The position numbers were made by a program, and so were the translations under genes. This document shows, piece after piece, positions 1 through 64,000 of a DNA stretch of 64,000 nucleotides. Origin of the DNA: Chitinophagaceae bacterium (GTDB lineage Bacteria > Bacteroidota > Bacteroidia > Chitinophagales > Chitinophagaceae); assembly GCA_947447265.1 (NCBI GenBank), contig CANFKC010000006.1, forward strand, positions 1-64,000. The letters are read 5' to 3'. The notes beneath the pieces are model-generated. The model was not told the DNA's origin and did not search any database. It saw only the letters and a list, made by a program, of their open reading frames with translations. Position 1 is the first letter of the stretch. Every line of letters begins with the position of its first letter.

Positions 1-66
1 CCCCAGGGCGTAATCTCTTTACTGGTATAGCTTATGTCGAATTCCATCGGCTAATTTCTCTATTGC

Positions 67-116
67 TACGCATTAGGATTTGAACCTCAATTTACTCATT
101 TTAATCCTAATGCGTA
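67..116. repeat. 14-bp perfect inverted repeat with 22-base loop
   Basis: Positions 67-80 (TACGCATTAGGATT) are exactly complementary to 103-116. The spacer is 22 bases. It lies 68 bases past the stop codon of the leftward peroxiredoxin gene. It has no T-run on either side, so it is not a classical terminator. It could be a transcript-end structure, a protein-binding palindrome or an element end. Bases 1-66 show no feature I can support. Confidence 0.55.
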
Positions 117-183
117 ATCTGGGTTTAATAGTACAGAGCTATATAAAATATAAGCTGCTAGCTGCAGAATGTAAAACTGCAGA

Positions 184-648
184 CTATTTCATGCCCCAGG
201 CTTTCAATATCTGGTCGGTATGTATTTTGCTGCGTACACCGCTTATGATGTGCGCAATTACTCCTTTTTCATCAATCAGGAAGGTGCGGCGGAAAATGCC
301 AATGAACTTGCGGCCATACATTTGCTTTTCGCCATGTACGCCGTAGGCATCCAGTATCTTGTAGGTTGGGTCGGCAAGCATGGTGAAGGGTAGTGAGAAT
401 TTGGCTTCGAATTTTTTATGGCTTTTTTCGTCATCGGGGCTTACTCCGAGTACCACAATTCCCTTATCTGTAAGTGCGGCATAATTATCGCGAAAGTTGC
501 AAGCCTGTATGGTGCAGGTGGGGCTGTCGTCCTGAGGGTAGCTGAACAGAACAACCTTCTTTCCTTTAAAATCTTTTAAGGATACTTTATTGCCATTTTG
601 GTCAAGGGCGGTAAATGCTGGTGCGGTATCTCCTGCTTGTAGCGACAT
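184..648 (-). CDS. bcp: thioredoxin-dependent peroxiredoxin, Bcp/PrxQ type
   Basis: 154-residue cytoplasmic peroxidase of the Bcp/PrxQ family, which reduces hydroperoxides using electrons from thioredoxin. The active-site region reads YPQDDSPTCTIQACNFRD: peroxidatic Cys45 and resolving Cys50 have the five-residue spacing of two-cysteine Bcp enzymes. The usual PGC is PTC here; the preceding Pro and catalytic Thr are kept. Length is normal for the family (about 150). The start codon lies six bases after the stop of the M23 peptidase gene, so the two are probably co-transcribed, with this gene second. The functional link between a cell-wall peptidase and a peroxidase is not obvious. Confidence 0.95.
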   Translation of the reverse strand: MSLQAGDTAPAFTALDQNGNKVSLKDFKGKKVVLFSYPQDDSPTCTIQACNFRDNYAALTDKGIVVLGVSPDDEKSHKKFEAKFSLPFTMLADPTYKILDAYGVHGEKQMYGRKFIGIFRRTFLIDEKGVIAHIISGVRSKIHTDQILKAWGMK

Positions 649-654
649 GCTTGG

Positions 655-2391
655 TTATCTTGTAAAGGTTAAAGTGTATGTTGTTGCGTTCGCATTTTCA
701 TCTTCGGCTTTAAACAGCAGTTTGTGTTTGCCTCTACTACAATGCTCGTCAAATTTATAGAAAAATGCGCTGCCGTGTTGCTCAAAGCATACCCACTTAT
801 CATCAATATACCCATTGAATTTTTTTACGGAAGTTTGGGCGTCTTTTACATTAAGGGTTATTTGCTTTGCTTTAGCAAGATTGGCATTTTCTTTATGTGC
901 ACTCTTTACTACCGGGGGGATAGTGTCAATATCCAGCCAATAGGTACCAAAGGCACGTACTGGGCATTTATACCAGCCATCTTCAACAGGAGCTGCTGCG
1001 GAACCTTCTTCTTCTTTACCATCACTGTACATCATCGTTATCTTGCTGCGCAGATCGAAAGGCACCGGGCGTGTAGGTTTTATTTTGAGGTCAAAATAAT
1101 GGTGTATCGGAACGTAAGGGTAGTGTATTTGATACTTATCGGAGTATGCTCCATCGAATGGCAGTTTGGAGAATTTATATCTTACCCTGTCATATAGTTG
1201 GTTTTCATCAAGAGTGAAGCGGACGTTAGGGTCGTCATCAAAGACATTGGAACTTCCGGGAGAAAATGTGCCATAATCCGAGCTGTAGGTAGCTTCGCTC
1301 AATTTAATAAGGCTGTCAGCAATGTAAAACTCAATTTTACTTTCGTTACCATTCTCATCGGTTATCAGTATTTTGACCTTTCGCGTTTCGTTGTCGTGTA
1401 ATCTGATATAGCCCTTGTCTGCATTTAGACCGGAATAAATTCTATCAAGTTTGTTGCCACGTTGTAAGAAAAACAATTGAATCCATTTGTTATCAATCTG
1501 CTTGGTTTTATAGTCAACGTAGGCATTAATGTATCGGCTTTCATCATAACCAATATCGTCTAAGGTTATCTGGCTATAAAGGGTATCATCTAAATACAAC
1601 TTAGCGGTATAAAAGGTCAGCGTATTGTCGCTTCCATTCATATAATCATCGACACGTATTCCTATTCCCAATTTTACGTATGAAATCCTAACGGTGTCAC
1701 TAGTTTGTTTTGGTTTATAGACATTTTCTCGTTTCGTCAATGGAACGATGTTGGGATGGTAATCGGAGTTGTAAAGCTCTAAACCATAAAAAGCCACTTC
1801 CACTGGCACCGGCGCTATTTTATCTTCGATAGGCAGCCCAAATAATTGCGGGTTCAACGGATGTTCAGTTTTGGTGTTTCGTATCTCGAAGTGAAGATGT
1901 GGCGCAGTCGATGCGCCGGTATTGCCGGAAAAGGCAATCAACTGACCTTTTTTCACCGGGAATTGCGACGCTGTAAGTTGCAGGTCTACATTCCACTGCT
2001 GCTTTTCGTATTGTTTGCTGCGAACGTATTTCTGTATGGCTGGCGCAAAATCGTTAAGGTGTGCATACAGTGTGGTGTAGCCATTGGGATGGGTGATATA
2101 TAGGCCATGGCCGAACCCTCCCTTTTCCATTTTTATGCGTGACACATAACCATCGGCTGCAGCGTGCACGGGTTGGTTTTCTTCACCCTTGGTTTTAATA
2201 TCCACACCGCTATGAAAATGCCCGAGCCTGCATTCACCAAAATTACCAGCTAAAAAAATGGGAATATTCAGCGGATTACGGAAGTAATCGGTAGGGTAGT
2301 TGCTGGTAACAGGGGTAACTTTTTTTTGTGCAGAAGTACAAACAGCGAACAGCAAAAGAATTACCAGGCTAACGGGCCGCTTCTTGATCAT
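655..2391 (-). CDS. secreted M23-family metallopeptidase
   Basis: 578-residue exported protein with an N-terminal LytM/M23 endopeptidase domain, a family that cleaves peptidoglycan cross-links. From the chosen start, residues 1-22 form a signal peptide (MIKKRPVSLVILLLF, cleavage near TSAQ). The zinc motif H60-SGV-D64 and the H165-L-H167 motif are both present, with another conserved His111 (LYAHL), so the domain looks active. Residues about 200-578 are a beta-rich extension I cannot assign. The frame stays open 38 codons upstream, but that stretch looks non-coding and hides the signal peptide; ATG at 2391 is preferred. The bcp gene follows six bases downstream. A TAATTTTG element at 2416-2409 could be its -7 promoter box. 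Confidence 0.9.
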   Translation of the reverse strand: MIKKRPVSLVILLLFAVCTSAQKKVTPVTSNYPTDYFRNPLNIPIFLAGNFGECRLGHFHSGVDIKTKGEENQPVHAAADGYVSRIKMEKGGFGHGLYITHPNGYTTLYAHLNDFAPAIQKYVRSKQYEKQQWNVDLQLTASQFPVKKGQLIAFSGNTGASTAPHLHFEIRNTKTEHPLNPQLFGLPIEDKIAPVPVEVAFYGLELYNSDYHPNIVPLTKRENVYKPKQTSDTVRISYVKLGIGIRVDDYMNGSDNTLTFYTAKLYLDDTLYSQITLDDIGYDESRYINAYVDYKTKQIDNKWIQLFFLQRGNKLDRIYSGLNADKGYIRLHDNETRKVKILITDENGNESKIEFYIADSLIKLSEATYSSDYGTFSPGSSNVFDDDPNVRFTLDENQLYDRVRYKFSKLPFDGAYSDKYQIHYPYVPIHHYFDLKIKPTRPVPFDLRSKITMMYSDGKEEEGSAAAPVEDGWYKCPVRAFGTYWLDIDTIPPVVKSAHKENANLAKAKQITLNVKDAQTSVKKFNGYIDDKWVCFEQHGSAFFYKFDEHCSRGKHKLLFKAEDENANATTYTLTFTR

Positions 2392-2408
2392 AGCTGATAA
2401 AGTTACAG

Positions 2409-2416
2409 CAAAATTA
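2409..2416 (-). promoter_or_regulatory. possible -7 promoter box for the M23 peptidase gene
   Basis: On the minus strand this reads TAATTTTG, matching the Bacteroidota -7 consensus TAnnTTTG, 17 bases before the ATG at 2391. No convincing TTTG -33 box lies 19-21 bases upstream, so this is a partial match. Confidence 0.35.
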
Positions 2417-2521
2417 CCCGAATTAAGTTTGAGATTTTTTCCCGATATTAATAAAATGTGGAATCGCCAGCAAAGGCAACGGCCACGCAATTCATAATTA
2501 ACCATTTACAAGTAATAGTTA

Positions 2522-3175
2522 CTACGGTGCTAGCCTGCACTTGCTCCAAATGCCATTTGTATCTTTTGTGAAAAGGATGCGGTCATGCATGCGGCTGCTG
2601 CGCCCTTGCCAGAATTCAATGCTCTTAGGTATTACGCTGTAACCGCCCCAATGTGGCGGGCGGGGAGGATTGCTACCTGCGAATTTTTCAGTGTATTCTG
2701 TGTAATTTTTTTCAATTACCGTGCGGTCGGTAATTACGCTGCTTTGCGGGGAAGCCCAGGCGCCGATACGGCTACCTTCCGGGCGGGAATGAAAGTATGC
2801 GTCACTATCTTTTTCGTCAAGCTTGTGTACCATACCTTCTATGCGCACCTGGCGCTCTAATTCCTTCCAAAAGAACAAAAGGGCAACGCTTTTGTGCGTG
2901 TCCATCTCATTGCCTTTATGGCTGTTGTAATTAGTGAAGAAGGTAAAGCCACCACGCTCCACACCCTTCAGCAGCACAATACGTGCATGAGGGGTGTTAT
3001 TGGCACTCACTGTTGCCAGTGTCATTGCGTTGACTTCTGAAATTTGTGCTTTCAGCGCCTCATCAAACCACCGGTGGAAAAAACCCAATGGGTCTTCTCC
3101 TACAATGCTTTCGTCAAGCGCTGCAAGGCAGTAATCCTGCCGTATGTCGGCAATATGAGATGGTGAAGTAGACAA
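2522..3175 (-). CDS. pdxH: pyridoxamine 5'-phosphate oxidase
   Basis: 217-residue FMN enzyme that oxidises pyridoxine or pyridoxamine 5'-phosphate to pyridoxal 5'-phosphate, the last step of vitamin B6 coenzyme synthesis and salvage. Recognised by the full-length family pattern: an N-terminal segment with DPLGFFHRWFDEA, the FMN-binding stretch ARIVLLKG, FFTNYNSHKG, the SRPEGSRIGAWASPQS motif, and the C-terminal EFWQGRSSRMHDR followed by the family's typical RLAP end. Length is typical. It lies seven bases downstream of a 47-residue membrane protein gene and is probably its operon partner. Confidence 0.97.
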   Translation of the reverse strand: MSTSPSHIADIRQDYCLAALDESIVGEDPLGFFHRWFDEALKAQISEVNAMTLATVSANNTPHARIVLLKGVERGGFTFFTNYNSHKGNEMDTHKSVALLFFWKELERQVRIEGMVHKLDEKDSDAYFHSRPEGSRIGAWASPQSSVITDRTVIEKNYTEYTEKFAGSNPPRPPHWGGYSVIPKSIEFWQGRSSRMHDRILFTKDTNGIWSKCRLAP

Positions 3176-3182
3176 AGTTTAA

Positions 3183-3326
3183 TTATTTACTTTCGTCAGT
3201 GCCCAAATATTTGAACATTGCATAAAGAATTTCGATAGTAAGCAGCAATGTGAAAACCCACATAAGTGTAGGGCCAACATTCTTGTTTATATTGTCGTAG
3301 AAAGCTCCGAGTACCAGGTTGTTCAT
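3183..3326 (-). CDS. small single-pass membrane protein (47 aa) upstream of pdxH
   Basis: A 47-codon frame from ATG at 3326 to TAA at 3183. It begins MNNLVLGAFYDN, has one hydrophobic segment (about residues 20-39, PTLMWVFTLLLTIEILYAMF), and ends YLGTDESK. Reasons to believe it: the stop is seven bases before the pdxH start on the same strand, and the protein has a clean amphipathic start, one transmembrane helix and a charged tail. Two longer reading frames over the same bases look like shadows. No function can be assigned. Confidence 0.6.
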   Translation of the reverse strand: MNNLVLGAFYDNINKNVGPTLMWVFTLLLTIEILYAMFKYLGTDESK

Positions 3327-3631
3327 CGTTGTATGAATTTGCGCCTGCAAGATACAGTGTTAACTTGAAAAGTAGAAATATGGAAAACAATATGTGATGC
3401 TGGTTTTTTGATTAGTCATAGAATAAGGGCTTTTTCACCCATATAGGACCATTTTTGCCCTTCTGATTTGTACGGTTGGGCGCATTGAAATACCAATCAG
3501 TTGTATGTTATTTTTTCATTTTCAAACGGCAGTTCATATCCACTCACCACTTAAATAAGCTATTTTGCCGGTAATCGTTAGTCAGTTCTCATTTTTGTAA
3601 TTATCTTCATTCTCAAATTATACCGCACTCA
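3327..3631. other. 305-base non-coding interval between divergent genes
   Basis: AT-rich region between the leftward 47-aa/pdxH unit and the rightward chromate transporter, so it should hold both promoters. I see no exact TAnnTTTG box with a correctly spaced TTTG on either strand, and no hairpin, RNA gene or repeat. Confidence 0.5.
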
Positions 3632-4861
3632 ATGCTGCTGCGCCATGTGCCTTTCTTGAAATCGGTCTTCATATACTCCTTTACTGCCTTTGGTGGTCCG
3701 CAGGGGCATATGGGTATGATGGTAAAGACGTTTGTACAGAAGCGCAAGGATGTAACCGAAGATGAGTTACTGGAATATAATTCTTTTTGCCAGATGTTGC
3801 CCGGGCCTTCATCTACTCAAACTGTAACACTCATAGCATTAAAGCGGGGTGGCATACCGCTGGCCTGCGTTACCTTATTGCTTTGGGTTTTTCCGGCGGC
3901 ATTAATAATGACGCTGTTCTCCTTCCTGATCGTTTATATTATTCCGGGCAATGGGCATATGGGTAAGAATATTCCCCTGAACCTGTTTACCTATATACAA
4001 CCCATGTCAGTGGGCTTTGTGTGCTATGCAGCAGCCCGCATGATGAAGACCAGCGTTAAATACCTGGCAACCAGTAGTATTATGGTGGGCAGTATTATAG
4101 CCACTGTATTGTTCCGGTCGCCGTGGGTATTCCCCGCAGTACTGTTTATAGCCGGCACACTCAGTAACTTCAGTAATAAACGTATCCCCGGCACATTGCA
4201 GAAACCTAAGCGGATTAACTGGATTAACCTGTGGTTGTTTGCGTCTATCTTTTTACTTGCGGGTATTTTCAGTGAAATAGCCAGGACCGGCAATTGGCAA
4301 CATGGGTTCGTGTTCCACTTATTTGAGAATTTTTACCGTTTTGGTTCCATAGTATTTGGCGGCGGACAAGCCTTGCTAGGTATGATCTATTACCAGTACG
4401 TTGATGCTCCCGCCCACTTACATACACATGCTGTTATTACGTCGCAGCAGTTACTTACGGGGTTTGGTTTAGTGCAGGCGGTTCCCGGGCCTGTATTTTC
4501 GGTATGCACTTATATTGGTGGGGTAGCTATGAGCCAATATGGCCCTGTTTGGCAGCTTGCAGGGTGCCTTATTGCAACAACAGCAGTGTTTTTACCCAGC
4601 ACTTTATTGCTTTTCTTCTTCTTTCCTATTTATGAAAATCTGAAGCATCACGTTATCATTTTCCGTGCACTAGAGGGAATTAATGCTGCTATGGTAGGCA
4701 TTATATGGGCTTCAGGTATTGTTTTGTTCCAGTCGTTCGAATTTGCGTGGAGCAACCTTGTCGTAGTGCTTATTACCTTTTCATTGTTGTATTTCAGCAA
4801 GATACCTTCGCCACTGATTGTGCTAGGCTGGCTGCTCATGGGCTGGACTTTCCACGTGTAA
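3632..4861 (+). CDS. chrA: chromate transporter (CHR family, two-domain form)
   Basis: 409-residue polytopic inner-membrane protein. The CHR fold occurs twice: the first half has FGGPQGHMGMM (about residue 20) and the LPGPSSTQ motif, and the second half has FGGGQALLGMI (about residue 247) and VPGPVFSV. Such long-chain ChrA proteins export chromate in proton-driven fashion, giving chromate resistance; in many genomes the real substrate is untested. The start ATG lies in a weak context with no ribosome binding site, normal for this phylum. It converges with the SCO-family gene, whose stop is only four bases away. Confidence 0.92.
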   Translation: MLLRHVPFLKSVFIYSFTAFGGPQGHMGMMVKTFVQKRKDVTEDELLEYNSFCQMLPGPSSTQTVTLIALKRGGIPLACVTLLLWVFPAALIMTLFSFLIVYIIPGNGHMGKNIPLNLFTYIQPMSVGFVCYAAARMMKTSVKYLATSSIMVGSIIATVLFRSPWVFPAVLFIAGTLSNFSNKRIPGTLQKPKRINWINLWLFASIFLLAGIFSEIARTGNWQHGFVFHLFENFYRFGSIVFGGGQALLGMIYYQYVDAPAHLHTHAVITSQQLLTGFGLVQAVPGPVFSVCTYIGGVAMSQYGPVWQLAGCLIATTAVFLPSTLLLFFFFPIYENLKHHVIIFRALEGINAAMVGIIWASGIVLFQSFEFAWSNLVVVLITFSLLYFSKIPSPLIVLGWLLMGWTFHV

Positions 4862-4864
4862 CTC

Positions 4865-5497
4865 CTATTCTTTAAGCAGATCGTTAATGTCGCGTATTAA
4901 GGTAGTTACCTTTTCGTTATCAAGGCCATCATAGAAACCTCTTATCCTTCCAAAACGATCAACCAAAACATAATGCTGGTCGTGTATAAAGTCATCTTCA
5001 ATTGTAACACCGTTGGCTGTGTCTTCCGCATTTATGAGGTAGCTGTAACGGGCCATATCATATAATTGCTTTTTATCTCCGGTTAAAAACATCCACTGTT
5101 TAGGGTCGGCATCAAAGCGCGAGCCGTAGGCTTTCAAAGCTTCAACAGTATCTTTTTTCGGGTCAACGGTATGGCACATAATAATTACGTTAGTGTCGCC
5201 GCGAAAAGCTTTGTACACTTTCGTCATATTCTCATTCATCTTCGGGCAGATGCTTCTGCAGGTAGCAAAAAAGTAAGATACTACTGCAATTTTACCATTC
5301 ATATCCTTTTCCGTAATTGTTTTTCCGGCCTGGTTGGTGAATGAAAAATTACCAATGTGGTGGTTTTGTTCCTGGCCTATCACCGGCAGGTTCGACTTCT
5401 GATGCACCAATGCAACCTTATAATAGTAAGCGAGGAAGCAAACACCCAAGATAATGAAGAAACAGATGAGCATCAGCCCGGTCTTTTTGTTATTCAT
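4865..5497 (-). CDS. SCO1/SenC/PrrC-family copper chaperone
   Basis: 210-residue protein anchored by an N-terminal transmembrane segment (residues 7-25) with a thioredoxin-fold domain outside the membrane. The Cu ligands of SCO proteins are present: Cys80 and Cys84 in CRSICP, and His172 in FIHDQHYVLVD. Members deliver copper to the CuA site of cytochrome c oxidase or maintain its thiols. No oxidase genes are near. It is transcribed leftward, convergent with the chromate transporter. The roughly 190 bases upstream are shared with the divergent membrane-protein gene at 5691. Confidence 0.93.
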   Translation of the reverse strand: MNNKKTGLMLICFFIILGVCFLAYYYKVALVHQKSNLPVIGQEQNHHIGNFSFTNQAGKTITEKDMNGKIAVVSYFFATCRSICPKMNENMTKVYKAFRGDTNVIIMCHTVDPKKDTVEALKAYGSRFDADPKQWMFLTGDKKQLYDMARYSYLINAEDTANGVTIEDDFIHDQHYVLVDRFGRIRGFYDGLDNEKVTTLIRDINDLLKE

Positions 5498-5690
5498 GCT
5501 GCAAAATTACATAACGCCTGCAATTAGGTACTAATTTTCTATTTATAAATATGGTGGGTGAGTAATTGCTATTTGTGTATGATTTAATTTTATATGTGTA
5601 TAGTGATGTTGGTCTCTTTCAAATTTATTTTTAAAGCTGCACAATATAATCGGCGTATTGTAGTTTACTTTTAAAATCAAAGTACTTTTT

Positions 5691-6416
5691 ATGTCATTAA
5701 AACGTGTATTGTTCTGGGTTGTTTTCTTTAGTATAGCCATGGGTTTTCTGGAATCGGCCGTAGTTATTTACCTGCGTTCGGTAATGTACCCGGGCGGATT
5801 TACTTTTCCTTTACGGCCGCTGAACCATAATCTTGCGGTGGTAGAATTGTGGCGGGAAGCCGCAACTATAGTTATGTTACTGGCCGTCGGCATGCTGGTT
5901 GGCAAGAATAAGGCAGAGCGTTTGGCATACTTCATCTTGTCATTTGCAGTGTGGGATATATTTTATTATGTTTTCCTTTATGTTTTCCTGGCCTGGCCGG
6001 AATCGCTTTTTACCTGGGATATTTTGTTCCTGATACCCGTTCCATGGGTTGGGCCGGTTATAACCCCCGTCCTGATTGCTTTAACAATGATAGCATTCGC
6101 GCTGACTATAATAAGGTGCTCTTCACATGGCAAAGTGGTATCATTACAAGCGAAAGAGATAGGTCTGTTGGTAATGGGCAGCGCAGTAGCCGTGGCATCG
6201 TTTATTGAAGATTATGTGCGCCAGAACGGGGCTATTGTATACCAGAAATTGAATAGCGGCGGTAACCTGCTTTCGGAGATGGGCAGTTACGTACCGGACC
6301 GCTTCGACTGGCCGCTGTTTGCAATGGGAGAAGGGTTGTTGGTGCTCGCCTATATACTTTATTGCAGGCGAATGAAGATTTTTGCAAAAGCCCCGGTTAA
6401 TGTTGCATCCGCTTAG
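5691..6416 (+). CDS. polytopic membrane protein of unknown function
   Basis: 241 residues with about six or seven hydrophobic helices (around residues 6-25, 57-75, 80-105, 110-140, 155-175 and 215-230), separated by short polar loops. Conserved-looking features are an early FLESAVVIYLR and a loop with WREAATIV. The protein resembles uncharacterised integral membrane proteins. I do not recognise a transporter or enzyme motif. It is transcribed alone; the next gene (DoxX family) is on the other strand. Confidence 0.8.
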   Translation: MSLKRVLFWVVFFSIAMGFLESAVVIYLRSVMYPGGFTFPLRPLNHNLAVVELWREAATIVMLLAVGMLVGKNKAERLAYFILSFAVWDIFYYVFLYVFLAWPESLFTWDILFLIPVPWVGPVITPVLIALTMIAFALTIIRCSSHGKVVSLQAKEIGLLVMGSAVAVASFIEDYVRQNGAIVYQKLNSGGNLLSEMGSYVPDRFDWPLFAMGEGLLVLAYILYCRRMKIFAKAPVNVASA

Positions 6417-6470
6417 CGAAGAGCACCAATATGAATATTTGCTGCAAGTATTCATCCGCCGCCAACTGGG

Positions 6471-6875
6471 TCAGTTACCGTCAACAGAATACTTGCCGGC
6501 GCCAACAAAAAGTAACCCTACATATACCGCAAGCAATTCAACTGCTTCAGCTGCATCTTTTATAGAATCGCCCGCATTAATATGGTGCAATATAGCGACC
6601 AGCATAGTGACGATCATAAACATGCAAACCAGCCTGAACCAAAGCCCCAATACTGTAAACAATCCACCGACAGTTTCGGTAAGAGCCGCCATAAAGCCCC
6701 AGAACGCAGGTGCAAAATGAATACCCAGTCCGCCCATAGCAGTACCAAGTTTTGCCCAGCTATCCGGATTGGTTATTTTAGGCAGGCCATGCAAGATCAT
6801 CATAATACCGATGCCCGCACGCATTATCAGTATGCCTGTGTTCCTGTATTTGCCGAGTTGTGAGAAAAGCGCCAT
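6471..6875 (-). CDS. DoxX-family membrane protein
   Basis: 134-residue, four-helix membrane protein. Family signs are RAGIGIMMILHGLPKI near residue 19 (the DoxX R-G-x-x-H-G pattern), a central GGLFTVLGLWFRL, and a C-terminal helix ending in LLFVGAGKYSVDG. DoxX proteins have been linked to thiol/redox stress systems and to terminal oxidases; a specific role here is not evident. It lies downstream of, and on the same strand as, the EEP-fold lipoprotein, 68 bases away. Confidence 0.92.
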   Translation of the reverse strand: MALFSQLGKYRNTGILIMRAGIGIMMILHGLPKITNPDSWAKLGTAMGGLGIHFAPAFWGFMAALTETVGGLFTVLGLWFRLVCMFMIVTMLVAILHHINAGDSIKDAAEAVELLAVYVGLLFVGAGKYSVDGN

Positions 6876-6943
6876 GGTTGGTGATTGGTTGGGTGGTTTA
6901 GTATTTTACGTAATTTACTAAAAACGAGATTGAATTGGGTATT

Positions 6944-7996
6944 TTATTTGCTGCCTAAAGTTCTTTGTTGCACATTACCAGTCTCCAGATCCACCACCAC
7001 AGGAAAATGATCGCTGAAGCCACCGAGCCAATAGGCGCCTTTAAACGAGCGGTAGGGTACCGAAGGTTGGCCGTGCATAGTATCGGTCATAAACGCATAT
7101 TGGCAAATGCGTGCAGATACAAAGTGCAGGCCGCCTGAAATCTTGGTAATGCTTTGCGATAGTAAAACCTGGTCAAAAAGATTCCATGTTCCGCGATAAT
7201 ATTCTGTTCCATGCCCTTCGCGGTATATATTGTCGAACGGGTTATAAAAAGCGGTTGACGGCAGGTGAGCGGTATCACGTACACTGCCCAGTATTGCAAG
7301 GCTGCTATCGTTTGGGTTGTCATTGAAATCGCCCATTACTATTATTTTAGCATGCACTTCTCTATTGCGAATTGAATCGATGCGCCTTCTTAATTGTTGC
7401 GCCACAAGTATGCGTTCGGTCACACGGGTGGTGGTGTCATCATGCCTCCGGGATGGCCAGTGGTTTACAAAAATATGGAGCGTATCGGCCGCAGCAACGC
7501 CGGTTACATAAAGTATATCTCGGGTGGCTGTAACGGTATCGGCCATCTTGATGGGTATCGATTGCGTGGCTATAATTTTAAGGCGTGCAGGGTCATACAA
7601 CATAGCCACATTAATGCCACGAATATCGTGGCCTTGTATCAGAATGGGCTGGTAGTTAATGCGCTCTAATTCCGGCTGATGAACGAGGGCTTTCAATACA
7701 TCAATATTTTCTATTTCAGCAAGCCCAATTATTGCGGGGAAGTTTTTGCGGCCATTGCTCAGAGTATGAAATACGGTTGCAATGTTATGTAACTTTTGTT
7801 CGTATATTTTGCTGGAGTAACGATAATTGCCTTCTGGTGTAAATTCCTCATCGGCAGTCGCCGGATTATCCAGGGTGTCGAATAAGTTTTCGCAATTGTA
7901 AAATACGATGGTTATTGCCCCTTGCCCACCTGGCGAATGGCAGCTAGGCAGGCATATGATTAGTGTAAAAGCCAACAGGGTGAATAGATTGCGCAT
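6944..7996 (-). CDS. endonuclease/exonuclease/phosphatase-fold lipoprotein
   Basis: 350 residues. An N-terminal lipoprotein signal ends in the lipobox LPSC (Cys19), so the protein is probably membrane-anchored outside the cytoplasm. The body is an EEP (DNase I-like) domain: FYNCENLFDT near residue 32, the metal-binding Glu in GLAEIEN, VNHWPSRR, the catalytic VMGDFNDNP, and the C-terminal SDHFPVVVDL. All key residues are present. Substrates of this family range from nucleic acids to phosphoesters and sphingomyelin; extracellular nuclease or phosphodiesterase is the likely class here. Confidence 0.93.
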   Translation of the reverse strand: MRNLFTLLAFTLIICLPSCHSPGGQGAITIVFYNCENLFDTLDNPATADEEFTPEGNYRYSSKIYEQKLHNIATVFHTLSNGRKNFPAIIGLAEIENIDVLKALVHQPELERINYQPILIQGHDIRGINVAMLYDPARLKIIATQSIPIKMADTVTATRDILYVTGVAAADTLHIFVNHWPSRRHDDTTTRVTERILVAQQLRRRIDSIRNREVHAKIIVMGDFNDNPNDSSLAILGSVRDTAHLPSTAFYNPFDNIYREGHGTEYYRGTWNLFDQVLLSQSITKISGGLHFVSARICQYAFMTDTMHGQPSVPYRSFKGAYWLGGFSDHFPVVVDLETGNVQQRTLGSK

Positions 7997-8067
7997 TGGC
8001 TTTACTTTTTCATTAACGGATTACGGCAATAGTCTTTTTTCTTACCTTCACAAAAATACAAATAGCT

Positions 8068-8598
8068 ATGTCTCAAAACCAAGCATTAATAGCAGAACTT
8101 AAAACGGAATCTGCGACTACACGCAAAATATTGCTTTGCGTACCTTCTGAAAAGAACGATTGGAAGCCTCATGACCACTCAATGCCTCTCGGCCGCCTCG
8201 CTACGCATATTGCTGATTTGCCGGGATGGATCACTATGGTAATGAATACTGCCGAACTTGATCTTGCTACTATGGACTACAAGCCTTATGTAGCGCCTTC
8301 AAGCGAAGATCTTGCCGCATATTTTGATGGTAAGGTAAATGAGGCTGTTGCTGCTCTTGAAAACAGTAGTGATGATAATTTCGACGCTATGTGGACACTG
8401 CGCCGCGGCGACCACATCATGTTTGCGATGCCTAAGAAAGTGGTGTTGCGCTCTATGGCTTTCAGCCATATGTATCATCACCGTGGCCAGTTAAGCGTAT
8501 ACCTGCGTTTGTTGGATATCGCAATACCTGGTATGTACGGTCCGAGCTATGACGATACGCAGGCTATGAAGGCTGCCGCAGCTGCGCAGGCTAACTAA
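8068..8598 (+). CDS. DinB-fold protein
   Basis: 176 residues with the four-helix DinB/YfiT-like metal-binding fold. The three-histidine site is visible: His47 (LATHIADLPGW), His134 and His138 (SHMYHHRGQL). This superfamily includes damage-induced proteins and thiol S-transferases (bacillithiol or mycothiol); the substrate is unknown. The C-terminus is a low-complexity alanine run (residues 169-176). A perfect terminator hairpin follows 22 bases after the stop. Upstream, the start lies 71 bases from the divergent EEP gene. Confidence 0.92.
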   Translation: MSQNQALIAELKTESATTRKILLCVPSEKNDWKPHDHSMPLGRLATHIADLPGWITMVMNTAELDLATMDYKPYVAPSSEDLAAYFDGKVNEAVAALENSSDDNFDAMWTLRRGDHIMFAMPKKVVLRSMAFSHMYHHRGQLSVYLRLLDIAIPGMYGPSYDDTQAMKAAAAAQAN

Positions 8599-8620
8599 TT
8601 CAAATAGCACTAAATGAAAA

Positions 8621-8644
8621 AAGCAGCCCATGGGCTGCTTTTTT
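8621..8644. terminator. bidirectional rho-independent terminator
   Basis: AAGCAGCCCATGGGCTGCTT is a 20-base perfect palindrome (8621-8640), flanked by AAAA on the left and TTTT on the right. It can end transcription from both the DinB-fold gene (+) and deoC (-), whose stops converge on it. Confidence 0.9.
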
Positions 8645-8667
8645 CATTTATGTCAGGCCGGCAAAAG

Positions 8668-9339
8668 CTATTGCTCAGCGCGGCTTTCTTTTACTATTTT
8701 CATACTAGCAGTGCAGCCGAGGCGGGTTGCGCCGGCGTCAATCAGTTCTTTGGCGAAACTGAAAGTACTGATGCCTCCTGAGGCTTTTATGCCTATCCTG
8801 TCAGGTATATGTGCCCTGATTAGTTTTACTGCATGAACTGATGCACCGATATCAGCAAAACCGGTTGATGTTTTTATAAAATCAATTTTGTAATTGCTGT
8901 ATAATTCGCAACACCTGATTATTTCATTGTCAGTAAGTATACCCGTTTCAATAATAACCTTCAATACTTTGCCAGCGTCCTGTATTGGTTTAAGGCAGGC
9001 TACTATTTCCTCTTCAAGCAGCTTCCAGTTATTGTTTTTCAGCGCGCAAAGGTCGTGTACCATATCCAGCTCATCCGCACCCATATCCAGCGCATCGTTT
9101 ATTTCGCGCAGCTTAACATCTGTAACGTTGTAGCCTAACGGAAAACCGATAACTGTGGCTATTTTAACCCTGGAACCATCCAATAGCTTTTTGGCATCGG
9201 ATACGTAACGGGGTGGTATACAAACAGATGCGAAATTTTCCATCGAAGCTTCTACACAAATCTTATCAACCTCAGCGAGGGTGGTGGTTTGTTTCAGTAT
9301 CGTATGGTCAATGTAAGAGGTTATATTTAGCGACATCAA
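8668..9339 (-). CDS. deoC: deoxyribose-phosphate aldolase
   Basis: 223-residue class I aldolase that splits 2-deoxyribose 5-phosphate into glyceraldehyde 3-phosphate and acetaldehyde, in deoxynucleoside catabolism. Motifs: IDHTILKQ at the N-terminus, VIGFPLGYN, the DMGADELDMV segment, the Schiff-base lysine in DFIKTSTGF, and GIKASGGI with the second active lysine. Length is normal. Two ATGs are adjacent (9339 and 9336) and either may be used. It stands alone here, without the usual deo nucleosidase genes. Confidence 0.96.
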   Translation of the reverse strand: MMSLNITSYIDHTILKQTTTLAEVDKICVEASMENFASVCIPPRYVSDAKKLLDGSRVKIATVIGFPLGYNVTDVKLREINDALDMGADELDMVHDLCALKNNNWKLLEEEIVACLKPIQDAGKVLKVIIETGILTDNEIIRCCELYSNYKIDFIKTSTGFADIGASVHAVKLIRAHIPDRIGIKASGGISTFSFAKELIDAGATRLGCTASMKIVKESRAEQ

Positions 9340-9357
9340 TAATCAGTTAATGATTTA

Positions 9358-9365
9358 CAAAACTA
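9358..9365 (-). promoter_or_regulatory. possible -7 promoter box for deoC
   Basis: Minus-strand TAGTTTTG fits TAnnTTTG and lies about 20 bases before the deoC ATG, a sensible distance. No clear TTTG box is found 19-21 bases further upstream. Confidence 0.35.
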
Positions 9366-9439
9366 CTACCAAGATACAATTTAAATTACATCTAATAACT
9401 TTTTTCTCAAAATAATTAATCCCAAGATCAAGATATTGG

Positions 9440-9463
9440 CTAAACGGCACCTGTGCCGTTTAG
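9440..9463 (-). terminator. stem-loop downstream of icd
   Basis: CTAAACGGCAC and GTGCCGTTTAG (9440-9450 and 9453-9463) form an 11-bp perfect stem just after the leftward icd stop at 9471. There is no T-run after it on the minus strand, so it is a weak terminator candidate or an mRNA 3'-end stabiliser. Confidence 0.5.
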
Positions 9464-9470
9464 CGGTGTT

Positions 9471-10733
9471 TTATACCAGGTTTTTAATTATTTCTTTAGC
9501 AAATTCACTCGTTTTCAGCAGGGTAGCGTCGTTCATCAGGTTGTAGAAATCGACAGTTACTCTCTTTCTCATAATGGTTGTTGCCAGCGCCTGTTCAATG
9601 TTTTGAGCTGCTTCTGTCCAACCCATGTATTCCAGCATCATTACGCCGCTTAACAGCAGTGAAGATGGGTTCATGGTATCGGTGTTAGCGAAACGCGGTG
9701 CAGTGCCGTGAGTAGCCTCAAAAACGGCATGGCCGGTATTGTAGTTGATGTTAGCACCCGGAGAGATACCGATGCCACCCACTGCCGCAGCCGCTGAGTC
9801 GGAAATATAGTCGCCGTTCAGGTTAAGTGTCGCTACTACAGAATAGTCTTGTGGTGCAAGCAATATCTGCTGCAGGAAGTTATCGGCTATTACATCTTTA
9901 ATTACCAGCTTACCCATTACCTGAGCATTTTTCATTTGCGCGTTGGCAGCGTCTTCGCCCTGGGTCTTTTTTGCATTTTCCCACTGTCCCCATGTATAAA
10001 CCCTATCGCCGAATTCACGTGCCGCCAATTCATAGCCCCATATCTTAAAGCCACCTTCGGTGTACTTCATAATGTTGCCTTTGTGTACTATAGAAACGGA
10101 TGGTAGCTTATTATCCAGCGCATATTGTATTGCCGCACGCACCAAACGCTCACTGCCTTCTTTCGAAACCGGCTTAATGCCAAAAGCAGAAGTTTCAGGA
10201 AAGCGTATTTTTTTACCTGCACCTAATTCATTGGTAAGGAAATCGAGTAGCTTCTTAGCTTCAGGGCTGCCCTGCGCATATTCGATACCTGCATAAATAT
10301 CTTCAGTATTTTCCCTGAAGATGACCATGTTTACGTTTTCAGGATGCACTACAGGAGATGGAACCCCTTTATACCACTTTACCGGGCGAAGGCAAACGAA
10401 AAGGTCAAGCTCCTGGCGCATAGCCACGTTCAGCGACCGTATGCCACCACCTACTGGTGTGGTCAATGGCCCTTTAATTGATACCAGGTATTCGCGGGCA
10501 ATGTTTAATGTTTCAGCTGGCAGCCATTCGCCGGTCTGGTTGAAAGCTTTTTCACCAGCCAGTATTTCTTTCCATTCAATTTTACGCGCGCCTTTGTAGG
10601 TTTTTTCAATCGCCGCGTCCATTACCATTTTACTGGCGCTCCATACATCAGGGCCAATACCATCACCTTCAATAAAAGGAATTGTTGGGTTATCAGGAAC
10701 GTTTAACACACCATTGTTCATGGTTATTTTCAT
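9471..10733 (-). CDS. icd: isocitrate dehydrogenase, probably NADP-dependent
   Basis: 420-residue homodimer-type enzyme of the TCA cycle that oxidises isocitrate to 2-oxoglutarate and CO2. It follows the E. coli Icd pattern throughout: [29 protein letters not shown] with the substrate-binding (in E. coli phosphorylatable) Ser100, [19 protein letters not shown]-type [14 protein letters not shown], and HGTAPRFAN. At the cofactor-specificity site, where E. coli has Lys-Tyr after GTAP, this protein has Arg347-Phe348. That is positively charged and unlike the Asp-Ile of NAD enzymes, so NADP is inferred. No aceK is in the window. Confidence 0.96.
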
Positions 10734-10769
10734 ATCAATTCAATTTTGTTTTGCGGATGCGAAGATATT

Positions 10770-10777
10770 CAAAACTA
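10770..10777 (-). promoter_or_regulatory. possible -7 promoter box for icd
   Basis: Minus-strand TAGTTTTG (TAnnTTTG consensus), 36 bases before the icd start. The -33 partner is not clear. Confidence 0.35.
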
Positions 10778-10864
10778 AAAAACTGCCAAGCTAAAATATA
10801 TTGTTCCCTAATGATAGTGGTCATATACTATTACTCAAAGAGATATGCGAGCGGAAATAAAGTC

Positions 10865-11338
10865 TTATACGTGGTGATAAGGTGAATTATTTAAAATGCT
10901 GAACGCACGGTATACCTGCTCGGCAACAATTAATCTTACTAATTGGTGTGGAAACACCAGCCCTGATAATGACCACGTCTGATTAGCTCTTTTTTTAATA
11001 GCGTCGGTTACTCCGAACGCGCCACCGATTAATATGACCACTGTTTTCACTCCCTGGTTCATACATTGCTGGAATTGTTGCGCCCATTGCGAAGAAGTGA
11101 GCATTTTGCCCCGCTCATCAAGCAAAATAAGGTAGTGGCCAGGCTGTAGTTTTTTAAGCAGCATTTCTTCTTCCTGCTGCTTGGCGCGCACGGGGTCGGT
11201 AGTGGCAACTTTTTTCGGTAATTGAAGTACCACCAACTCAATTGTGTTCCATGGCATGGTTTTCTGGAAGTAGTGTTTAGTGCCTTCATCAATAAAGTTA
11301 TCGCTCTCTTTACCTATAGACCAAATTTCAATATGCAT
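10865..11338 (-). CDS. rlmH: 23S rRNA (pseudouridine1915-N3)-methyltransferase
   Basis: 157-residue SPOUT-class methyltransferase that methylates pseudouridine 1915 in helix 69 of 23S rRNA on assembled ribosomes. Family pattern: the central LDERGKMLTSSQWAQQ, the SAM-binding knot VILIGGAFGVTD, the segment LVFPHQLVRLIVAEQVYRA, and the conserved C-terminal SPYHHV in which the last Tyr-His pair is typical. Length is normal. Transcribed leftward, away from the tRNA-Arg gene. Confidence 0.96.
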   Translation of the reverse strand: MHIEIWSIGKESDNFIDEGTKHYFQKTMPWNTIELVVLQLPKKVATTDPVRAKQQEEEMLLKKLQPGHYLILLDERGKMLTSSQWAQQFQQCMNQGVKTVVILIGGAFGVTDAIKKRANQTWSLSGLVFPHQLVRLIVAEQVYRAFSILNNSPYHHV

Positions 11339-11385
11339 CAGTTAACAAATTTTTAGGAGTATTTTGCAGAAAAAGGGAAAAAGAA

Positions 11386-11417
11386 TTTGCAATAATACAC
11401 CTTGTTTCATATCTTTG
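11386..11417 (+). promoter_or_regulatory. promoter of tRNA-Arg
   Basis: TTTG at 11386-11389 and TATCTTTG at 11410-11417, separated by 20 bases: a full match to the Bacteroidota vegetative promoter (TTTG, 19-21 bases, TAnnTTTG). It ends 20 bases before the mature tRNA start. Confidence 0.85.
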
Positions 11418-11436
11418 CACTCCGAAAAAGCAGAAC

Positions 11437-11510
11437 GGCTGCGTAGCTCAACTGAATAGAGCATCTCACTACGGATGAGAAGGTTTCAGGTTTGAATCCT
11501 GACGCGGTCA
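11437..11510 (+). tRNA. tRNA-Arg (anticodon ACG)
   Basis: A 74-base cloverleaf. The acceptor strand GGCTGCG pairs with CGCGGTC (two G-U pairs) and is followed by discriminator A. The D arm is GCTC/GAGC. The anticodon stem TCTCA/TGAGA carries the loop CTACGGA, with anticodon ACG at 11471-11473. The T arm is TCAGG-TTTGAAT-CCTGA. The CCA end is not encoded. ACG should be deaminated to ICG and read CGU, CGC and CGA codons. Promoter and terminator are both visible, so it is a single-gene transcript. Confidence 0.95.
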
Positions 11511-11515
11511 CAGAC

Positions 11516-11549
11516 AAATCCCCTGGAAGTTTACTTCCGGGGGATTTTT
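11516..11549 (+). terminator. rho-independent terminator after tRNA-Arg
   Basis: AAATCCCC-T-GGAAGT / ACTTCC-G-GGGGATTT forms a stem of about 15 pairs with a two-base loop, followed by a T-run. It begins six bases after the tRNA. Confidence 0.85.
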
Positions 11550-11651
11550 GTTTTAGGGCCTTGTTTGGGTTAGAAAGAATCTGCTTTCTATTTTCCATCG
11601 GAGATACGGCAAATAATTAATACCTTACATAGGATTTTTATATAGCTATTT

Positions 11652-12749
11652 ATGAGGCGGGAAAATATAAAGGCTTTCTTTTTCATTTCAATTGCATTAT
11701 TGTTTTGCGGCGATTTTTGCCTTGCACAGTCAGTGCCAGACTCCAGTGCGGCGCAAAAACAGGTAAAGCAATCTTTAAACAGCTTACGGAAGAGTGGGGC
11801 AAATCTCTTAGGGAAAATTAAAAATTATGCCATGGTAGCGGCAAATGACTCAACTGCAAAGCCTGACAGTAACATAAGTGTCCGCAACGATCCCCGTCTT
11901 GTGCCTGCTATCGAAGCCAAACCTGTTCCGGTACTACCAATGCATACAGATTCAGTTCAGATGCACATTGGGTGGGCTGATGGCAGAATGGCCGAATTTA
12001 ATAATGCATATACGTTAAGGCGGCACGAATTCCGGTTGAATATAATGGGACGGTCTTCTTACGCCATCACAGACAGATTAGAAATGTCAACGTATCTGCC
12101 ACTGCTCATCATGCCGAATCTGTCATTCAAGTATCGTTTCCTCGATACGCGGCATTTTGCAGTTGCTTATGAACTTGGTGGCGCATTTGGTGTTATACCT
12201 GTGGCCTTGGCCACTGGCTTTGTAATGCCCGGAGGGGCAATGGGGGCAGGGACCATTGGAGTTTTTACAGGCAACGATGTTTATGCAAAACTCTTCTTGA
12301 GCTGGAAACCAGTAAATAAACTCACCTTTTCTGTTCGTACCAGCGCTTCACGGCTAAAACTGAGCTACCATGGAATTGGTGCATTTGCAGCAGCTGGTGG
12401 TTCAGGTGGCGGGGCTGAAGTGATGCCTATTAATTTTAAGCTGGTAACAACCGGCTACTATATGGCAGGCTTCGAAACGGATTATGCGATAAATAAAAGG
12501 AACGGTCTGGTTGCGAAAATATCGTATAGCAGATTTTCACTTGGCGAAGGTGGCATACTTTTCCCTTCGCTTACCTATGCACACGCTGTCCGGAAGCATT
12601 TTCATTATGCATTTGGTATCTATAAAATATTAGATGTGCCGCACTACTACATAACCAAAGAAAAGACAAACAATCCTTTACCGTTCGATCTGCACTATAA
12701 CTTTTACTGGATATTCAATAACAGGTCACATAAACCGCTGCACAATTAA
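11652..12749 (+). CDS. secreted protein of unknown function, possibly outer-membrane barrel
   Basis: 365 residues. A signal peptide covers about residues 1-26 (hydrophobic AFFFISIALLFCG, cleavage near CLAQ). Next comes a Ser/Lys/Asn-rich linker, and from about residue 100 a series of short alternating-hydrophobic strands rich in Tyr, Gly and Phe (for example FRLNIMGRSSYAITDRLEMS, FAVAYELGGAFGVIPVAL and FHYAFGIYKIL). That pattern fits a small outer-membrane beta-barrel, but no family is recognised and the last residue is not the usual Phe/Trp. It stands alone, just after tRNA-Arg. Confidence 0.75.
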   Translation: MRRENIKAFFFISIALLFCGDFCLAQSVPDSSAAQKQVKQSLNSLRKSGANLLGKIKNYAMVAANDSTAKPDSNISVRNDPRLVPAIEAKPVPVLPMHTDSVQMHIGWADGRMAEFNNAYTLRRHEFRLNIMGRSSYAITDRLEMSTYLPLLIMPNLSFKYRFLDTRHFAVAYELGGAFGVIPVALATGFVMPGGAMGAGTIGVFTGNDVYAKLFLSWKPVNKLTFSVRTSASRLKLSYHGIGAFAAAGGSGGGAEVMPINFKLVTTGYYMAGFETDYAINKRNGLVAKISYSRFSLGEGGILFPSLTYAHAVRKHFHYAFGIYKILDVPHYYITKEKTNNPLPFDLHYNFYWIFNNRSHKPLHN

Positions 12750-12795
12750 AACAGCAGGGTTTATACTAATACACAAAGTGGTATTCGTTGATTCT

Positions 12796-13083
12796 TTAAG
12801 GAAGAATTACATTAATGGATTTGTGACCAGAAGTACTTTCTGCGAAAGTCTTTTCTAAAAACTTGCCACCTGCAGCGGCCTGATATTTGATCCATACCTC
12901 TTTACGTATGCCATTTTTATACTTTCCACCACCAAATGCTGCAAGAGAATGATGATAATTTTTTACCAGGATTTCGCCTCCGGCTGTAAGCAAATCCTTC
13001 CTTAAACGCCCTGTTACATCAGGATCAAAAGGTGAGGGTTTATCAACTTGTCGGAAACGTGCATCGCAGATAATAAGTGGCAT
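12796..13083 (-). CDS. hypothetical protein (95 aa)
   Basis: A 95-codon frame with an even amino-acid composition, opening MPLIICDARFRQVDKP and ending GHKSINVILP. No signal peptide, transmembrane segment or known motif is seen. It is the best reading frame in this interval and has a plausible ATG, but no operon neighbour supports it. Confidence 0.5.
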   Translation of the reverse strand: MPLIICDARFRQVDKPSPFDPDVTGRLRKDLLTAGGEILVKNYHHSLAAFGGGKYKNGIRKEVWIKYQAAAGGKFLEKTFAESTSGHKSINVILP

Positions 13084-13492
13084 AGATAACCTTATTTGTG
13101 TGTGGAAAGTCGGAAGGTAGTATTAATGCTGTGAAAAATCGAATTTATTTTCTGCGAGGCATAATTACATAGCCATTATAGGCCCAAATTGATGGTACTT
13201 AAATGGGCTTCAATACTACTATTTTTGCTAAAGTGGGTGCCAATACTTCAGGTAAAAAGCAGTGAATTTTATAGGCTTTTTTACTTGTTTTTTTGTATTC
13301 CATTTTTTCCTTCTTCCGAGAATTTCATTTAAAATTTATTTTTTGTAATATTCATTCGGTTAAATGTTTGCATATTCACTTGTAAAGCAGGCTATTTTAT
13401 TAATCGATGGTTATAGTGGAAAAATAATTGAATTATTATTCTTCTTTGTGGCTTGCGCTAATTACTTTTAGGATAACAAAATTACCGCCGTT
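13084..13492. other. 409-base AT-rich interval upstream of the giant gene
   Basis: No coding frame is supported. The region is rich in T-runs and should contain the promoter of the giant protein gene and the leader of its mRNA. One TATTTTTG at 13220-13227 fits the -7 box on the plus strand, but it lies 265 bases before the start and lacks a clear TTTG partner. No hairpin or repeat stands out. Confidence 0.4.
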
Positions 13493-16400
13493 ATGAAATT
13501 GTTATTTAACAGGAGCTTGCTTTTATCTTTCCTTTTTTGCTTTGTTTGTGCCAGGAGTTTTGGAACAGTTACAACGATTTGGTCTACAGGTACGGCCAGT
13601 AGCTTTACTTCGGGTAATATAGCCGCAATATCAAGTGGGACAGGTACCCTGACAAGAAATGACAACTACATAGTTGTTCAGGATTATCGTACTACTTCCA
13701 CAACACTCGCCAGCAACAAGGGCTATGCGGTATTTGACCTTAGCAGTATACCTGCCGGGTCTACCATAACCAGCGTAACATTGGGTTGGTTTGATAGTGC
13801 TGTTGTGGGATCGCATTCTTCGACTACTACATACGCTGTATATGGCTATCCCGGTGATCTGTCGAAGATGACAAGCGTACAAGCCCTGAATAATGCAATG
13901 GAAAATACACTTGCAGCCAATTCGGCATTTGCTTTGTATTCAACAACGGCCACAACAGGGTTCGGAACTTCAATTTCGAACAATACTGCAACCCTTACCA
14001 ACCCGTTCTTTGCCACATATACGGGCAGCAAGATATCGATATGCTGGACGATGGCGTCTAACACTGCATCGAACACTGCTATTCATTATATCATAGGGGA
14101 GCGCGGAAACACTACCACAACTACAACAAACTATCACGCTCCGTACATGACGGTTACGTATACGGCTCCGGGTACTTGCTCAGGATCTCCTGCATCGGCA
14201 ACTTCGTCAGCAACGCCTGCGTATGGTAACTCAACTACCACCCATTTACTCAGGTTATCAGGTTCTACTACTGCGTCTAACCTTACTTTTCAGTGGCAGT
14301 CTTCTCCTACCGGTACCAGTTCGTGGACTGACATAAGCGGGGCAACTACCCCGACCTGGACATTTACAGGCGTATCGGCAGTTACTTATTACCGTTGCAA
14401 CGTTGGTTGCGGTGCCAGTGTTACAGCTTCTTCAGTCAGTTCAGTCGGTTTAATGACAGCTTCTTCCTGCACACCTACTTATAGTAATGCCTATTATGCG
14501 CGTGCGTGGGCAGGCACTACCTATTACTGGGGCAATATGACGATAGCTCCCATTATTTTCAGTGGCGGAGGCGGAACATCGCTTATTGATTCGACTGCGG
14601 CATCTGGTACAAGTTATGCCGACCACACCGACGACATATATTGTCAGGGGCTCAGACTCTTTAAGTCCAACACCTATAATATCTCTATGCGGTCGGGATT
14701 GAACATACCTCAGAACGTTCAGGTGTGGATAGACTATGATAATAACGGTGCTTTTGCTTCTTCTGAAAGTATTGGCGGAGGTGCACTTGCAACAGGTGCT
14801 ACGGTTTATAATTTCACGACTTCGGCTATTTCTTCCAGTGTTGCAACTGGCTCTTACCGTATGAGGATAAGGTCAACTTATTCCAGCCCGGCATATCCTT
14901 CAATTGACCCTTGTACCGGCTACACCTACGGCGACTGCCGTGATTATCTGGTTGCCATCTCCGACCCTCCTCCGGGCGCAACAGCAACACCTTCTTCATT
15001 GTCATTCACTACAAGTTTTGGCCCAACCACTGTTGGGAGTACATCACCAGCTTTGAGTTCAGCAGTTAATGCAACGTTCCTGTTGCCAGCATCCGGTACT
15101 ATTACGGTTACCGCGCCTGCTAACTTTACTGTTTGCAGTACTTCTACCGGCAGTTACGTTTCTTCTTACACCATATCTTATTCATCGGCAACATCCACTT
15201 CAACGGTATTTGTAAAATTTTCTCCTTCGGCAGTAACATCTTATAGTGGTAACGTTACTATAACCGGAGGTGGCATTGCTTCTGCCGTAAACATACCTGT
15301 TTCCGGTAACGGTTCTTCAGCTTGTTCGGGTACGCCTACTGCAGGTACGGCGGCAGCCAGTCCAGCCAGCGGTAACAGCACTTATACGTTTACCCTTACG
15401 TGCGCTGGTTTTACCGCTTCTGGAGGTATGCAGTTTAATTGGCAGTCATCGCCGGATAGTACAAGCTGGAGCGATATTTCTGGTGCCTCCACTGCAGTAT
15501 ATACATTTACGGGCATCACTTCCAGCACCTATTACAGGTGCAGGGTTACTTGTAGTGGCTCAGGTTCATCTGCCAATACTTTTGCTGCCTATATACAATA
15601 TTTTTCACCGTCAAGCTGCACGCCTACATGGAGCAGTGCGCCCGGCAGTTATACTGTTGGCATAGCAACGAACCCCTTTAAGGTAAACGGCGCTTCAGGT
15701 ACTACGATTGTTGACAATGCCGCTCCTTCTGCAGGTTATGTTGACAATTCAGCTACCATGGGCTGTACCTTAAATACTGGTACAGCATACACCTTTACGG
15801 CGGGAAGCAGCTCCACGCCACCCATGTCTTACCAGGTGTGGATAGACTTTAGCAATGACGGCGTTTTCCAAACTTCAGAATCTGTGGGCGGAGCCAATGT
15901 CAATGGTTCTACAACACCAACATTTATTGTGAACATACCAGCAGCCAGCAGTGCTATAACAAGCGGCTACTACCGTATGAGGGTAGAAGCAGATCAGTAC
16001 TATCATGCTTATCCTGGTTTGTTGCCATGTCCAAATGGTTCTTCAACTTTAAACTATAATGGAGAAGTAAGGGATTACAAGGTTAGGATTATTGCAGTTC
16101 CTTATGCCACGGCGACACCATCAAGTATCTTATTTCCTCCAACAGTACCGGGCACATACTCTGGTATAGTCAATGCTACTTTTTCGGCTTCCTACCTTTC
16201 TCCCGCGGCAGGAAATATTACTGTTACTGCGCCGGCCAATTTCCTTGTTTTTAATGGCTCTGCATGGGTAACCAGCTATACCATTTCTTATACATCATCA
16301 ACGGTAACACCTACTACCGTGCCGGTTTATTTCGGTCCGGGCGCAACAGGTACATTTACCGGTGTCAATGTTACTTTCACCGGTGGTGGCATCACTACAC

Positions 16401-19400
16401 AGAATGTGGCTGTTTCCGGTGTTGGCGCGGCTGTTTGTTCCGGTACACCGGCTGCAGGCACTGTAACCGCCAGTCCTTCGGGTGGAGGAGCGTCTACCAA
16501 CTTTACGTTGAGTTGTACCGGGTATTCTGCATCAGGCGGTATCCAGTTCCAGTGGCAGTCTTCCGGTGATAGTTCAACCTGGTCAAATATTTCAGGTGCC
16601 ACACTGGCCAATTACAGTTATACGGGCACAAGTTCAAACACATATTATCGTTGTAATGTCACTTGTTCTGCATCTTCGGTTACCACACCAACGCCTGCAT
16701 TGCTGGTGCCTTACATTACCCCTTCAAGTTGCACGCCTAACTGGCAGTACGGACCGTACTATTACACAGTTGGTACAGCAACTAGTCCTTTTAAACTGAC
16801 AGGTTCTACCGGGTCAATTAACGATAACAGTACTCCATCGAGCGGATATGTTGATAATACCGCTATTTATGGCTGTACTTTAATAGCCGGTAATACTTAC
16901 ACGGTTACTGTTGGTAATCCCGGTACTACGGGTTTTGGCTACCAGATCTGGTTAGACTTTAACAATGATGGTGTTTTCCAGACCTCTGAAAAAGTTGGTG
17001 GTATGGCTTCGACTACTGCGGTGGCTCAAACTATACCCATTGTAATTCCTTCAGGCAGTACGTCTATTACTCCTGGTGTATATCGCATGCGTGTAGAATC
17101 AGAAACAAGTGGTTCACATGCCTACCCTAACTTATTGCCTTGCCCTAACGGCAGCAGTACTTCTAATTCGCAGGGTGAAGTAAGAGATTACAGAATTACG
17201 CTGCAGGTGAACCCAACACCGATTGTATCGCCAACAACTATTTTATTCCCGCCGACAACTGTTGGCTCAAGTTCACCAACAGTTAACGTAAACTTCTCTG
17301 CAATGTATCTTGCGCCTGCAGTCGGCAATATTACCGTTACAGCGCCGGCCAACTTCCAGGTATATAATGGTACAGCCTGGGTTACCACCTATGCAATAGG
17401 CTACACTGCCAATACGGTTGGTGCAACTACTATACCTGTTCAATTTAACCCGACTGCAGCTACAACTTATTCTGGTACCAACGTTACTATTACGGGTGGT
17501 GGGCTTACCACTATTAATATTGCCGTATCAGGCACTGGTGCTGCAGTATGTTCTGGTACACCAACAGCTGGTACAGCCAGTTGCAGCCCGCTTTATGGCA
17601 ACAGCAGCACTTCGTTTACATTAACATGCAGTGGATATTCAGCTGCAGGTGGTATACAGTTCCAGTGGCAATCGTCTTCCGATAGCAGCACGTGGTCTAA
17701 TATTTCGGGTGCTACATTAGCTAACTATACTTTTACCGGCTTTACTTCGAACAAATATTACCAATGCATTGTTACCTGCAGCGCCTCATCTTTAAGTGCT
17801 ACAGCAGCTACCGGACTTATCAGGTATCTGGCTCCGTCAAGTTGCACGCCATCATGGTATAGCCCGGGTAGTAATAATACTTATTCATTGGGTAATGCTA
17901 CAAATGGTTTCAAAATAACCGGTTCGGCGGGCTCCATAGTAGATGCGACAGCCGCAAATGCAACCGGCCTTGGATATACTGATAATACCGCAACATTGGG
18001 TTGCACGCTTAATGCAGGCAGCACTTACACTGTTTCCACCGGTTCCAGCACCACAGGCATGAGTTTCCAGGTTTGGATTGATTTCAATAATGATGGAACT
18101 TTCCAGTCTACAGAATCAGTTGGTGGTATTGCAGGTTCTACTTCAACTACACAGACGTTTACTATCACAATACCTACAGGTAGCGCTTCAATAGCTCAGG
18201 GTGTTTATAGAATGAGGGCAATGAGCGAATACAGCGGTGCAGGGGCACCGGCATATCCTAGCCAGAATCCATGCCCTCCGGGAACTACACCATACTATTA
18301 TGGTGACGTGCGTGACTATAAAATAACATTGTTTGTGCCTCCGTTTGCTACGGTATCGCCAACTTCGTTAACGTTCTCGCCAACTACCATTACTACCAGC
18401 TCTGCTGCACAAACAGTGAGCTTGACAGGGTCTTATTTGTCTCCTTCTTCAGGTAACTTAACCGTTACGGCACCTACCGGCTATTATGTTTCAAGCACGA
18501 CTTCGGGTTATGCGAGCAGTTATACGTATTCATATACCGGGTCTGCGTCATCGTCAACTATTTATGCAATCTTTAGTCCGACCACCGCTACAACATATAG
18601 CGGTAATATTTCGGTAACCGGTGGCGGTATTGCAACTGTTAACGTTGCCGTTACGGGTACAGGCGCAACGGCGTGCTCCGGTACACCTACTGCAGGCACG
18701 GTATCGCCAAGTCCTACCAGCGGAAGCAGTGCGACAACATTTACATTAAGCCTTACAGGCGCTTCAGCGCTGGGCGGGCTGACTTATCAGTGGCAATCAG
18801 CATCAACCTCTGGTGGTACTTATACGGATATTACCGGTGCAACCAATGCTACCTATGTGTTCAGCGGATTAAGTGCTACTACCTACTATAAATGCGTCGT
18901 TACCTGCACGGCAGGCGGAAGCCCGGCGACAGCAACGTTTGGCACAGTTACATTTACATTGCCTACAGCCAGCTGTACACCGGTTAGTGGTAACCCTGCA
19001 GCCTCATGTACGTCAGTTTTAATGCGCTTTTCTTCAGTTGGTATAACTGGTGAAAGTGGTACTTCGATAGCTGATGCGACTGCCTGTAACAGTACAGGTT
19101 ACCTTAACCAGACAGGCTTATCGTGCACATTAAATAAAGCAAGTACCTATACCATGACTGTAACTACGGGTACTTCCAATCCATGCTATACACAGTTCTG
19201 GATAGATTTTAACAGTGATGGTACATTCCAGTCAACAGAATCAGTTGGCGGCTCGTCAACTTCATTTACCGGAACAAGAGTTATTACAATTGCAATCCCA
19301 ACAACAGTACCTTCCGGAACCTTCCGTATGCGAGGTATTATGTCATGGCAGAGTAACTCTCTCATCTATCCGAATATTGATCCATGCTTACCGGCATCGC

Positions 19401-22400
19401 AAACGTATGGAGAGGGTAGGGACTATACTGTAAGGGTACAAAACCCGGGACCAATATGTTCTACTACACCAACCTCTCTCGATTTCGGTACGATCTTAAC
19501 AAGTTCTACCTCAAGTGCACAGAGTAATGCAATTGCGGCATATTTTATGACGCCTACTTCAGGCAACATCACAGTAACTGCACCATCTAATTACCAGGTC
19601 TGCAGTACCGTTGGTGGAACTTATGCCAGCTCTTATACCATAGCATATACGCCTGCTACTTATTCATTAGGTACATTGTCGTCTGCTACTATCTATACTA
19701 AATTCGTTGCGCCTGCCTCAGTAGGTACTTATGCCGGAAACATTACAATTACCGGTGGCGGTCTTTCAGGTATTGTTATACCAGTTGCCGGTATCAGCGC
19801 CAATCCTTGTACGGGTACTCCGGCAGCGGGTACAGCGTCTGCAACACCATCAAGTGGAATTTCCGGTACTACTTTCGCGCTTTCATTAGCGGGTGCTTCT
19901 GCAGGGTTGAGCATTTCTTACCAATGGCAATCATCAACTACAGGTACTTCAGGAACCTATAGCAACATATCAGGAGCAACAAACCCTAGTTATTCAGGTG
20001 CCCTTACTACCAGCACTTATTTCCAGTGCGTAGTAACGTGTGGTAACTCTGGTATTTCTTCCAGCTCAACTGTAGCGTTTGTGCCTGTTTGGTGCCAGCC
20101 TGCATTTGCGTCAACCTCAGGTTGCTCTATGACTATTATAGTTGCAAACGCATCAAATCACTTTAAATTAAATGGTTCTACAGGGTTTATCAACGACTCT
20201 GGCGCTTGTGGCACTAACTATTCTAATAATTATGCTACCATGAGTTGCACGCTTAACTCAGGCACCAGCTATTCATTCACTACCGGGGGCGGTGGCTCTA
20301 TTGGTTATGGTGTCAGCGTCCAGATATGGATAGATTTCAACAACGATGGTACTTTCCAATCAACCGAGAGCGTTGGCGGTATATCCAGCTACAACGCAAC
20401 AACTGCCGTGCCAACGGGAACAATTACTATCCCTGCGGGTAGCGCGGCAATTGCGCCGGGTACTTATCGCATGCGCGTTGAAGCAATTAATCCAGGTACA
20501 GGCTACCCTGGCATGAACCCTTGCCCTGACGGAACATCTACCTACAGCTATGGCGAGGTGCGTGACTACCGAATTACTTTGAATGTGCCGCCTATCGGTT
20601 CAGTTACGCCAACTTCTATGGCGTTCCCGATAACGACTATTGGGGCAAGTTCAGCACCAATAACTGCGACAGTTTCCGGTATTTACCTTACGCCGGCAAC
20701 GGGTGCCCTTACAGTAACCGCCCCAACACTTTTTGAAGTGTTTGACGGAGGTTCTTGGGTAAGCTCTTATACTATTTCCTATTATTCAAGCACAGCTTCC
20801 GCTTCCATACAGGCACGTTTCAGCCCGGTTGCATCTGCTACATCTTCTGGTAATATTACTATTACCGGTGGTGGTTTAAGCACACTTAATATTGCAGTTA
20901 CCGGCACCGGTGCCACTGCTTGTTCTGGTACGCCTGCAGCAGGTGTTGCCACTGCAAGTCCTGGTTCTGGTGGTGCCAGCACAACTATTACTTTAACCTG
21001 CTCCGGTTATTCTACATCTGGCGGCTTGCTATTCCAATGGCAGTCAACCAGCGATACCACTACGGCCTGGACTGACATCGGCGGCGCAACAACTGCTGTA
21101 TATGCAGTAACAGGAATTACTTCTAATATTTATTTCAGGTGTAATGTTACCTGTAGCGTATCATCAATAACTTCGTCTACGCCTTCAAGGCAGGTTATCT
21201 TCCTGCCGCCGTCTAGTTGCACACCAACATGCAGTAACCCTACTGGGGCGTGCAGTTCATTTGGTTTGTATATCGCCAGCACCACGAACCACCTTATGCT
21301 TAATGGTGCTATTGGTTCTATTAACGATGGTGGAGCTTGTACGGGAACTGGCTATGTTGATAATTCAGGTTCTATGTCATGTACGCTAAGCGTAGGTACG
21401 ACCTATACCATGACGTGTGGTAGTGGTGGATTTAACAGCATGGCTTACCAGGCTTGGATAGATTTTAATAATGACGGTATTTTCCAGGGTTCAGAAAGTG
21501 TAGGTGGTCGCACTACGGTTACTACTGCAGCTCCGACTTTTACTATTACCATCCCAACTGCCAGCAGTTCGATAGTTGTTGGTGGCACATACAGGTTAAG
21601 GGTAGCAGGCGACTTTAGTAATAACTATCCTTCTCTTCCGCCTTGCCCTACTTCCGGTACGTCAACTTATGGCGAAGTAAGGGATTACAGGGTTACCCTT
21701 AATTCAACGCCGGTAGCGACAGTTACACCTGCGTCTATGGCTTTCTCTCCAACAACAGTGGGTTCAAGCTCATCGCCTATGAGCAGCGTATTGACTGCAG
21801 CATACCTCGTGCCTTCGTCGGGTACCTTCACGGTAACGGCTCCGTCAGGTTTCGATGTTTATGACGGATCGTCGTGGACGAGCAGTTATACGATAAGTTA
21901 TTCCGGCGCTTCACTTTCGTCTGCAACTATCCAGGTAAGGTTCAGTCCTTCAGCAGCTACTTCCTATTCAGCTAACGTTGCTATTACTGGTGGTGGTATT
22001 GCAACTACTAATATAGCAGTAACGGGCATGGGTGCAGCAATTTGTTCTGGTACACCAACAGCAGGAACCAGCGGCGTAAGTGTTGCAATGGCTGGTGCAA
22101 CTACACCAATAACACTTACCTGCACAGGCTATACTGTTTCAGGTGGCATCCAGTTCCAGTGGCAGTCAACGGCTGACACTACAGCTGGCTGGTCAAATAT
22201 TGGAGGTGCTACATTGGCATCATATAGCTTTACCGGTATCACAGCTAATACTTATTACAGGTGTCAGGTAACCTGTAGTGCATCCGCTATAACTACTTCT
22301 ACAAGTGCTGCATTTATACGTTTCTTTGCCGTATCAAGCTGCACTCCATCATTTGTTAACTACGGTTGCGCATACGGTATGGTTGTTGCCACTCCTACTA

Positions 22401-25400
22401 ATCACTTTAGGTTGAATGGTTCTGCGGGCTCTATAGATGATGCTAACGTATGCAGTTCTTCAATACACTACAGGGACTTTACTTCCAGCCTTGGCTGCAC
22501 ACTTACAGCAGGGGCATCCTATACAGCAACATGCGGAAATGGTGGCGGCAACCCTGTTAGCTACCAGATATGGATAGATTTCAATAATGACGGTACCTTC
22601 CAGTCAACTGAAAGCGTGGGTGGTAATGCCGGGTCAACTACTGCAACTGCAGTGATGACCTGTGCGCTTACTATCCCTTCCGGAACAACGACAGGCGTAG
22701 TACCTGGTATATTCAGGATGAGGGTTGTTTCATTCTACTATTACAGCGGTACTTATCCAAGTATTCCACCATGCCCTAATGGTGTGTCTCCTAGTAACTA
22801 TGGCGAAGTGCGCGACTATGCTATTACCTTAAATGTGCCGCCTATCGCAGTTATCACTCCAGCTACATTATCGTTCCCTACAACTACGGTAAGTTCCAGT
22901 TCATCGCCGCTTACTTCGGTTGTAACAGGGAGTTATTTGACACCTGCCGCGGGAACGATTACGGTAACGGCACCAACCGGCTATACTGTATTTGATGGGT
23001 CGTCTTATGTTGGTAGTTATACTATTTCGTATACTGCTGCTACTTTAGCTGCTACTACTATTTCAGTTAGATTCAATCCGACTGCTGCAACTACCTATAC
23101 CGGCAACGTAACTATTACCGGTGGCGGTTTATCAGGTGCGAATATCGCTGTTAATGGCACTGGCTCCAGCAGTTGCTCAGGCACACCAACAGCAGGTACG
23201 GCTACATGCACACCTGCAACAGGTTCAAGTGCTACAGTATTTACCATAGGCCTTACCGGCACGACTGTAGCTGGTGGGTTAACCTACCAGTGGCAATCAT
23301 GCGCGACTCCATCCGGCACTTATGCCGCGATTGCGGGGGCAACAAATACTACTTATTCTTTCTCGGGACTTGCTGCAACAACGTATTACAACTGTGTCGT
23401 AACGTGTTCAACGTCAGGTTTATCTAATACAGCTACATACGATACGGCTACTTATATATTCCCGGCGGCATCGTGTACCCCGGCGCCAACTACGCCGTCT
23501 TGCGGTTTCGGCATGGCGATGACATCATTTGCACTGGCAGGTGCACTCAGCACTTCTATCGCCGATGGGTCTGGTTGTTCCGGTACCGGTTATCAGGATA
23601 GGACAGCTTTGTCATGCACACTATACAAGTCATATTCCTATAACACAACGCTCGGCTTCAGTTCAGGTAACCCATGTATCACCCAATTCTGGATAGACTT
23701 TAACGGGGATGGTACATTCCAGACCACTGAATCTGTTGGTGGCACCAATACCTCATTCTCAACAACTACCAATATCACTTTGACCATTCCGTCAGGTGTA
23801 ACATCGGGTGTTTACAGGATGAGGAGTGTATTGACATTCTATGGTTCGGGCTATTCTTACCCTACGCTTAATCCGTGCATGACATCGTATACTTATGGTG
23901 AGGCAAGGGATTATAAAGTAAATATTACAGATGCTCCACCATTAGTTACTGCATATCCAACTACTATTGCATTCGGTGGTGTTACGGCCGGTACAGCCTC
24001 TCCGGCACAATCATTCTCCATGGTAGGGGCATTCCTGGTGCCTACTTCAGGTACGCTTACCGTTACGGCTCCTGCCAACTATTCCGTATGCAGCACATTG
24101 GGTGGCACTTATGCAGGTTCTTACACGGTAGCATATACTGGCGGAACTCTTTCTTCTACCAATGTATTCGTTAAATTCAATCCACCAACTGCAGCCTTCT
24201 ATGGTGGTACAGTACAAATATCCGGTGGTGGACTAGCTTCATCAGTAAACGTTTCCGTGAATGGTACTGGTGCATCCGCTTGTTCCGGTACACCGACTGC
24301 GGGCACTGCAGTAGTTACTCCATCTACAGGTACAATTTCTACACTATTTGCACTCAGCCTTACAGGCACAACAACCGCAGGTGGTTTAACTTACCAGTGG
24401 CAGTCGTCATCTACCGGTTATACGGGTTCTTACACCAATATTTCAGGTGCAACAAGCCCTACATATTATTTCACGGGTATCAGTTCTAATAAGTATTTCC
24501 AATGTATCGTCACTTGTCCTACTTATGGTACATCAACATCAACCGTTGCTAATGCTACATTTGTATTACCTACACCATGCTCAACGCCTATAACTTATGG
24601 GTCATCAGCTTGTTCAGCATCAATGGGAGCAACAATTCAAGGGTATTTCCTTACAGGTTACCTTGGGTCTTTCAGCGATGTTCTGGCATGCGATAATACT
24701 GGTTACCGTGACAGGACATCTCTTGCTCCGGTATACCTAGTTACGGGTAGTTCGTACAACCTTACGCTCTCAACTACTTCAGTTTCTCCTTATAATGTGA
24801 ATGGCCAGATATGGATTGACTTTAATGGCGATGGCACCTTCCAGACAACTGAAAGTGTAGGTGGCGGCAATAGCATGACTGGTCCGGCTAATAATATTAC
24901 ACTAACTATACCTTCGGGAGTAGGCACTGGTATATTAAGGATGCGCGCACTTGTTACCTACGGTTCGGGTGTTAGCTATCCATCATTAAACCCGTGCGGA
25001 GGATATAACTATGGTGAGATCCGTGACTATAAAATAATTATGGTTTCACCAGTCAGCTGCAGCGGAACGCCAGCTCCGGGTCCTTTGACGTCATCGGCCA
25101 CTTCCGGTTGCAGCCCCGTGGCAAGCTTATTGTCGATGCCTGACCTCGCGGGTATAAGCGGCCTGACCTATCAATGGCAGGCGTCTACTACCGGAGCCGG
25201 CGGTTCTTATACCAACATCTCTGGTGCTACAGGTTATACTTACAGTTCATCTTCAACTGCGAATGCTTATTACATCTGCTCCGTTACCTGCACCGGTTCG
25301 GCTTCAACCGCAAATTCCGGCAGCCAGTTTATTTCGGTAACGCCATCACCTGGTGCCATAACAGGTACTACCGCTATTTGTGTAGGTGCAACTACTACTT

Positions 25401-28400
25401 TGTCTAATTCATTGAGCGGCGGCACCTGGTCAACTTCAGCTTCAGGTGTGGCATCTGTAAATCCGTCTACAGGTTTGGTACGTGGCATGTCGGCAGGGTC
25501 TTGTACAATTTCTTATACAACATCTGGTTGCTCGCCAGCTACCTCAAGTTTCACGGTTAATGGTACCCCTGGTGCAATATCAGGCTTTACCAGCCTGTGT
25601 GTTGGTGGTTCATCAACACTTACCAACCCTACGGCTGGTGGCTCGTGGAGCAGTGCTAATACAGCAATTGCAACCGTAGTGCCTGCTACAGGTGTAGTTA
25701 CGGCAGTAGCAACGGGTACAACAACCATTACCTACAGCAATGGTTGCGGCACTGCAGCTACAACCGGCTGGACTACAAACGTATCTCCATTACCAATAAC
25801 TGGTCCGGGATCTATTTGCGTATCTTCTACAGGAACGTTCACCGATTCGGTATCTGGTGGTACCTGGAGCAACTCCCCAACTACTGTGGGTACGATAGGT
25901 GCTTCAACGGGTGTATTCACAACATCTGCATCAACCGGAACTTCTGTAATAACTTATACTATTGGTTATTGCAGTATTACGGCTAATATTTCAGTGGGCA
26001 GTTCAGGACCTGCAGCTATTACCGGACCATCTATTGTTTGTGCTAACAACAATATTACGCTATCCGATGCCACCACCGGTGGCTCATGGTCAAGCTCCAG
26101 CCCATCTGTTGCGAGCGTGAACAGTTCGGGTACAGTATATGGTATTACTTCAGGAAGCGTTACAATAACTTACAGCACAGGTTGCTCTTCTCCGGCAACA
26201 CAAAGTGTAACTGTAAACGGTTCACCTATTGTTATAACTTCGTCTACTGCTTGCAGCCAATCGGCGCTTTCTATGAATGCCGGTACTGGCGCAGGTACGT
26301 ATACCTATTCATGGAGTGGCCCTTTAAGCTTTACTTCAACTGCACAGAACCCTGGCATTTCAAATGCATCAACATTGCGTTCTGGTATTTACAGTGTATC
26401 TGCAACACAGAGTGGTTGTGTTACTTCTAAATCATATTGGGTAACTGTCGATAGTACACCACAGGTAAACGTTACTGCGTCTCCGGCAATAATTTGCCCA
26501 GGTGGCACCAGCAACCTTACCGATGTTGTTACTTCGCCGTTAGCGGGCTCCAGCAACTATGTTGCATACGCTATTCCGTATGCTCCAATTTCGCTTACGT
26601 CAGTTACGGCCGGTCCTGTTGGCGACAACGTTAATGCAACTGCAACGCTTCCATTCAGCTTTGATTTCTATGGTACGTCTTATTCATCCATGAACATTTC
26701 TACCAACGGCTATATCAACTTCGGGGCAGCCAGCACGACTTTTACCGCATCTGCCTTGCCTAGTGCTGTAGCGCCGCTCGCAATGATTGCTCCATTCTGG
26801 CATAACCTGAACGCGGCGGGTGGTTCTATATCTTACGCTACAGTAGGTACAGCGCCATACCGTACATTCGTAGTTAAGTTCAATGGTGTTGCTGATGCGT
26901 CTGGTGGTGGAACAAATTCGGGCCAGATAGCATTGTACGAAACCAGCAACATTATCGAGATGTTCATTTCGCAAGCCAATACTGCTTCTACGTACCTTGG
27001 TGTTTGTGGTATACAGAATGCAGCCGGTAGCCTGGCAGTAACTGTTCCGGGTCAGAACAACGTCAACTATGTTATTAATAACGCAGTGGCTGGCACAGGC
27101 TGGAGGTTTGTTCGTCCGAGCTATACTTATTCATGGTCTCCTGCAACAGGCCTCAGCAGCACGGTTATCAGCAGCCCTGTTTCAACGGGCCTTACGGCAA
27201 CACAGATATACACGGTCGTTACTAAAGACGTAAACAGTGGATGTACAGCTGGTAAAACTTCTCCGTTAACGGTGAATGTCTTCCTGCCAACTGCATATAC
27301 TATGGCGCCTGCTAATGGTTGTTCTTCAGGTACAGCAATAACATTGCCTTCGTCTGAAACCCTGGTTAGTTACCAGTTGTACCGTAACGGCTCTACGGCA
27401 GTAGGTTCCCCGGTTACAGGCACAGGTAGCAGCATATCTTTCGGTACACAAACTATACCTGGCATTTACACAATTGTAGGTACCGTAATAGCGGGAGGCT
27501 GCACGCAATCAATGTCTGGCTCTACAACTATATATACAAGTCCTTCGGCTTACGCTGTAACCGGTGGAGATGGTTGTACCATTCCAGGTATTGCGATAGC
27601 ATTGTCAGGTTCAACAAACCTGGAAACTTACCGGTTATATAGCGATACTACTGCCTTCGGTTCGCCTGTAACTGGCACCGGTTCAGGCATTAGTTTTGGT
27701 ACTATTACAACTGCAGGTAACTACACGGTTATTGCTACTGATACATCAGGCTATTGCCGCACTACCATGACGGGTGGTTCTGTTATTAACCAATCGCCAA
27801 CTGCTTACAATGTTACTGGTGGTTCTGGCTGCTCGGCTGATGGCCTGAATATTGGTCAGTCTGGCTCTGATACTGGTGTTTCTTATCGTTTATATAACGG
27901 CGCGTCAGCAGTGGCAGGCCCATGGGCTGGTACCGGAAGCTCTTATTCATGGGGTGTATATTCAACACCTGGCACATATACTATTGTAGGTACATCAACA
28001 GGTGCAGGTGCTTGCCAGACTACTATGTCCGGCAGCGCATCCATTACTGCATCGCCAACTATTACATTGGCGGCCGATACTTTACACGTTTGCCAGCCAT
28101 ACACATCTGCATCGCTCAATTATTCAGCAACAACAGGTTCTCCTACTACATATAGTCTTACATGGGATGCCGCTGCATTAACTGCAGGGTTCTCGTCCGT
28201 AACTTCAGCTTCATTGCCTGGTAGCACTATCGCTATCACAGTTCCAGGCACTGCTGTAGGTACTTTCAGGGCTGTATTCACAGTGGGCACTGGCTCTTGC
28301 CTGAGTGTGGCTGATACCATTACACTGAACGTTTATGCAGCTCCGGCAGGTTCCATTACTTCGGCAGTTGCACCGTGTGTTGGCTATGCTACTAATATTG

Positions 28401-30493
28401 TTTTCACCGGTACATCAGGCGCTACATTAGCTTACAAGATAGATGGTGGTACCATACTCAATGCAACGCTTACGGGTGGTACATTCTCTTTAAGTACAGG
28501 AGCTATTACTTCGGCTCACACGTATACTTTGTATGATGTTCACAATCCGGCTTGTGGCGTTACCATAGACAGTACCATTACAGTTACACCGACACCAATG
28601 CAATGGACAGGTACTGTAAGTACTGACTGGAACAATACAGCAAACTGGTCTTGTGGATTTGTACCAGGTGCGTCAGATGATGTTACTGTGCCGTCTGGTA
28701 CTACATTCCTGCCAGATATTGCTGCATCAGCTTCAGGAACTGTTCGTAATTTAACTATCGGTTCAGGCGTGGTTATCACACTTAATTCAGGTTCTACCCT
28801 TAATACCAAGGGCAATCTGGTACTTAATGGCACTATTACCGGCTCGGGCCTGTTGACGCTTAATGGTACATCAGCCCAAATAATTACCGGCATAGGCACT
28901 GTTAATAATTTTGACCTGAATAACAGTACTGGTGCAACTGTAGGTAGCAGTTCTAAATTGACAATCAAGAGTACATTAGGAGTAACTGCGGGTGCGCTTG
29001 CAACCGGAGATAGCGTTGTGTTGTATTCTGATTCTATTGCTTCAGCTCGCGTCCTCACGCTACCAGGGTCAGGTTCATCTATTACCGGTAATGTACGGGT
29101 AATGCAATATCTACCTGGTGGTTTCCGCAGGTATCGTTTCTGGAGCCATCCTTTCAGCAACTATATCGGCCTGAGCCAGATACAAAATAACATTGATGTA
29201 ACTGGTGTTGGTGGTTCATCAAACGGATTTACTACTACAGCATCAAATGCGCCATCTGCCTTTAGGTACAATCCTAATGCAGGTAATTCAGCATTGCCTT
29301 CCGATCCGGGCTGGAGGCCATTTACAAGTACCTTTACAACAGACGATAGTAACAGGATTCACAAGTATCAGGGTATACGCGTATTCTTCAGAGGTGCGAA
29401 AGGCGAAGGCCTTGGGTATGCTCCGTACACACCGGGAAGTGCTACTGTAACACAGTGGGGCGCACTTAACCAGGGCGACCAGACCATTTCCCTTGCTAAA
29501 GGTTCGGGTGCAAATCAGGATTATAACATGGTAGGTAATCCTTACGCTTCTCCTGTTAACATTGGCACTGTAATTACGGCTGCTAAAGTTGCCGGAAACA
29601 TAGCAGGTGGTACCTTCTATATCTGGAATCCTTACCTCGGTACAGCGGGTCAGTTTATGGCTATTCTTATAAACACGACAACACCTACGCCATATTACAT
29701 ACAGGCGAATACCTGCTTCCAGGTTCGTGCTGCACATAATAACGATACGCTGAACTTTACGGAAGGAAATAAAAATGCCACATCAACTTATACATTGCTT
29801 AAGGCAATGCCAGAAGCGGTAAGCCTGACTATCTACGATGCTAACTACCACCCTTGGGATATGTTAAATATCCACTTTAACCAGGATGCTACCGAAGAAA
29901 ACGATGATGTGAATGATGGTACTAAACTATCTGCCCCTGATTTCGGCTTCTTCAGTGTTTCCGCTGATAAGAAGGACCTCTGTTTAGACGTTCGCCCTTA
30001 TGAAGCTGGTAAGGTGATTCCGTTGGGTATTAAGAGCGACTACGAGCAGGATTTCATTATGAAAACTGACGGAATAGTTGTTCCGGGTGGTGCTAAGCTT
30101 TACCTGCACGATAAGTTGCTGAAACAATATGTGTTGTTACAGCAGGGTACAGAATACCGTTTCTCTGTAAGTAAAGACAAAGCAACCCAGGGTAGGGAAA
30201 GGTTTGAATTGAGCATGGAGCCTGCCACGCAGGAAGTTGGCGGTCGCTTACATGTTACCATGGTACCGAACCCTGCTACCGACGAAGTGAAGATCAGCTT
30301 CACTGGTGGCAAGAATGAGGCTGTTGCTATCAGGGTGTTGGATATTGCAGGCACTAGCGTATACAATAAGAACCTTGGCGCGCAAACCAGCGGCATGGTT
30401 AAAATATCGCTTAGCGACCTAGCTGCCGGCATCTACATGGTAGAGCTTACTTCAGGCAATGAAAAAGTTGTAGAAAGATTGATAAAAGAATAG
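13493..30493 (+). CDS. giant T9SS-secreted GEVED/Ig-like repeat surface protein (5,666 aa)
   Basis: One uninterrupted frame of 17 kb. In order: signal peptide (residues 1-24); a DNRLRE/CBM96-like beta domain (YAVFDLSSIPAGSTI, to about residue 225); ten repeat units (about 229-3,950) of an Ig-like domain starting CSGTP, a GEVED domain (WIDFNNDGTFQSTESVGG, YRMR, GEVRDY), and a second Ig-like domain (TVTAP, TITGGG); four BIG2-like domains with CVG/GGTWS motifs (about 3,953-4,245); a nidogen-like segment (STNGYINFG, about 4,356-4,530); three AYxVTGGxGC repeats (about 4,600-4,860); a WTG-DWNNTANW domain (about 5,040); and a C-terminal T9SS type A sorting domain (MVPNPATDEV to the end, about 5,585-5,666). 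Composition is dominated by Ser, Thr, Gly and Ala. Adhesin or matrix protein is inferred; no catalytic motif is seen. Confidence 0.93.
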   Translation: MKLLFNRSLLLSFLFCFVCARSFGTVTTIWSTGTASSFTSGNIAAISSGTGTLTRNDNYIVVQDYRTTSTTLASNKGYAVFDLSSIPAGSTITSVTLGWFDSAVVGSHSSTTTYAVYGYPGDLSKMTSVQALNNAMENTLAANSAFALYSTTATTGFGTSISNNTATLTNPFFATYTGSKISICWTMASNTASNTAIHYIIGERGNTTTTTTNYHAPYMTVTYTAPGTCSGSPASATSSATPAYGNSTTTHLLRLSGSTTASNLTFQWQSSPTGTSSWTDISGATTPTWTFTGVSAVTYYRCNVGCGASVTASSVSSVGLMTASSCTPTYSNAYYARAWAGTTYYWGNMTIAPIIFSGGGGTSLIDSTAASGTSYADHTDDIYCQGLRLFKSNTYNISMRSGLNIPQNVQVWIDYDNNGAFASSESIGGGALATGATVYNFTTSAISSSVATGSYRMRIRSTYSSPAYPSIDPCTGYTYGDCRDYLVAISDPPPGATATPSSLSFTTSFGPTTVGSTSPALSSAVNATFLLPASGTITVTAPANFTVCSTSTGSYVSSYTISYSSATSTSTVFVKFSPSAVTSYSGNVTITGGGIASAVNIPVSGNGSSACSGTPTAGTAAASPASGNSTYTFTLTCAGFTASGGMQFNWQSSPDSTSWSDISGASTAVYTFTGITSSTYYRCRVTCSGSGSSANTFAAYIQYFSPSSCTPTWSSAPGSYTVGIATNPFKVNGASGTTIVDNAAPSAGYVDNSATMGCTLNTGTAYTFTAGSSSTPPMSYQVWIDFSNDGVFQTSESVGGANVNGSTTPTFIVNIPAASSAITSGYYRMRVEADQYYHAYPGLLPCPNGSSTLNYNGEVRDYKVRIIAVPYATATPSSILFPPTVPGTYSGIVNATFSASYLSPAAGNITVTAPANFLVFNGSAWVTSYTISYTSSTVTPTTVPVYFGPGATGTFTGVNVTFTGGGITTQNVAVSGVGAAVCSGTPAAGTVTASPSGGGASTNFTLSCTGYSASGGIQFQWQSSGDSSTWSNISGATLANYSYTGTSSNTYYRCNVTCSASSVTTPTPALLVPYITPSSCTPNWQYGPYYYTVGTATSPFKLTGSTGSINDNSTPSSGYVDNTAIYGCTLIAGNTYTVTVGNPGTTGFGYQIWLDFNNDGVFQTSEKVGGMASTTAVAQTIPIVIPSGSTSITPGVYRMRVESETSGSHAYPNLLPCPNGSSTSNSQGEVRDYRITLQVNPTPIVSPTTILFPPTTVGSSSPTVNVNFSAMYLAPAVGNITVTAPANFQVYNGTAWVTTYAIGYTANTVGATTIPVQFNPTAATTYSGTNVTITGGGLTTINIAVSGTGAAVCSGTPTAGTASCSPLYGNSSTSFTLTCSGYSAAGGIQFQWQSSSDSSTWSNISGATLANYTFTGFTSNKYYQCIVTCSASSLSATAATGLIRYLAPSSCTPSWYSPGSNNTYSLGNATNGFKITGSAGSIVDATAANATGLGYTDNTATLGCTLNAGSTYTVSTGSSTTGMSFQVWIDFNNDGTFQSTESVGGIAGSTSTTQTFTITIPTGSASIAQGVYRMRAMSEYSGAGAPAYPSQNPCPPGTTPYYYGDVRDYKITLFVPPFATVSPTSLTFSPTTITTSSAAQTVSLTGSYLSPSSGNLTVTAPTGYYVSSTTSGYASSYTYSYTGSASSSTIYAIFSPTTATTYSGNISVTGGGIATVNVAVTGTGATACSGTPTAGTVSPSPTSGSSATTFTLSLTGASALGGLTYQWQSASTSGGTYTDITGATNATYVFSGLSATTYYKCVVTCTAGGSPATATFGTVTFTLPTASCTPVSGNPAASCTSVLMRFSSVGITGESGTSIADATACNSTGYLNQTGLSCTLNKASTYTMTVTTGTSNPCYTQFWIDFNSDGTFQSTESVGGSSTSFTGTRVITIAIPTTVPSGTFRMRGIMSWQSNSLIYPNIDPCLPASQTYGEGRDYTVRVQNPGPICSTTPTSLDFGTILTSSTSSAQSNAIAAYFMTPTSGNITVTAPSNYQVCSTVGGTYASSYTIAYTPATYSLGTLSSATIYTKFVAPASVGTYAGNITITGGGLSGIVIPVAGISANPCTGTPAAGTASATPSSGISGTTFALSLAGASAGLSISYQWQSSTTGTSGTYSNISGATNPSYSGALTTSTYFQCVVTCGNSGISSSSTVAFVPVWCQPAFASTSGCSMTIIVANASNHFKLNGSTGFINDSGACGTNYSNNYATMSCTLNSGTSYSFTTGGGGSIGYGVSVQIWIDFNNDGTFQSTESVGGISSYNATTAVPTGTITIPAGSAAIAPGTYRMRVEAINPGTGYPGMNPCPDGTSTYSYGEVRDYRITLNVPPIGSVTPTSMAFPITTIGASSAPITATVSGIYLTPATGALTVTAPTLFEVFDGGSWVSSYTISYYSSTASASIQARFSPVASATSSGNITITGGGLSTLNIAVTGTGATACSGTPAAGVATASPGSGGASTTITLTCSGYSTSGGLLFQWQSTSDTTTAWTDIGGATTAVYAVTGITSNIYFRCNVTCSVSSITSSTPSRQVIFLPPSSCTPTCSNPTGACSSFGLYIASTTNHLMLNGAIGSINDGGACTGTGYVDNSGSMSCTLSVGTTYTMTCGSGGFNSMAYQAWIDFNNDGIFQGSESVGGRTTVTTAAPTFTITIPTASSSIVVGGTYRLRVAGDFSNNYPSLPPCPTSGTSTYGEVRDYRVTLNSTPVATVTPASMAFSPTTVGSSSSPMSSVLTAAYLVPSSGTFTVTAPSGFDVYDGSSWTSSYTISYSGASLSSATIQVRFSPSAATSYSANVAITGGGIATTNIAVTGMGAAICSGTPTAGTSGVSVAMAGATTPITLTCTGYTVSGGIQFQWQSTADTTAGWSNIGGATLASYSFTGITANTYYRCQVTCSASAITTSTSAAFIRFFAVSSCTPSFVNYGCAYGMVVATPTNHFRLNGSAGSIDDANVCSSSIHYRDFTSSLGCTLTAGASYTATCGNGGGNPVSYQIWIDFNNDGTFQSTESVGGNAGSTTATAVMTCALTIPSGTTTGVVPGIFRMRVVSFYYYSGTYPSIPPCPNGVSPSNYGEVRDYAITLNVPPIAVITPATLSFPTTTVSSSSSPLTSVVTGSYLTPAAGTITVTAPTGYTVFDGSSYVGSYTISYTAATLAATTISVRFNPTAATTYTGNVTITGGGLSGANIAVNGTGSSSCSGTPTAGTATCTPATGSSATVFTIGLTGTTVAGGLTYQWQSCATPSGTYAAIAGATNTTYSFSGLAATTYYNCVVTCSTSGLSNTATYDTATYIFPAASCTPAPTTPSCGFGMAMTSFALAGALSTSIADGSGCSGTGYQDRTALSCTLYKSYSYNTTLGFSSGNPCITQFWIDFNGDGTFQTTESVGGTNTSFSTTTNITLTIPSGVTSGVYRMRSVLTFYGSGYSYPTLNPCMTSYTYGEARDYKVNITDAPPLVTAYPTTIAFGGVTAGTASPAQSFSMVGAFLVPTSGTLTVTAPANYSVCSTLGGTYAGSYTVAYTGGTLSSTNVFVKFNPPTAAFYGGTVQISGGGLASSVNVSVNGTGASACSGTPTAGTAVVTPSTGTISTLFALSLTGTTTAGGLTYQWQSSSTGYTGSYTNISGATSPTYYFTGISSNKYFQCIVTCPTYGTSTSTVANATFVLPTPCSTPITYGSSACSASMGATIQGYFLTGYLGSFSDVLACDNTGYRDRTSLAPVYLVTGSSYNLTLSTTSVSPYNVNGQIWIDFNGDGTFQTTESVGGGNSMTGPANNITLTIPSGVGTGILRMRALVTYGSGVSYPSLNPCGGYNYGEIRDYKIIMVSPVSCSGTPAPGPLTSSATSGCSPVASLLSMPDLAGISGLTYQWQASTTGAGGSYTNISGATGYTYSSSSTANAYYICSVTCTGSASTANSGSQFISVTPSPGAITGTTAICVGATTTLSNSLSGGTWSTSASGVASVNPSTGLVRGMSAGSCTISYTTSGCSPATSSFTVNGTPGAISGFTSLCVGGSSTLTNPTAGGSWSSANTAIATVVPATGVVTAVATGTTTITYSNGCGTAATTGWTTNVSPLPITGPGSICVSSTGTFTDSVSGGTWSNSPTTVGTIGASTGVFTTSASTGTSVITYTIGYCSITANISVGSSGPAAITGPSIVCANNNITLSDATTGGSWSSSSPSVASVNSSGTVYGITSGSVTITYSTGCSSPATQSVTVNGSPIVITSSTACSQSALSMNAGTGAGTYTYSWSGPLSFTSTAQNPGISNASTLRSGIYSVSATQSGCVTSKSYWVTVDSTPQVNVTASPAIICPGGTSNLTDVVTSPLAGSSNYVAYAIPYAPISLTSVTAGPVGDNVNATATLPFSFDFYGTSYSSMNISTNGYINFGAASTTFTASALPSAVAPLAMIAPFWHNLNAAGGSISYATVGTAPYRTFVVKFNGVADASGGGTNSGQIALYETSNIIEMFISQANTASTYLGVCGIQNAAGSLAVTVPGQNNVNYVINNAVAGTGWRFVRPSYTYSWSPATGLSSTVISSPVSTGLTATQIYTVVTKDVNSGCTAGKTSPLTVNVFLPTAYTMAPANGCSSGTAITLPSSETLVSYQLYRNGSTAVGSPVTGTGSSISFGTQTIPGIYTIVGTVIAGGCTQSMSGSTTIYTSPSAYAVTGGDGCTIPGIAIALSGSTNLETYRLYSDTTAFGSPVTGTGSGISFGTITTAGNYTVIATDTSGYCRTTMTGGSVINQSPTAYNVTGGSGCSADGLNIGQSGSDTGVSYRLYNGASAVAGPWAGTGSSYSWGVYSTPGTYTIVGTSTGAGACQTTMSGSASITASPTITLAADTLHVCQPYTSASLNYSATTGSPTTYSLTWDAAALTAGFSSVTSASLPGSTIAITVPGTAVGTFRAVFTVGTGSCLSVADTITLNVYAAPAGSITSAVAPCVGYATNIVFTGTSGATLAYKIDGGTILNATLTGGTFSLSTGAITSAHTYTLYDVHNPACGVTIDSTITVTPTPMQWTGTVSTDWNNTANWSCGFVPGASDDVTVPSGTTFLPDIAASASGTVRNLTIGSGVVITLNSGSTLNTKGNLVLNGTITGSGLLTLNGTSAQIITGIGTVNNFDLNNSTGATVGSSSKLTIKSTLGVTAGALATGDSVVLYSDSIASARVLTLPGSGSSITGNVRVMQYLPGGFRRYRFWSHPFSNYIGLSQIQNNIDVTGVGGSSNGFTTTASNAPSAFRYNPNAGNSALPSDPGWRPFTSTFTTDDSNRIHKYQGIRVFFRGAKGEGLGYAPYTPGSATVTQWGALNQGDQTISLAKGSGANQDYNMVGNPYASPVNIGTVITAAKVAGNIAGGTFYIWNPYLGTAGQFMAILINTTTPTPYYIQANTCFQVRAAHNNDTLNFTEGNKNATSTYTLLKAMPEAVSLTIYDANYHPWDMLNIHFNQDATEENDDVNDGTKLSAPDFGFFSVSADKKDLCLDVRPYEAGKVIPLGIKSDYEQDFIMKTDGIVVPGGAKLYLHDKLLKQYVLLQQGTEYRFSVSKDKATQGRERFELSMEPATQEVGGRLHVTMVPNPATDEVKISFTGGKNEAVAIRVLDIAGTSVYNKNLGAQTSGMVKISLSDLAAGIYMVELTSGNEKVVERLIKE
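14177..25345 (+). repeat. tandem array of ten ~1.1-kb domain units inside the giant gene
   Basis: The Ig-like start codons (TGY-TCN-GGN-ACN) recur at about 14177, 15322, 16436, 17549, 18673, 19808, 20920, 22043, 23174, 24281 and 25057. The period is 1,107-1,145 bp, and the last interval is shorter because the second Ig-like domain is missing there. Protein motifs are strongly kept but the DNA has diverged at silent sites, so the array is not a very recent expansion. Units 5 and 9 share a distinct GEVED variant (SCTLxK, QFWIDF), suggesting block duplication. Confidence 0.85.
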
Positions 30494-30517
30494 TCAATTT
30501 TTTAAGAATAGTTTTAC

Positions 30518-30551
30518 AAAAGGTTCCAACGATAATAGTTGGAACCTTTTT
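30518..30551 (+). terminator. strong rho-independent terminator of the giant gene
   Basis: AAAAGGTTCCAAC (30518-30530) pairs perfectly with GTTGGAACCTTTT (30538-30550) around a seven-base loop and is followed by T. It begins 25 bases after the stop codon. Confidence 0.92.
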
Positions 30552-30695
30552 GTATTTTCAAACTGAGGCAGCGCAGCTGAGCCTTTTTAATTTTTTACTT
30601 TTAATTTTTTCTTTTTAAAGTACCTTTATCGTGTCGGCTCCATAACGCATGGGCACTTTTTTATTTTTTACATTTTATTTTTTCTTTTTCATCTA

Positions 30696-31466
30696 ATGAT
30701 CCGGCTGAGTGTTGTTATTATCACCTTTAATGAAGAAAAGAATCTGGATAGGTGCTTAAAGTCAATACAGGATGTTGCCGATGAAATTGTGATAACAGAT
30801 AGCTTTTCTACGGACAAAACTATTGAGATAGCTGCCCGGTATAATGCCGTCATCATTCAGAATAACTTCCTGGGCTATGGCGAACAAAAGAACTTTGCCA
30901 CTTCCTGCGCCAAACACGATTGGATTCTCTCGTTAGATGCTGATGAAGCCTTGACACCTGAGCTGCGCCGAAGCATAAAAGCAGTGAAGCAAAATCCCGA
31001 TCATGTCTTTTATGAAATGCCACGGCTCACCAGCTATTGCGGTCAGTGGATTCATCATGGTGTCTGGTACCCCGACAGGCAAACCAGGCTGTATAACAGG
31101 CAAAAGGGCAGGTGGGTAGAACGTAAGGTGCACGAGTACTGGGCAACGGCAAATAACGAGCCGCTAGGGCTGCTTAAGGGCGATTTACTGCACTACAGCT
31201 TCTCATCAGTAGGTGACCATTTACAGAAAATTGAAAAGTATAGTGAACTTTCCGCGAGGGAGGCGGTTTCGAAACAAAAAGACGTCACTATTTTTAAGAT
31301 GCTTTTTTCCCCGTTCTGGCACTTTTTCCACGAGTACTTTGTGCGTCTCGGCTTTCTCGATGGTTACTATGGTTATATTATCTGCAAACTGTCGGCCTAT
31401 TCCGCATTTTTGAAATGTACCAAAATCAGGTTATACAAAAGGGAGGAAAAGCAATTAGCCAATTAG
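30696..31466 (+). CDS. family 2 glycosyltransferase, WaaE/KdtX-like
   Basis: 256-residue GT-A fold enzyme, probably at the cytoplasmic side of the inner membrane, transferring a sugar from a nucleotide donor to lipopolysaccharide core or a similar glycan. N-terminal SVVIITFNEEKNLDRCL, then IVITDSFSTDKT, the metal-binding D81-A-D83 (LSLDADEAL), and the C-terminal region HYSFSSVGDHLQKIEKYSE resemble the WaaE/KdtX group (beta-1,4-glucosyltransferase of LPS core). The substrate is inferred only. The last codons (Gln-Leu-Ala-Asn-stop) are made from an octamer tandem repeat that begins inside the gene. It converges with rplL across a terminator. Confidence 0.9.
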   Translation: MIRLSVVIITFNEEKNLDRCLKSIQDVADEIVITDSFSTDKTIEIAARYNAVIIQNNFLGYGEQKNFATSCAKHDWILSLDADEALTPELRRSIKAVKQNPDHVFYEMPRLTSYCGQWIHHGVWYPDRQTRLYNRQKGRWVERKVHEYWATANNEPLGLLKGDLLHYSFSSVGDHLQKIEKYSELSAREAVSKQKDVTIFKMLFSPFWHFFHEYFVRLGFLDGYYGYIICKLSAYSAFLKCTKIRLYKREEKQLAN

Positions 31467-31505
31467 CCAATTAGCCAATTCGGCAATTCGGCAATTCGGC
31501 AATTC
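31452..31505. repeat. 8-bp tandem repeat, CAATTAGC x3 then CAATTCGG x3.75
   Basis: Nearly seven contiguous octamers. The first two overlap the 3' end of the glycosyltransferase gene and supply its stop codon TAG. Related AATT-containing units recur between the ribosomal protein genes to the right. Confidence 0.9.
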
Positions 31506-31608
31506 ATTGTTTGAACTTATAAAGATATGGCAAAGCTCAGTTGCTTATCCCAAAATTAGCGCTGCGGTAGGGCATTTACTAATTCCCAAATTGTCAAATT
31601 CCCAAATT

Positions 31609-31638
31609 AAAAAAGACGCTCCGTGGAGCGTCTTTTTT
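31609..31638. terminator. bidirectional terminator between the glycosyltransferase gene and rplL
   Basis: AAAAAAGACGCTCC, two bases GT, then GGAGCGTCTTTTTT: a perfect 14-bp stem with A- and T-runs, usable in both directions. It lies 23 bases after the rplL stop, so the ribosomal transcript ends here and does not run on into an rpoB gene. Confidence 0.92.
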
Positions 31639-31660
31639 GTAATAAGTATCAGTATTGAAA

Positions 31661-32035
31661 TTAAGCGATTTCAACTTCAGCACCAGCTTCCTTAAGCTTG
31701 CTTGCGATATCTTCAGCTTCGCCTTTGCTAACGCCTTCTTTCACGTTCTTAGGTGCGCCATCAACTAATTCCTTAGCTTCTTTCAGACCAAGACCAGTAA
31801 GGTCTTTAACGATTTTCACAACATTCAGCTTAGAAGCACCTGCACTCTTCAACACTACGTTGAAAGCAGTTTTCTCAGCAGCAGCAGCAGGGGCGTCACC
31901 ACCACCAGCAGCCATAACAACTGCAGCAGCAGCTGGCTCGATGCCATATTCTGATTTTAATACGTTTGCTAATTCCTGTACGTCTTTTACAGTAAGTGCA
32001 ACTAATTGTTCGGCTAATGCTTTAACGTCTGCCAT
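31661..32035 (-). CDS. rplL: 50S ribosomal protein L7/L12
   Basis: 124-residue stalk protein that recruits translation GTPases. The N-terminal dimerisation helix ([20 protein letters not shown]), an Ala/Gly-rich hinge (about residues 35-53) and the C-terminal factor-binding domain ([35 protein letters not shown]) are all intact. It is the last gene of the leftward rplK-rplA-rplJ-rplL unit, 199 bases after rplJ; that gap is longer than usual and contains AATT repeats. Confidence 0.98.
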
Positions 32036-32117
32036 TGTATGATTTTTTAAAATTGATTTTTAATGAAAAATGGTTTGTACTCTTTACTAAATATATATTG
32101 ACTTGGAAGCCGTGTTT

Positions 32118-32238
32118 AATTCGGCAATTTGGTAATCCGGCGATTTGCCAATGTTTCCAAAGAGCCTTGGTTTAATTCAATAACCGCCGTTTAGTAACTC
32201 AATTGTCGAATTACCAAATTGGCAAATTGTCGAATTAT
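32118..32238. repeat. AATT-type short repeats between rplJ and rplL
   Basis: Two clusters (about 32118-32160 and 32198-32238) of 8-10-base units built on AATT with G/C spacers, such as AATTCGGC, AATTTGGT, AATTGTCG and AATTACCA. The second cluster ends at the rplJ stop codon. Units are degenerate and occur in both orientations. Confidence 0.7.
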
Positions 32239-32810
32239 TCTGCTGCCGGAGCATCAGCCGCTGGGGCTTCTGCTGCAGGTGCTTCCGGAGCCGCTTCTGT
32301 AGCGGTACCTTCTGCCTTGCTTTCGTGGTGGTGCAACAATGCAGCCAATACGCGTTTTGCAGGTGATTGTAACAATCCGATAACTTCGCCGATAAGTTCG
32401 TTCTTGGTCTTGATCCTTGTAAGATTAACCAATTCGTTATCGCCTGTAAATACATCGGTGCCTATCAATGCTGCCTTAAGAATTGGCTTATCTTTAGTGC
32501 TGCCATCTTTACGGAAAGAGCTAAGGATAAGAGCTGGTTCTTTTGGAGATTCAGAGAACATAAGTGCAGTTACACCATGTAATGAATCATAAACGCCTGC
32601 GTATTTCTCATCGTTAAAGCTTTCAAGAGCTTTCTTAATGAGGGTATTTTTCGCTACCTTAAGTTCTACTTGTTTTTCGAAGCAGAGACGGCGCAGCTTG
32701 CTCACCTGTGCTACCGTTAATGATTCGGTATTGGTGATATAAAAGTTGTCGTACTGAGAGAATTTTTCTTTCAGTGCAACTATAACGTCATTTTTTTGAG
32801 CTGGAGTCAT
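32235..32810 (-). CDS. rplJ: 50S ribosomal protein L10
   Basis: 191-residue anchor of the L7/L12 stalk on 23S rRNA. Recognised by the N-terminal MTPAQKNDVIVALKEKF, FYITNTESLTVAQVSKLRR, KVAKNTLIKKAL, and the stalk-binding helix with LLQSPAKRVLAALL. It has a C-terminal Ala/Pro/Glu-rich tail (about residues 160-191). ATG at 32810 is chosen. The frame remains open 11 codons further to a TTG, but those codons come from AATT repeats and are absent from L10 proteins. Confidence 0.97.
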   Translation of the reverse strand: MTPAQKNDVIVALKEKFSQYDNFYITNTESLTVAQVSKLRRLCFEKQVELKVAKNTLIKKALESFNDEKYAGVYDSLHGVTALMFSESPKEPALILSSFRKDGSTKDKPILKAALIGTDVFTGDNELVNLTRIKTKNELIGEVIGLLQSPAKRVLAALLHHHESKAEGTATEAAPEAPAAEAPAADAPAAE

Positions 32811-32815
32811 TTTTT

Positions 32816-32933
32816 TAAATTTGGTAATTTGACAATTCGGCAATTTGACAATGTCCCGCCGATTTTTTCAAATTGTTAGTTAATTTTTTCCGCCATTCGC
32901 TAATTGTCGAATTGGCTAATTGTCGAATTGGTT
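32816..32933. repeat. AATT-type short repeats between rplA and rplJ
   Basis: Clusters at about 32816-32855 (AATTTGGT, AATTTGAC, AATTCGGC, AATTTGAC) and 32895-32933 (GCTAATTGTCGAATTG repeated twice, as GCTAATTGTCGAATTG-GCTAATTGTCGAATTG). The first cluster lies right before the rplJ start and the second touches the rplA stop codon. Confidence 0.75.
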
Positions 32934-33622
32934 TAACCAACTGATTTTGTATCAATAGAAAGGCCTGGGCTCATAGTTGCTGCCATGCTGATACCTTTTA
33001 AGTAAGTACCTTTCGCAGTAGCTGGCTTCATACGAACAAGCGTATTGATCAGTTCCTGTGCATTTTCAGCAATTTTTTCAGGCGCGAAAGACACACGGCC
33101 AATAGATGCATGGATGATACCAGCTTTATCTATTTTGAACGCGATCTTACCACCTTTAACCTCATTAACAGCGTTTGCTACATCATTGGTAACAGTACCT
33201 GTTTTTGGGTTAGGCATTAAGTTACGTGGTCCGAGTATTTTACCCAGTTTACCTATTTTAGGCATTACTGATGGAGTAGCAACTACTACGTCAACATCTG
33301 TCCAGCCTGATTCTATTTTTTGTACAAACTCATCCAAACCTACGAAATCAGCGCCAGCAGCTCTTGCTTCAGCTTCTTTATCAGGTGTGCAAAGTACCAA
33401 TACGCGTTTTGTTTTACCTGTACCATGTGGCAGGCTTACAGTACCACGTATTGCCTGGTCAGCCTTCTTAGGGTCAACACCAAGGCGGATATGTACATCA
33501 ACCGAGCTGTCAAACTTGGTTAAGTTTATTGACTTAACCATAGCAGATGCTTCGGTAAGTGAATATTGCTTTGTTTTATCTAGTTTAGCTTCTATTGCTT
33601 TTCTTTTCTTTGTGATTGCCAT
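32933..33622 (-). CDS. rplA: 50S ribosomal protein L1
   Basis: 229-residue L1-stalk protein that also represses its own operon in many bacteria by binding the mRNA leader. Clear family segments: [54 protein letters not shown], and the signature [19 protein letters not shown]. Length is normal. It follows rplK by 28 bases. Confidence 0.98.
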
Positions 33623-33650
33623 TGCATCAAAAATTTAATAAGGTGGATAA

Positions 33651-34091
33651 TTAAGCCCAGGGAGCCGTGCCTTCAACTGTGAAACCCATGCTGCGTGCAG
33701 TACCGGCAACCATTTTCATAGCGCTTTCCAGTGTGAAGCAATTTAAATCGGGCATTTTGTCTTTGGCGATCTCTTCTACCTGCGCCCATGTTACCTTACC
33801 AACTTTCATCCTGTTTGGTTCTTTTGAACCATGAGGCTGCTTAGCAAGTTCCATCAACTGCACTGCAGCCGGAGGAGTTTTGATAACAAAATCGAAAGAT
33901 TTGTCTGTATAAACGGTAAGTGTTACCGGGAGGATCTTACCAGCCTTATCCTGGGTGCGAGCATTGAACTGCTTGCAGAACTCCATAATGTTGACGCCTT
34001 TTGAGCCGAGCGCCGGGCCGATTGGGGGAGCTGGATTCGCCGCGCCGCCCTTTACCTGTAGCTTTACAAAGCCACTGATTTCTTTAGCCAT
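33651..34091 (-). CDS. rplK: 50S ribosomal protein L11
   Basis: 146-residue protein of the GTPase-associated centre. N-terminal [40 protein letters not shown], and the C-terminal rRNA-binding domain ending with [10 protein letters not shown]. First gene of the rplKAJL unit. The usual upstream partners nusG and secE are absent; the neighbour is a divergent T9SS cargo gene. The leader of about 95 bases behind the predicted promoter is a possible site for L1 autoregulation (inference). Confidence 0.98.
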
Positions 34092-34187
34092 TTTTAATTT
34101 TTTGGTGTTAACGAATTGATTTACGGTTACCCGTTACAACTCTTCCAAATGCAACCTTGTTAAAAGAGCAATATGAGAATTGGAGTG

Positions 34188-34221
34188 CAAATGTATGAAT
34201 ATAATTAATTCAAATTGCAAA
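34188..34221 (-). promoter_or_regulatory. promoter of the rplKAJL operon
   Basis: On the minus strand, TTTG (34221-34218), 22 bases, then TACATTTG (34195-34188), matching TTTG/TAnnTTTG with spacing one or two bases longer than ideal. It lies 97 bases before the rplK ATG. Confidence 0.6.
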
Positions 34222-34278
34222 TGAGGAAAAATATTTTTTTGGGTATATCAAAAGCTGGCTCGCAAAAGAAAGAATTTT

Positions 34279-34310
34279 TTTGTAATAATGCATTGCAACA
34301 TTTATATTTG
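34279..34310 (+). promoter_or_regulatory. promoter of the T9SS cargo gene at 34337
   Basis: TTTG (34279-34282), 20 bases, TATATTTG (34303-34310): a full Bacteroidota consensus match, 26 bases before the ATG. Confidence 0.8.
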
Positions 34311-34336
34311 TCTAATCATTAACTAAAACCCCTATT

Positions 34337-35245
34337 ATGAAAAAACTATTTACACTACTCATTGTATTGTTCGCATACAATGCCGCCAATGCTCAGTATT
34401 ACTGGTCGGAACAATTTGAGTATCCAAATGATGGTTATCGGAGCCGTTTCGTAATGGATACCACCCACGCTAACAACAGATGGCAAATAGGACACCCCAA
34501 TAAGGTAGTTTTTGACTCAGCTTCCTGTTATTCAATGCCAAACGTTATAGTTACAGATACGGTTAATTATTTCCCACCTAACGATACGTCAGTATTTACC
34601 ATGTATCATGTTTATACTCATTACCCGATGATGCAGGTCATGTTTTACTATAAATTAGATATTGACACGAACATGAAAGCAGTAATGGAAATATCGGGCG
34701 ATAATGGGGCTAATTGGATAAACCCGATTACTGAAGATACAACATATATGTTTTATTGGTCCAGCAAGCCGAGTTTAGACACGTCAACTGCTTCATGGCA
34801 GGCTTTCGAACTGGGGCTTTATCCCTGGGCAAGTGCGATTGCTGGAGGGAGTTACACTTTCCCTCATTATCGTACTTCCGATACTTTACTTTTCAGGTTT
34901 ACACTTATTTCAGGAAGCGACACTACGCATAGGGACGGTTGGATGATGGACGATTTTATGATTGTGAATGCGCCAATGGAGGGCCTTGTGCACTCTGTTG
35001 ATCTGGACTTGAATTTGAATTGTTATCCGGTGCCTGCTGCCTACCGGCTATTCATTGCTAATAAAAAGCCACTTACGAATAAGGCCTTCATTACTGTGAC
35101 CGATGTTTATGGTCGCGAAATCTACAATATGGAGACCAATGATATGTTGGCAACGCTTAACTTCAGCCTACCTGACGGGGTCTATTGTTTGAAATATCGA
35201 ACAGGTGGGAATGTTAGTATGAAAATGTTTACTATCAGGCATTAA
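34337..35245 (+). CDS. T9SS-secreted protein with type A sorting domain (302 aa)
   Basis: Signal peptide at residues 1-20 (MKKLFTLLIVLFAYNAANAQ). The middle (about 21-215) is a jelly-roll-like beta domain with WSEQFEYPNDGYRS, NRWQIGHPNK and RDGWMMDDFMIVN, resembling MAM-type or lectin-like modules of Bacteroidota exoproteins. The last 80 residues fit a T9SS type A sorting domain (LNLNCYPVPAAYRLFIAN, ITVTDVYGREIYNM, LPDGVYCLKY). A surface or extracellular location is therefore likely; the binding partner is unknown. It has its own strong promoter. Confidence 0.85.
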   Translation: MKKLFTLLIVLFAYNAANAQYYWSEQFEYPNDGYRSRFVMDTTHANNRWQIGHPNKVVFDSASCYSMPNVIVTDTVNYFPPNDTSVFTMYHVYTHYPMMQVMFYYKLDIDTNMKAVMEISGDNGANWINPITEDTTYMFYWSSKPSLDTSTASWQAFELGLYPWASAIAGGSYTFPHYRTSDTLLFRFTLISGSDTTHRDGWMMDDFMIVNAPMEGLVHSVDLDLNLNCYPVPAAYRLFIANKKPLTNKAFITVTDVYGREIYNMETNDMLATLNFSLPDGVYCLKYRTGGNVSMKMFTIRH

Positions 35246-35256
35246 TTGCTAACAGG

Positions 35257-36813
35257 CTAGTCAGTAATGATTACTTTCTTTACTGCCCTTGCCCCAAGGT
35301 TAGCCATATGCATAAAATATATCCCCGATTGTAATCCGTCCCGGGAAATAGTAATAGTATGTGGCCCTGCCGGATATGCCTGCTTCGTTATGGTCCTCAC
35401 CATACGGCCATCTGAATGATAAAGTTCAATGGATACTAATCCTCCCTGCGATACAAATGGAACCGTTGTATTGTTAGTAAATGGATTGGGGAAATTCTGT
35501 GACAGCATTTCTGTGCTTGCCGCACTTTGTTTGTTCTTCCTGAAAATAGGCAGAACCTCAAAATTGCCCGGCAGTACTTTATCGAGGATGGCTCGCTCAA
35601 CCTCAAACCAATCAGAAAGTACCGATGCGTATACGGAACGGAAGTCGTGTTGCATTTCAAGATTGTCGTATACAGTTGCGTGTTCGGGTATTACAGGGTT
35701 GCTACCTATAAAACCAGGGTTTACACCACTGCCAAAGACCATTACAGGGCCTGCAGTACCATGGTCTGTGCCCACACTCGCATTTGATTTTATGCGCCTC
35801 CCAAACTCAGATATGGTCATTGCAGCCACTCTGTCGTCAATATTCAACTGCCTGCAGTCATCGAAAAACGCTGCTACAGCGGCGGATAGCTTACCTAATA
35901 ATTTTGAATGTTTACCAGCAGATGTGTCTGCACTATCTACCTGGGACGCATGAGTGTCAAATCCACCGAGGCTCACAATATAAACGGGTGTATTTAACCC
36001 TCCTGCTATCAATCGTGCTACAATTTTTAGCTGTTCAGCCAATGCATCAGAATCGGGGTAAGCGGCCTTATTTTTTGCTTTGGCTGCTGCATTTTGCAGC
36101 GCGCTGGTATATTCATGACTTTGTTGCGCCACATATCTTAAAAACGTAAGCTCGTGCCCAGCCTTTGAGTTTGGTGCCGAGGCCACTTCATTGTTTATAA
36201 TGTTGTAGAAACTATCAATCGTCGATATGGCCATTCCCATACAAACGTCAGTACCCATAAGCGCAATAGAAGTTTCGTTGCCTATTTCTATTGCCAGCGG
36301 ATGTGGAAAGTTGGAGTTGGGATAACCGTTTGGGTAACCAGGATGCTCTTCGCTCAGGTACCGCCCCAGCCAGCCTGTGTTAAGATACTGTAAGGAGTCG
36401 GATCCGGTAAGCCATATGTCCGTTGCCCTGAAGTGAGAAAAGCTTTGGTCGGGATAGCTTACACTTTGCACAACGTTCATAAGTCCGTCGTTATACATAT
36501 TGCGCAGCCCGCCCAGCGCAGGATGCAAGCCGGTCGTATCTGTTCCGTTAAGTGGGAGTAACTTGTTTTTCGCAATAACGAGATTTGGGCGGGCATTGGC
36601 AAGCGCACTGTATTGGTCAATCGGAATGATAGTGTTCAATCCATCATTCCCGCCTATCAATTGAATGAACACCATTACCTTTCCATTTTCTGCAGTTTGC
36701 CTGGCAAGTAATTGCAATAGCGGGTTTTGCCCAAGTGTCCTGATAGGTAATCCGTTCAATGCAGTCGATAGTACTGCAGTATTGGCCAGGTGTAAAAAAT
36801 CTCGTCGTTTCAT
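35257..36813 (-). CDS. DUF1501-family protein with T9SS sorting domain
   Basis: 518 residues. The N-terminus carries a twin-arginine-like motif (MKRRDFLHLANTAVLS). The body is DUF1501, a sulfatase/alkaline-phosphatase-like fold of unknown activity: VFIQLIGGNDGLNTIIPI, LHPALGGLRNMYNDG, the GFDTHASQ segment and SEFGRRIKSNASVGTDHGTAG, which contain likely metal ligands. The C-terminal 85 residues are a T9SS type A domain (LSQNFPNPFTNNTTVPF to VKKVIITD). It starts 12 bases after the DUF1800 gene; DUF1800-DUF1501 pairs are common and are assumed to work together. Confidence 0.93.
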   Translation of the reverse strand: MKRRDFLHLANTAVLSTALNGLPIRTLGQNPLLQLLARQTAENGKVMVFIQLIGGNDGLNTIIPIDQYSALANARPNLVIAKNKLLPLNGTDTTGLHPALGGLRNMYNDGLMNVVQSVSYPDQSFSHFRATDIWLTGSDSLQYLNTGWLGRYLSEEHPGYPNGYPNSNFPHPLAIEIGNETSIALMGTDVCMGMAISTIDSFYNIINNEVASAPNSKAGHELTFLRYVAQQSHEYTSALQNAAAKAKNKAAYPDSDALAEQLKIVARLIAGGLNTPVYIVSLGGFDTHASQVDSADTSAGKHSKLLGKLSAAVAAFFDDCRQLNIDDRVAAMTISEFGRRIKSNASVGTDHGTAGPVMVFGSGVNPGFIGSNPVIPEHATVYDNLEMQHDFRSVYASVLSDWFEVERAILDKVLPGNFEVLPIFRKNKQSAASTEMLSQNFPNPFTNNTTVPFVSQGGLVSIELYHSDGRMVRTITKQAYPAGPHTITISRDGLQSGIYFMHMANLGARAVKKVIITD

Positions 36814-36825
36814 TGGGCTTGTGGT

Positions 36826-38541
36826 TTAACAGAGCTGGTATTCTGGCAGCCTTAATAGAAAAGTATACATTGGTGTCAACCTGTTTTTGGCTATTGCGGT
36901 ATTTTCAGGGGACGGGTCCGCCAGGTAGTTATTCCATATGTCAGTCCAATATGACTCATTTGTCTGGCCCGCAAGTAATATGTTTTTAAGAGTATCAATA
37001 TCAGTGGTAGCAATGTCAATACCACAATGCACACGCTGTAAGTACTGAATAAGGGCAGTCGCATTGCCTGCTACTGAAATTGTCCTGGTATATTCGAGCA
37101 CGTCAATAGTAACCGTTGTTGATGTTCCGCTGGTATATCCGGTATTCAGCATCGTGTCACAAAATTCCATACGTAATGGCAGCGTACTTGAATTAATCCA
37201 CATCTCATAGTATACCGGTGATTTATAAAAAGCCGGCCATCCGGCAACATTCGGTGGTTCGCCCAGGTCTAATCCGAGGATATTTCCAAGCAGATAGGGG
37301 TAGGTCCAAAGCGCATAAATGTCTTTGGTAGTCAAAGTTCCGGGGATATTTACGTTGAAAGAGCGAAATGCGCCTATAAGCAGATCAAGCGGTGTTTTTA
37401 TATAACATCCGGCATTATTATTGTCAAAAAAATGTTCGCTTTTTAACAGTGCGCTTAGCACCGGTTTTATTTCAAAGTTATTATTGATAAATATAGTAGC
37501 GAGTGATTGTATGATGCTGCTGTCAACAGCCGTATCAATATTGTAGTAAACGAAAAAGCGATAGAGCTTTTCACAAATAAAATGTGCTATCTCCTGCTCT
37601 TTTGTAAATATCAGCTCAATTAGTTCGTCGGTTTCGTTTGCTCCGTTGCTTCCACCTTGCCCATGTATGACGCTATCACCGTAGAAGGAGGAAAACTGTT
37701 TGTCCGTCGTGTCATGTAAGGCCGGTTGGAAAAAACTTTCAAATGATATGTCATTTACCTGCCAGCCGGTTAGTACCCGGGCGGCAGCCTTAACATCGTC
37801 TTCGGTATAATTGCTACTATTGTTCTTTCCAACAGTAAACAGTTCCTGTAGTTCTCTTGCATAGTTTTCGTCGGGAGCATTTTTTATATTCTTCGCACCA
37901 TTAAGGTACATAAGCATTGCCGCGTCTTTTGTTATTGATTTTACTAGGGATTTGAAATTGCCAAGGGCGTTGTTTCTCAATAAAATGTGGTGGCGGTAAC
38001 TTAGCTGAGCTTGTCCTACAACATAAACCTGGGTGGCAAAGTGGTTGTGCCAGAAGAATATCATCTTTTCCATGACACTCAGGTTCTGATTGATGAGCAA
38101 TCCAAACCACCACACTTTGAATGATGCCTGCCGGGTTGAATTAACGTCGCCATTACCAGTAATTGCGTTCACCCATGTTTGCCCGCCGGGAACTCCTGTA
38201 ATATCAGGTACGCCATAATCCGTGTAATTGTTGAGTGGTGGGGCAGGGGGTGCAGGAATGTTATCCAGCAAAAAATCTACCGCGGCGCTCAGACTCATTC
38301 CCTCCAATGTAGTAAGGTCGCTTTCCTTTACGCCAAACATGGTCCTGCGCAACAGGTGCCTTACCTGCGTTGAGGTCCACGGGCCGGTATACTCATTTAA
38401 TGTTGTGGTAGTTTTATATGCACCCGGTAATTCCTTATTTGCGTATTTATCGAAAATAGGGTCAATTTCAGGGGTGGTAATTTCTTTCGTCTGGCTGGTG
38501 GTCAATTGCTCAAGAAATTGCCGCCTGTTTAGTTTGCTCAT
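36826..38541 (-). CDS. DUF1800-family protein
   Basis: 571 residues from the chosen ATG, which begins MSKLNRRQFLEQL, a twin-arginine-like start. Upstream codons in frame (26 more) lack this feature and are not expected. Family features: HLLRRTMFGVKESDL, MIFFWHNHFATQ, LRNNALGNFKSLVKSITKDAAMLMYL, ENYARELQELFTVG, AARVLTGWQV, and LGEPPNVAGWPAFYKSP. The function of DUF1800 is unknown; it is nearly always beside DUF1501, as here. It is divergent from the YCF48-like gene, with 155 bases between. Confidence 0.93.
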   Translation of the reverse strand: MSKLNRRQFLEQLTTSQTKEITTPEIDPIFDKYANKELPGAYKTTTTLNEYTGPWTSTQVRHLLRRTMFGVKESDLTTLEGMSLSAAVDFLLDNIPAPPAPPLNNYTDYGVPDITGVPGGQTWVNAITGNGDVNSTRQASFKVWWFGLLINQNLSVMEKMIFFWHNHFATQVYVVGQAQLSYRHHILLRNNALGNFKSLVKSITKDAAMLMYLNGAKNIKNAPDENYARELQELFTVGKNNSSNYTEDDVKAAARVLTGWQVNDISFESFFQPALHDTTDKQFSSFYGDSVIHGQGGSNGANETDELIELIFTKEQEIAHFICEKLYRFFVYYNIDTAVDSSIIQSLATIFINNNFEIKPVLSALLKSEHFFDNNNAGCYIKTPLDLLIGAFRSFNVNIPGTLTTKDIYALWTYPYLLGNILGLDLGEPPNVAGWPAFYKSPVYYEMWINSSTLPLRMEFCDTMLNTGYTSGTSTTVTIDVLEYTRTISVAGNATALIQYLQRVHCGIDIATTDIDTLKNILLAGQTNESYWTDIWNNYLADPSPENTAIAKNRLTPMYTFLLRLPEYQLC

Positions 38542-38696
38542 GTTGCTTAATAGGTCCCGGTCAACTAAGTTATGATTTCCCGATGTATTGGCAAAATTGT
38601 AATGGAAATCAATTTGCAACTCATGAAATTGTTTTTAATTACCATCAAAACGCATGGTGCAATAGTTGTATTTTTAGGGTCGTATCGCAATTATCT

Positions 38697-39716
38697 ATGT
38701 TTAAACTGATCACATTCTTCCTCATCATTTCTTTCAGCATAAATGCCCAAACCCTGCAATGGCAAAACATAGTACCCCAAACCGATGCCTCATTTCGTGG
38801 CCTTTCGGTGGTCGATGACAGTTTTGCCTGGGTTAGCGGCAGCAAGGGTTGGGTAGGCAGGAGTACTAATGGTGGTAATATTTGGTCCTTTCAACAGCTG
38901 AAAGGTTATGAAAAGTGTGATTTTCGCTCGGTATACGCCTTTGATAAGAATAATGTGGTTATTGCTAATGCTGGTTCGCCAGCTTTCATATTGGTTACGC
39001 ACAATGCTGGCACAACCTGGACTAAGGTTTACCAGGATGACGACTCGCTGGCATTTTTTGATGGTATCGATTTCTGGAACAAAAAGAGCGGTATTATATA
39101 TGGTGACCCGAAAGATGGACATATCAACATACTAAAAACTAGTGATGGCGGACAAACCTGGCACGAATTACCGCAAAAGAGCAGGCCTGCCATGGCTAAG
39201 GGTGAAGCCTCGTTTGCCGCAAGCGGTACTACTATAAGGTGTTCAAAGCATGGTGGGGTAGCAATAGCAACCGGGGGCGCCGTTTCGCGGTTACTAGTTT
39301 CTGAAAATCGAGGCAGGCGATGGAAATCGTTGCCGACGCCAATAATACAGGGGCAAAGTACAACCGGTATATTTTCTTTTGCCTGCTGGAATAAAACGAA
39401 AATGGTAATTGTTGGCGGCGACTATAAGCAAGATACTTTGAGGAAAAATCATATTTTCTGTACAAAAAACGGAGGAAAGCAATGGTTTGCACCAACGGCC
39501 CCTACACGGGGTTATAGAGAGTGTGTTAACTACATAAACAAACAAACACTGCTGGCTACCGGCCCCACGGGTTCAGATATTTCATACAATGGAGGAGAAA
39601 ACTGGCAACCAGCTAATGACGAAAAGCAGTTCCACTGCATAAAAAAGGCACGAAAGGGCACTACAATAATAGCTGCAGGTGGCGCAGGGAAAATAGCCAT
39701 TGTCGTAATTCTTTAA
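38697..39716 (+). CDS. secreted YCF48/BNR-repeat beta-propeller protein
   Basis: 339 residues from ATG 38697, which gives a clean signal peptide (MFKLITFFLIISFSINAQ). An upstream in-frame start would add 38 unlikely residues. At least six Asp-box/BNR-like motifs are spaced along the protein: STNGGNIW, THNAGTTW, TSDGGQTW, SENRGRRW, TKNGGKQW and SYNGGENW. They form a beta-propeller like plant/cyanobacterial YCF48, used in photosystem assembly there. In Bacteroidota such proteins are exported and uncharacterised. Confidence 0.88.
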   Translation: MFKLITFFLIISFSINAQTLQWQNIVPQTDASFRGLSVVDDSFAWVSGSKGWVGRSTNGGNIWSFQQLKGYEKCDFRSVYAFDKNNVVIANAGSPAFILVTHNAGTTWTKVYQDDDSLAFFDGIDFWNKKSGIIYGDPKDGHINILKTSDGGQTWHELPQKSRPAMAKGEASFAASGTTIRCSKHGGVAIATGGAVSRLLVSENRGRRWKSLPTPIIQGQSTTGIFSFACWNKTKMVIVGGDYKQDTLRKNHIFCTKNGGKQWFAPTAPTRGYRECVNYINKQTLLATGPTGSDISYNGGENWQPANDEKQFHCIKKARKGTTIIAAGGAGKIAIVVIL

Positions 39717-39848
39717 TTAGCGTCATAAATTTGTTTACCGACGAATTAATGGTATTTACCTACAAATTGGGGTAACTGCTCTTATTTTAGTATTTCTTAA
39801 ACTTTTAATGCCTGACATTTGCGCTGCAATTGATAAAACACACGTATA

Positions 39849-42173
39849 ATGAAGCATTTAAGGTACATTTTTCTTTTTCTTTTCGCAGCAATATCGATTC
39901 CATCTTACGCCCAGACCGACAAGAAATTTGTGATAAGCGGAACAATAAAGGATAAGAAGAACGGAGAAACGCTAATAGGCGCCATGGTACAGGTAACCGA
40001 CCTGAAAAATACCGGTGCTATAAGTAACGATTATGGTTTCTATTCTGTAACTATCGCGAAAGGTAGCCATAATATTGATATTTCTTATGTGGGTTACAAG
40101 CGTATTTCAATTGCCGTCGATCTCGAAAAAGATACCACCATTAACCTGGCATTAGAGGGCGAAGTCGCTAACCTGAAAGAAGTAGTGGTATCGTCGGTAA
40201 GAAAAGATGCCAATGTAACCAATACGCAGGGTGGTATGGAAAAGCTGGATATTCGGGAAATATCGAAGATACCCGTATTTTTTGGCGAAAAGGACGTACT
40301 GAAAACATTGCAGTTAACGCCGGGTATTAAATCAGCCGGAGACGGCAATTCCGGTTTTTATGTGCGTGGCGGTGCTGCTGACCAGAACCTGATATTGCTG
40401 GATGAAGCTACGGTGTATAATGCATCTCACTTATTGGGCTTCTTCAGTACGTTCAATAGCGATGCCATAAAAGACGTTACTGTTTATAAGGGCACTAATC
40501 CATCGCAATATGGCGGTCGCCTGGCTTCCGTGCTTGATATTAAGATGAATGACGGTAATGACCAGAAATACCATATTGGCGGCGGTATAGGCCTTATAGC
40601 TTCCCGTCTTAATCTGGAAGGACCTATCAAGAAGAATAAGGGATCGTTCCTTATTGCTGCAAGGCGCACTTATGCCGATGTCTTCCTGAAACCGTTCCCT
40701 GATTACGCAGACAACAAACTTTATTTCTACGATCTTAACCTGAAAGCCAATTATCAGCTGAACGACAAGAACCGTATTTTCCTTTCTGGCTATTTTGGGC
40801 AAGATAAAATTGGCCTGGCCAATACATTTGGTATTAACTGGGGTAATGCCACCGGCACCTTGCGCTGGAATTCCATCATTTCCTCAAAATTGTTTTCTAA
40901 TACGTCGTTTATCTTTAGCAACTACAACTATAAAATCTCTATTACTTCCAGCTCGGTTAACATCGATATCAAATCAAAAATTGAAGACTTTAACCTGAAG
41001 CAGGATTTCACTTATATACAAAGCCCGAAGAATAAATTGAAATTTGGCTTTAATAGCGTGCACCACACTATTACTCCGGGTCAGATCACTTCAACAAACG
41101 ATTCCGCACAATTCGCTAAACTACAGGACCGTTTCGCCTGGGAAAATGCAGCATATGTATCAGATGAGCTAACCGTTAGCGATAAATTCAGCCTCATTTA
41201 TGGATTGAGGCTCACTGCATTCAGCTTGCTGGGGTCAGGTGATTTTTACAGCTACAACGCAGCGGGCGAGGTGTCTGACTCTACCCATTATAATACCGGC
41301 GAGTTTGTAAAAACCTATGTTAACCTGGAACCTCGCGTTTCAGCATGCTACCTGCTGAACAAGACGAGTTCGTTAAAAGGCGGATATGCCCGTAACGTGC
41401 AGAACCTCCACCTCATCAGTAATTCCACATCTACCAACCCGACCGACCTTTGGATTCCGAGCAGCAATAATGTAAATCCTGAAATTGCTGACCAGGTATC
41501 GCTTGGGTATTTCCGGAATTTTAAGGAAAATAAATTTGAGTTCAGTGCGGAGATGTATTACAAGAATATGCAGAACCAGGTGGACTACAAGAACGGAGCC
41601 AACACACAAGCCAATGACAAAGTGGAAGGTGAGCTGTTATTCGGTAAAGGCAGGGCCTATGGTGTCGAGCTATTCCTGAAAAAGAAATATGGCAAATTCA
41701 ACGGTTGGGTGGGTTATACCTTGTCGCGCTCTGAAAAGCAGATCGATGGTATTAACAACAGCGACTGGTATGTTGCAAGGCAAGACAGGACGCACGATAT
41801 TTCCGTGGTTGGTATCTACGACCTGAACAAAAAATGGTCTTTCTCCGCAGCATGGGTGTTCAATACGGGTAATGCAGTAACCTTCCCAAGTGGTAAGTAC
41901 TATATTGATAATCAGGTGCAGTACCTGTATACCGAAAGGAACGGCTACAGAATGCCAAACTACCACAGGCTCGACATTGGCGCAACCTGGTATCGCAAGA
42001 AAACCGAGAAGTTTGAAAGCAGCTGGAGCTTCAGTGTTTATAACGCTTACGGTCGCCAGAACCCTTACGCAATTACCTTCCAGCAGAGCGAAACAGACCC
42101 GAATAAGACCGAAGCCGTGCAAACTGCATTGTTCCGTTGGGTACCATCATTAACCTATAATTTCAAATTCTAA
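39849..42173 (+). CDS. TonB-dependent receptor with carboxypeptidase-like regulatory domain
   Basis: 774-residue outer-membrane transporter. Signal peptide 1-21 (ending SYAQ); a CarboxypepD_reg-like domain (about 27-105, VISGTIKDKKNGETLIGA, NISY-type DISYVGYKR); a plug domain (about 125-235, VLKTLQLTPGIKS, GFYVRGGAADQNLILLDEA); then a beta-barrel ending NFKF with a terminal aromatic residue. The N-terminal extension is a form usual in Bacteroidota. A DUF4249 lipoprotein gene follows after 16 bases, a standard pairing; the cargo is unknown, but siderophore or metal complexes are possible. Confidence 0.95.
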   Translation: MKHLRYIFLFLFAAISIPSYAQTDKKFVISGTIKDKKNGETLIGAMVQVTDLKNTGAISNDYGFYSVTIAKGSHNIDISYVGYKRISIAVDLEKDTTINLALEGEVANLKEVVVSSVRKDANVTNTQGGMEKLDIREISKIPVFFGEKDVLKTLQLTPGIKSAGDGNSGFYVRGGAADQNLILLDEATVYNASHLLGFFSTFNSDAIKDVTVYKGTNPSQYGGRLASVLDIKMNDGNDQKYHIGGGIGLIASRLNLEGPIKKNKGSFLIAARRTYADVFLKPFPDYADNKLYFYDLNLKANYQLNDKNRIFLSGYFGQDKIGLANTFGINWGNATGTLRWNSIISSKLFSNTSFIFSNYNYKISITSSSVNIDIKSKIEDFNLKQDFTYIQSPKNKLKFGFNSVHHTITPGQITSTNDSAQFAKLQDRFAWENAAYVSDELTVSDKFSLIYGLRLTAFSLLGSGDFYSYNAAGEVSDSTHYNTGEFVKTYVNLEPRVSACYLLNKTSSLKGGYARNVQNLHLISNSTSTNPTDLWIPSSNNVNPEIADQVSLGYFRNFKENKFEFSAEMYYKNMQNQVDYKNGANTQANDKVEGELLFGKGRAYGVELFLKKKYGKFNGWVGYTLSRSEKQIDGINNSDWYVARQDRTHDISVVGIYDLNKKWSFSAAWVFNTGNAVTFPSGKYYIDNQVQYLYTERNGYRMPNYHRLDIGATWYRKKTEKFESSWSFSVYNAYGRQNPYAITFQQSETDPNKTEAVQTALFRWVPSLTYNFKF

Positions 42174-42189
42174 ATACCCCATATACTAT

Positions 42190-42987
42190 ATGAAAGCTTT
42201 TCTTTCCTTAATAGCCATAGCTGCCGTTTTTTCATTTGCAAGTTGTCAGAAGGTCATCGATATTGACCTGAATTCGAAAGATCCAAAAATTGTGATTGAA
42301 GGTATTGTGACTGACGATACGCTTACGCCACAGACTATAAGAATAACACAGAGCGTTAACTTCAGCGCTACCAATAGCTTCCCCGCGGTAACAGGAGCGG
42401 TAGTAACGCTCAAAGATGATGCCGGCGACAGCATGTTACTTACTGAAACAACTCCTGGATACTACCAGACCAGCAAAATGCACGGTATACCGGGCCGAAC
42501 TTATTTCCTTAATGTGAAAACAGGTGGCAAAACATACACTGCTAGTTCGAAAATGCCATTAAAGGTGCGGTTTGATTCTTTAAAGATAGAAGAGTTTGGA
42601 TTCGGTGCTAATGCAAGCAAGTCAATTGTACCCACGTTTCGCGACCCTGCCGGCACAGGCAATAATTACCGTTTCACGCTTTACGACAATGAAATCGTAT
42701 CCACCTTACTTTATCTATACGACGATATGCAAGTAGATGGCGCTATTAACCAACGCCCTCTTTTCAGCCGTGATGAGAATATGAAATTCGCGGTAGGCGA
42801 TTCGGTAACCGTGGTTATGATGTGTATTGACAGGCCGGTTTATAACTACTTTTTCAGCCTTAGTCAAAACAGTTCAGGACCTAATCAGAGCGCGACACCA
42901 GCTAACCCGGTCACAAATATTGATGGCGCCACACTGGGGTACTTTACCGCACAAACAGTGGAGGTGAAGAAGACGTTTATAAAATAA
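42190..42987 (+). CDS. DUF4249 lipoprotein, partner of the TonB receptor
   Basis: 265 residues. A lipoprotein signal ends FASC (Cys20). The body opens QKVIDIDLNSKDPKIVIEG, the typical DUF4249 beginning, and continues with TPQTIRITQSVNF and AVVTLKDDAGD, beta-sandwich segments. The family sits beside TonB receptors and is thought to be an outer-surface accessory. It is co-directional with and 16 bases after the receptor, so they form one operon. It converges with the arylsulfotransferase-like gene. Confidence 0.92.
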   Translation: MKAFLSLIAIAAVFSFASCQKVIDIDLNSKDPKIVIEGIVTDDTLTPQTIRITQSVNFSATNSFPAVTGAVVTLKDDAGDSMLLTETTPGYYQTSKMHGIPGRTYFLNVKTGGKTYTASSKMPLKVRFDSLKIEEFGFGANASKSIVPTFRDPAGTGNNYRFTLYDNEIVSTLLYLYDDMQVDGAINQRPLFSRDENMKFAVGDSVTVVMMCIDRPVYNYFFSLSQNSSGPNQSATPANPVTNIDGATLGYFTAQTVEVKKTFIK

Positions 42988-42996
42988 GAATGCGTG

Positions 42997-44535
42997 TTAC
43001 AAACCAAGGCTTGATTGTTCGCTGGTATTCCAGATAATTTTACTGAGCACTTCGTGCGAGGTAATAATGTCTGACCTGTAAGAGTTCGTCGGTGTCCATT
43101 TTTTTGTCACCGGGTCTATTTTCTGTGCTACAGCTTCCCAAAGTAACTGTTTGTTTTTGTTAACTATGAAGAGATTGAAATAGGGGGAGCAATTAGAAAC
43201 GAAGTATGATTTGTCTTCCAGCTCCTTAACCTTGCCGCCATGCCTGTTAAGGTTGGTAACTATATCGCTGTAAGTATCAGGGCCCTGGGGACATTTGAAA
43301 TCCCATGTTTTCAAAAGTGCCTCATTGGTGGCAGCAGGCTCTTTAAAAACAACAATTGAAGGACCGGAAGCCTTATGATCTTCATTGTTATTGTAAAGGT
43401 ATAGACCTGATGCTGAAGCACGGACAGAGTGCTGTTCGCTGAACTGCAGCGCTGTTTGCTGGTAGCCATCATTGCCGAAATGCGGTCCGTATTCCCGTAG
43501 TACTTTTCCACCGGGATAGCTTACCACCACAATTCTGTTTATATTTTTGAAACTGATGTACAGCTTTCCTTCCTTTTCATTGAGGTAAAACGCGTTGGCG
43601 TGTGCATCAATGTCAATTGTGCCATCGGGGCCTTTATGAAAGAAAATATCTGAATGCAAAAGGTATTGAAATGAAGACCATCTCCATACTACTTTTTTTG
43701 CAGCGTTGTATTCAATAATCGTGGTAAATGGCGCTAAAATGGTTTTGCCGCCAGGCGCAGCGGTACTTGCCGCGGAAAGAGAATTGCTGTCGCATGTTGG
43801 ACCTTCGCATTTTTTCCACGGCCTATTTTCATTCCCCATTATCATGTAATTCCCGTTTCGGAGCCTGTTCAGGTCATGGTGAAAATTGCCTTCGCCGGTT
43901 ATGTTGGCATCTGCATTCTTAGGTGGCTCCCATAATGTGTTGCCGTTGTAGTCAATTTCCCGTGGTCCATCTTCACCTAAAATTGTAATTGTTCCGAAAT
44001 TTGATGCTTTAATATCGCGGACGTCCCTGTTGGTCGCATCATAATTTTTAAGGTTCGGCAAGAACCATACTGGCTCCCCCTTCATATTATACAGCATTTT
44101 ATTGCCGTCGTTAAATACGTACGCATCAGCATATTTTTTGGCCGGGGTAGTTACATGCATGCGGTAACTGGCATATTCAACCGGCAATACCTGTGTATTA
44201 AAATGGTAAAGCGGGCTCTTAATTGTTTTATCACTGCTGGTTACACAAATAATTTGCCACGTATAATTGCGGCCAAATGTCTTAACCTCCTCAATAAAAG
44301 CATTGGTTTTCCCTGTAAACGTCTGGCTTATGTTTTTTGCAAACTCGTCTTCGAGAAGGTATGCACCCTCAGCTATTAATAGTGAATATTTTGTTGCGTT
44401 TCCAGCTAAGGCAGGCACTTTAAAGCCGATGAGGCGGTAGTTAAGGCTACTGTTTTCTATGGGTTGAATTTGCGCGTGTAGCTTTAAAACAAATACCTGG
44501 AGAATGAACAAAATTAGGGTTAATCCTTTTTTCAT
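42997..44535 (-). CDS. arylsulfotransferase (ASST)-family protein
   Basis: 512 residues with a signal peptide (1-21, ending LHAQ), so periplasmic or exported. The layout follows arylsulfate sulfotransferases: a small N-terminal beta domain, then a six-bladed propeller. Candidate active-site residues by motif are His219/220 (FHHDLNRLRNGNY), His312 (DIDAHANAF), Arg334 (KNINRIVVV) and His369 (FSEQHSVRASASGLYLYNN), matching the order His-His-Arg-His of E. coli ASST, in which the last His is sulfated. It transfers sulfate between phenolic esters in the family. No dsbA/dsbB-like gene accompanies it. Confidence 0.85.
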   Translation of the reverse strand: MKKGLTLILFILQVFVLKLHAQIQPIENSSLNYRLIGFKVPALAGNATKYSLLIAEGAYLLEDEFAKNISQTFTGKTNAFIEEVKTFGRNYTWQIICVTSSDKTIKSPLYHFNTQVLPVEYASYRMHVTTPAKKYADAYVFNDGNKMLYNMKGEPVWFLPNLKNYDATNRDVRDIKASNFGTITILGEDGPREIDYNGNTLWEPPKNADANITGEGNFHHDLNRLRNGNYMIMGNENRPWKKCEGPTCDSNSLSAASTAAPGGKTILAPFTTIIEYNAAKKVVWRWSSFQYLLHSDIFFHKGPDGTIDIDAHANAFYLNEKEGKLYISFKNINRIVVVSYPGGKVLREYGPHFGNDGYQQTALQFSEQHSVRASASGLYLYNNNEDHKASGPSIVVFKEPAATNEALLKTWDFKCPQGPDTYSDIVTNLNRHGGKVKELEDKSYFVSNCSPYFNLFIVNKNKQLLWEAVAQKIDPVTKKWTPTNSYRSDIITSHEVLSKIIWNTSEQSSLGL

Positions 44536-44820
44536 GATCTTGTATAGGGAATAAAGGTATATACATGATCTTTGTTTTTCGCTCTTTTATTAAGATTTCT
44601 TCGACCAGATAATATAATTTTTTTTAGCGTTATTAATTTATTTTTAAATAATTGTGTGCAATGCTCCCTGATCGTTAAGCCAGATCGTATTTTCAGCATC
44701 CTTTTTGTGGGGTAAAATATGGGAACGGTACACTGGTATTGCTGCCTATTCATTCAGGTCGGCAATTGGTATGTATTTAATGCGTAATTTGAGTGCGACG
44801 TTTCGGCTTTAGGCCAGAAA

Positions 44821-45453
44821 CTATTTTTTTATAGTTACTTCTTTTACTTCTGCAATGCCCTGGAACAAGAACATACGGCCTGTGCGCACATGCCTGCATT
44901 TGGTTCGCGTGCGCAGTTTTTCAATTTTCTGGTAGGTCTGGCCGTCTTCTGTTTCGAAGTATTTGTTTATCTCCAGGTCGTCCACCAGCAGGTAGTCTTG
45001 TTTATGTTCGTCGTATCTGTAAAGCGCTTTAAAAAGACGCGCATCCGTGCAGGTACTTGCCGATGGGTCATGCAGGTAAGCATATAAGGCTTTTTCTACA
45101 TCGCCGGGAAAGAACCGTTTGCCCAAAAATGGAATAAGTATATGCCTGAATTGTGTTTTCCACTCCTTGCCATGGGGGCTTACCTTGTGGCCGAAATGCA
45201 CATAAGTAAACATGTGCGCTAACTCATGCAGCAGCGTAATGAGAAAACTGTAAGGGTTGAGATTTGCATTAACACTAATGCGGTGAAAAGGCTCCGCAGT
45301 CGTAGGGTTGCGGTAGTCGCCCAATACGCTTTTACGCTCGTGGGTAACGGTAAGGTGAATAGTATGCGTTTTAAAAAAGGGGGCTACCTCTTCAAATGAT
45401 CCTGCAGGTAAAAACTGCTCCAGGAATCTGATGGTTGTCTCTTGCTTTTTCAT
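44821..45453 (-). CDS. SprT-like zinc metalloprotease-fold protein
   Basis: 210 residues. The zinc motif H76-E-L-A-H80 (LLHELAHMFTYVHFG) with a third ligand likely at His94 (SPHGKEWK) is typical of SprT/Spartan-like domains. The N-terminal part fits that fold and the C-terminal half is a basic beta region. No four-cysteine zinc ribbon is seen. Bacterial SprT proteins are poorly understood; eukaryotic relatives cleave DNA-protein crosslinks. It lies three bases after the membrane protein gene at 45457 and forms a three-gene leftward operon. Confidence 0.9.
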   Translation of the reverse strand: MKKQETTIRFLEQFLPAGSFEEVAPFFKTHTIHLTVTHERKSVLGDYRNPTTAEPFHRISVNANLNPYSFLITLLHELAHMFTYVHFGHKVSPHGKEWKTQFRHILIPFLGKRFFPGDVEKALYAYLHDPSASTCTDARLFKALYRYDEHKQDYLLVDDLEINKYFETEDGQTYQKIEKLRTRTKCRHVRTGRMFLFQGIAEVKEVTIKK

Positions 45454-45456
45454 ATA

Positions 45457-45834
45457 TTATTTCACGGTTCTGGCCAATTTTGACAGCAGCAACGTTTCTG
45501 AAGCGGTATATATTGCATAAATGCCAAAAAGAACAAAAATACTTGGTTTATACAGGGTAGCCCTGTTCGATACTATATAAATAAGCATGGCAGTAAGGCA
45601 AACCATCAACTTAAATACCGAGGCGCCCGATACACCTCTTATAAACGCCCACGAAGTTCGGTCAAGTTGGCGGGTAACCATGTAGTAGGCACCCAACGAT
45701 AACACAAACATAATTACATTGCCTGTTTCCAGCAGTGCGAAACTGTACTTTGGCAATAAATATTGCAAAAGCAACAGGCCACCGGTTAGCAAAATAAATA
45801 TGGTCACGAATGTTACTATAAACTCCTTCTTCAT
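45457..45834 (-). CDS. four-helix membrane protein in the atpZ-like operon
   Basis: 125 residues with four predicted membrane helices (about 7-28, 37-52, 68-88 and 97-117). Its ATG overlaps the stop codon of the AtpZ-like gene by one base (TAATG), so the two are translationally coupled. In Bacteroidota a protein of this size commonly sits between atpZ and atpB, and it may act like AtpI. That role is inference from position. Confidence 0.75.
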   Translation of the reverse strand: MKKEFIVTFVTIFILLTGGLLLLQYLLPKYSFALLETGNVIMFVLSLGAYYMVTRQLDRTSWAFIRGVSGASVFKLMVCLTAMLIYIVSNRATLYKPSIFVLFGIYAIYTASETLLLSKLARTVK

Positions 45835-46013
45835 TATTTGTTCTTGTTAAGTTCTTTAATTAGTCCCCACAAAGAAACGACTAATGCAATTAATGGAAAA
45901 AGAATTAAAAATAAAGGAAAATTCCATCCCAGATACTTATCCAGTTTATAGCCCAGCCACGCGCCCCCGCCAAGCATTATCATCCATTGCGTTGCTAATC
46001 CTACATATCTCAT
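45834..46013 (-). CDS. AtpZ/AtpI-like small membrane protein
   Basis: 59 residues, read from ATG 46013 to TAA. Two helices (about 11-20 and 31-50) surround GAWLGYKLDKYLGW, the glycine-rich, LDxxL hairpin pattern of the AtpZ family, which assists or guards the F-type ATP synthase and may carry magnesium or calcium. It is too short for many gene callers, but the one-base stop/start overlap with the next gene and the family pattern support it. No ATP synthase subunit gene is nearby; SprT follows instead. Confidence 0.75.
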   Translation of the reverse strand: MRYVGLATQWMIMLGGGAWLGYKLDKYLGWNFPLFLILFPLIALVVSLWGLIKELNKNK

Positions 46014-46131
46014 GGCTTGGTTTTTAACTATTTTCTGTTACCTACACTAAATTAAGGCAAAGAAATTCTAAGATAGGAAGTATTTTGTTAATTCGGCAGC
46101 ATTGCAGGGAAGGCCGTTCCCTTTTTTTACT

Positions 46132-46139
46132 TATTTTTG
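46132..46139 (+). promoter_or_regulatory. possible -7 promoter box for the porW-like gene
   Basis: TATTTTTG fits TAnnTTTG, 68-89 bases before the two candidate starts. No good TTTG -33 box is present. Confidence 0.35.
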
Positions 46140-46207
46140 AAACAAATATGCAAATTGAAGGCAGTGGATGCCCCATATAATTTTATGGCGCTTTTTGCGT
46201 TATTTTA

Positions 46208-49200
46208 TTGGTAAACGAAATCAGGACCTTGAAACTAAAATTAATATTTCTTTTTATATTAGGATGCCTTTTCCTAAACTGTGTGCCGGGTTTTGCCCAG
46301 AGCGCAGCTGCAAGGAAGCGGATGGATTCTATTGATAATGCTGCTAAGATGCGTGGATACCGCAATAGCAAGCATTATAAAGATAGTGTTGCCAAAGCAC
46401 GAAAAAATAAAGCTTCAGCCATAAAAAATGCCCGCGAAGCTCACCTCGACTCAACAAAAGCGGCCAAGGAAAAGATAACCGATTCGCTGGCTTCGATCCG
46501 CGAAGTGAAAAAGGATAGCCTGACTGCAATACAAAAAGAGCGCGCCGATAAAGTAAAGAGCAAGAAAAAATACAAGGAAAGTAAAAGGTATTCTGACAGT
46601 GTTGCCATTGTAAAGCGAGAGCGGTCAGACGCTATGAAGCGGAAGCAAAAAATTTATAAAGATAGCGTTGCCAGTGAACGGCAGCGGGAACAAAACCTGA
46701 CCAAGGGCGTGCGTAAGCATGAAATGGATAGTATTAAGGCGGTTCGCACTAAGTTTAACGACAGCCTTAAAATTGTGCGCAAAAAGCGCACCGATAGTAT
46801 GGCGAAGATGAAGCTTGCCAAAAACAAGCAGCTCAACGTAAAAGACAAGCAGAGCGAGGCCAAAAAGAAGTTGGCGCTGGAGTTGAAATTTAAATCGAAA
46901 CGGGAGGCGTTTACCAATAAGTCCATGCTTAAAAAGCGATGGTCGCCACTGCGTAAACTTACGCAGAACTCGTTTACGCATTACAACTATTACTACAATG
47001 CTAACCGTAAGCTGGAGGAGGCTAACGCGAATATGTTGCGAGGAGGGGTGAAGGAAAATTATGACTCCCTCATAAAGATATTCCCGTTCGACCCAGACAG
47101 AGATTCGTCAATGCTTGCCGCTGATATGGATAGTATCATCCACAAAGTATCCATCGGTATTCAGATACATGACCCGCGTGTAAAGTGGGGTAATGATATG
47201 TTACTGCTTATGGGGCAGGCTTATTATTATAAGGGTAACTACAAAAATGCAGCAGCTACTTTTAAGTATATCATCAGCAATGATGAGGAAAACAAGAAGG
47301 CCGAAGGCGGCCATCAGAAAGGGCCGACTTCAATAGTAGAAGAAGAAAATAAGGGTGGTTTCAATTTGTTCAAACATAAGTCGGTGCATAACGATGCCAT
47401 TATATGGCTGGCGCGTGTTTATACCCAAATGAAAATGGTTGAAAATGGCCAGGCGGTATTGTCACTCCTGTCAACCGATCCGCATTTACCTGAAGACCTC
47501 GTAGGCCAGGTGGCCATTGGCAGGGCTTTCGGTTATATGTCTGAGCAGAATTATTCTGCGGCGTCTGAGCAATTAACAGTAGCGATTAATGACGATTACT
47601 TGCCCGATTGGCTCCGTATGCGTGCTGCATTTTTAAATGCGCAACTAATGCAGCGTGATGGTAAGTACAAAGAGTCGGTTGCCAGTTATGAAATAGCTTT
47701 AGATTATTTCCCTAAGATAGATATGGATTTTTATGCCCGCAAGAACATTGCCTTCAACACGCTTTTGGCGGGTGGTAATGTAGGGGACGGCATAAAGCCA
47801 CTGAAAAAAGTGCTTAACGATGGCAAGTACACCAGTTATTACGATCAGGTCTATTTCGTGTTGGGGCAAATGTCAGCCAAGGCAGGCAAAACGAATGACG
47901 CCATTGATTACCTCACTAAAAGCGCCATAACACCCAAGGCAACCAAGAAGCAAAAAGCGATTTCTTATGCTGCGCTGGGCGATGTGTACTATGGCAGGGG
48001 TAGCTATAATGATGCAAAAAACGCGTATGATAGTTCTGCAAAATATGCAGCAGGCAGCAGTATAAAGGATGCTTCCGTTATTGCAGCGGCTCAAAGGAGT
48101 AAGGGCCTGGTAGAGATATCTCAGCCAACTGCTATTATTCACGATCAGGATAGCCTTAGGGATCTGGCTGAATTGAGCAAAAAAGAACAACTTTCTGTCG
48201 TAAAACGATATATCCGCTCGCTGGAACAAAAGCAGGCAGACAGTATTAAGAATGCCAAGGATGCAGGTGAAAGTGGCACAGCAATTACTGACGCAGCAAG
48301 CGAAACAGGGGAGACGTCCACCTTTTATTTTGCGAATCCTACGTTAATGCAGACAGGCTCCAACGAGTTTAAACGCAAATGGGGTAACCGCCCGCTTACC
48401 GATAACTGGCGCAGGGCATCAGGTGTGGCATTTACCGGTGCATCAGGTACCAACCAGAGTGGTTTGGAGGAAACACCGACGACGGGAGATGATAAAGTTG
48501 CGCTCGCGGCCAACGGACTGCCAACGGAAGAAAGCCTGCTGGCAAAAATACCTAACACTGCCGAGCAGAAAGAGCAATCCATCAAAATGGAAACACGCGC
48601 CTACATTATGTTGGCAAAAGCATACCTGAAACAATTGGATGACCATGTGCAGGCATTAAGCACGCTTGACACACTCGATTCTCGTTTCCCTGATCACAAC
48701 CAAAAAGAAGAAGATATTTATCTCCGGTACCAGATAGCCATCCGCACAGGCAATTTAGAAAAAGCACAGGCGTATGCTACTGAGTTTTTGGCTAAATTCC
48801 CTAAGTCGCCATATGCTGATCTGCTGAAACCACGGGCTGATAACGACAAACTGGCATCAGCAAATGGTGGCAAACAGGTAGCGCAGTATTTTGATGAGAC
48901 CTATGAACTCATCTTAAAACATCAATACGCAGAAGCGCTTTCTAACATTAGTGTTGCGAAAAAGGAGTACCCAGCTAACCCCGCCTTTAAAAAGCGTTTC
49001 CAGGTAGCAGAAGCTATGAGTTATGCAGGACAGGGTAATTACAATATGGCCGATACAATTCTGGCTGGGTTTTTGGCCGCCAATCCTGCTGATTCGCTTA
49101 CCGGCTGGGCTAAAGATGTTTCCAGCTATATTGCTGACGTTCGAAAGAATGGCATTCCTAGCTGGTATAACGATACCGCCGGCATTGCAGCAATGAAGGC

Positions 49201-49663
49201 CGGCATTAAGGTAAGTCCGGTTAAAAAAGCAGAGGATGCTAAAAAGGCTGCTGCCCCGGTAGTGCCGCCTCCACCAAAGCGTCCTGCTGATGTGCCGGTT
49301 GCTTATAGCTACAAACCAACGGAACAGCATTTTACCATGCTGGTATTCAATAGCCTTGATTCCCGCATGGGTAAATTTAAGGAGGCGGTAGAAAAGTTGA
49401 ATGCCACGATGTCAATCAACAACCCTATGCTTATTGACCTTTACAGAAATAATGAGATAGTAGTTACGGTTCAGCAGTTTGCAGGCGAGCAGGCCGCCCG
49501 CGATTATATGGATTCGGTAAACACTAACGAATTGCTTAAAGACTACAAACCGGAAGAGTTCAAATTCTTTGTTATCTCTGCGCTGAACTATAAAAAGCTG
49601 TTCTGGGAAAAAGACCTCGAACTCTACACCAACTATTATAGTACCTACTACAAGAAACCATAA
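46208..49663 (+). CDS. porW: T9SS component PorW/SprE-like, TPR-repeat lipoprotein
   Basis: About 1,150 residues. No in-frame ATG exists between the nearest upstream stop and the signal peptide; the start is a TTG, at 46208 or, more likely, 46229 (giving KLKLIFLFILGCLFLNC...GFAQ). PorW/SprE identity rests on KLTQNSFTHYNYYYNANRKLEEA, GQAYYYKGNYKNAAATFKYI, several TPR-like helices (about 340-900), and the C-terminal PorW-type domain (EQHFTMLVFNSLDSR, LNYKKLFWEKDLELYTNYY). SprE/PorW is an outer-membrane-linked protein needed for T9SS secretion and gliding. Residues 39-200 form an added, highly charged segment with Asp-Ser pairs at multiples of 11 residues, not usual in the family. It has no T9SS genes beside it. 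Confidence 0.82.
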   Translation: MVNEIRTLKLKLIFLFILGCLFLNCVPGFAQSAAARKRMDSIDNAAKMRGYRNSKHYKDSVAKARKNKASAIKNAREAHLDSTKAAKEKITDSLASIREVKKDSLTAIQKERADKVKSKKKYKESKRYSDSVAIVKRERSDAMKRKQKIYKDSVASERQREQNLTKGVRKHEMDSIKAVRTKFNDSLKIVRKKRTDSMAKMKLAKNKQLNVKDKQSEAKKKLALELKFKSKREAFTNKSMLKKRWSPLRKLTQNSFTHYNYYYNANRKLEEANANMLRGGVKENYDSLIKIFPFDPDRDSSMLAADMDSIIHKVSIGIQIHDPRVKWGNDMLLLMGQAYYYKGNYKNAAATFKYIISNDEENKKAEGGHQKGPTSIVEEENKGGFNLFKHKSVHNDAIIWLARVYTQMKMVENGQAVLSLLSTDPHLPEDLVGQVAIGRAFGYMSEQNYSAASEQLTVAINDDYLPDWLRMRAAFLNAQLMQRDGKYKESVASYEIALDYFPKIDMDFYARKNIAFNTLLAGGNVGDGIKPLKKVLNDGKYTSYYDQVYFVLGQMSAKAGKTNDAIDYLTKSAITPKATKKQKAISYAALGDVYYGRGSYNDAKNAYDSSAKYAAGSSIKDASVIAAAQRSKGLVEISQPTAIIHDQDSLRDLAELSKKEQLSVVKRYIRSLEQKQADSIKNAKDAGESGTAITDAASETGETSTFYFANPTLMQTGSNEFKRKWGNRPLTDNWRRASGVAFTGASGTNQSGLEETPTTGDDKVALAANGLPTEESLLAKIPNTAEQKEQSIKMETRAYIMLAKAYLKQLDDHVQALSTLDTLDSRFPDHNQKEEDIYLRYQIAIRTGNLEKAQAYATEFLAKFPKSPYADLLKPRADNDKLASANGGKQVAQYFDETYELILKHQYAEALSNISVAKKEYPANPAFKKRFQVAEAMSYAGQGNYNMADTILAGFLAANPADSLTGWAKDVSSYIADVRKNGIPSWYNDTAGIAAMKAGIKVSPVKKAEDAKKAAAPVVPPPPKRPADVPVAYSYKPTEQHFTMLVFNSLDSRMGKFKEAVEKLNATMSINNPMLIDLYRNNEIVVTVQQFAGEQAARDYMDSVNTNELLKDYKPEEFKFFVISALNYKKLFWEKDLELYTNYYSTYYKKP

Positions 49664-49714
49664 TCGCTCTCGGGTCGTAAGTATATACGGCAGTTCGCCA
49701 AATGAAACGCAGGT

Positions 49715-50041
49715 ATGAGGTTTTTCTGTTTCGTTATTTTAGCCCTGTTATCGGCCCTTGTTGCACCAGCCCAAACGAATCAGTTGAGCAAAGTAAAGCA
49801 AGCGCGCATGCCTAATTGGGCAGATTCTTTTGGCGTAGTTTCCCCGCAAAGTAAGTTATCTTTTGCAACACCCGCCGTTCAGCACAAGGCCACTCGTCAA
49901 TTGTTACCGCAAGATTTTTATACCCGCAATTTCGGGTTTTTCTGCAGGCAGGAATTATATATGTACAAAGCTGGTATCCCGGTATCGTTCCGGCTAGGTA
50001 GTATGGAAGATTGTAACAGGCTGGAACAAAAAGGGCATTAA
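49715..50041 (+). CDS. small secreted protein of unknown function (108 aa)
   Basis: Signal peptide at residues 1-20 (MRFFCFVILALLSALVAPAQ). The C-terminal part, LPQDFYTRNFGFFCRQELYMYKAGIPVSFRLGS with a trailing CNRLEQKGH, matches a recurrent small-protein pattern I associate with Chitinophagaceae. No function is known. It follows the porW-like gene by 51 bases and may be co-transcribed. The stop codon is embedded in a stem-loop. Confidence 0.75.
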   Translation: MRFFCFVILALLSALVAPAQTNQLSKVKQARMPNWADSFGVVSPQSKLSFATPAVQHKATRQLLPQDFYTRNFGFFCRQELYMYKAGIPVSFRLGSMEDCNRLEQKGH

Positions 50042-50060
50042 GCTATTCGCCCAATGCCCT
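50032..50060. terminator. stem-loop between convergent genes
   Basis: AGGGCATT (50032-50039) pairs with AATGCCCT (50053-50060) over a 13-base loop. It overlaps the stop of the 108-aa gene and lacks a long T-run, so it is a moderate terminator candidate. Confidence 0.4.
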
Positions 50061-50095
50061 CGTAATATTTCTTGTAAGTTGGTTATTTCCGGCTA

Positions 50096-50629
50096 TTACA
50101 TCGTAACCTTGAAGCCAGTAAATATGCAGTGATTAACCGCAGTATCACCAGGCGTTGTATAGTCACGCTCGTAAGTATCCAGTATCAGCTTATTGTCGCT
50201 TTGCAGTGTTATGTGGTATTTTTTGTAATAGTTTGTTTTTACTTTATCAGGTATCGTTAAAGAGTAAGTACTTTCCGTACTAAATACAGTTCCCGATAAA
50301 ATATCTGATGGCTCTGATTTTTGCTTGATGATAACGTTAGCCACTTTCTTAGGTAAGTCAGCGGTGATAAATACGGTATCAATTGTTTGCGCGCCATTAT
50401 TGCACTGCTTGTAGCCTGCAAAAACGCCTTTAAAACGATCTATTGACTGTGTAGAGCAGGTTGGTCCTTCAAAGCCTGACGGGCATTTGCACACACCCAT
50501 AGTGCATGCACCACCGTTTTTGCAGCTTATGCTGGAGCATGGATCTTTTTCGCAAGAACTATAAAGTACAACACCTGTGAATGCCACAAAGGTTGCCGTT
50601 GTAAGAAGAATAGACTTTATAAACTTCAT
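50096..50629 (-). CDS. EGF-like domain lipoprotein
   Basis: 177 residues. Signal sequence with lipobox YSSC (Cys26), an acidic EKDPC start, and an EGF-like module with six cysteines: CSSISCKNGGACTMGVCKC followed by PSGFEGPTC (about 31-58). The rest (about 60-177) is a beta-strand-rich domain of unknown type. EGF-like modules are uncommon in bacteria but recurrent in Bacteroidota surface lipoproteins. It converges with the gene at 49715. Confidence 0.85.
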   Translation of the reverse strand: MKFIKSILLTTATFVAFTGVVLYSSCEKDPCSSISCKNGGACTMGVCKCPSGFEGPTCSTQSIDRFKGVFAGYKQCNNGAQTIDTVFITADLPKKVANVIIKQKSEPSDILSGTVFSTESTYSLTIPDKVKTNYYKKYHITLQSDNKLILDTYERDYTTPGDTAVNHCIFTGFKVTM

Positions 50630-50656
50630 GGGTAACTAATATTTGTGCGTAAGATA

Positions 50657-50664
50657 CAAAAATA
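50657..50664 (-). promoter_or_regulatory. possible -7 promoter box for the EGF-like lipoprotein gene
   Basis: Minus-strand TATTTTTG fits TAnnTTTG, 27 bases before the start. The -33 box is not evident. Confidence 0.3.
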
Positions 50665-50897
50665 TTTCAAAAATGCAGTAATTCAATCGCCGCTTTTAAC
50701 CGACCTCCCCAAAGCGTCTCGCCTTTGCTTGGCCTGGTCTCCCGACTCCGTTATAACGGCCGCCGGTCTTCTGACCTGCCAACAGGCATTAAGTATACTA
50801 ATTTACGCTACTATAGGCATGCAATAATTCGCTTGTATTGCCGGGAACCTAAATTTTTATCATAGTTGTTTAATATTGCGGCATACAACGACTTGAA

Positions 50898-51749
50898 ATG
50901 AGATACCTTTTGCTGCTGACCCTATTCGTAAATACTGCTTTAGCCCAGACAATGTTGCCGGTGGACTGCAATACAGTTTTTGTTTGCATTGACTCCATTA
51001 CGTTAAAAGAAATGCAGAGCAATAAATATTTAACGGATACATTATGTATTTGCCGTCAGAACGCTACCGCTACAAATGAAGAGCAATATTCTGGCTGGTA
51101 TATGATAGGCCGTGCGGCTACGCTGGAGTGGTTCTTGCCCAACCCCCATGGGCATTTTGGCGACCATCCCGGCGACATTGGGGTAGAGTTGAAGACCAGG
51201 AAAATTGGCCAGCAAGACAATTTGCTACTCCAGGCACTTAAGCAAGGCCTTTCTGTAGATACCGCCACTACTGCAATTCAAGATAGTACCACTTACCTCC
51301 CCTGGTATCGCACACTTACGCCAAAGGCGAAGCCAGAGAATTTACAGATCACCAATATAGAATATACCAGAGAATACTTGACTGATCTTGGTTTTGAACC
51401 ACGCGAAATCAATGCGGCAATGACTTTCGCGGATTTTAATACACATCTTGCGAAAGGGCGGCCCTATCCGAGGCAATTTTCCCAGATTACTGCTGTTTCA
51501 CTGCAACTGACTACCGCTCAGCTGAAACAAATCAGAGCATTCTTACGCTTAAATAATTTTAAGGACGATGGGCGGGCATTTCATAACGGACAGTTTAGTT
51601 TGTTCTATAAAACCAATGACCGTTTAGACAAGGTGAAATTGACAAGTATTGAACTGGAATTGCTTTCCGACCAAGGGCATCGGAACATTGCTTTACACAA
51701 CCTGGACTTGAAGGTAACGGGGAAGCGGGCCGTTTTTGCCTTCAAATAG
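50898..51749 (+). CDS. secreted protein, possibly DUF5829-like
   Basis: 283 residues with a short signal peptide (1-16, LLLLTLFVNTALAQ). The beginning of the mature part (DCNTVFVCIDSITLKEMQ, SGWYMIGRAATLEWFLP, HFGDHPGDIGVELKT) resembles DUF5829-type proteins, which look like secreted glyoxalase-fold relatives. This is a pattern impression, not a firm match. A metal site may exist in the HGHFGDHPGD segment. It stands alone, 120 bases before the photolyase cluster on the same strand. Confidence 0.7.
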   Translation: MRYLLLLTLFVNTALAQTMLPVDCNTVFVCIDSITLKEMQSNKYLTDTLCICRQNATATNEEQYSGWYMIGRAATLEWFLPNPHGHFGDHPGDIGVELKTRKIGQQDNLLLQALKQGLSVDTATTAIQDSTTYLPWYRTLTPKAKPENLQITNIEYTREYLTDLGFEPREINAAMTFADFNTHLAKGRPYPRQFSQITAVSLQLTTAQLKQIRAFLRLNNFKDDGRAFHNGQFSLFYKTNDRLDKVKLTSIELELLSDQGHRNIALHNLDLKVTGKRAVFAFK

Positions 51750-51816
51750 AGTTAAATCACTCCAGTTTCATCACGAATGGCGTCATATTTCCTGCGGTTT
51801 CATCAATAATTTTAGT

Positions 51817-51824
51817 TAGTTTTG
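51817..51824 (+). promoter_or_regulatory. possible -7 promoter box of the photolyase operon
   Basis: TAGTTTTG (TAnnTTTG), 49 bases before the first photolyase start. No exact TTTG at the -33 position; a GTTT lies there. Confidence 0.4.
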
Positions 51825-51872
51825 TTTAATAATTTTTAAAAAATAATAAACAAGAATAGCGCCCGCTTTTTG

Positions 51873-53276
51873 GTGAAAGAACGTATAAATATTGTATGGC
51901 TAAAACGTGACTTGAGGTTTACCGATAATGAGGCGCTCTATGTGGCGCAGCAGCAGGGTATACCACTGTTATTGGTATATTGTTTTGAGCCTTCCATTAT
52001 GTCCCACCACGATAGCGACGACAGGCACTGGCGGTTCGTTTACGAATCGTTGCAAGACATGCAGGAGCGCTTAGAAGCCATAAACGGGCAAATTGCTATT
52101 TTTCATAATGAAGCACTCACGGTATTCGAAGGGCTGAACAGGCAATACACTATTAATGCTGTTTTCACTCATCAGGAAACCGGTAACAAACTAACCTTTG
52201 ATCGTGACATAATGATGTCCGGCTTCTTTAAAGAAAATAACATTCTTTGGAAGGAGTACCAGACCAATGGCATCATCAGGCGATTAAAGTCGCGCAATAA
52301 CTGGGCCGAGCGCTGGAAGCAAAAGATGGCGGAGCACCCCAGGATAGTGGATGAACATAAGTGGAATTTCATTTGTCTCGAAACGACGTTTTATAATGCA
52401 CTCCGGGGCGCGGAACTACCGGCAGAAATTACCACCCGCAACAAAAACTTTCAGCAGGGTGGCGAATACTGGGCATGGCGCTACCTGGAAAGTTTTATTA
52501 AAGAGCGGTATGTCAACTACAGCAAACATATTTCTAAACCGGCACTAAGCCGTAAAGGCTGCAGCCGCCTGTCGCCATACCTGGCTTACGGAAATATAAG
52601 TATGCGCATGGTGTACCAATACACCATGCAGCATTATGAGGCATCGGGCAACAAGCGGGCCTTAACTAATTTCATATCGCGGCTGCATTGGCATTGCCAT
52701 TTCATCCAGAAGTTTGAGCTTAATTTCAATATGGAGTTTGAAAATGTAAGCCCGGCCTATGATAAACTTATTAAAACTAAAAATGAAGTTTATATCAAAG
52801 CCTGGCAGACTGGAAGTACCGGAGTGCCCTTAATTGACGCATGTATGCGTTGTGTGGTGCAAACAGGTTATATCAATTTCAGGATGCGGGCAATGGTTGT
52901 TTCGTTTTTTGTATTTAACCTGTGGCAAGACTGGCGGGAACTGCACTTTCTTGCGCGCCAGTTTTTAGACTACGAACCCGGTATACACTATCCGCAATTA
53001 CAAATGCAGGCAGGGGTTACAGGCGCTAATACCATCAGGATATACAACCCGATAAAAAACTCTGAAGACCACGATACGGAAGCTGTTTTTATAAAGCAGT
53101 GGTTGCCGGAGCTTGCGAAAATACCTGCCCACTTAATACACGAACCCTGGAAACTAAGCCTGATGGACCAAATGCTCTATGGCTGTGCAATAGGAAAAGA
53201 TTATCCCTATCCTATTGTTGATGTTGAAGAAACACGCAAGTATGCAAGTGACAGGGTGTGGGAATACCGTAAATGA
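51873..53276 (+). CDS. photolyase/cryptochrome-family flavoprotein (class I-related)
   Basis: 467 residues; GTG at 51873 (VKERINIVW) is preferred over the TTG one codon earlier. N-terminal photolyase alpha/beta domain ([18 protein letters not shown]) and C-terminal FAD-binding helical domain with [49 protein letters not shown], and the FAD-loop [19 protein letters not shown] with [11 protein letters not shown]-dependent, light-driven repair of pyrimidine dimers or signalling is expected. The unusual [10 protein letters not shown] and IHYPQLQMQ place it in a distinct subgroup, away from the E. coli PhrB type. It is the first gene of the cluster, and a DUF2256 gene follows after ten bases. Confidence 0.92.
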
Positions 53277-53285
53277 ATTATTACT

Positions 53286-53435
53286 ATGAAAGGCGTAAAA
53301 AAGCAGAACCTGCCCGAGAAAATTTGCATCGTCTGTAACAGGCCATTTACCTGGCGCAAGAAGTGGGAAAAAAATTGGGACCAGGTATTGTGTTGCAGCG
53401 ACCGGTGCAGGAAAAGTAAGCAGACAGGAAAATGA
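53286..53435 (+). CDS. DUF2256 zinc-ribbon protein (49 aa)
   Basis: A 49-residue basic protein read from ATG 53286 to TGA 53435. Two cysteine pairs, C14-x-x-C17 (CIVC) and C37-x-x-x-C41 (CSDRC), with KKWEKNW between, match DUF2256, a small zinc-binding family often found beside cryptochrome/photolyase genes. The role is unknown; a nucleic-acid or maturation partner is a fair guess. Its stop overlaps the next start (ATGA), so it is translationally coupled to the iron-sulfur photolyase. A partial copy lies at 56339. Confidence 0.88.
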   Translation: MKGVKKQNLPEKICIVCNRPFTWRKKWEKNWDQVLCCSDRCRKSKQTGK

Positions 53436-54973
53436 AAACACAACGAACACTTCGCCTTATTTTAGGAGACCAGTTAAACAGCCAACATAGTTGGTATAAA
53501 ACTGTAGATGCTGATGTAACCTACGTAATGATGGAGTTGCGTAGCGAAACAGACTATGCAACACATCACATTCAAAAAGTAGTTGGCTTTTTTGCAGCAA
53601 TGCGTGCTTTTGCCCGGCATTTGGCAGAGCAACAGCACAATATCACATACATTAAATTAACTGATGCCCGAAATCAGCAGAGTTTTGAAAAGAATATTTG
53701 CGCCCTTATTGAGGAAAATGAGTTTACACATTTTCAATACCAGTTGCCCGATGAGTACCGTGTTGACAGAATGTTGCAGCAACTGACTGCGGCACTGGCC
53801 ATCGCCAGTTCATCGGTTGATACGGAGCATTTTTTTAGCACCCGCGATGAACTTGGAACGTTTTTTAAGGGCAAGAAGTTGTATTTAATGGAGAGTTTCT
53901 ATAGGTACATGCGCAGAAAACACAATGTACTTATGGATGGTGATGAGCCTCTTAACGGGCAGTGGAATTACGACAGTGACAACAGAAAAAAGTTGCCAGC
54001 CAAGCATAAACCCATTGCTCCCATGCTGCTGAATATTGACGTAAGGGATATAGTTGCAGAGTTGGCAAATACAGATGTAAAAACAATTGGTAGCATTGAT
54101 GCAGCGTCATTTTTGTGGCCGGTTAACCGCCAGCAGTCCCTCAAATTGCTGGAGTACTTTCTGCGCGAATGTCTACCGCTTTTTGGCACCTACCAGGACG
54201 CCATGGCCACAAACGAATGGTCGTTATATCACTCCCGCATATCCTTTTCTTTAAACACAAAAATGCTATCGCCGGCCGAAGTTATTGAAGCAGCAATAAA
54301 ACAGTGGCAGCAGCGCAGTAATGAAATACAATATAACCAGCTGGAAGGTTTTATACGGCAGATCATCGGCTGGCGGGAGTATATGCGCGGCATCTATTGG
54401 AATAAAATGCCTGAATATGGTACGCTCAATTATTTTGAGCACAAGGCGAAATTACCACAATGGTATTGGACCGGTAACACGAAGATGAATTGCCTGAAAA
54501 ACAGCATAAGGCAATCGCTGAATTATGCTTACGCACACCACATACAGCGCTTAATGGTTACGGGGAATTTTGCCCTGTTAGCTGGGGTGCACCCGGATGA
54601 ACTTGATGCATGGTATCTGGGTATTTATATCGACGCGTTAGACTGGGTAGAAATAACCAATACCCGCGGCATGAGCCAGTTTGCAGATGGTGGCATAGTG
54701 GGCACAAAGCCATACATAAGTACGGCCGCTTACATTGATAAAATGAGCAACTATTGCGGTACTTGCTATTACGATAAAGCAAAGAAAACAGGCGATAGAG
54801 CCTGTCCGTTCAATAGCCTGCACTGGAATTTTTACGATAAGCATGAAAGTAAACTGGGCAACAATCCACGGGTGCAAATGATGTACAGCATCCTGCGCAA
54901 AATGAAGCCGGATGAAAGGGCGGATTTATTGACTCAGGCCGATTATTATTTGCAAAACATTGATATGCTTTAG
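53432..54973 (+). CDS. iron-sulfur bacterial cryptochrome/(6-4) photolyase (FeS-BCP, PhrB-like)
   Basis: 513 residues. Opens RLILGDQLNSQHSW as in photolyase-related proteins. Four cysteines for a [4Fe-4S] cluster are at C354 (KMNCLKN), C442 and C445 (YCGTC), and C458 (ACPF). Their spacing equals that of Agrobacterium PhrB (350, 438, 441, 454) with a constant offset of four. His369-His370 (YAHHIQRLMVTGNF) match the PhrB active-site pair. (6-4) photoproduct repair using FAD, with a lumazine-type antenna, is known for that family and inferred here. It overlaps the DUF2256 stop by four bases and is followed one base later by the CRY-DASH gene. Confidence 0.95.
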   Translation: MKTQRTLRLILGDQLNSQHSWYKTVDADVTYVMMELRSETDYATHHIQKVVGFFAAMRAFARHLAEQQHNITYIKLTDARNQQSFEKNICALIEENEFTHFQYQLPDEYRVDRMLQQLTAALAIASSSVDTEHFFSTRDELGTFFKGKKLYLMESFYRYMRRKHNVLMDGDEPLNGQWNYDSDNRKKLPAKHKPIAPMLLNIDVRDIVAELANTDVKTIGSIDAASFLWPVNRQQSLKLLEYFLRECLPLFGTYQDAMATNEWSLYHSRISFSLNTKMLSPAEVIEAAIKQWQQRSNEIQYNQLEGFIRQIIGWREYMRGIYWNKMPEYGTLNYFEHKAKLPQWYWTGNTKMNCLKNSIRQSLNYAYAHHIQRLMVTGNFALLAGVHPDELDAWYLGIYIDALDWVEITNTRGMSQFADGGIVGTKPYISTAAYIDKMSNYCGTCYYDKAKKTGDRACPFNSLHWNFYDKHESKLGNNPRVQMMYSILRKMKPDERADLLTQADYYLQNIDML

Positions 54974-54974
54974 T

Positions 54975-56270
54975 ATGAAAACAGCAATTGTTTGGTTTAC
55001 AACTGACTTACGGTTACACGATAACGAAACGTTGATAACGGCCATAGCACAAAATGACCGGGTAATTCCCGTCTATTGTTTTCAGGATTCGGAATATCGC
55101 ACAACTGAGCTTGGATTTAGAAAAACAGGTGCCATACGCACGCAGTTTATTTTGCAATCCTTGCTTGACTTAGATAGCAATTTGCGGCAACTAGGTTCCG
55201 GGCTTTTGATAGTAAGGGGTGCTGCTGCCGAAGAGTTGACTAAACTGGTTATACAATACAATGCAACGGCCATTTACACCAAAGCTGAAGCGGCGCCGGA
55301 TGAGTTAACTACTCAAAAGGAAGTGGAGAATATGGTAAACCCGCTAAACTGCGTGCTCAAAACGTTTAATACTAATACCTTATTTCACCCCGCCGATCTG
55401 CCATTCCAGACACAACTGGTTCCGGATATATTTACTGCCTTCAGAACTAAGGTGGAGCGGGAATGTAAAGTGAGGGCTGTGTCTGAACGACCGGACGCAA
55501 TTTCTTCTCCGTCTTTGCCGGAAATTCAGCTGCCTGCGCTTTCTGACCTCCGCCTCGAGCCAGTTCAAATAGACGACCGGGCAGCTATTAATTTCCATGG
55601 TGGTGAAACCAGCGCTTTGGAGCGGATGCATTACTACTTTGCAAAGAGCAAATTGGTCTCCACCTATAAGGAAACCAGAAACCAGCTCGTTGGCGCAGAT
55701 TATTCAACCAAGTTCTCTGCATGGCTTTCGCTTGGTTGCATATCTCCACGGTACATTTTTCATATGCTGAAGGAATACGAAGCACAGTATGGGGCTAACG
55801 ATAGTACCTATTGGGTAATTTTTGAACTGCTATGGCGTGATTACTTTTGGCTGATGATGAAAAAATACGGCCGAAAATTCTTCTTAAAACAAGGGATTAA
55901 AGGCGTGCCAACAAAAGCCATAGCGCATAATAGGGAAGCGTTAATGAGCTGGGTAAATGGTAAGACAGGCGTAGACTTTGTAGATGCAAATATGCTGGAG
56001 TTAAAGTTAACCGGCTTTATGAGTAACAGGGGTAGGCAAAATGTGGCCAGCTATTTTTGTCATGACCTAAAGCTGGACTGGCGCTTAGGTGCAGCCTATT
56101 TTGAAGAGCAGTTAATAGATTACGACGTGTGCAGCAATTGGGGCAATTGGGCCTACATTGCCGGTGTAGGCAACGACCCGCGCCCCGACCGGTATTTCAA
56201 TTTGAAAAAGCAAGCTGACCAATATGATGCCGACAAGAAATTCCGGAACCTGTGGCTAAGTGAATTGTAA
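54975..56270 (+). CDS. cryptochrome DASH
   Basis: 431 residues from ATG 54975, one base after the stop of the upstream photolyase; a longer start (54960) would overlap and adds five poor residues. DASH features: AIVWFTTDLRLHDNETL, FHGGETSALERMHYYF, STYKETRNQLVGADYSTKFS, LSLGCISPRYIF, the diagnostic DSTYWVIFELLWRDYFWLMMKKYG, and MLELKLTGFMSNRGRQNVASY with NWGNWAYIAGVGNDPR. CRY-DASH proteins bind FAD and a folate antenna and repair dimers in single-stranded DNA. Last gene of the three-photolyase run; the end is near a DUF2256 remnant. Confidence 0.95.
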   Translation: MKTAIVWFTTDLRLHDNETLITAIAQNDRVIPVYCFQDSEYRTTELGFRKTGAIRTQFILQSLLDLDSNLRQLGSGLLIVRGAAAEELTKLVIQYNATAIYTKAEAAPDELTTQKEVENMVNPLNCVLKTFNTNTLFHPADLPFQTQLVPDIFTAFRTKVERECKVRAVSERPDAISSPSLPEIQLPALSDLRLEPVQIDDRAAINFHGGETSALERMHYYFAKSKLVSTYKETRNQLVGADYSTKFSAWLSLGCISPRYIFHMLKEYEAQYGANDSTYWVIFELLWRDYFWLMMKKYGRKFFLKQGIKGVPTKAIAHNREALMSWVNGKTGVDFVDANMLELKLTGFMSNRGRQNVASYFCHDLKLDWRLGAAYFEEQLIDYDVCSNWGNWAYIAGVGNDPRPDRYFNLKKQADQYDADKKFRNLWLSEL

Positions 56271-56338
56271 TTAATGAATCGAAATAATGCGCTACTGGAT
56301 ATTTATTTGATGGATTTGAATAGTTGGGCTGTACATTG

Positions 56339-56410
56339 TGGGAGAAAAATTGGGACCAGGTATTGTATTGCAGCGACCGGTGCTGGAAAAGTAAGCAAAC
56401 AAACAAGTAG
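56339..56410 (+). pseudogene. truncated second copy of the DUF2256 gene (C-terminal half)
   Basis: 72 bases nearly identical to 53364-53435. They encode WEKNWDQVLYCSDRCWKSK and end at a TAG, covering the second cysteine pair only. The first CxxC half is absent and a stop codon lies in frame upstream (TAG near 56321), so there is no start. It sits after CRY-DASH, in the place a DUF2256 gene would take. Best read as a broken duplicate. Confidence 0.8.
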
Positions 56411-56423
56411 ACGGCACGGCCGC

Positions 56424-57248
56424 TCACTTTTTATACAGCCACTTGAAGCCATTGTAGACCGCCTGATGGCCTATCGTTGCATGAGTTTCGTCTGGAAGGT
56501 AGTCGAGGTAAACACTTAGCTTTTTATTGTTGAGCGCCTTCAGTTTGTCGGCAAGCACATTGGCGTCAACTTCCATAACATGGGGTTCCGGGCTGGGTGC
56601 AAGACCCTCTTTACCAACAGCAATGAATACGTCTATTTTTCGGTTGGCATCCGTTAATACCATTGGCCTATTGAGTAGCGAAGCATTATCCCACCATAAG
56701 CTTGGGCTCACTACAAGGTACTTGTCGAATAGAGCAGGCCTCGTAAAAAGCACTTCTACAGCCAGCAACCCAGCTAACGACTCGCCAATGATCATTTTTT
56801 GCCCATTGGTGCGGTAATGTTTCCTGATATAGGGTTGTAGTTCATCTGCGAGGAAGCTGATGAACTTTGCTGATCCGCCAGTAGTAGGGAATCTTTCTTT
56901 CTCAGCCTTTATTGTTGTAGGGAAGGTCATGTCGCGTTCGCGGGCGGTATTGGCAATGCCTACTACTATCGATTTGGGCATCTTGTCTACCCAGGGAAAG
57001 GTGCAGAACTGCACGAGCCCTGCAATATGTATAAAATCTTCGTCTGCAGCGCCATCCAAAAGGTAGATAACAGGATAGGTGGCTGTATCTTTATCTGAAT
57101 AGCCTTCGGGTAGGTAAATATTCAGCGTTCTCGTCTCAGATAATAAATTGGAGTGTATTTTCTCTACCACACCCAGCTTGAAGCTCCCAGCCTGTGCGCC
57201 GCAGAAAAATGACTCCAGAACACAGAAAATGACCAACAGTTTTTTCAT
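56424..57248 (-). CDS. secreted alpha/beta-hydrolase, esterase D/Fes-like
   Basis: 274 residues from ATG 57248, giving a signal peptide (MKKLLVIFCVLESFFCGAQA); the upstream start is less likely. Esterase family (PF00756-type): LNIYLPEGYSDKDTATYPVIYLLDGA, nucleophile Ser157 in IIGESLAGLLAVE, LVVSPSLWWDN, and C-terminal His in DETHATIGH. Relatives hydrolyse siderophore esters, S-formylglutathione or acyl sugars; the substrate is unknown. It is divergent from the MFS gene. Confidence 0.9.
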   Translation of the reverse strand: MKKLLVIFCVLESFFCGAQAGSFKLGVVEKIHSNLLSETRTLNIYLPEGYSDKDTATYPVIYLLDGAADEDFIHIAGLVQFCTFPWVDKMPKSIVVGIANTARERDMTFPTTIKAEKERFPTTGGSAKFISFLADELQPYIRKHYRTNGQKMIIGESLAGLLAVEVLFTRPALFDKYLVVSPSLWWDNASLLNRPMVLTDANRKIDVFIAVGKEGLAPSPEPHVMEVDANVLADKLKALNNKKLSVYLDYLPDETHATIGHQAVYNGFKWLYKK

Positions 57249-57448
57249 CAACCAAAGGTAAAGACCGATGCCCAAATATATCCATGGAGGAAATACCGCA
57301 AAATGGGGTATTTATTCGATGGGGATGGGTTTGAGTAGCACGTTTGTTGTTTTGCCTGGCATTATTAGTCGTTTAATTGCTTCCGTACTGTCATTCCATT
57401 CCACTTTCCCCTCCCAATTCCCTATTTTAGTGCACACTAAAACAGCCC

Positions 57449-58678
57449 ATGAGCACACCCAATAAAATCTACACATCCCCATTTAACATTACTGTGCTGG
57501 TAGCGGGCATCGGTTTTTTTATTGATGCTTTCGATCTGTTCTTGTTTAATGTGTACCGTATCCCTTCCCTAAAGGATCTGGGCTTAACGGGTAGTGAACT
57601 GACGTTGACTGGTGAAAGGTTGCTTTCTATACAAATGGCGGGCATGATGCTGGGTGGTATTATTACGGGTATTTATGCCGATAAGAAGGGGAGGGTAGCA
57701 GTGTTGTTTGGTTCTATCCTGTTGTATTCACTGGCCAATTTTGCTAATGCCTTTGTGCAGGATGTGAATACGTATGCTGTTATCCGGTTTCTGGCGGGTG
57801 TGGGCCTGGCGGGCGAATTGGGCGCGGGCATAACGTTGGTATCAGAAAGTATGTCCATTGAAAAGCGGGGCTACGGAACCATTATGGTGGCCACCCTGGG
57901 GGCATTGGGTGCGGTAACTGCGGGACTCATCGGCGACGTTTTACCATGGCGCTATGCATTTCTTGCCGCAGGTGTAGCAGGTGGTATTTTACTTATCATG
58001 CGGTTAAAGTCATTTGAGCCATCTATGTTCAGCGAGAGTAATTCGGCCAATAAAAAGCGCGGCTCATTGTTACTGTTGTTTTCCTCCCCAAAAAGGGTGC
58101 TGAAGTATCTGGCCTGCATCCTTATGGGTATACCCATCTGGTATAGTGTGGGCTTGCTCATAACCCTGTCGCCGGAGATAGCGAAAATGCATGGCATTAC
58201 CGGTTTAAAACTATCCACCTGCTTCATCCTCTTTCAGGTAGGTATTACCAGCGGTGACCTGCTGAGTGGCATATTAAGCCAGTTGTTCAAAAGCCGTAAA
58301 AAGATTCTCATTTCGTTCATGGTGCTGGGCATACTTGCTACCATCTACCATTTTATAAGAATAGACCAAAGCCAGCAGCTCAACATTACTTCTTTCTTGA
58401 TGGGGTTAGGCTGTGGCTACTTATCGGTATTTGTTACATCGACTGCCGAGCATTTTGGTATTAATCTGCGTGTTACTGTCACCGCTACGGTTACCAACTT
58501 TATGCGTGGCGCACTGGTGTTGTTAATTCCATTGCACCAGGGCCTTGAACATGCGTTTGGCCTCAGCCTTACCGGTGGACTTGCTATAACAGGTTGCATC
58601 GTTTGGTCGCTTGCTTTGGTTTCCGTGCTGGCATTGCCAGATACATTCGGCAAATCACTTGCCTTCACGGAATCTTAG
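57449..58678 (+). CDS. major facilitator superfamily transporter
   Basis: 409-residue inner-membrane transporter with 12 predicted helices. The MFS motif A loop GIYADKKGRVAVLFG lies between helices 2 and 3, and a conserved R in IRFLAGVGLAGELGAG lies in helix 4. An acidic residue in helix 1 (FFIDAFDLFLFN) is like the sugar/aromatic-acid porters. The substrate cannot be told. It converges with the carbamoyltransferase gene, 21 bases between stops. Confidence 0.93.
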   Translation: MSTPNKIYTSPFNITVLVAGIGFFIDAFDLFLFNVYRIPSLKDLGLTGSELTLTGERLLSIQMAGMMLGGIITGIYADKKGRVAVLFGSILLYSLANFANAFVQDVNTYAVIRFLAGVGLAGELGAGITLVSESMSIEKRGYGTIMVATLGALGAVTAGLIGDVLPWRYAFLAAGVAGGILLIMRLKSFEPSMFSESNSANKKRGSLLLLFSSPKRVLKYLACILMGIPIWYSVGLLITLSPEIAKMHGITGLKLSTCFILFQVGITSGDLLSGILSQLFKSRKKILISFMVLGILATIYHFIRIDQSQQLNITSFLMGLGCGYLSVFVTSTAEHFGINLRVTVTATVTNFMRGALVLLIPLHQGLEHAFGLSLTGGLAITGCIVWSLALVSVLALPDTFGKSLAFTES

Positions 58679-58699
58679 GTGCGGGAGTATTGCGCTCAC

Positions 58700-60394
58700 T
58701 TACGCTTTCTCAAAAACATAATTGCCTATTACCATCATATCTAATGCGGTTTCATAGAATAACGCCAATGCCTCATAAGGTGTTTCAACTATTGGCATGC
58801 CTTTCCTATTCAGTGACGTATTTAGCAGAATGGAAGAGCCCGTCAGCGCTTTGAACTTATCCAGTAACGAATAGAATTTTGCATTGGTTTGTGCGGTTAC
58901 GGTTTGTACCCGGGCACTGCCGTCCACATGTACTATATCTTCATGGGCTATCTTGTATTCATCCTTTACCTGATCAACCAGTATCATATAGGGGCTTTCG
59001 TAGCCGTAGCAAAAATATTGGTTAACATCTTCAGCCATAACGGCCGGTGCAAATGGCCTGAAATCTTCCCTGAATTTTACATCTCTGTTTATGAAAGCGC
59101 GCACACCCTTTTTACGTCCATCGGCCAATATGCTTCTATTGCCTAAAGCGCGTGGCCCGAATTCAGCACCATCCTGGTACCAACCGATTACTTTACCATT
59201 TGCCAGGTGGGTGGCAGTATAATTGAAAACATCTGCTCCCAGCGCTTTGTAGGCGACATTCTTTTTGGGGTGGTCTGCTATAAACTGTTTTATGTTCTCA
59301 TGAATTGCCGTATCGCTATATGGTTTGCCAAGGTAGGTTGATCCGTTATGTATGCGCCTTTCCTGCTTCAATACTTCCAGCCAGCCGTAATAAGCGCAGC
59401 CGATAGCAAGGCCATTGTCAGCTGCTGCCGGGGTCATGTACAGGTTCTTAATTCCCGTTTCCCTTATTATTCTTGCATTGGCAACGGCATTTAGAGCAAC
59501 GCCGCCCGCATAACAAAGATTAGGGTGCGGCGCATATTCGTTTCTTTGTTTTACCAGGTATATTACCGCTTCCTCTACTTCCTGCTGCACCCATGCTGCA
59601 ATATCAGCGTAATAGTTGAAGTCCTTTTTAAAGCCCTCGTAGTTGCCTGCAGGTCTATTTAGTAGGTGTTGCAGGGTATCGTTTACAAACACCCGGCCCC
59701 CTTCCAGCCGGAAGATTTTTTCCTTTATTACATTCCGTTTGCCATAGGGTGCAAGGCCCATCAACTTGCCCACATCATCCATATTACCAAAAACATAGTT
59801 GCTCGCCATGCTGTAAAGGCCGCCAATGGAATGCTGCGTTGTCGGCATCCTCAGGGTGTCACCGCCAATACTAAACGCTGAAAAATCTTTATACAGTGGT
59901 TGCAGCGCATTGCCCGTATATCTATAAAAACTGTCTTTTTCTAATGGCGCACCATCAAGCTGGTCAGGAATGTAAGCCCCGTCAAGGTCGTCGCATTGCA
60001 GGTAACGGCTGCCGCAACCATCAATTATTAGAATATTAAAATCATTAAAAGGGCAGGTGCCGATTGCGCTGTAGGCATGCGCCAGGTGGTGAGATATTGA
60101 CACAAAAGGTACGTCGCAATCAGCTTTAAAAAAACGCTCACCTAAGTATTTGTGCTTTGCTATGGTTTCTTTCTCAAAATTTGCAGCCTGTACAACCAGC
60201 GAAAGGTCATCAACCGTAATGCCTGCGGCATCAAGGCAATATTGCACCGTAAGTTTATCGTTGCCACCATCATGTTTTTTACGGGTAAGCCGCTCTTTTT
60301 CTATTGCAAATAATAGTTCTCCATCTTTAAGAATACAGGTTGCACCATCGTGAGATAAGCCGGTGCCGAGCACATAAACAGGTTTTTGTTGCAT
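58700..60394 (-). CDS. carbamoyltransferase, NodU/CmcH family
   Basis: 564 residues. An N-terminal Kae1/YgjD-like ATPase domain with VLGTGLSHDGATCILKDG and the metal-binding SHHLAHAYSA (His102, His103, His106), and a C-terminal YrdC-like region with CYAGGVALNAVANARI and the strongly conserved DGAEFGPRALGNRSILADGR. Family members use carbamoyl phosphate and ATP to O-carbamoylate sugars, antibiotics or Nod factors. No biosynthetic cluster surrounds it, so the acceptor is unknown; polysaccharide decoration is possible. Confidence 0.94.
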   Translation of the reverse strand: MQQKPVYVLGTGLSHDGATCILKDGELLFAIEKERLTRKKHDGGNDKLTVQYCLDAAGITVDDLSLVVQAANFEKETIAKHKYLGERFFKADCDVPFVSISHHLAHAYSAIGTCPFNDFNILIIDGCGSRYLQCDDLDGAYIPDQLDGAPLEKDSFYRYTGNALQPLYKDFSAFSIGGDTLRMPTTQHSIGGLYSMASNYVFGNMDDVGKLMGLAPYGKRNVIKEKIFRLEGGRVFVNDTLQHLLNRPAGNYEGFKKDFNYYADIAAWVQQEVEEAVIYLVKQRNEYAPHPNLCYAGGVALNAVANARIIRETGIKNLYMTPAAADNGLAIGCAYYGWLEVLKQERRIHNGSTYLGKPYSDTAIHENIKQFIADHPKKNVAYKALGADVFNYTATHLANGKVIGWYQDGAEFGPRALGNRSILADGRKKGVRAFINRDVKFREDFRPFAPAVMAEDVNQYFCYGYESPYMILVDQVKDEYKIAHEDIVHVDGSARVQTVTAQTNAKFYSLLDKFKALTGSSILLNTSLNRKGMPIVETPYEALALFYETALDMMVIGNYVFEKA

Positions 60395-60612
60395 GGTAAC
60401 TAACGGTAGCTTTTTAGCGTTGCCAATGTAGGCATTTATAAGCTACCATAATTGTATTATTGTTCATTTTATCAACCTGTACAAAATTGTGAATTGATTG
60501 TTTATTGTAATTGGCCAGCGCACTTTTTTTGTTGCATTAAAAGCCCTGTTTATATAAAGATAATAAATTTTAATTTTTATCTGTAGATTGCATTTTGTTA
60601 ACAAAAGAATTT

Positions 60613-60620
60613 TATATTTG
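60613..60620 (+). promoter_or_regulatory. -7 promoter box for the 71-aa gene
   Basis: TATATTTG matches TAnnTTTG. An ATTG sits 22 bases upstream (60587-60590). The start codon is 61 bases downstream. Confidence 0.6.
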
Positions 60621-60681
60621 CACTCCATAATTTTACTGGTGCAAGACGCATCAACACTTTAAACCGCATAAAAGTATTTGT

Positions 60682-60897
60682 ATGAAAGTAACAATTGCAT
60701 GTTTACTAATTGCTTTGGCTGTATCTTTTGAAAGCACAGGACAGATTCGCAGAGTTAGCAGGATGCCATGTTTGAAATGCCATAAGGCTACGAAAAAAGC
60801 CGAAAAGGCACACTCAAAATTGCAGCAATCTCAGTTTGTAAAGGTTGATGATAATGCGAACGCCACAGCTGGCAAGCACCATCGTAAAGTATCGTAA
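60682..60897 (+). CDS. small secreted protein with a CxxCH motif (71 aa)
   Basis: Signal peptide at residues 1-21 (MKVTIACLLIALAVSFESTG, then Q). The mature part is short, basic and Lys/Ala/His-rich: RRVSRMPCLKCHKATKKAEK. Cys30-Leu-Lys-Cys33-His34 forms a CxxCH heme-c attachment motif; it could equally bind a metal. Own -7 box and a good terminator 11 bases after the stop support a real monocistronic gene. Function unknown. Confidence 0.7.
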   Translation: MKVTIACLLIALAVSFESTGQIRRVSRMPCLKCHKATKKAEKAHSKLQQSQFVKVDDNANATAGKHHRKVS

Positions 60898-60908
60898 AAA
60901 ATGAGTTA

Positions 60909-60932
60909 AAAAATCACCTACGGGTGATTTTT
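60909..60932 (+). terminator. rho-independent terminator after the 71-aa gene
   Basis: AAAAATCACC (60909-60918), loop TACG, GGTGATTTTT (60923-60932): a 10-bp perfect stem ending in a T-run. Confidence 0.85.
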
Positions 60933-61017
60933 GTTTATGGTTGTCTAATTTTGGTGGGTCAACTTCGTATGCAGACCTGAGTGCGTTAGAAGTGAACATA
61001 AAAATTGAAATTTCGGC

Positions 61018-61422
61018 ATGACAGACTTTTATCATCAATCGTTTTTCGATTTAGATATTTCCTATTCTATCATAATTGAAGATGATGGTAGCGTTGCTTA
61101 TGCCTACTTGTTAAAAGACGAAAAGATAGTTGGAGATGTATGGCTCTATAACCAGGGCATAGCGCCAGCAGTAGTGGATTGGAAAAACAAGGACGTGCCA
61201 TTCCTTAACCCATCGGTATTCTTATTAAGCGAGCGAACTATTGCCCCCATTAAAAAAGAGAGTGATTTCAATATTAAATGGACGTTGGAAAACCAAAAGG
61301 TCCAGGCGAATATTTATATCAGGGGAGCATTAATAGCGTGTCTAAAACCAGGTGATTTTCCTGGGTTTTCAACTTTGGTTTGCAAAGATGGTCCGCTTGC
61401 AAAGGCACTCTTAATGCCATGA
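61018..61422 (+). CDS. hypothetical cytoplasmic protein (134 aa)
   Basis: 134 residues without a signal peptide or membrane segment. Beta-rich, with YSIIIEDDGSVAYAYLLKDEKIVGDVWLYN near the N-terminus and PFLNPSVFLLSE in the middle. Composition and a good ATG make it likely real. It resembles nothing I can name. It follows the 71-aa gene after a terminator, so it has its own promoter, which I cannot place. Confidence 0.7.
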   Translation: MTDFYHQSFFDLDISYSIIIEDDGSVAYAYLLKDEKIVGDVWLYNQGIAPAVVDWKNKDVPFLNPSVFLLSERTIAPIKKESDFNIKWTLENQKVQANIYIRGALIACLKPGDFPGFSTLVCKDGPLAKALLMP

Positions 61423-61456
61423 TTAAGCGGTGTTACTTCAGCGGTTCTTAACCGTA

Positions 61457-61580
61457 ATTGGCGCAACTGTTTTCACTTGTGTCTTTAAAACTGCAAGTCA
61501 TTTCGACTTGCGAAATAGCTTGTTTAGAATGAATAAGGTATAGCCCGATGGTTGTTGGTGAGAATCCCAAAAATGGCGGG
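61457..61580 (+). repeat. direct repeat, copy 1 (~124 bp)
   Basis: About 80% identical to 63770-63893, from ATTGGCGCA through the shared stretch TTGTGTCTTTAAAACTGCAA to GGTTGTNGGTGAGAA. Contains a small hairpin GCAAGTC-ATTTC-GACTTGC. A frame reading YSPMVVGENPKNGG is shared with copy 2 but leads nowhere here. The bases between this copy and the ORF at 61648 hold no other feature. Confidence 0.85.
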
Positions 61581-61647
61581 AATAATATATGTGTAGTGTC
61601 TGTTTGTTTGCGAAATAGTTTCTATCTTAGGTGTAAAATATACCAGG

Positions 61648-61824
61648 ATGGAACACAAAGAAATATATACTCAGATAGGGCAAAGGCTACGCCAGGTTAG
61701 GAAGTTGCTGAATGAAAAAATGGAAGCTGCAGACTCAGGCCATTGGGATGACGAAATTAAAGATTGCATGCCTCCTGGAGTAAATTGCGAGTGTGAACTA
61801 GCATTTGTTGATGCCAAATATTGA
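61648..61824 (+). CDS. small ORF with HTH-like start (58 aa)
   Basis: ATG 61648 to TGA 61824. The opening EIYTQIGQRLRQVRKLLNEK looks like the first helices of an XRE-type DNA-binding protein, but the protein then turns to an acidic, cysteine-containing tail (KDCMPPGVNCECE) and stops, so no complete HTH is present. It may be a truncated regulator or a real small protein. It lies between repeat copy 1 and a start-less coding remnant. Confidence 0.4.
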   Translation: MEHKEIYTQIGQRLRQVRKLLNEKMEAADSGHWDDEIKDCMPPGVNCECELAFVDAKY

Positions 61825-61847
61825 ATACCACTTAACCGAATAATTGA

Positions 61848-62078
61848 TCTCAATGGGACAAGGGGGATTTTGCAACATTTTTTTCCGGCCCCATTGGTGT
61901 TGCATTATCTCAGCAATTAGGTTCAGATGCTATAGACTTAGCTAATCTTCAATCTGGTACTTACAAAGTTATCCGTCATGAATCCGGCTACATACCTGCG
62001 CCTATCTATAACTTCTTTGCACCAGTGCCATTGTCAAGATTGAGTGCAGAGTGTATTATTCCGGTTACACTTAAATAA
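61848..62078 (+). pseudogene. start-less coding remnant, 76 codons
   Basis: Open from just after a TGA (61845) to TAA (62078), with protein-like composition: DFATFFSGPIGVALSQQLG, then SGTYKVIRHESGYIPAPI and a PVPLSRLS stretch. There is no ATG or early GTG/TTG in frame. It ends seven bases before the next gene's start, as an operon member would. Probably the 3' end of a gene cut by rearrangement, or a small gene with an unrecognised start. Confidence 0.4.
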
Positions 62079-62085
62079 AGTACAA

Positions 62086-63255
62086 ATGAAAGTATCAATT
62101 ATCAATAAAAAACACAGAAAACTGCAAGGCAATTTTCGTTGGTTTGTAGTATTATTTGTAGTCTCATTGTTCACTGCTTTTGTAGCCTTTTGCGGTTTCA
62201 CTACTAAGAAGCGCATTACTGCCTCGCATAAAGCGTATCATAGTCTAGTGTCACGCATAGATTCGTTTTTCATTCCTGTAAAGATTGGTAAAGACAACAC
62301 CTTTATTTTTTCACGAGATTCAAACGCATACTATGTTTATTCTGAAGAAACAGACAGTATCTATGCTTATGACCTATCTGAACGAAAAATAATTGACGCT
62401 ATTGGTATTAAGAATTCTAAATTGGGTTCAAAATTTAATTATTTCTTTCATGGGAATAAATTTTACGTACTTAAAAAATATGCAAGAGCTATCAATGAGT
62501 ACCTTTCCCAATCTTTAATGCATGAAAGAGACTTTCACTTTAATGACAGCAGTTCGCCCCAAGTTTCTTACCTGCCAATAGATCTTTCATTCCAGATCAG
62601 TACTGACAGCAGTATTATTTTGTACAGAGTACCTAAGTACAACATAACGAATAAAGAGGAGAGAATAAAGTATTTCTCATCAAAAATGTTAGTAAAGGTT
62701 CAACTTGAAGGTCAAAATGCGAATGTAGTTGCCGAATTTGGCACATTTCCCGATGCTTATAGATCTGCCTTATACAATGAGTATTATCCTAAAGCAGTCT
62801 TAATGGGGGGTAAATCGGTGGGGTATATGTTCAGTGATAGCCCATACCTTTATATTTTTGATAAAAATATATGCAAAAAGACATTTCTGAATGGGCTAGA
62901 TGCCAATACCTTTATTCCTGTGAATTCAGATAGCAGTGCCTTACGTAGTTACATAACCAATTATAGCCTGATGAGTGAACGGTATGTTTCAGCATTGTAT
63001 GATAAACAAAAAAAGTATTTATACGTTTTCCAGACACGTCAAGCACATAAAGTGAATGATAAATACCTGACCTTGTGGGAAGACAAACCACTCTCATTAT
63101 ATGTTGTGGATAGCACCTATAATGTGATAGCTAAAAAGGATTTTGAGCATATCGGCAATTACTTTTTTTCTTCATTCTTTTGCTACAACGGCAAGTTATA
63201 CATGGGCAAATATCAGAATGGAAAACTACTTTTAGAAGTCTATGAAACTAAATAA
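62086..63255 (+). CDS. membrane-anchored beta-propeller-like protein (389 aa)
   Basis: From ATG 62086, the upstream start being less likely. Residues about 16-40 form one membrane anchor (WFVVLFVVSLFTAFVAFCGF). The rest is beta-rich with repeated phrases of the type YYVYSEETDSIYAYDL, YLYIFDKN, KYLYVFQTR and GKLYMGKYQNG, suggesting six or so blades, as in DUF4221/6-bladed propeller proteins of Bacteroidota (similarity is impression only). The stop overlaps the start of the next gene by 14 bases, so the two are coupled. Placed between two direct repeats. Confidence 0.75.
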   Translation: MKVSIINKKHRKLQGNFRWFVVLFVVSLFTAFVAFCGFTTKKRITASHKAYHSLVSRIDSFFIPVKIGKDNTFIFSRDSNAYYVYSEETDSIYAYDLSERKIIDAIGIKNSKLGSKFNYFFHGNKFYVLKKYARAINEYLSQSLMHERDFHFNDSSSPQVSYLPIDLSFQISTDSSIILYRVPKYNITNKEERIKYFSSKMLVKVQLEGQNANVVAEFGTFPDAYRSALYNEYYPKAVLMGGKSVGYMFSDSPYLYIFDKNICKKTFLNGLDANTFIPVNSDSSALRSYITNYSLMSERYVSALYDKQKKYLYVFQTRQAHKVNDKYLTLWEDKPLSLYVVDSTYNVIAKKDFEHIGNYFFSSFFCYNGKLYMGKYQNGKLLLEVYETK

Positions 63256-63709
63256 TATTCTACTTTTTATATTTTTATGTACTAGTTTTTGTGACCCAAT
63301 TGTCGCTAAGCAAATAGTTAGGAATAAGGTCTATCACAGGTACAAGAACGAAACAGTGGAATTTGGGAACTATCTCAAGAACAAGTTCAATAAACGCATA
63401 CCTAACGATACTACGTACTATTTTTTAATATCAGAGCGCGGATGTCATGGGTGCATTACGGGTGTCATAGATTCGTTTAAGCGTAATAGCAAGACACTTT
63501 TCATCGTGTCACCTACTGCAAAAAAGATATATTTCGGTAGAAATTTCAGCAGCCCCCATTTATTTGTTGATAGTACTGAGGAGATTAACCGTATAAGGTT
63601 TCATAAGGGCAATATTGCAGTTGTGGTAACTTCTGCTAGTAAGATAGATACCATTATTGCGCTCGAGCCATCTACCTTATCAGGTCAGATCAGGTGTTTG
63701 ATAAAATAA
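63242..63709 (+). CDS. secreted protein with CxxC motif (155 aa)
   Basis: Signal peptide 1-22 (NNILLFIFLCTSFCDPIVAK). The mature domain has one obvious motif, C68-x-x-C71 in ISERGCHGCITGVID, then alternating strands (TLFIVSPTAKK, NIAVVVTSASK). This fits a thioredoxin-like or metal-binding exported protein; no family is certain. ATG overlaps the previous gene by 14 bases, which implies translational coupling and joint function. Repeat copy 2 follows 60 bases later. Confidence 0.75.
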   Translation: MKLNNILLFIFLCTSFCDPIVAKQIVRNKVYHRYKNETVEFGNYLKNKFNKRIPNDTTYYFLISERGCHGCITGVIDSFKRNSKTLFIVSPTAKKIYFGRNFSSPHLFVDSTEEINRIRFHKGNIAVVVTSASKIDTIIALEPSTLSGQIRCLIK

Positions 63710-63769
63710 TAGGATAAATGAGATACTGGTAGAAATGAGGGTATTGATGTACCCAGGCTTGGCCCCCAA

Positions 63770-63893
63770 ATTGGCGCATGTGTTTTCCACTTGTGTCTTT
63801 AAAACTGCAAGTCTTTTCGACTTGCGAGCTAGCTCGTTTACATTGAATAATGTACATCCCAATGGTTGTCGGTGAGAACACCAACAACGGTGG
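63770..63893 (+). repeat. direct repeat, copy 2 (~124 bp)
   Basis: Second copy of the repeat at 61457-61580, with the same hairpin core (GCAAGTC-TTTTC-GACTTGC) and the same MVVGENxxNGG reading. Here that reading is an intact short ORF. Confidence 0.85.
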
Positions 63894-63984
63894 TAGCGCA
63901 ATTACTTTTTACTCCCCATACACCAACGAAAGCACCTCTTTAAAAACCGTTGCAATACCAAAAAAGATCGCAGATTTTTTATAA
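63850..63984 (+). CDS. possible 44-aa protein starting inside repeat copy 2
   Basis: ATG 63850 to TAA 63984: MYIPMVVGENTNNGG, then SAITFYSPYTNE and a C-terminal VAIPKKIADFL. Its first third is shared with the degenerate frame in repeat copy 1, and the rest is unique. Hydrophobic/beta composition, no signal peptide. It may be the tail of a gene family whose other parts were lost. Bases 63985-64000 are the window end. Confidence 0.35.
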   Translation: MYIPMVVGENTNNGGSAITFYSPYTNESTSLKTVAIPKKIADFL

Positions 63985-64000
63985 CCGATTTGGTACGACA

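Follow-up and report, generated by a model that had tools for sequence, protein, structure and literature searches.

GEVED domains were defined in the CshA-type fibrillar adhesins, where the adhesive domain lies at the N-terminal tip (PMC10952558), and a fibrillar adhesin is defined as a protein with stalk domains and at least one adhesive domain (PMC8286594). In the CshA/CshB family (PF20009) the GEVEDs form part of a long multi-domain stalk with a non-repeated N-terminal domain, are paired with an upstream NR2 domain, and belong to proteins that are sortase-anchored. The Periscope Proteins (SasG, Rib, Sgo_0707, CdrA) likewise project an N-terminal domain on a stalk of tandem domains, which are near-identical repeats whose number varies between strains (PMC8201768).

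Large adhesin-like proteins exported by the T9SS are represented in Flavobacterium johnsoniae by SprB, which has a type B sorting domain (CTD) and a dedicated shuttle, SprF, and by RemA, which has a type A CTD and a lectin domain. The typical adhesins of this species are type B substrates, not type A. Type A CTDs use PorV and type B CTDs use SprF-like shuttles in F. johnsoniae, where SprB loses its mobility or is released once it carries a type A CTD, and some type A CTDs, such as that of AmyB, release their cargo into the medium (PMC12618676). A further giant, the T9SS-secreted and Ig-rich grappling hook protein A (GhpA) of Aureispira sp. CCB-QB1, whose PDB sequence has 5,898 residues, is said to assemble into heptameric hooks.

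Here we describe a giant protein, encoded by a freshwater Flavipsychrobacter bacterium, that has points in common with all of these. It carries GEVEDs in a long stalk behind a non-repeated N-terminal domain, as CshA does, but the ten GEVEDs here are interspersed with Ig and ASH domains, the tip is predicted to be CBM96/DNRLRE-like, and the protein ends in a T9SS type A CTD as its sorting signal. That CTD and a putative carbohydrate-binding domain liken it to RemA, although neither RemA nor SprB has been described as an Ig-GEVED-ASH array. It is comparable to GhpA in size, Ig content and predicted secretion route.

The giant gene and its surroundings

The gene occupies positions 13493..30493 of the forward strand in the window, the 64,000-nucleotide stretch of contig CANFKC010000006.1 that was analysed. 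Its frame opens with ATG and runs for 5,666 codons without an internal stop, exactly as the first-pass annotation had it when it reported a single intact 17-kb frame. A terminator-like hairpin of 13 pairs (30518..30550, +) lies 25 bp past the stop codon, so the gene is probably transcribed on its own. The next gene downstream encodes a GT2 glycosyltransferase, and farther along lies a second, small protein (302 aa, 34337-35245) with a type A T9SS sorting domain. Short satellites of the AATTCG/GGCAATT type, with 8- and 16-bp units, occur near the small downstream genes (31451-31505 and 32818-32931). A 365-aa gene upstream, to which profile scans assigned no family, was considered as a partner and rejected, as the genus members that have its homologues are not the ones that carry the closest giants.

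An array of ten divergent units

Ten GEVED domains (PF20009) fall in this one frame, with E-values of 6.6e-19 to 4.4e-13 and all above the curated Pfam cut-off of 24.4 bits, and they recur at a near-constant spacing of 1,110-1,131 bp (~1.12 kb), a regularity far beyond chance. Cut at a conserved CSGTP start, the array divides into ten units, nine of them 369-381 aa long and the last 259 aa, all on the forward strand. Complete Ig-GEVED-ASH units lie at 14180..15322 (unit 1; GEVED 14714-14953), 15323..16435 (unit 2; 15830-16084), 16436..17548 (unit 3; 16940-17200), 17549..18673 (unit 4; 18065-18328), 18674..19807 (unit 5; 19187-19432), 19808..20920 (unit 6; 20318-20578), 20921..22042 (unit 7; 21446-21697), 22043..23173 (unit 8; 22562-22828) and 23174..24280 (unit 9; 23684-23923), with units 5 and 9 each of a divergent subtype. 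Unit 10 (24281..25057; GEVED 24806-25036) is an Ig-GEVED pair that lacks the ASH domain, and this truncated end recurs in relatives: in every array with an assembled end, among paralogues and relatives alike, the last unit is without ASH.

The first-pass annotation had read the array as ten units of the order Ig-GEVED-Ig. The ten GEVEDs stand, but only nine units are complete, and the second ‘Ig’ is, judged by profile and modelled fold, an ASH (ASPM-SPD-2-Hydin) type domain, not a plain Ig: it has CFAP65-like (E 5.9e-6) and CEP192-like Pfam matches, and its fold matches the SPD-2 domain of CEP192 with Z 11.1-11.7 over ~100 residues (rmsd 2.4-2.7 Å). ASH domains are best known from eukaryotic centrosomes and cilia. 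Two adjacent units, whose structure prediction had been proposed as a check, were modelled with AlphaFold2 (units 3-4, 62 sequences), yielding separate beta domains in series with a mean pLDDT of 90.9 and a pTM of 0.59; at this pTM the domains are reliable and the angles between them are not. The model supports the earlier view of the protein as a long, regular multi-domain fibre.

Units share 40-58% identity at the protein level and 64-75% at the DNA level, and the longest exact repeat within the gene is 21 bp, values that set the array apart from the near-identical repeats of Periscope Proteins. It is because of this divergence that Tandem Repeats Finder, which reported no repeat in the gene, is blind to the array, and the shortness of the longest exact repeat means that short-read assembly would not collapse it. 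Within the GEVEDs a loop of the form D-F-[NS]-x-D-G, which looks like a Ca2+ loop, is kept in units 2-10, with D-Y-D-N-N-G in unit 1. A GEVED profile from the ten units found no significant match among solved structures, and a 62-row profile gave a weak match to an endoglucanase module (7p3u, E 3e-4). A cysteine pair near the GEVED start (unit positions ~110 and ~137) is present in units 5-10 and absent from units 1-4, and the Ig cysteine at unit position 27 is absent from units 1, 5, 6, 9 and 10. A higher-order period of four units was considered and rejected, the lag-4 identity falling within the permutation range (p 0.13; 0.09 for the paralogue on contig C5).

Paralogues and relatives

The array is unusually long and regular, as first described, but it is not unique. 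The host genome (G000) holds 47 GEVED domains in total, including those of two sister giants with 11 units (contig C5, 6,145-aa frame) and eight units (contig C1, 4,629 aa), and relatives within the genus carry 1-52 GEVEDs each; in one of them (G008) a 12-unit giant is complete in a frame of 6,501 aa. In an order-level sample of 299 genomes, in which the host was the sole representative of the genus, the three-domain model reached at best an E-value of 6.8e-47 beyond the host genome, compared with 2e-170 in the host, and most matches spanned the Ig-GEVED part only; strong unit matches outside the host genome come from the genus. The giant is a lineage-specific, conserved variant of the fibrillar-adhesin-like T9SS giants, a general kind that was already known.

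Several of the related loci have features of their own. In the eight-unit sister giant (G000:C1:145157-159043, L011) the interior units alternate between two subtypes, units 2, 4 and 6 against units 3, 5 and 7, with 64-75% identity within a subtype and 49-56% between them, which suggests that this protein grew by two-unit blocks. Another long-GEVED-array type is found on contig CAIYJV010000410.1 (L117), where a 5,341-aa frame has sixteen unit-model matches that, among the matches listed, are two-domain Ig-GEVED units without ASH. At G000:C50:18277-19017 a GEVED frame is broken by an in-frame TAA and is probably a decayed giant.

Beyond the array: a base common to many proteins

The array end is adjoined by an eleventh Ig domain of the unit type (residues 3856-3949, 25058..25339), recognizable from its CSGTP start and WQ/C..C pattern, and relatives have partial unit-model matches at the corresponding place. 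Then follow, on the same strand, three to four Big_2/NUP210-like Ig domains (25340..26242; PF02368 E 1.3e-12, PF25354 E 7e-16), a partial nidogen-like (NIDO) match that stays under its cut-off (26687..26836; PF06119 E 2.1e-4, 21.8 bits against 25), a region of ~550 aa without a Pfam match that probably consists of Ig/PKD-like repeats (26870..28540), and a C-terminal base module of ~600 aa (28694..30490), at the start of which lies a G8-like stretch (28646-28834). The protein ends in a type A T9SS sorting domain (Por_Secre_tail, 30266..30484; PF18962 E 2.4e-14, TIGR04183 E 8.5e-12). The domain search that the first-pass annotation had proposed thus found GEVED, Big_2 and Por_Secre_tail.

Across the genome, 18 proteins carry these C-terminal 600 aa (loci L166-L175), the giant being one and the other 17 being 47-65% identical to it over this module. 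Frames of at least 2,295 aa are found for 14 of the 18, and the module is combined with different stalk repeats, of ~78 aa (contig C13), 56 aa (C19) or 145 aa (C37); related modules are widespread in the family. The picture that emerges from these 18 sequences is of a common base with exchangeable stalks.

All domains identified in the giant are extracellular-type beta domains (GEVED, Ig, ASH and Big_2), and the stalk comprises ten GEVED, nine ASH, eleven Ig and three to four Big_2 domains. An earlier figure of more than 100 domain-equivalents was too high: ~36 domains are assigned and ~1,200 residues carry no assignment, which we estimate to give ~45 in total. Pfam and NCBIfam scans found no enzymatic domain in the protein, in agreement with the first reading; matches to the thermolysin-family model NF047971 span just the last ~150 positions of that model, which are its GEVED tail.

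The N-terminus and a putative tip

The secretion signal claimed for this protein is visible by eye as a hydrophobic, signal-peptide-like N-terminus (residues 1-22, 13493..13558, + strand, the boundary being approximate), and relatives have a similar pattern. Residues 23-230 (13559..14182, +) are predicted to form a CBM96/DNRLRE-like jelly roll, our candidate for the tip of the stalk. The DNRLRE domain that had been proposed here stands as a fold and fails as a profile match: the NCBIfam model scores 12 bits (E 0.16), short of its cut-off of 34, and the Pfam scan of these residues gave no match, whereas an AlphaFold2 model (five sequences, mean pLDDT 66) has as its best two full-domain fold matches polysaccharide-binding CBMs, one for chondroitin sulfate (8wab, VIA Z 13.6 over 169 residues) and one for alginate (7vbo, VIA Z 12.5 over 166 residues), with the next full-domain match at Z 10.3. 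The domain is kept across orthologues and paralogues.

Unit order is conserved between species

A second Flavipsychrobacter genome (G002) encodes an orthologue, on a contig (CANBTK010000015.1) that ends within unit 9. A tree was built from 73 units belonging to eleven proteins or protein pieces, and in it units 1-9 of the giant each pair with the same-numbered unit of the orthologue, all with 100/100 support. Over 3,385 aligned codons the two genes share 74% protein and 68% DNA identity, with a dN of 0.19 and a saturated dS, such that their ratio is indicative only. From the one-to-one pairing and the low dN it follows, as far as sequences can tell, that the array is older than the species split and that its order has been kept under purifying selection; among units 1-9 of the two species we saw no sign of turnover or homogenization since then. 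Given this selection and the unit-by-unit orthology, the 5,666-residue product is a real, working protein. Synteny gave no help, as the 2.3 kb upstream of the orthologue has no match in the window, and orthology is thus based on sequence and unit order, not on neighbours.

Such positional conservation of divergent units is, at the sequence level, the opposite of what is seen in the variable-length stalks of Periscope Proteins, and the unusual point is that units 1-9 have been kept one for one in the two species compared, in an array that seems not to vary in length. It is conceivable, though we would not bet on it, that the array is a fixed-length, position-specific device, every one of its ten units having a conserved surface or role of its own; it may then act as a ruler of set length or as a row of different binding sites, and such roles would explain why divergent units have held their order from a time before the two species parted.

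Export, proposed function and alternatives

The genome encodes a full-length SprA (2,455 bits) and a PorV over cut-off (416 bits), and with the type A CTD these bear out the first-pass claim that the giant is a T9SS substrate. Genome-wide, type A sorting domains number at least 150 and type B sorting domains 33, and the 33 type B matches (TIGR04131) all lie elsewhere than in the giant. Six successive type B CTD proteins are encoded at G000:C21:25993-43093, five in frames of 1,146-1,315 aa and one of 683 aa.

We consider it fairly probable that the giant is a T9SS-exported, fibrillar-adhesin-like surface stalk that presents a carbohydrate-binding-like tip. What we observed are the frame, its domains, the CTD, SprA and PorV in the genome and the conservation seen in the orthologue; that the signal peptide is used, that the protein is anchored at the surface as a rod with the jelly roll at its tip, and that it adheres to a ligand of this class, is inferred. 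Sec would move the chain into the periplasm, where the type A CTD would be recognized by the SprA translocon and the PorV shuttle; the CTD would be cut off on export, leaving the protein C-terminally attached or partly released. The last 600 residues would serve as the base used in common by the 18 proteins, and over it Ig/Big_2-type domains and then the ten Ig-GEVED-ASH units would stand as a long, semi-rigid rod. The array portion, ~30 domains and by our estimate roughly 0.1 micrometre if extended, would hold the CBM-like jelly roll of the N-terminus well away from the cell; there this domain may bind a polysaccharide or glycan carried by particles, algae, the extracellular matrix or neighbouring cells. 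Support for this stalk comes from the type A CTD, SprA and PorV, the beta domains and their serial arrangement in the unit-pair model, the CBM-like fold of the tip, the kinship of GEVED with CshA-type adhesins and purifying selection. The protein has the tandem stalk domains of a fibrillar adhesin (GEVED, ASH, Ig and Big_2), and its candidate adhesive domain is the CBM-like fold (Z 13.6), which comes from a model of pLDDT 66, the profile and NIDO matches being under cut-off. Counting against an adhesive stalk are this modest model, the absence of any defined adhesive Pfam domain over cut-off, the capacity of type A CTDs to release cargo, the type B CTDs of typical F. johnsoniae adhesins and the uncertain inter-domain geometry.

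The first-pass annotation had raised a purely structural fibre as a possibility, and a fibre or spacer (sheath, capsule scaffold or cell-cell spacing) without a ligand-binding tip of its own is the alternative that survives best, even if we judge it unlikely. Repeated Ig, GEVED and ASH domains do make up most of the mass, no adhesive domain passes a curated cut-off, and conservation covers all compared units and not the tip alone; the long multi-domain fibre stands, while its purely structural nature is weakened by the predicted CBM fold of an N-terminal domain that orthologues and paralogues have retained. Less likely again is a soluble cross-linker, released to the extracellular matrix or medium in the way that the type A CTD of AmyB directs, as the type A CTD of RemA anchors part of its cargo, and the combination of so long a stalk with a base module at the C-terminus points to attachment. 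We give little credence to a prey-catching grappling-hook filament: GhpA is a giant T9SS-secreted Ig-domain protein, the fold comparisons returned fragments of it, and its sequence aligns with the C-terminal 1,811 aa of the giant (E 1.5e-8), but this alignment is heavily composition-biased, no GhpA match to the Ig-GEVED-ASH units was found, and the structural hits are of the ordinary Ig kind, level with those to many unrelated Ig proteins.

A SprB-type gliding adhesin, moving along the cell as the earlier suggestion of a gliding role would have it, is slightly less credible still. The giant is comparable to SprB in size and export route, and the genome encodes type B CTDs as well as a GldJ-like protein that scores 299 bits where the cut-off is 458, but the giant's own CTD is type A, which makes such gliding unlikely given what a type A CTD does to SprB; Pfam found no SprB-repeat match, and no PorP/SprF-type shuttle occurs among the neighbouring ORFs scanned, which were part of those in the window. 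Finally, that the array is an assembly artefact, as might be feared for a repetitive gene in a draft genome of 98 contigs, is refuted in practice by the shortness of its exact repeats, by the identical unit order of an orthologue from an independent assembly and by the complete giant in relative G008.

Implications

For the biology of these bacteria, the use of type A instead of type B sorting for adhesin-like giants predicts PorV-dependent, non-gliding anchoring of the surface stalk that we favour. Little work exists on GEVED domains; in this genus they serve as the chief component of a whole set of giant T9SS proteins, in which they are combined with ASH domains and a predicted CBM-like tip. 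The data separate two modes of stalk evolution, one of variable-length arrays of near-identical repeats and one of fixed arrays of divergent units under purifying selection. If the units do have position-specific roles, a cell with paralogous giants 8, 10 and 11 units long would display different tips at different heights.
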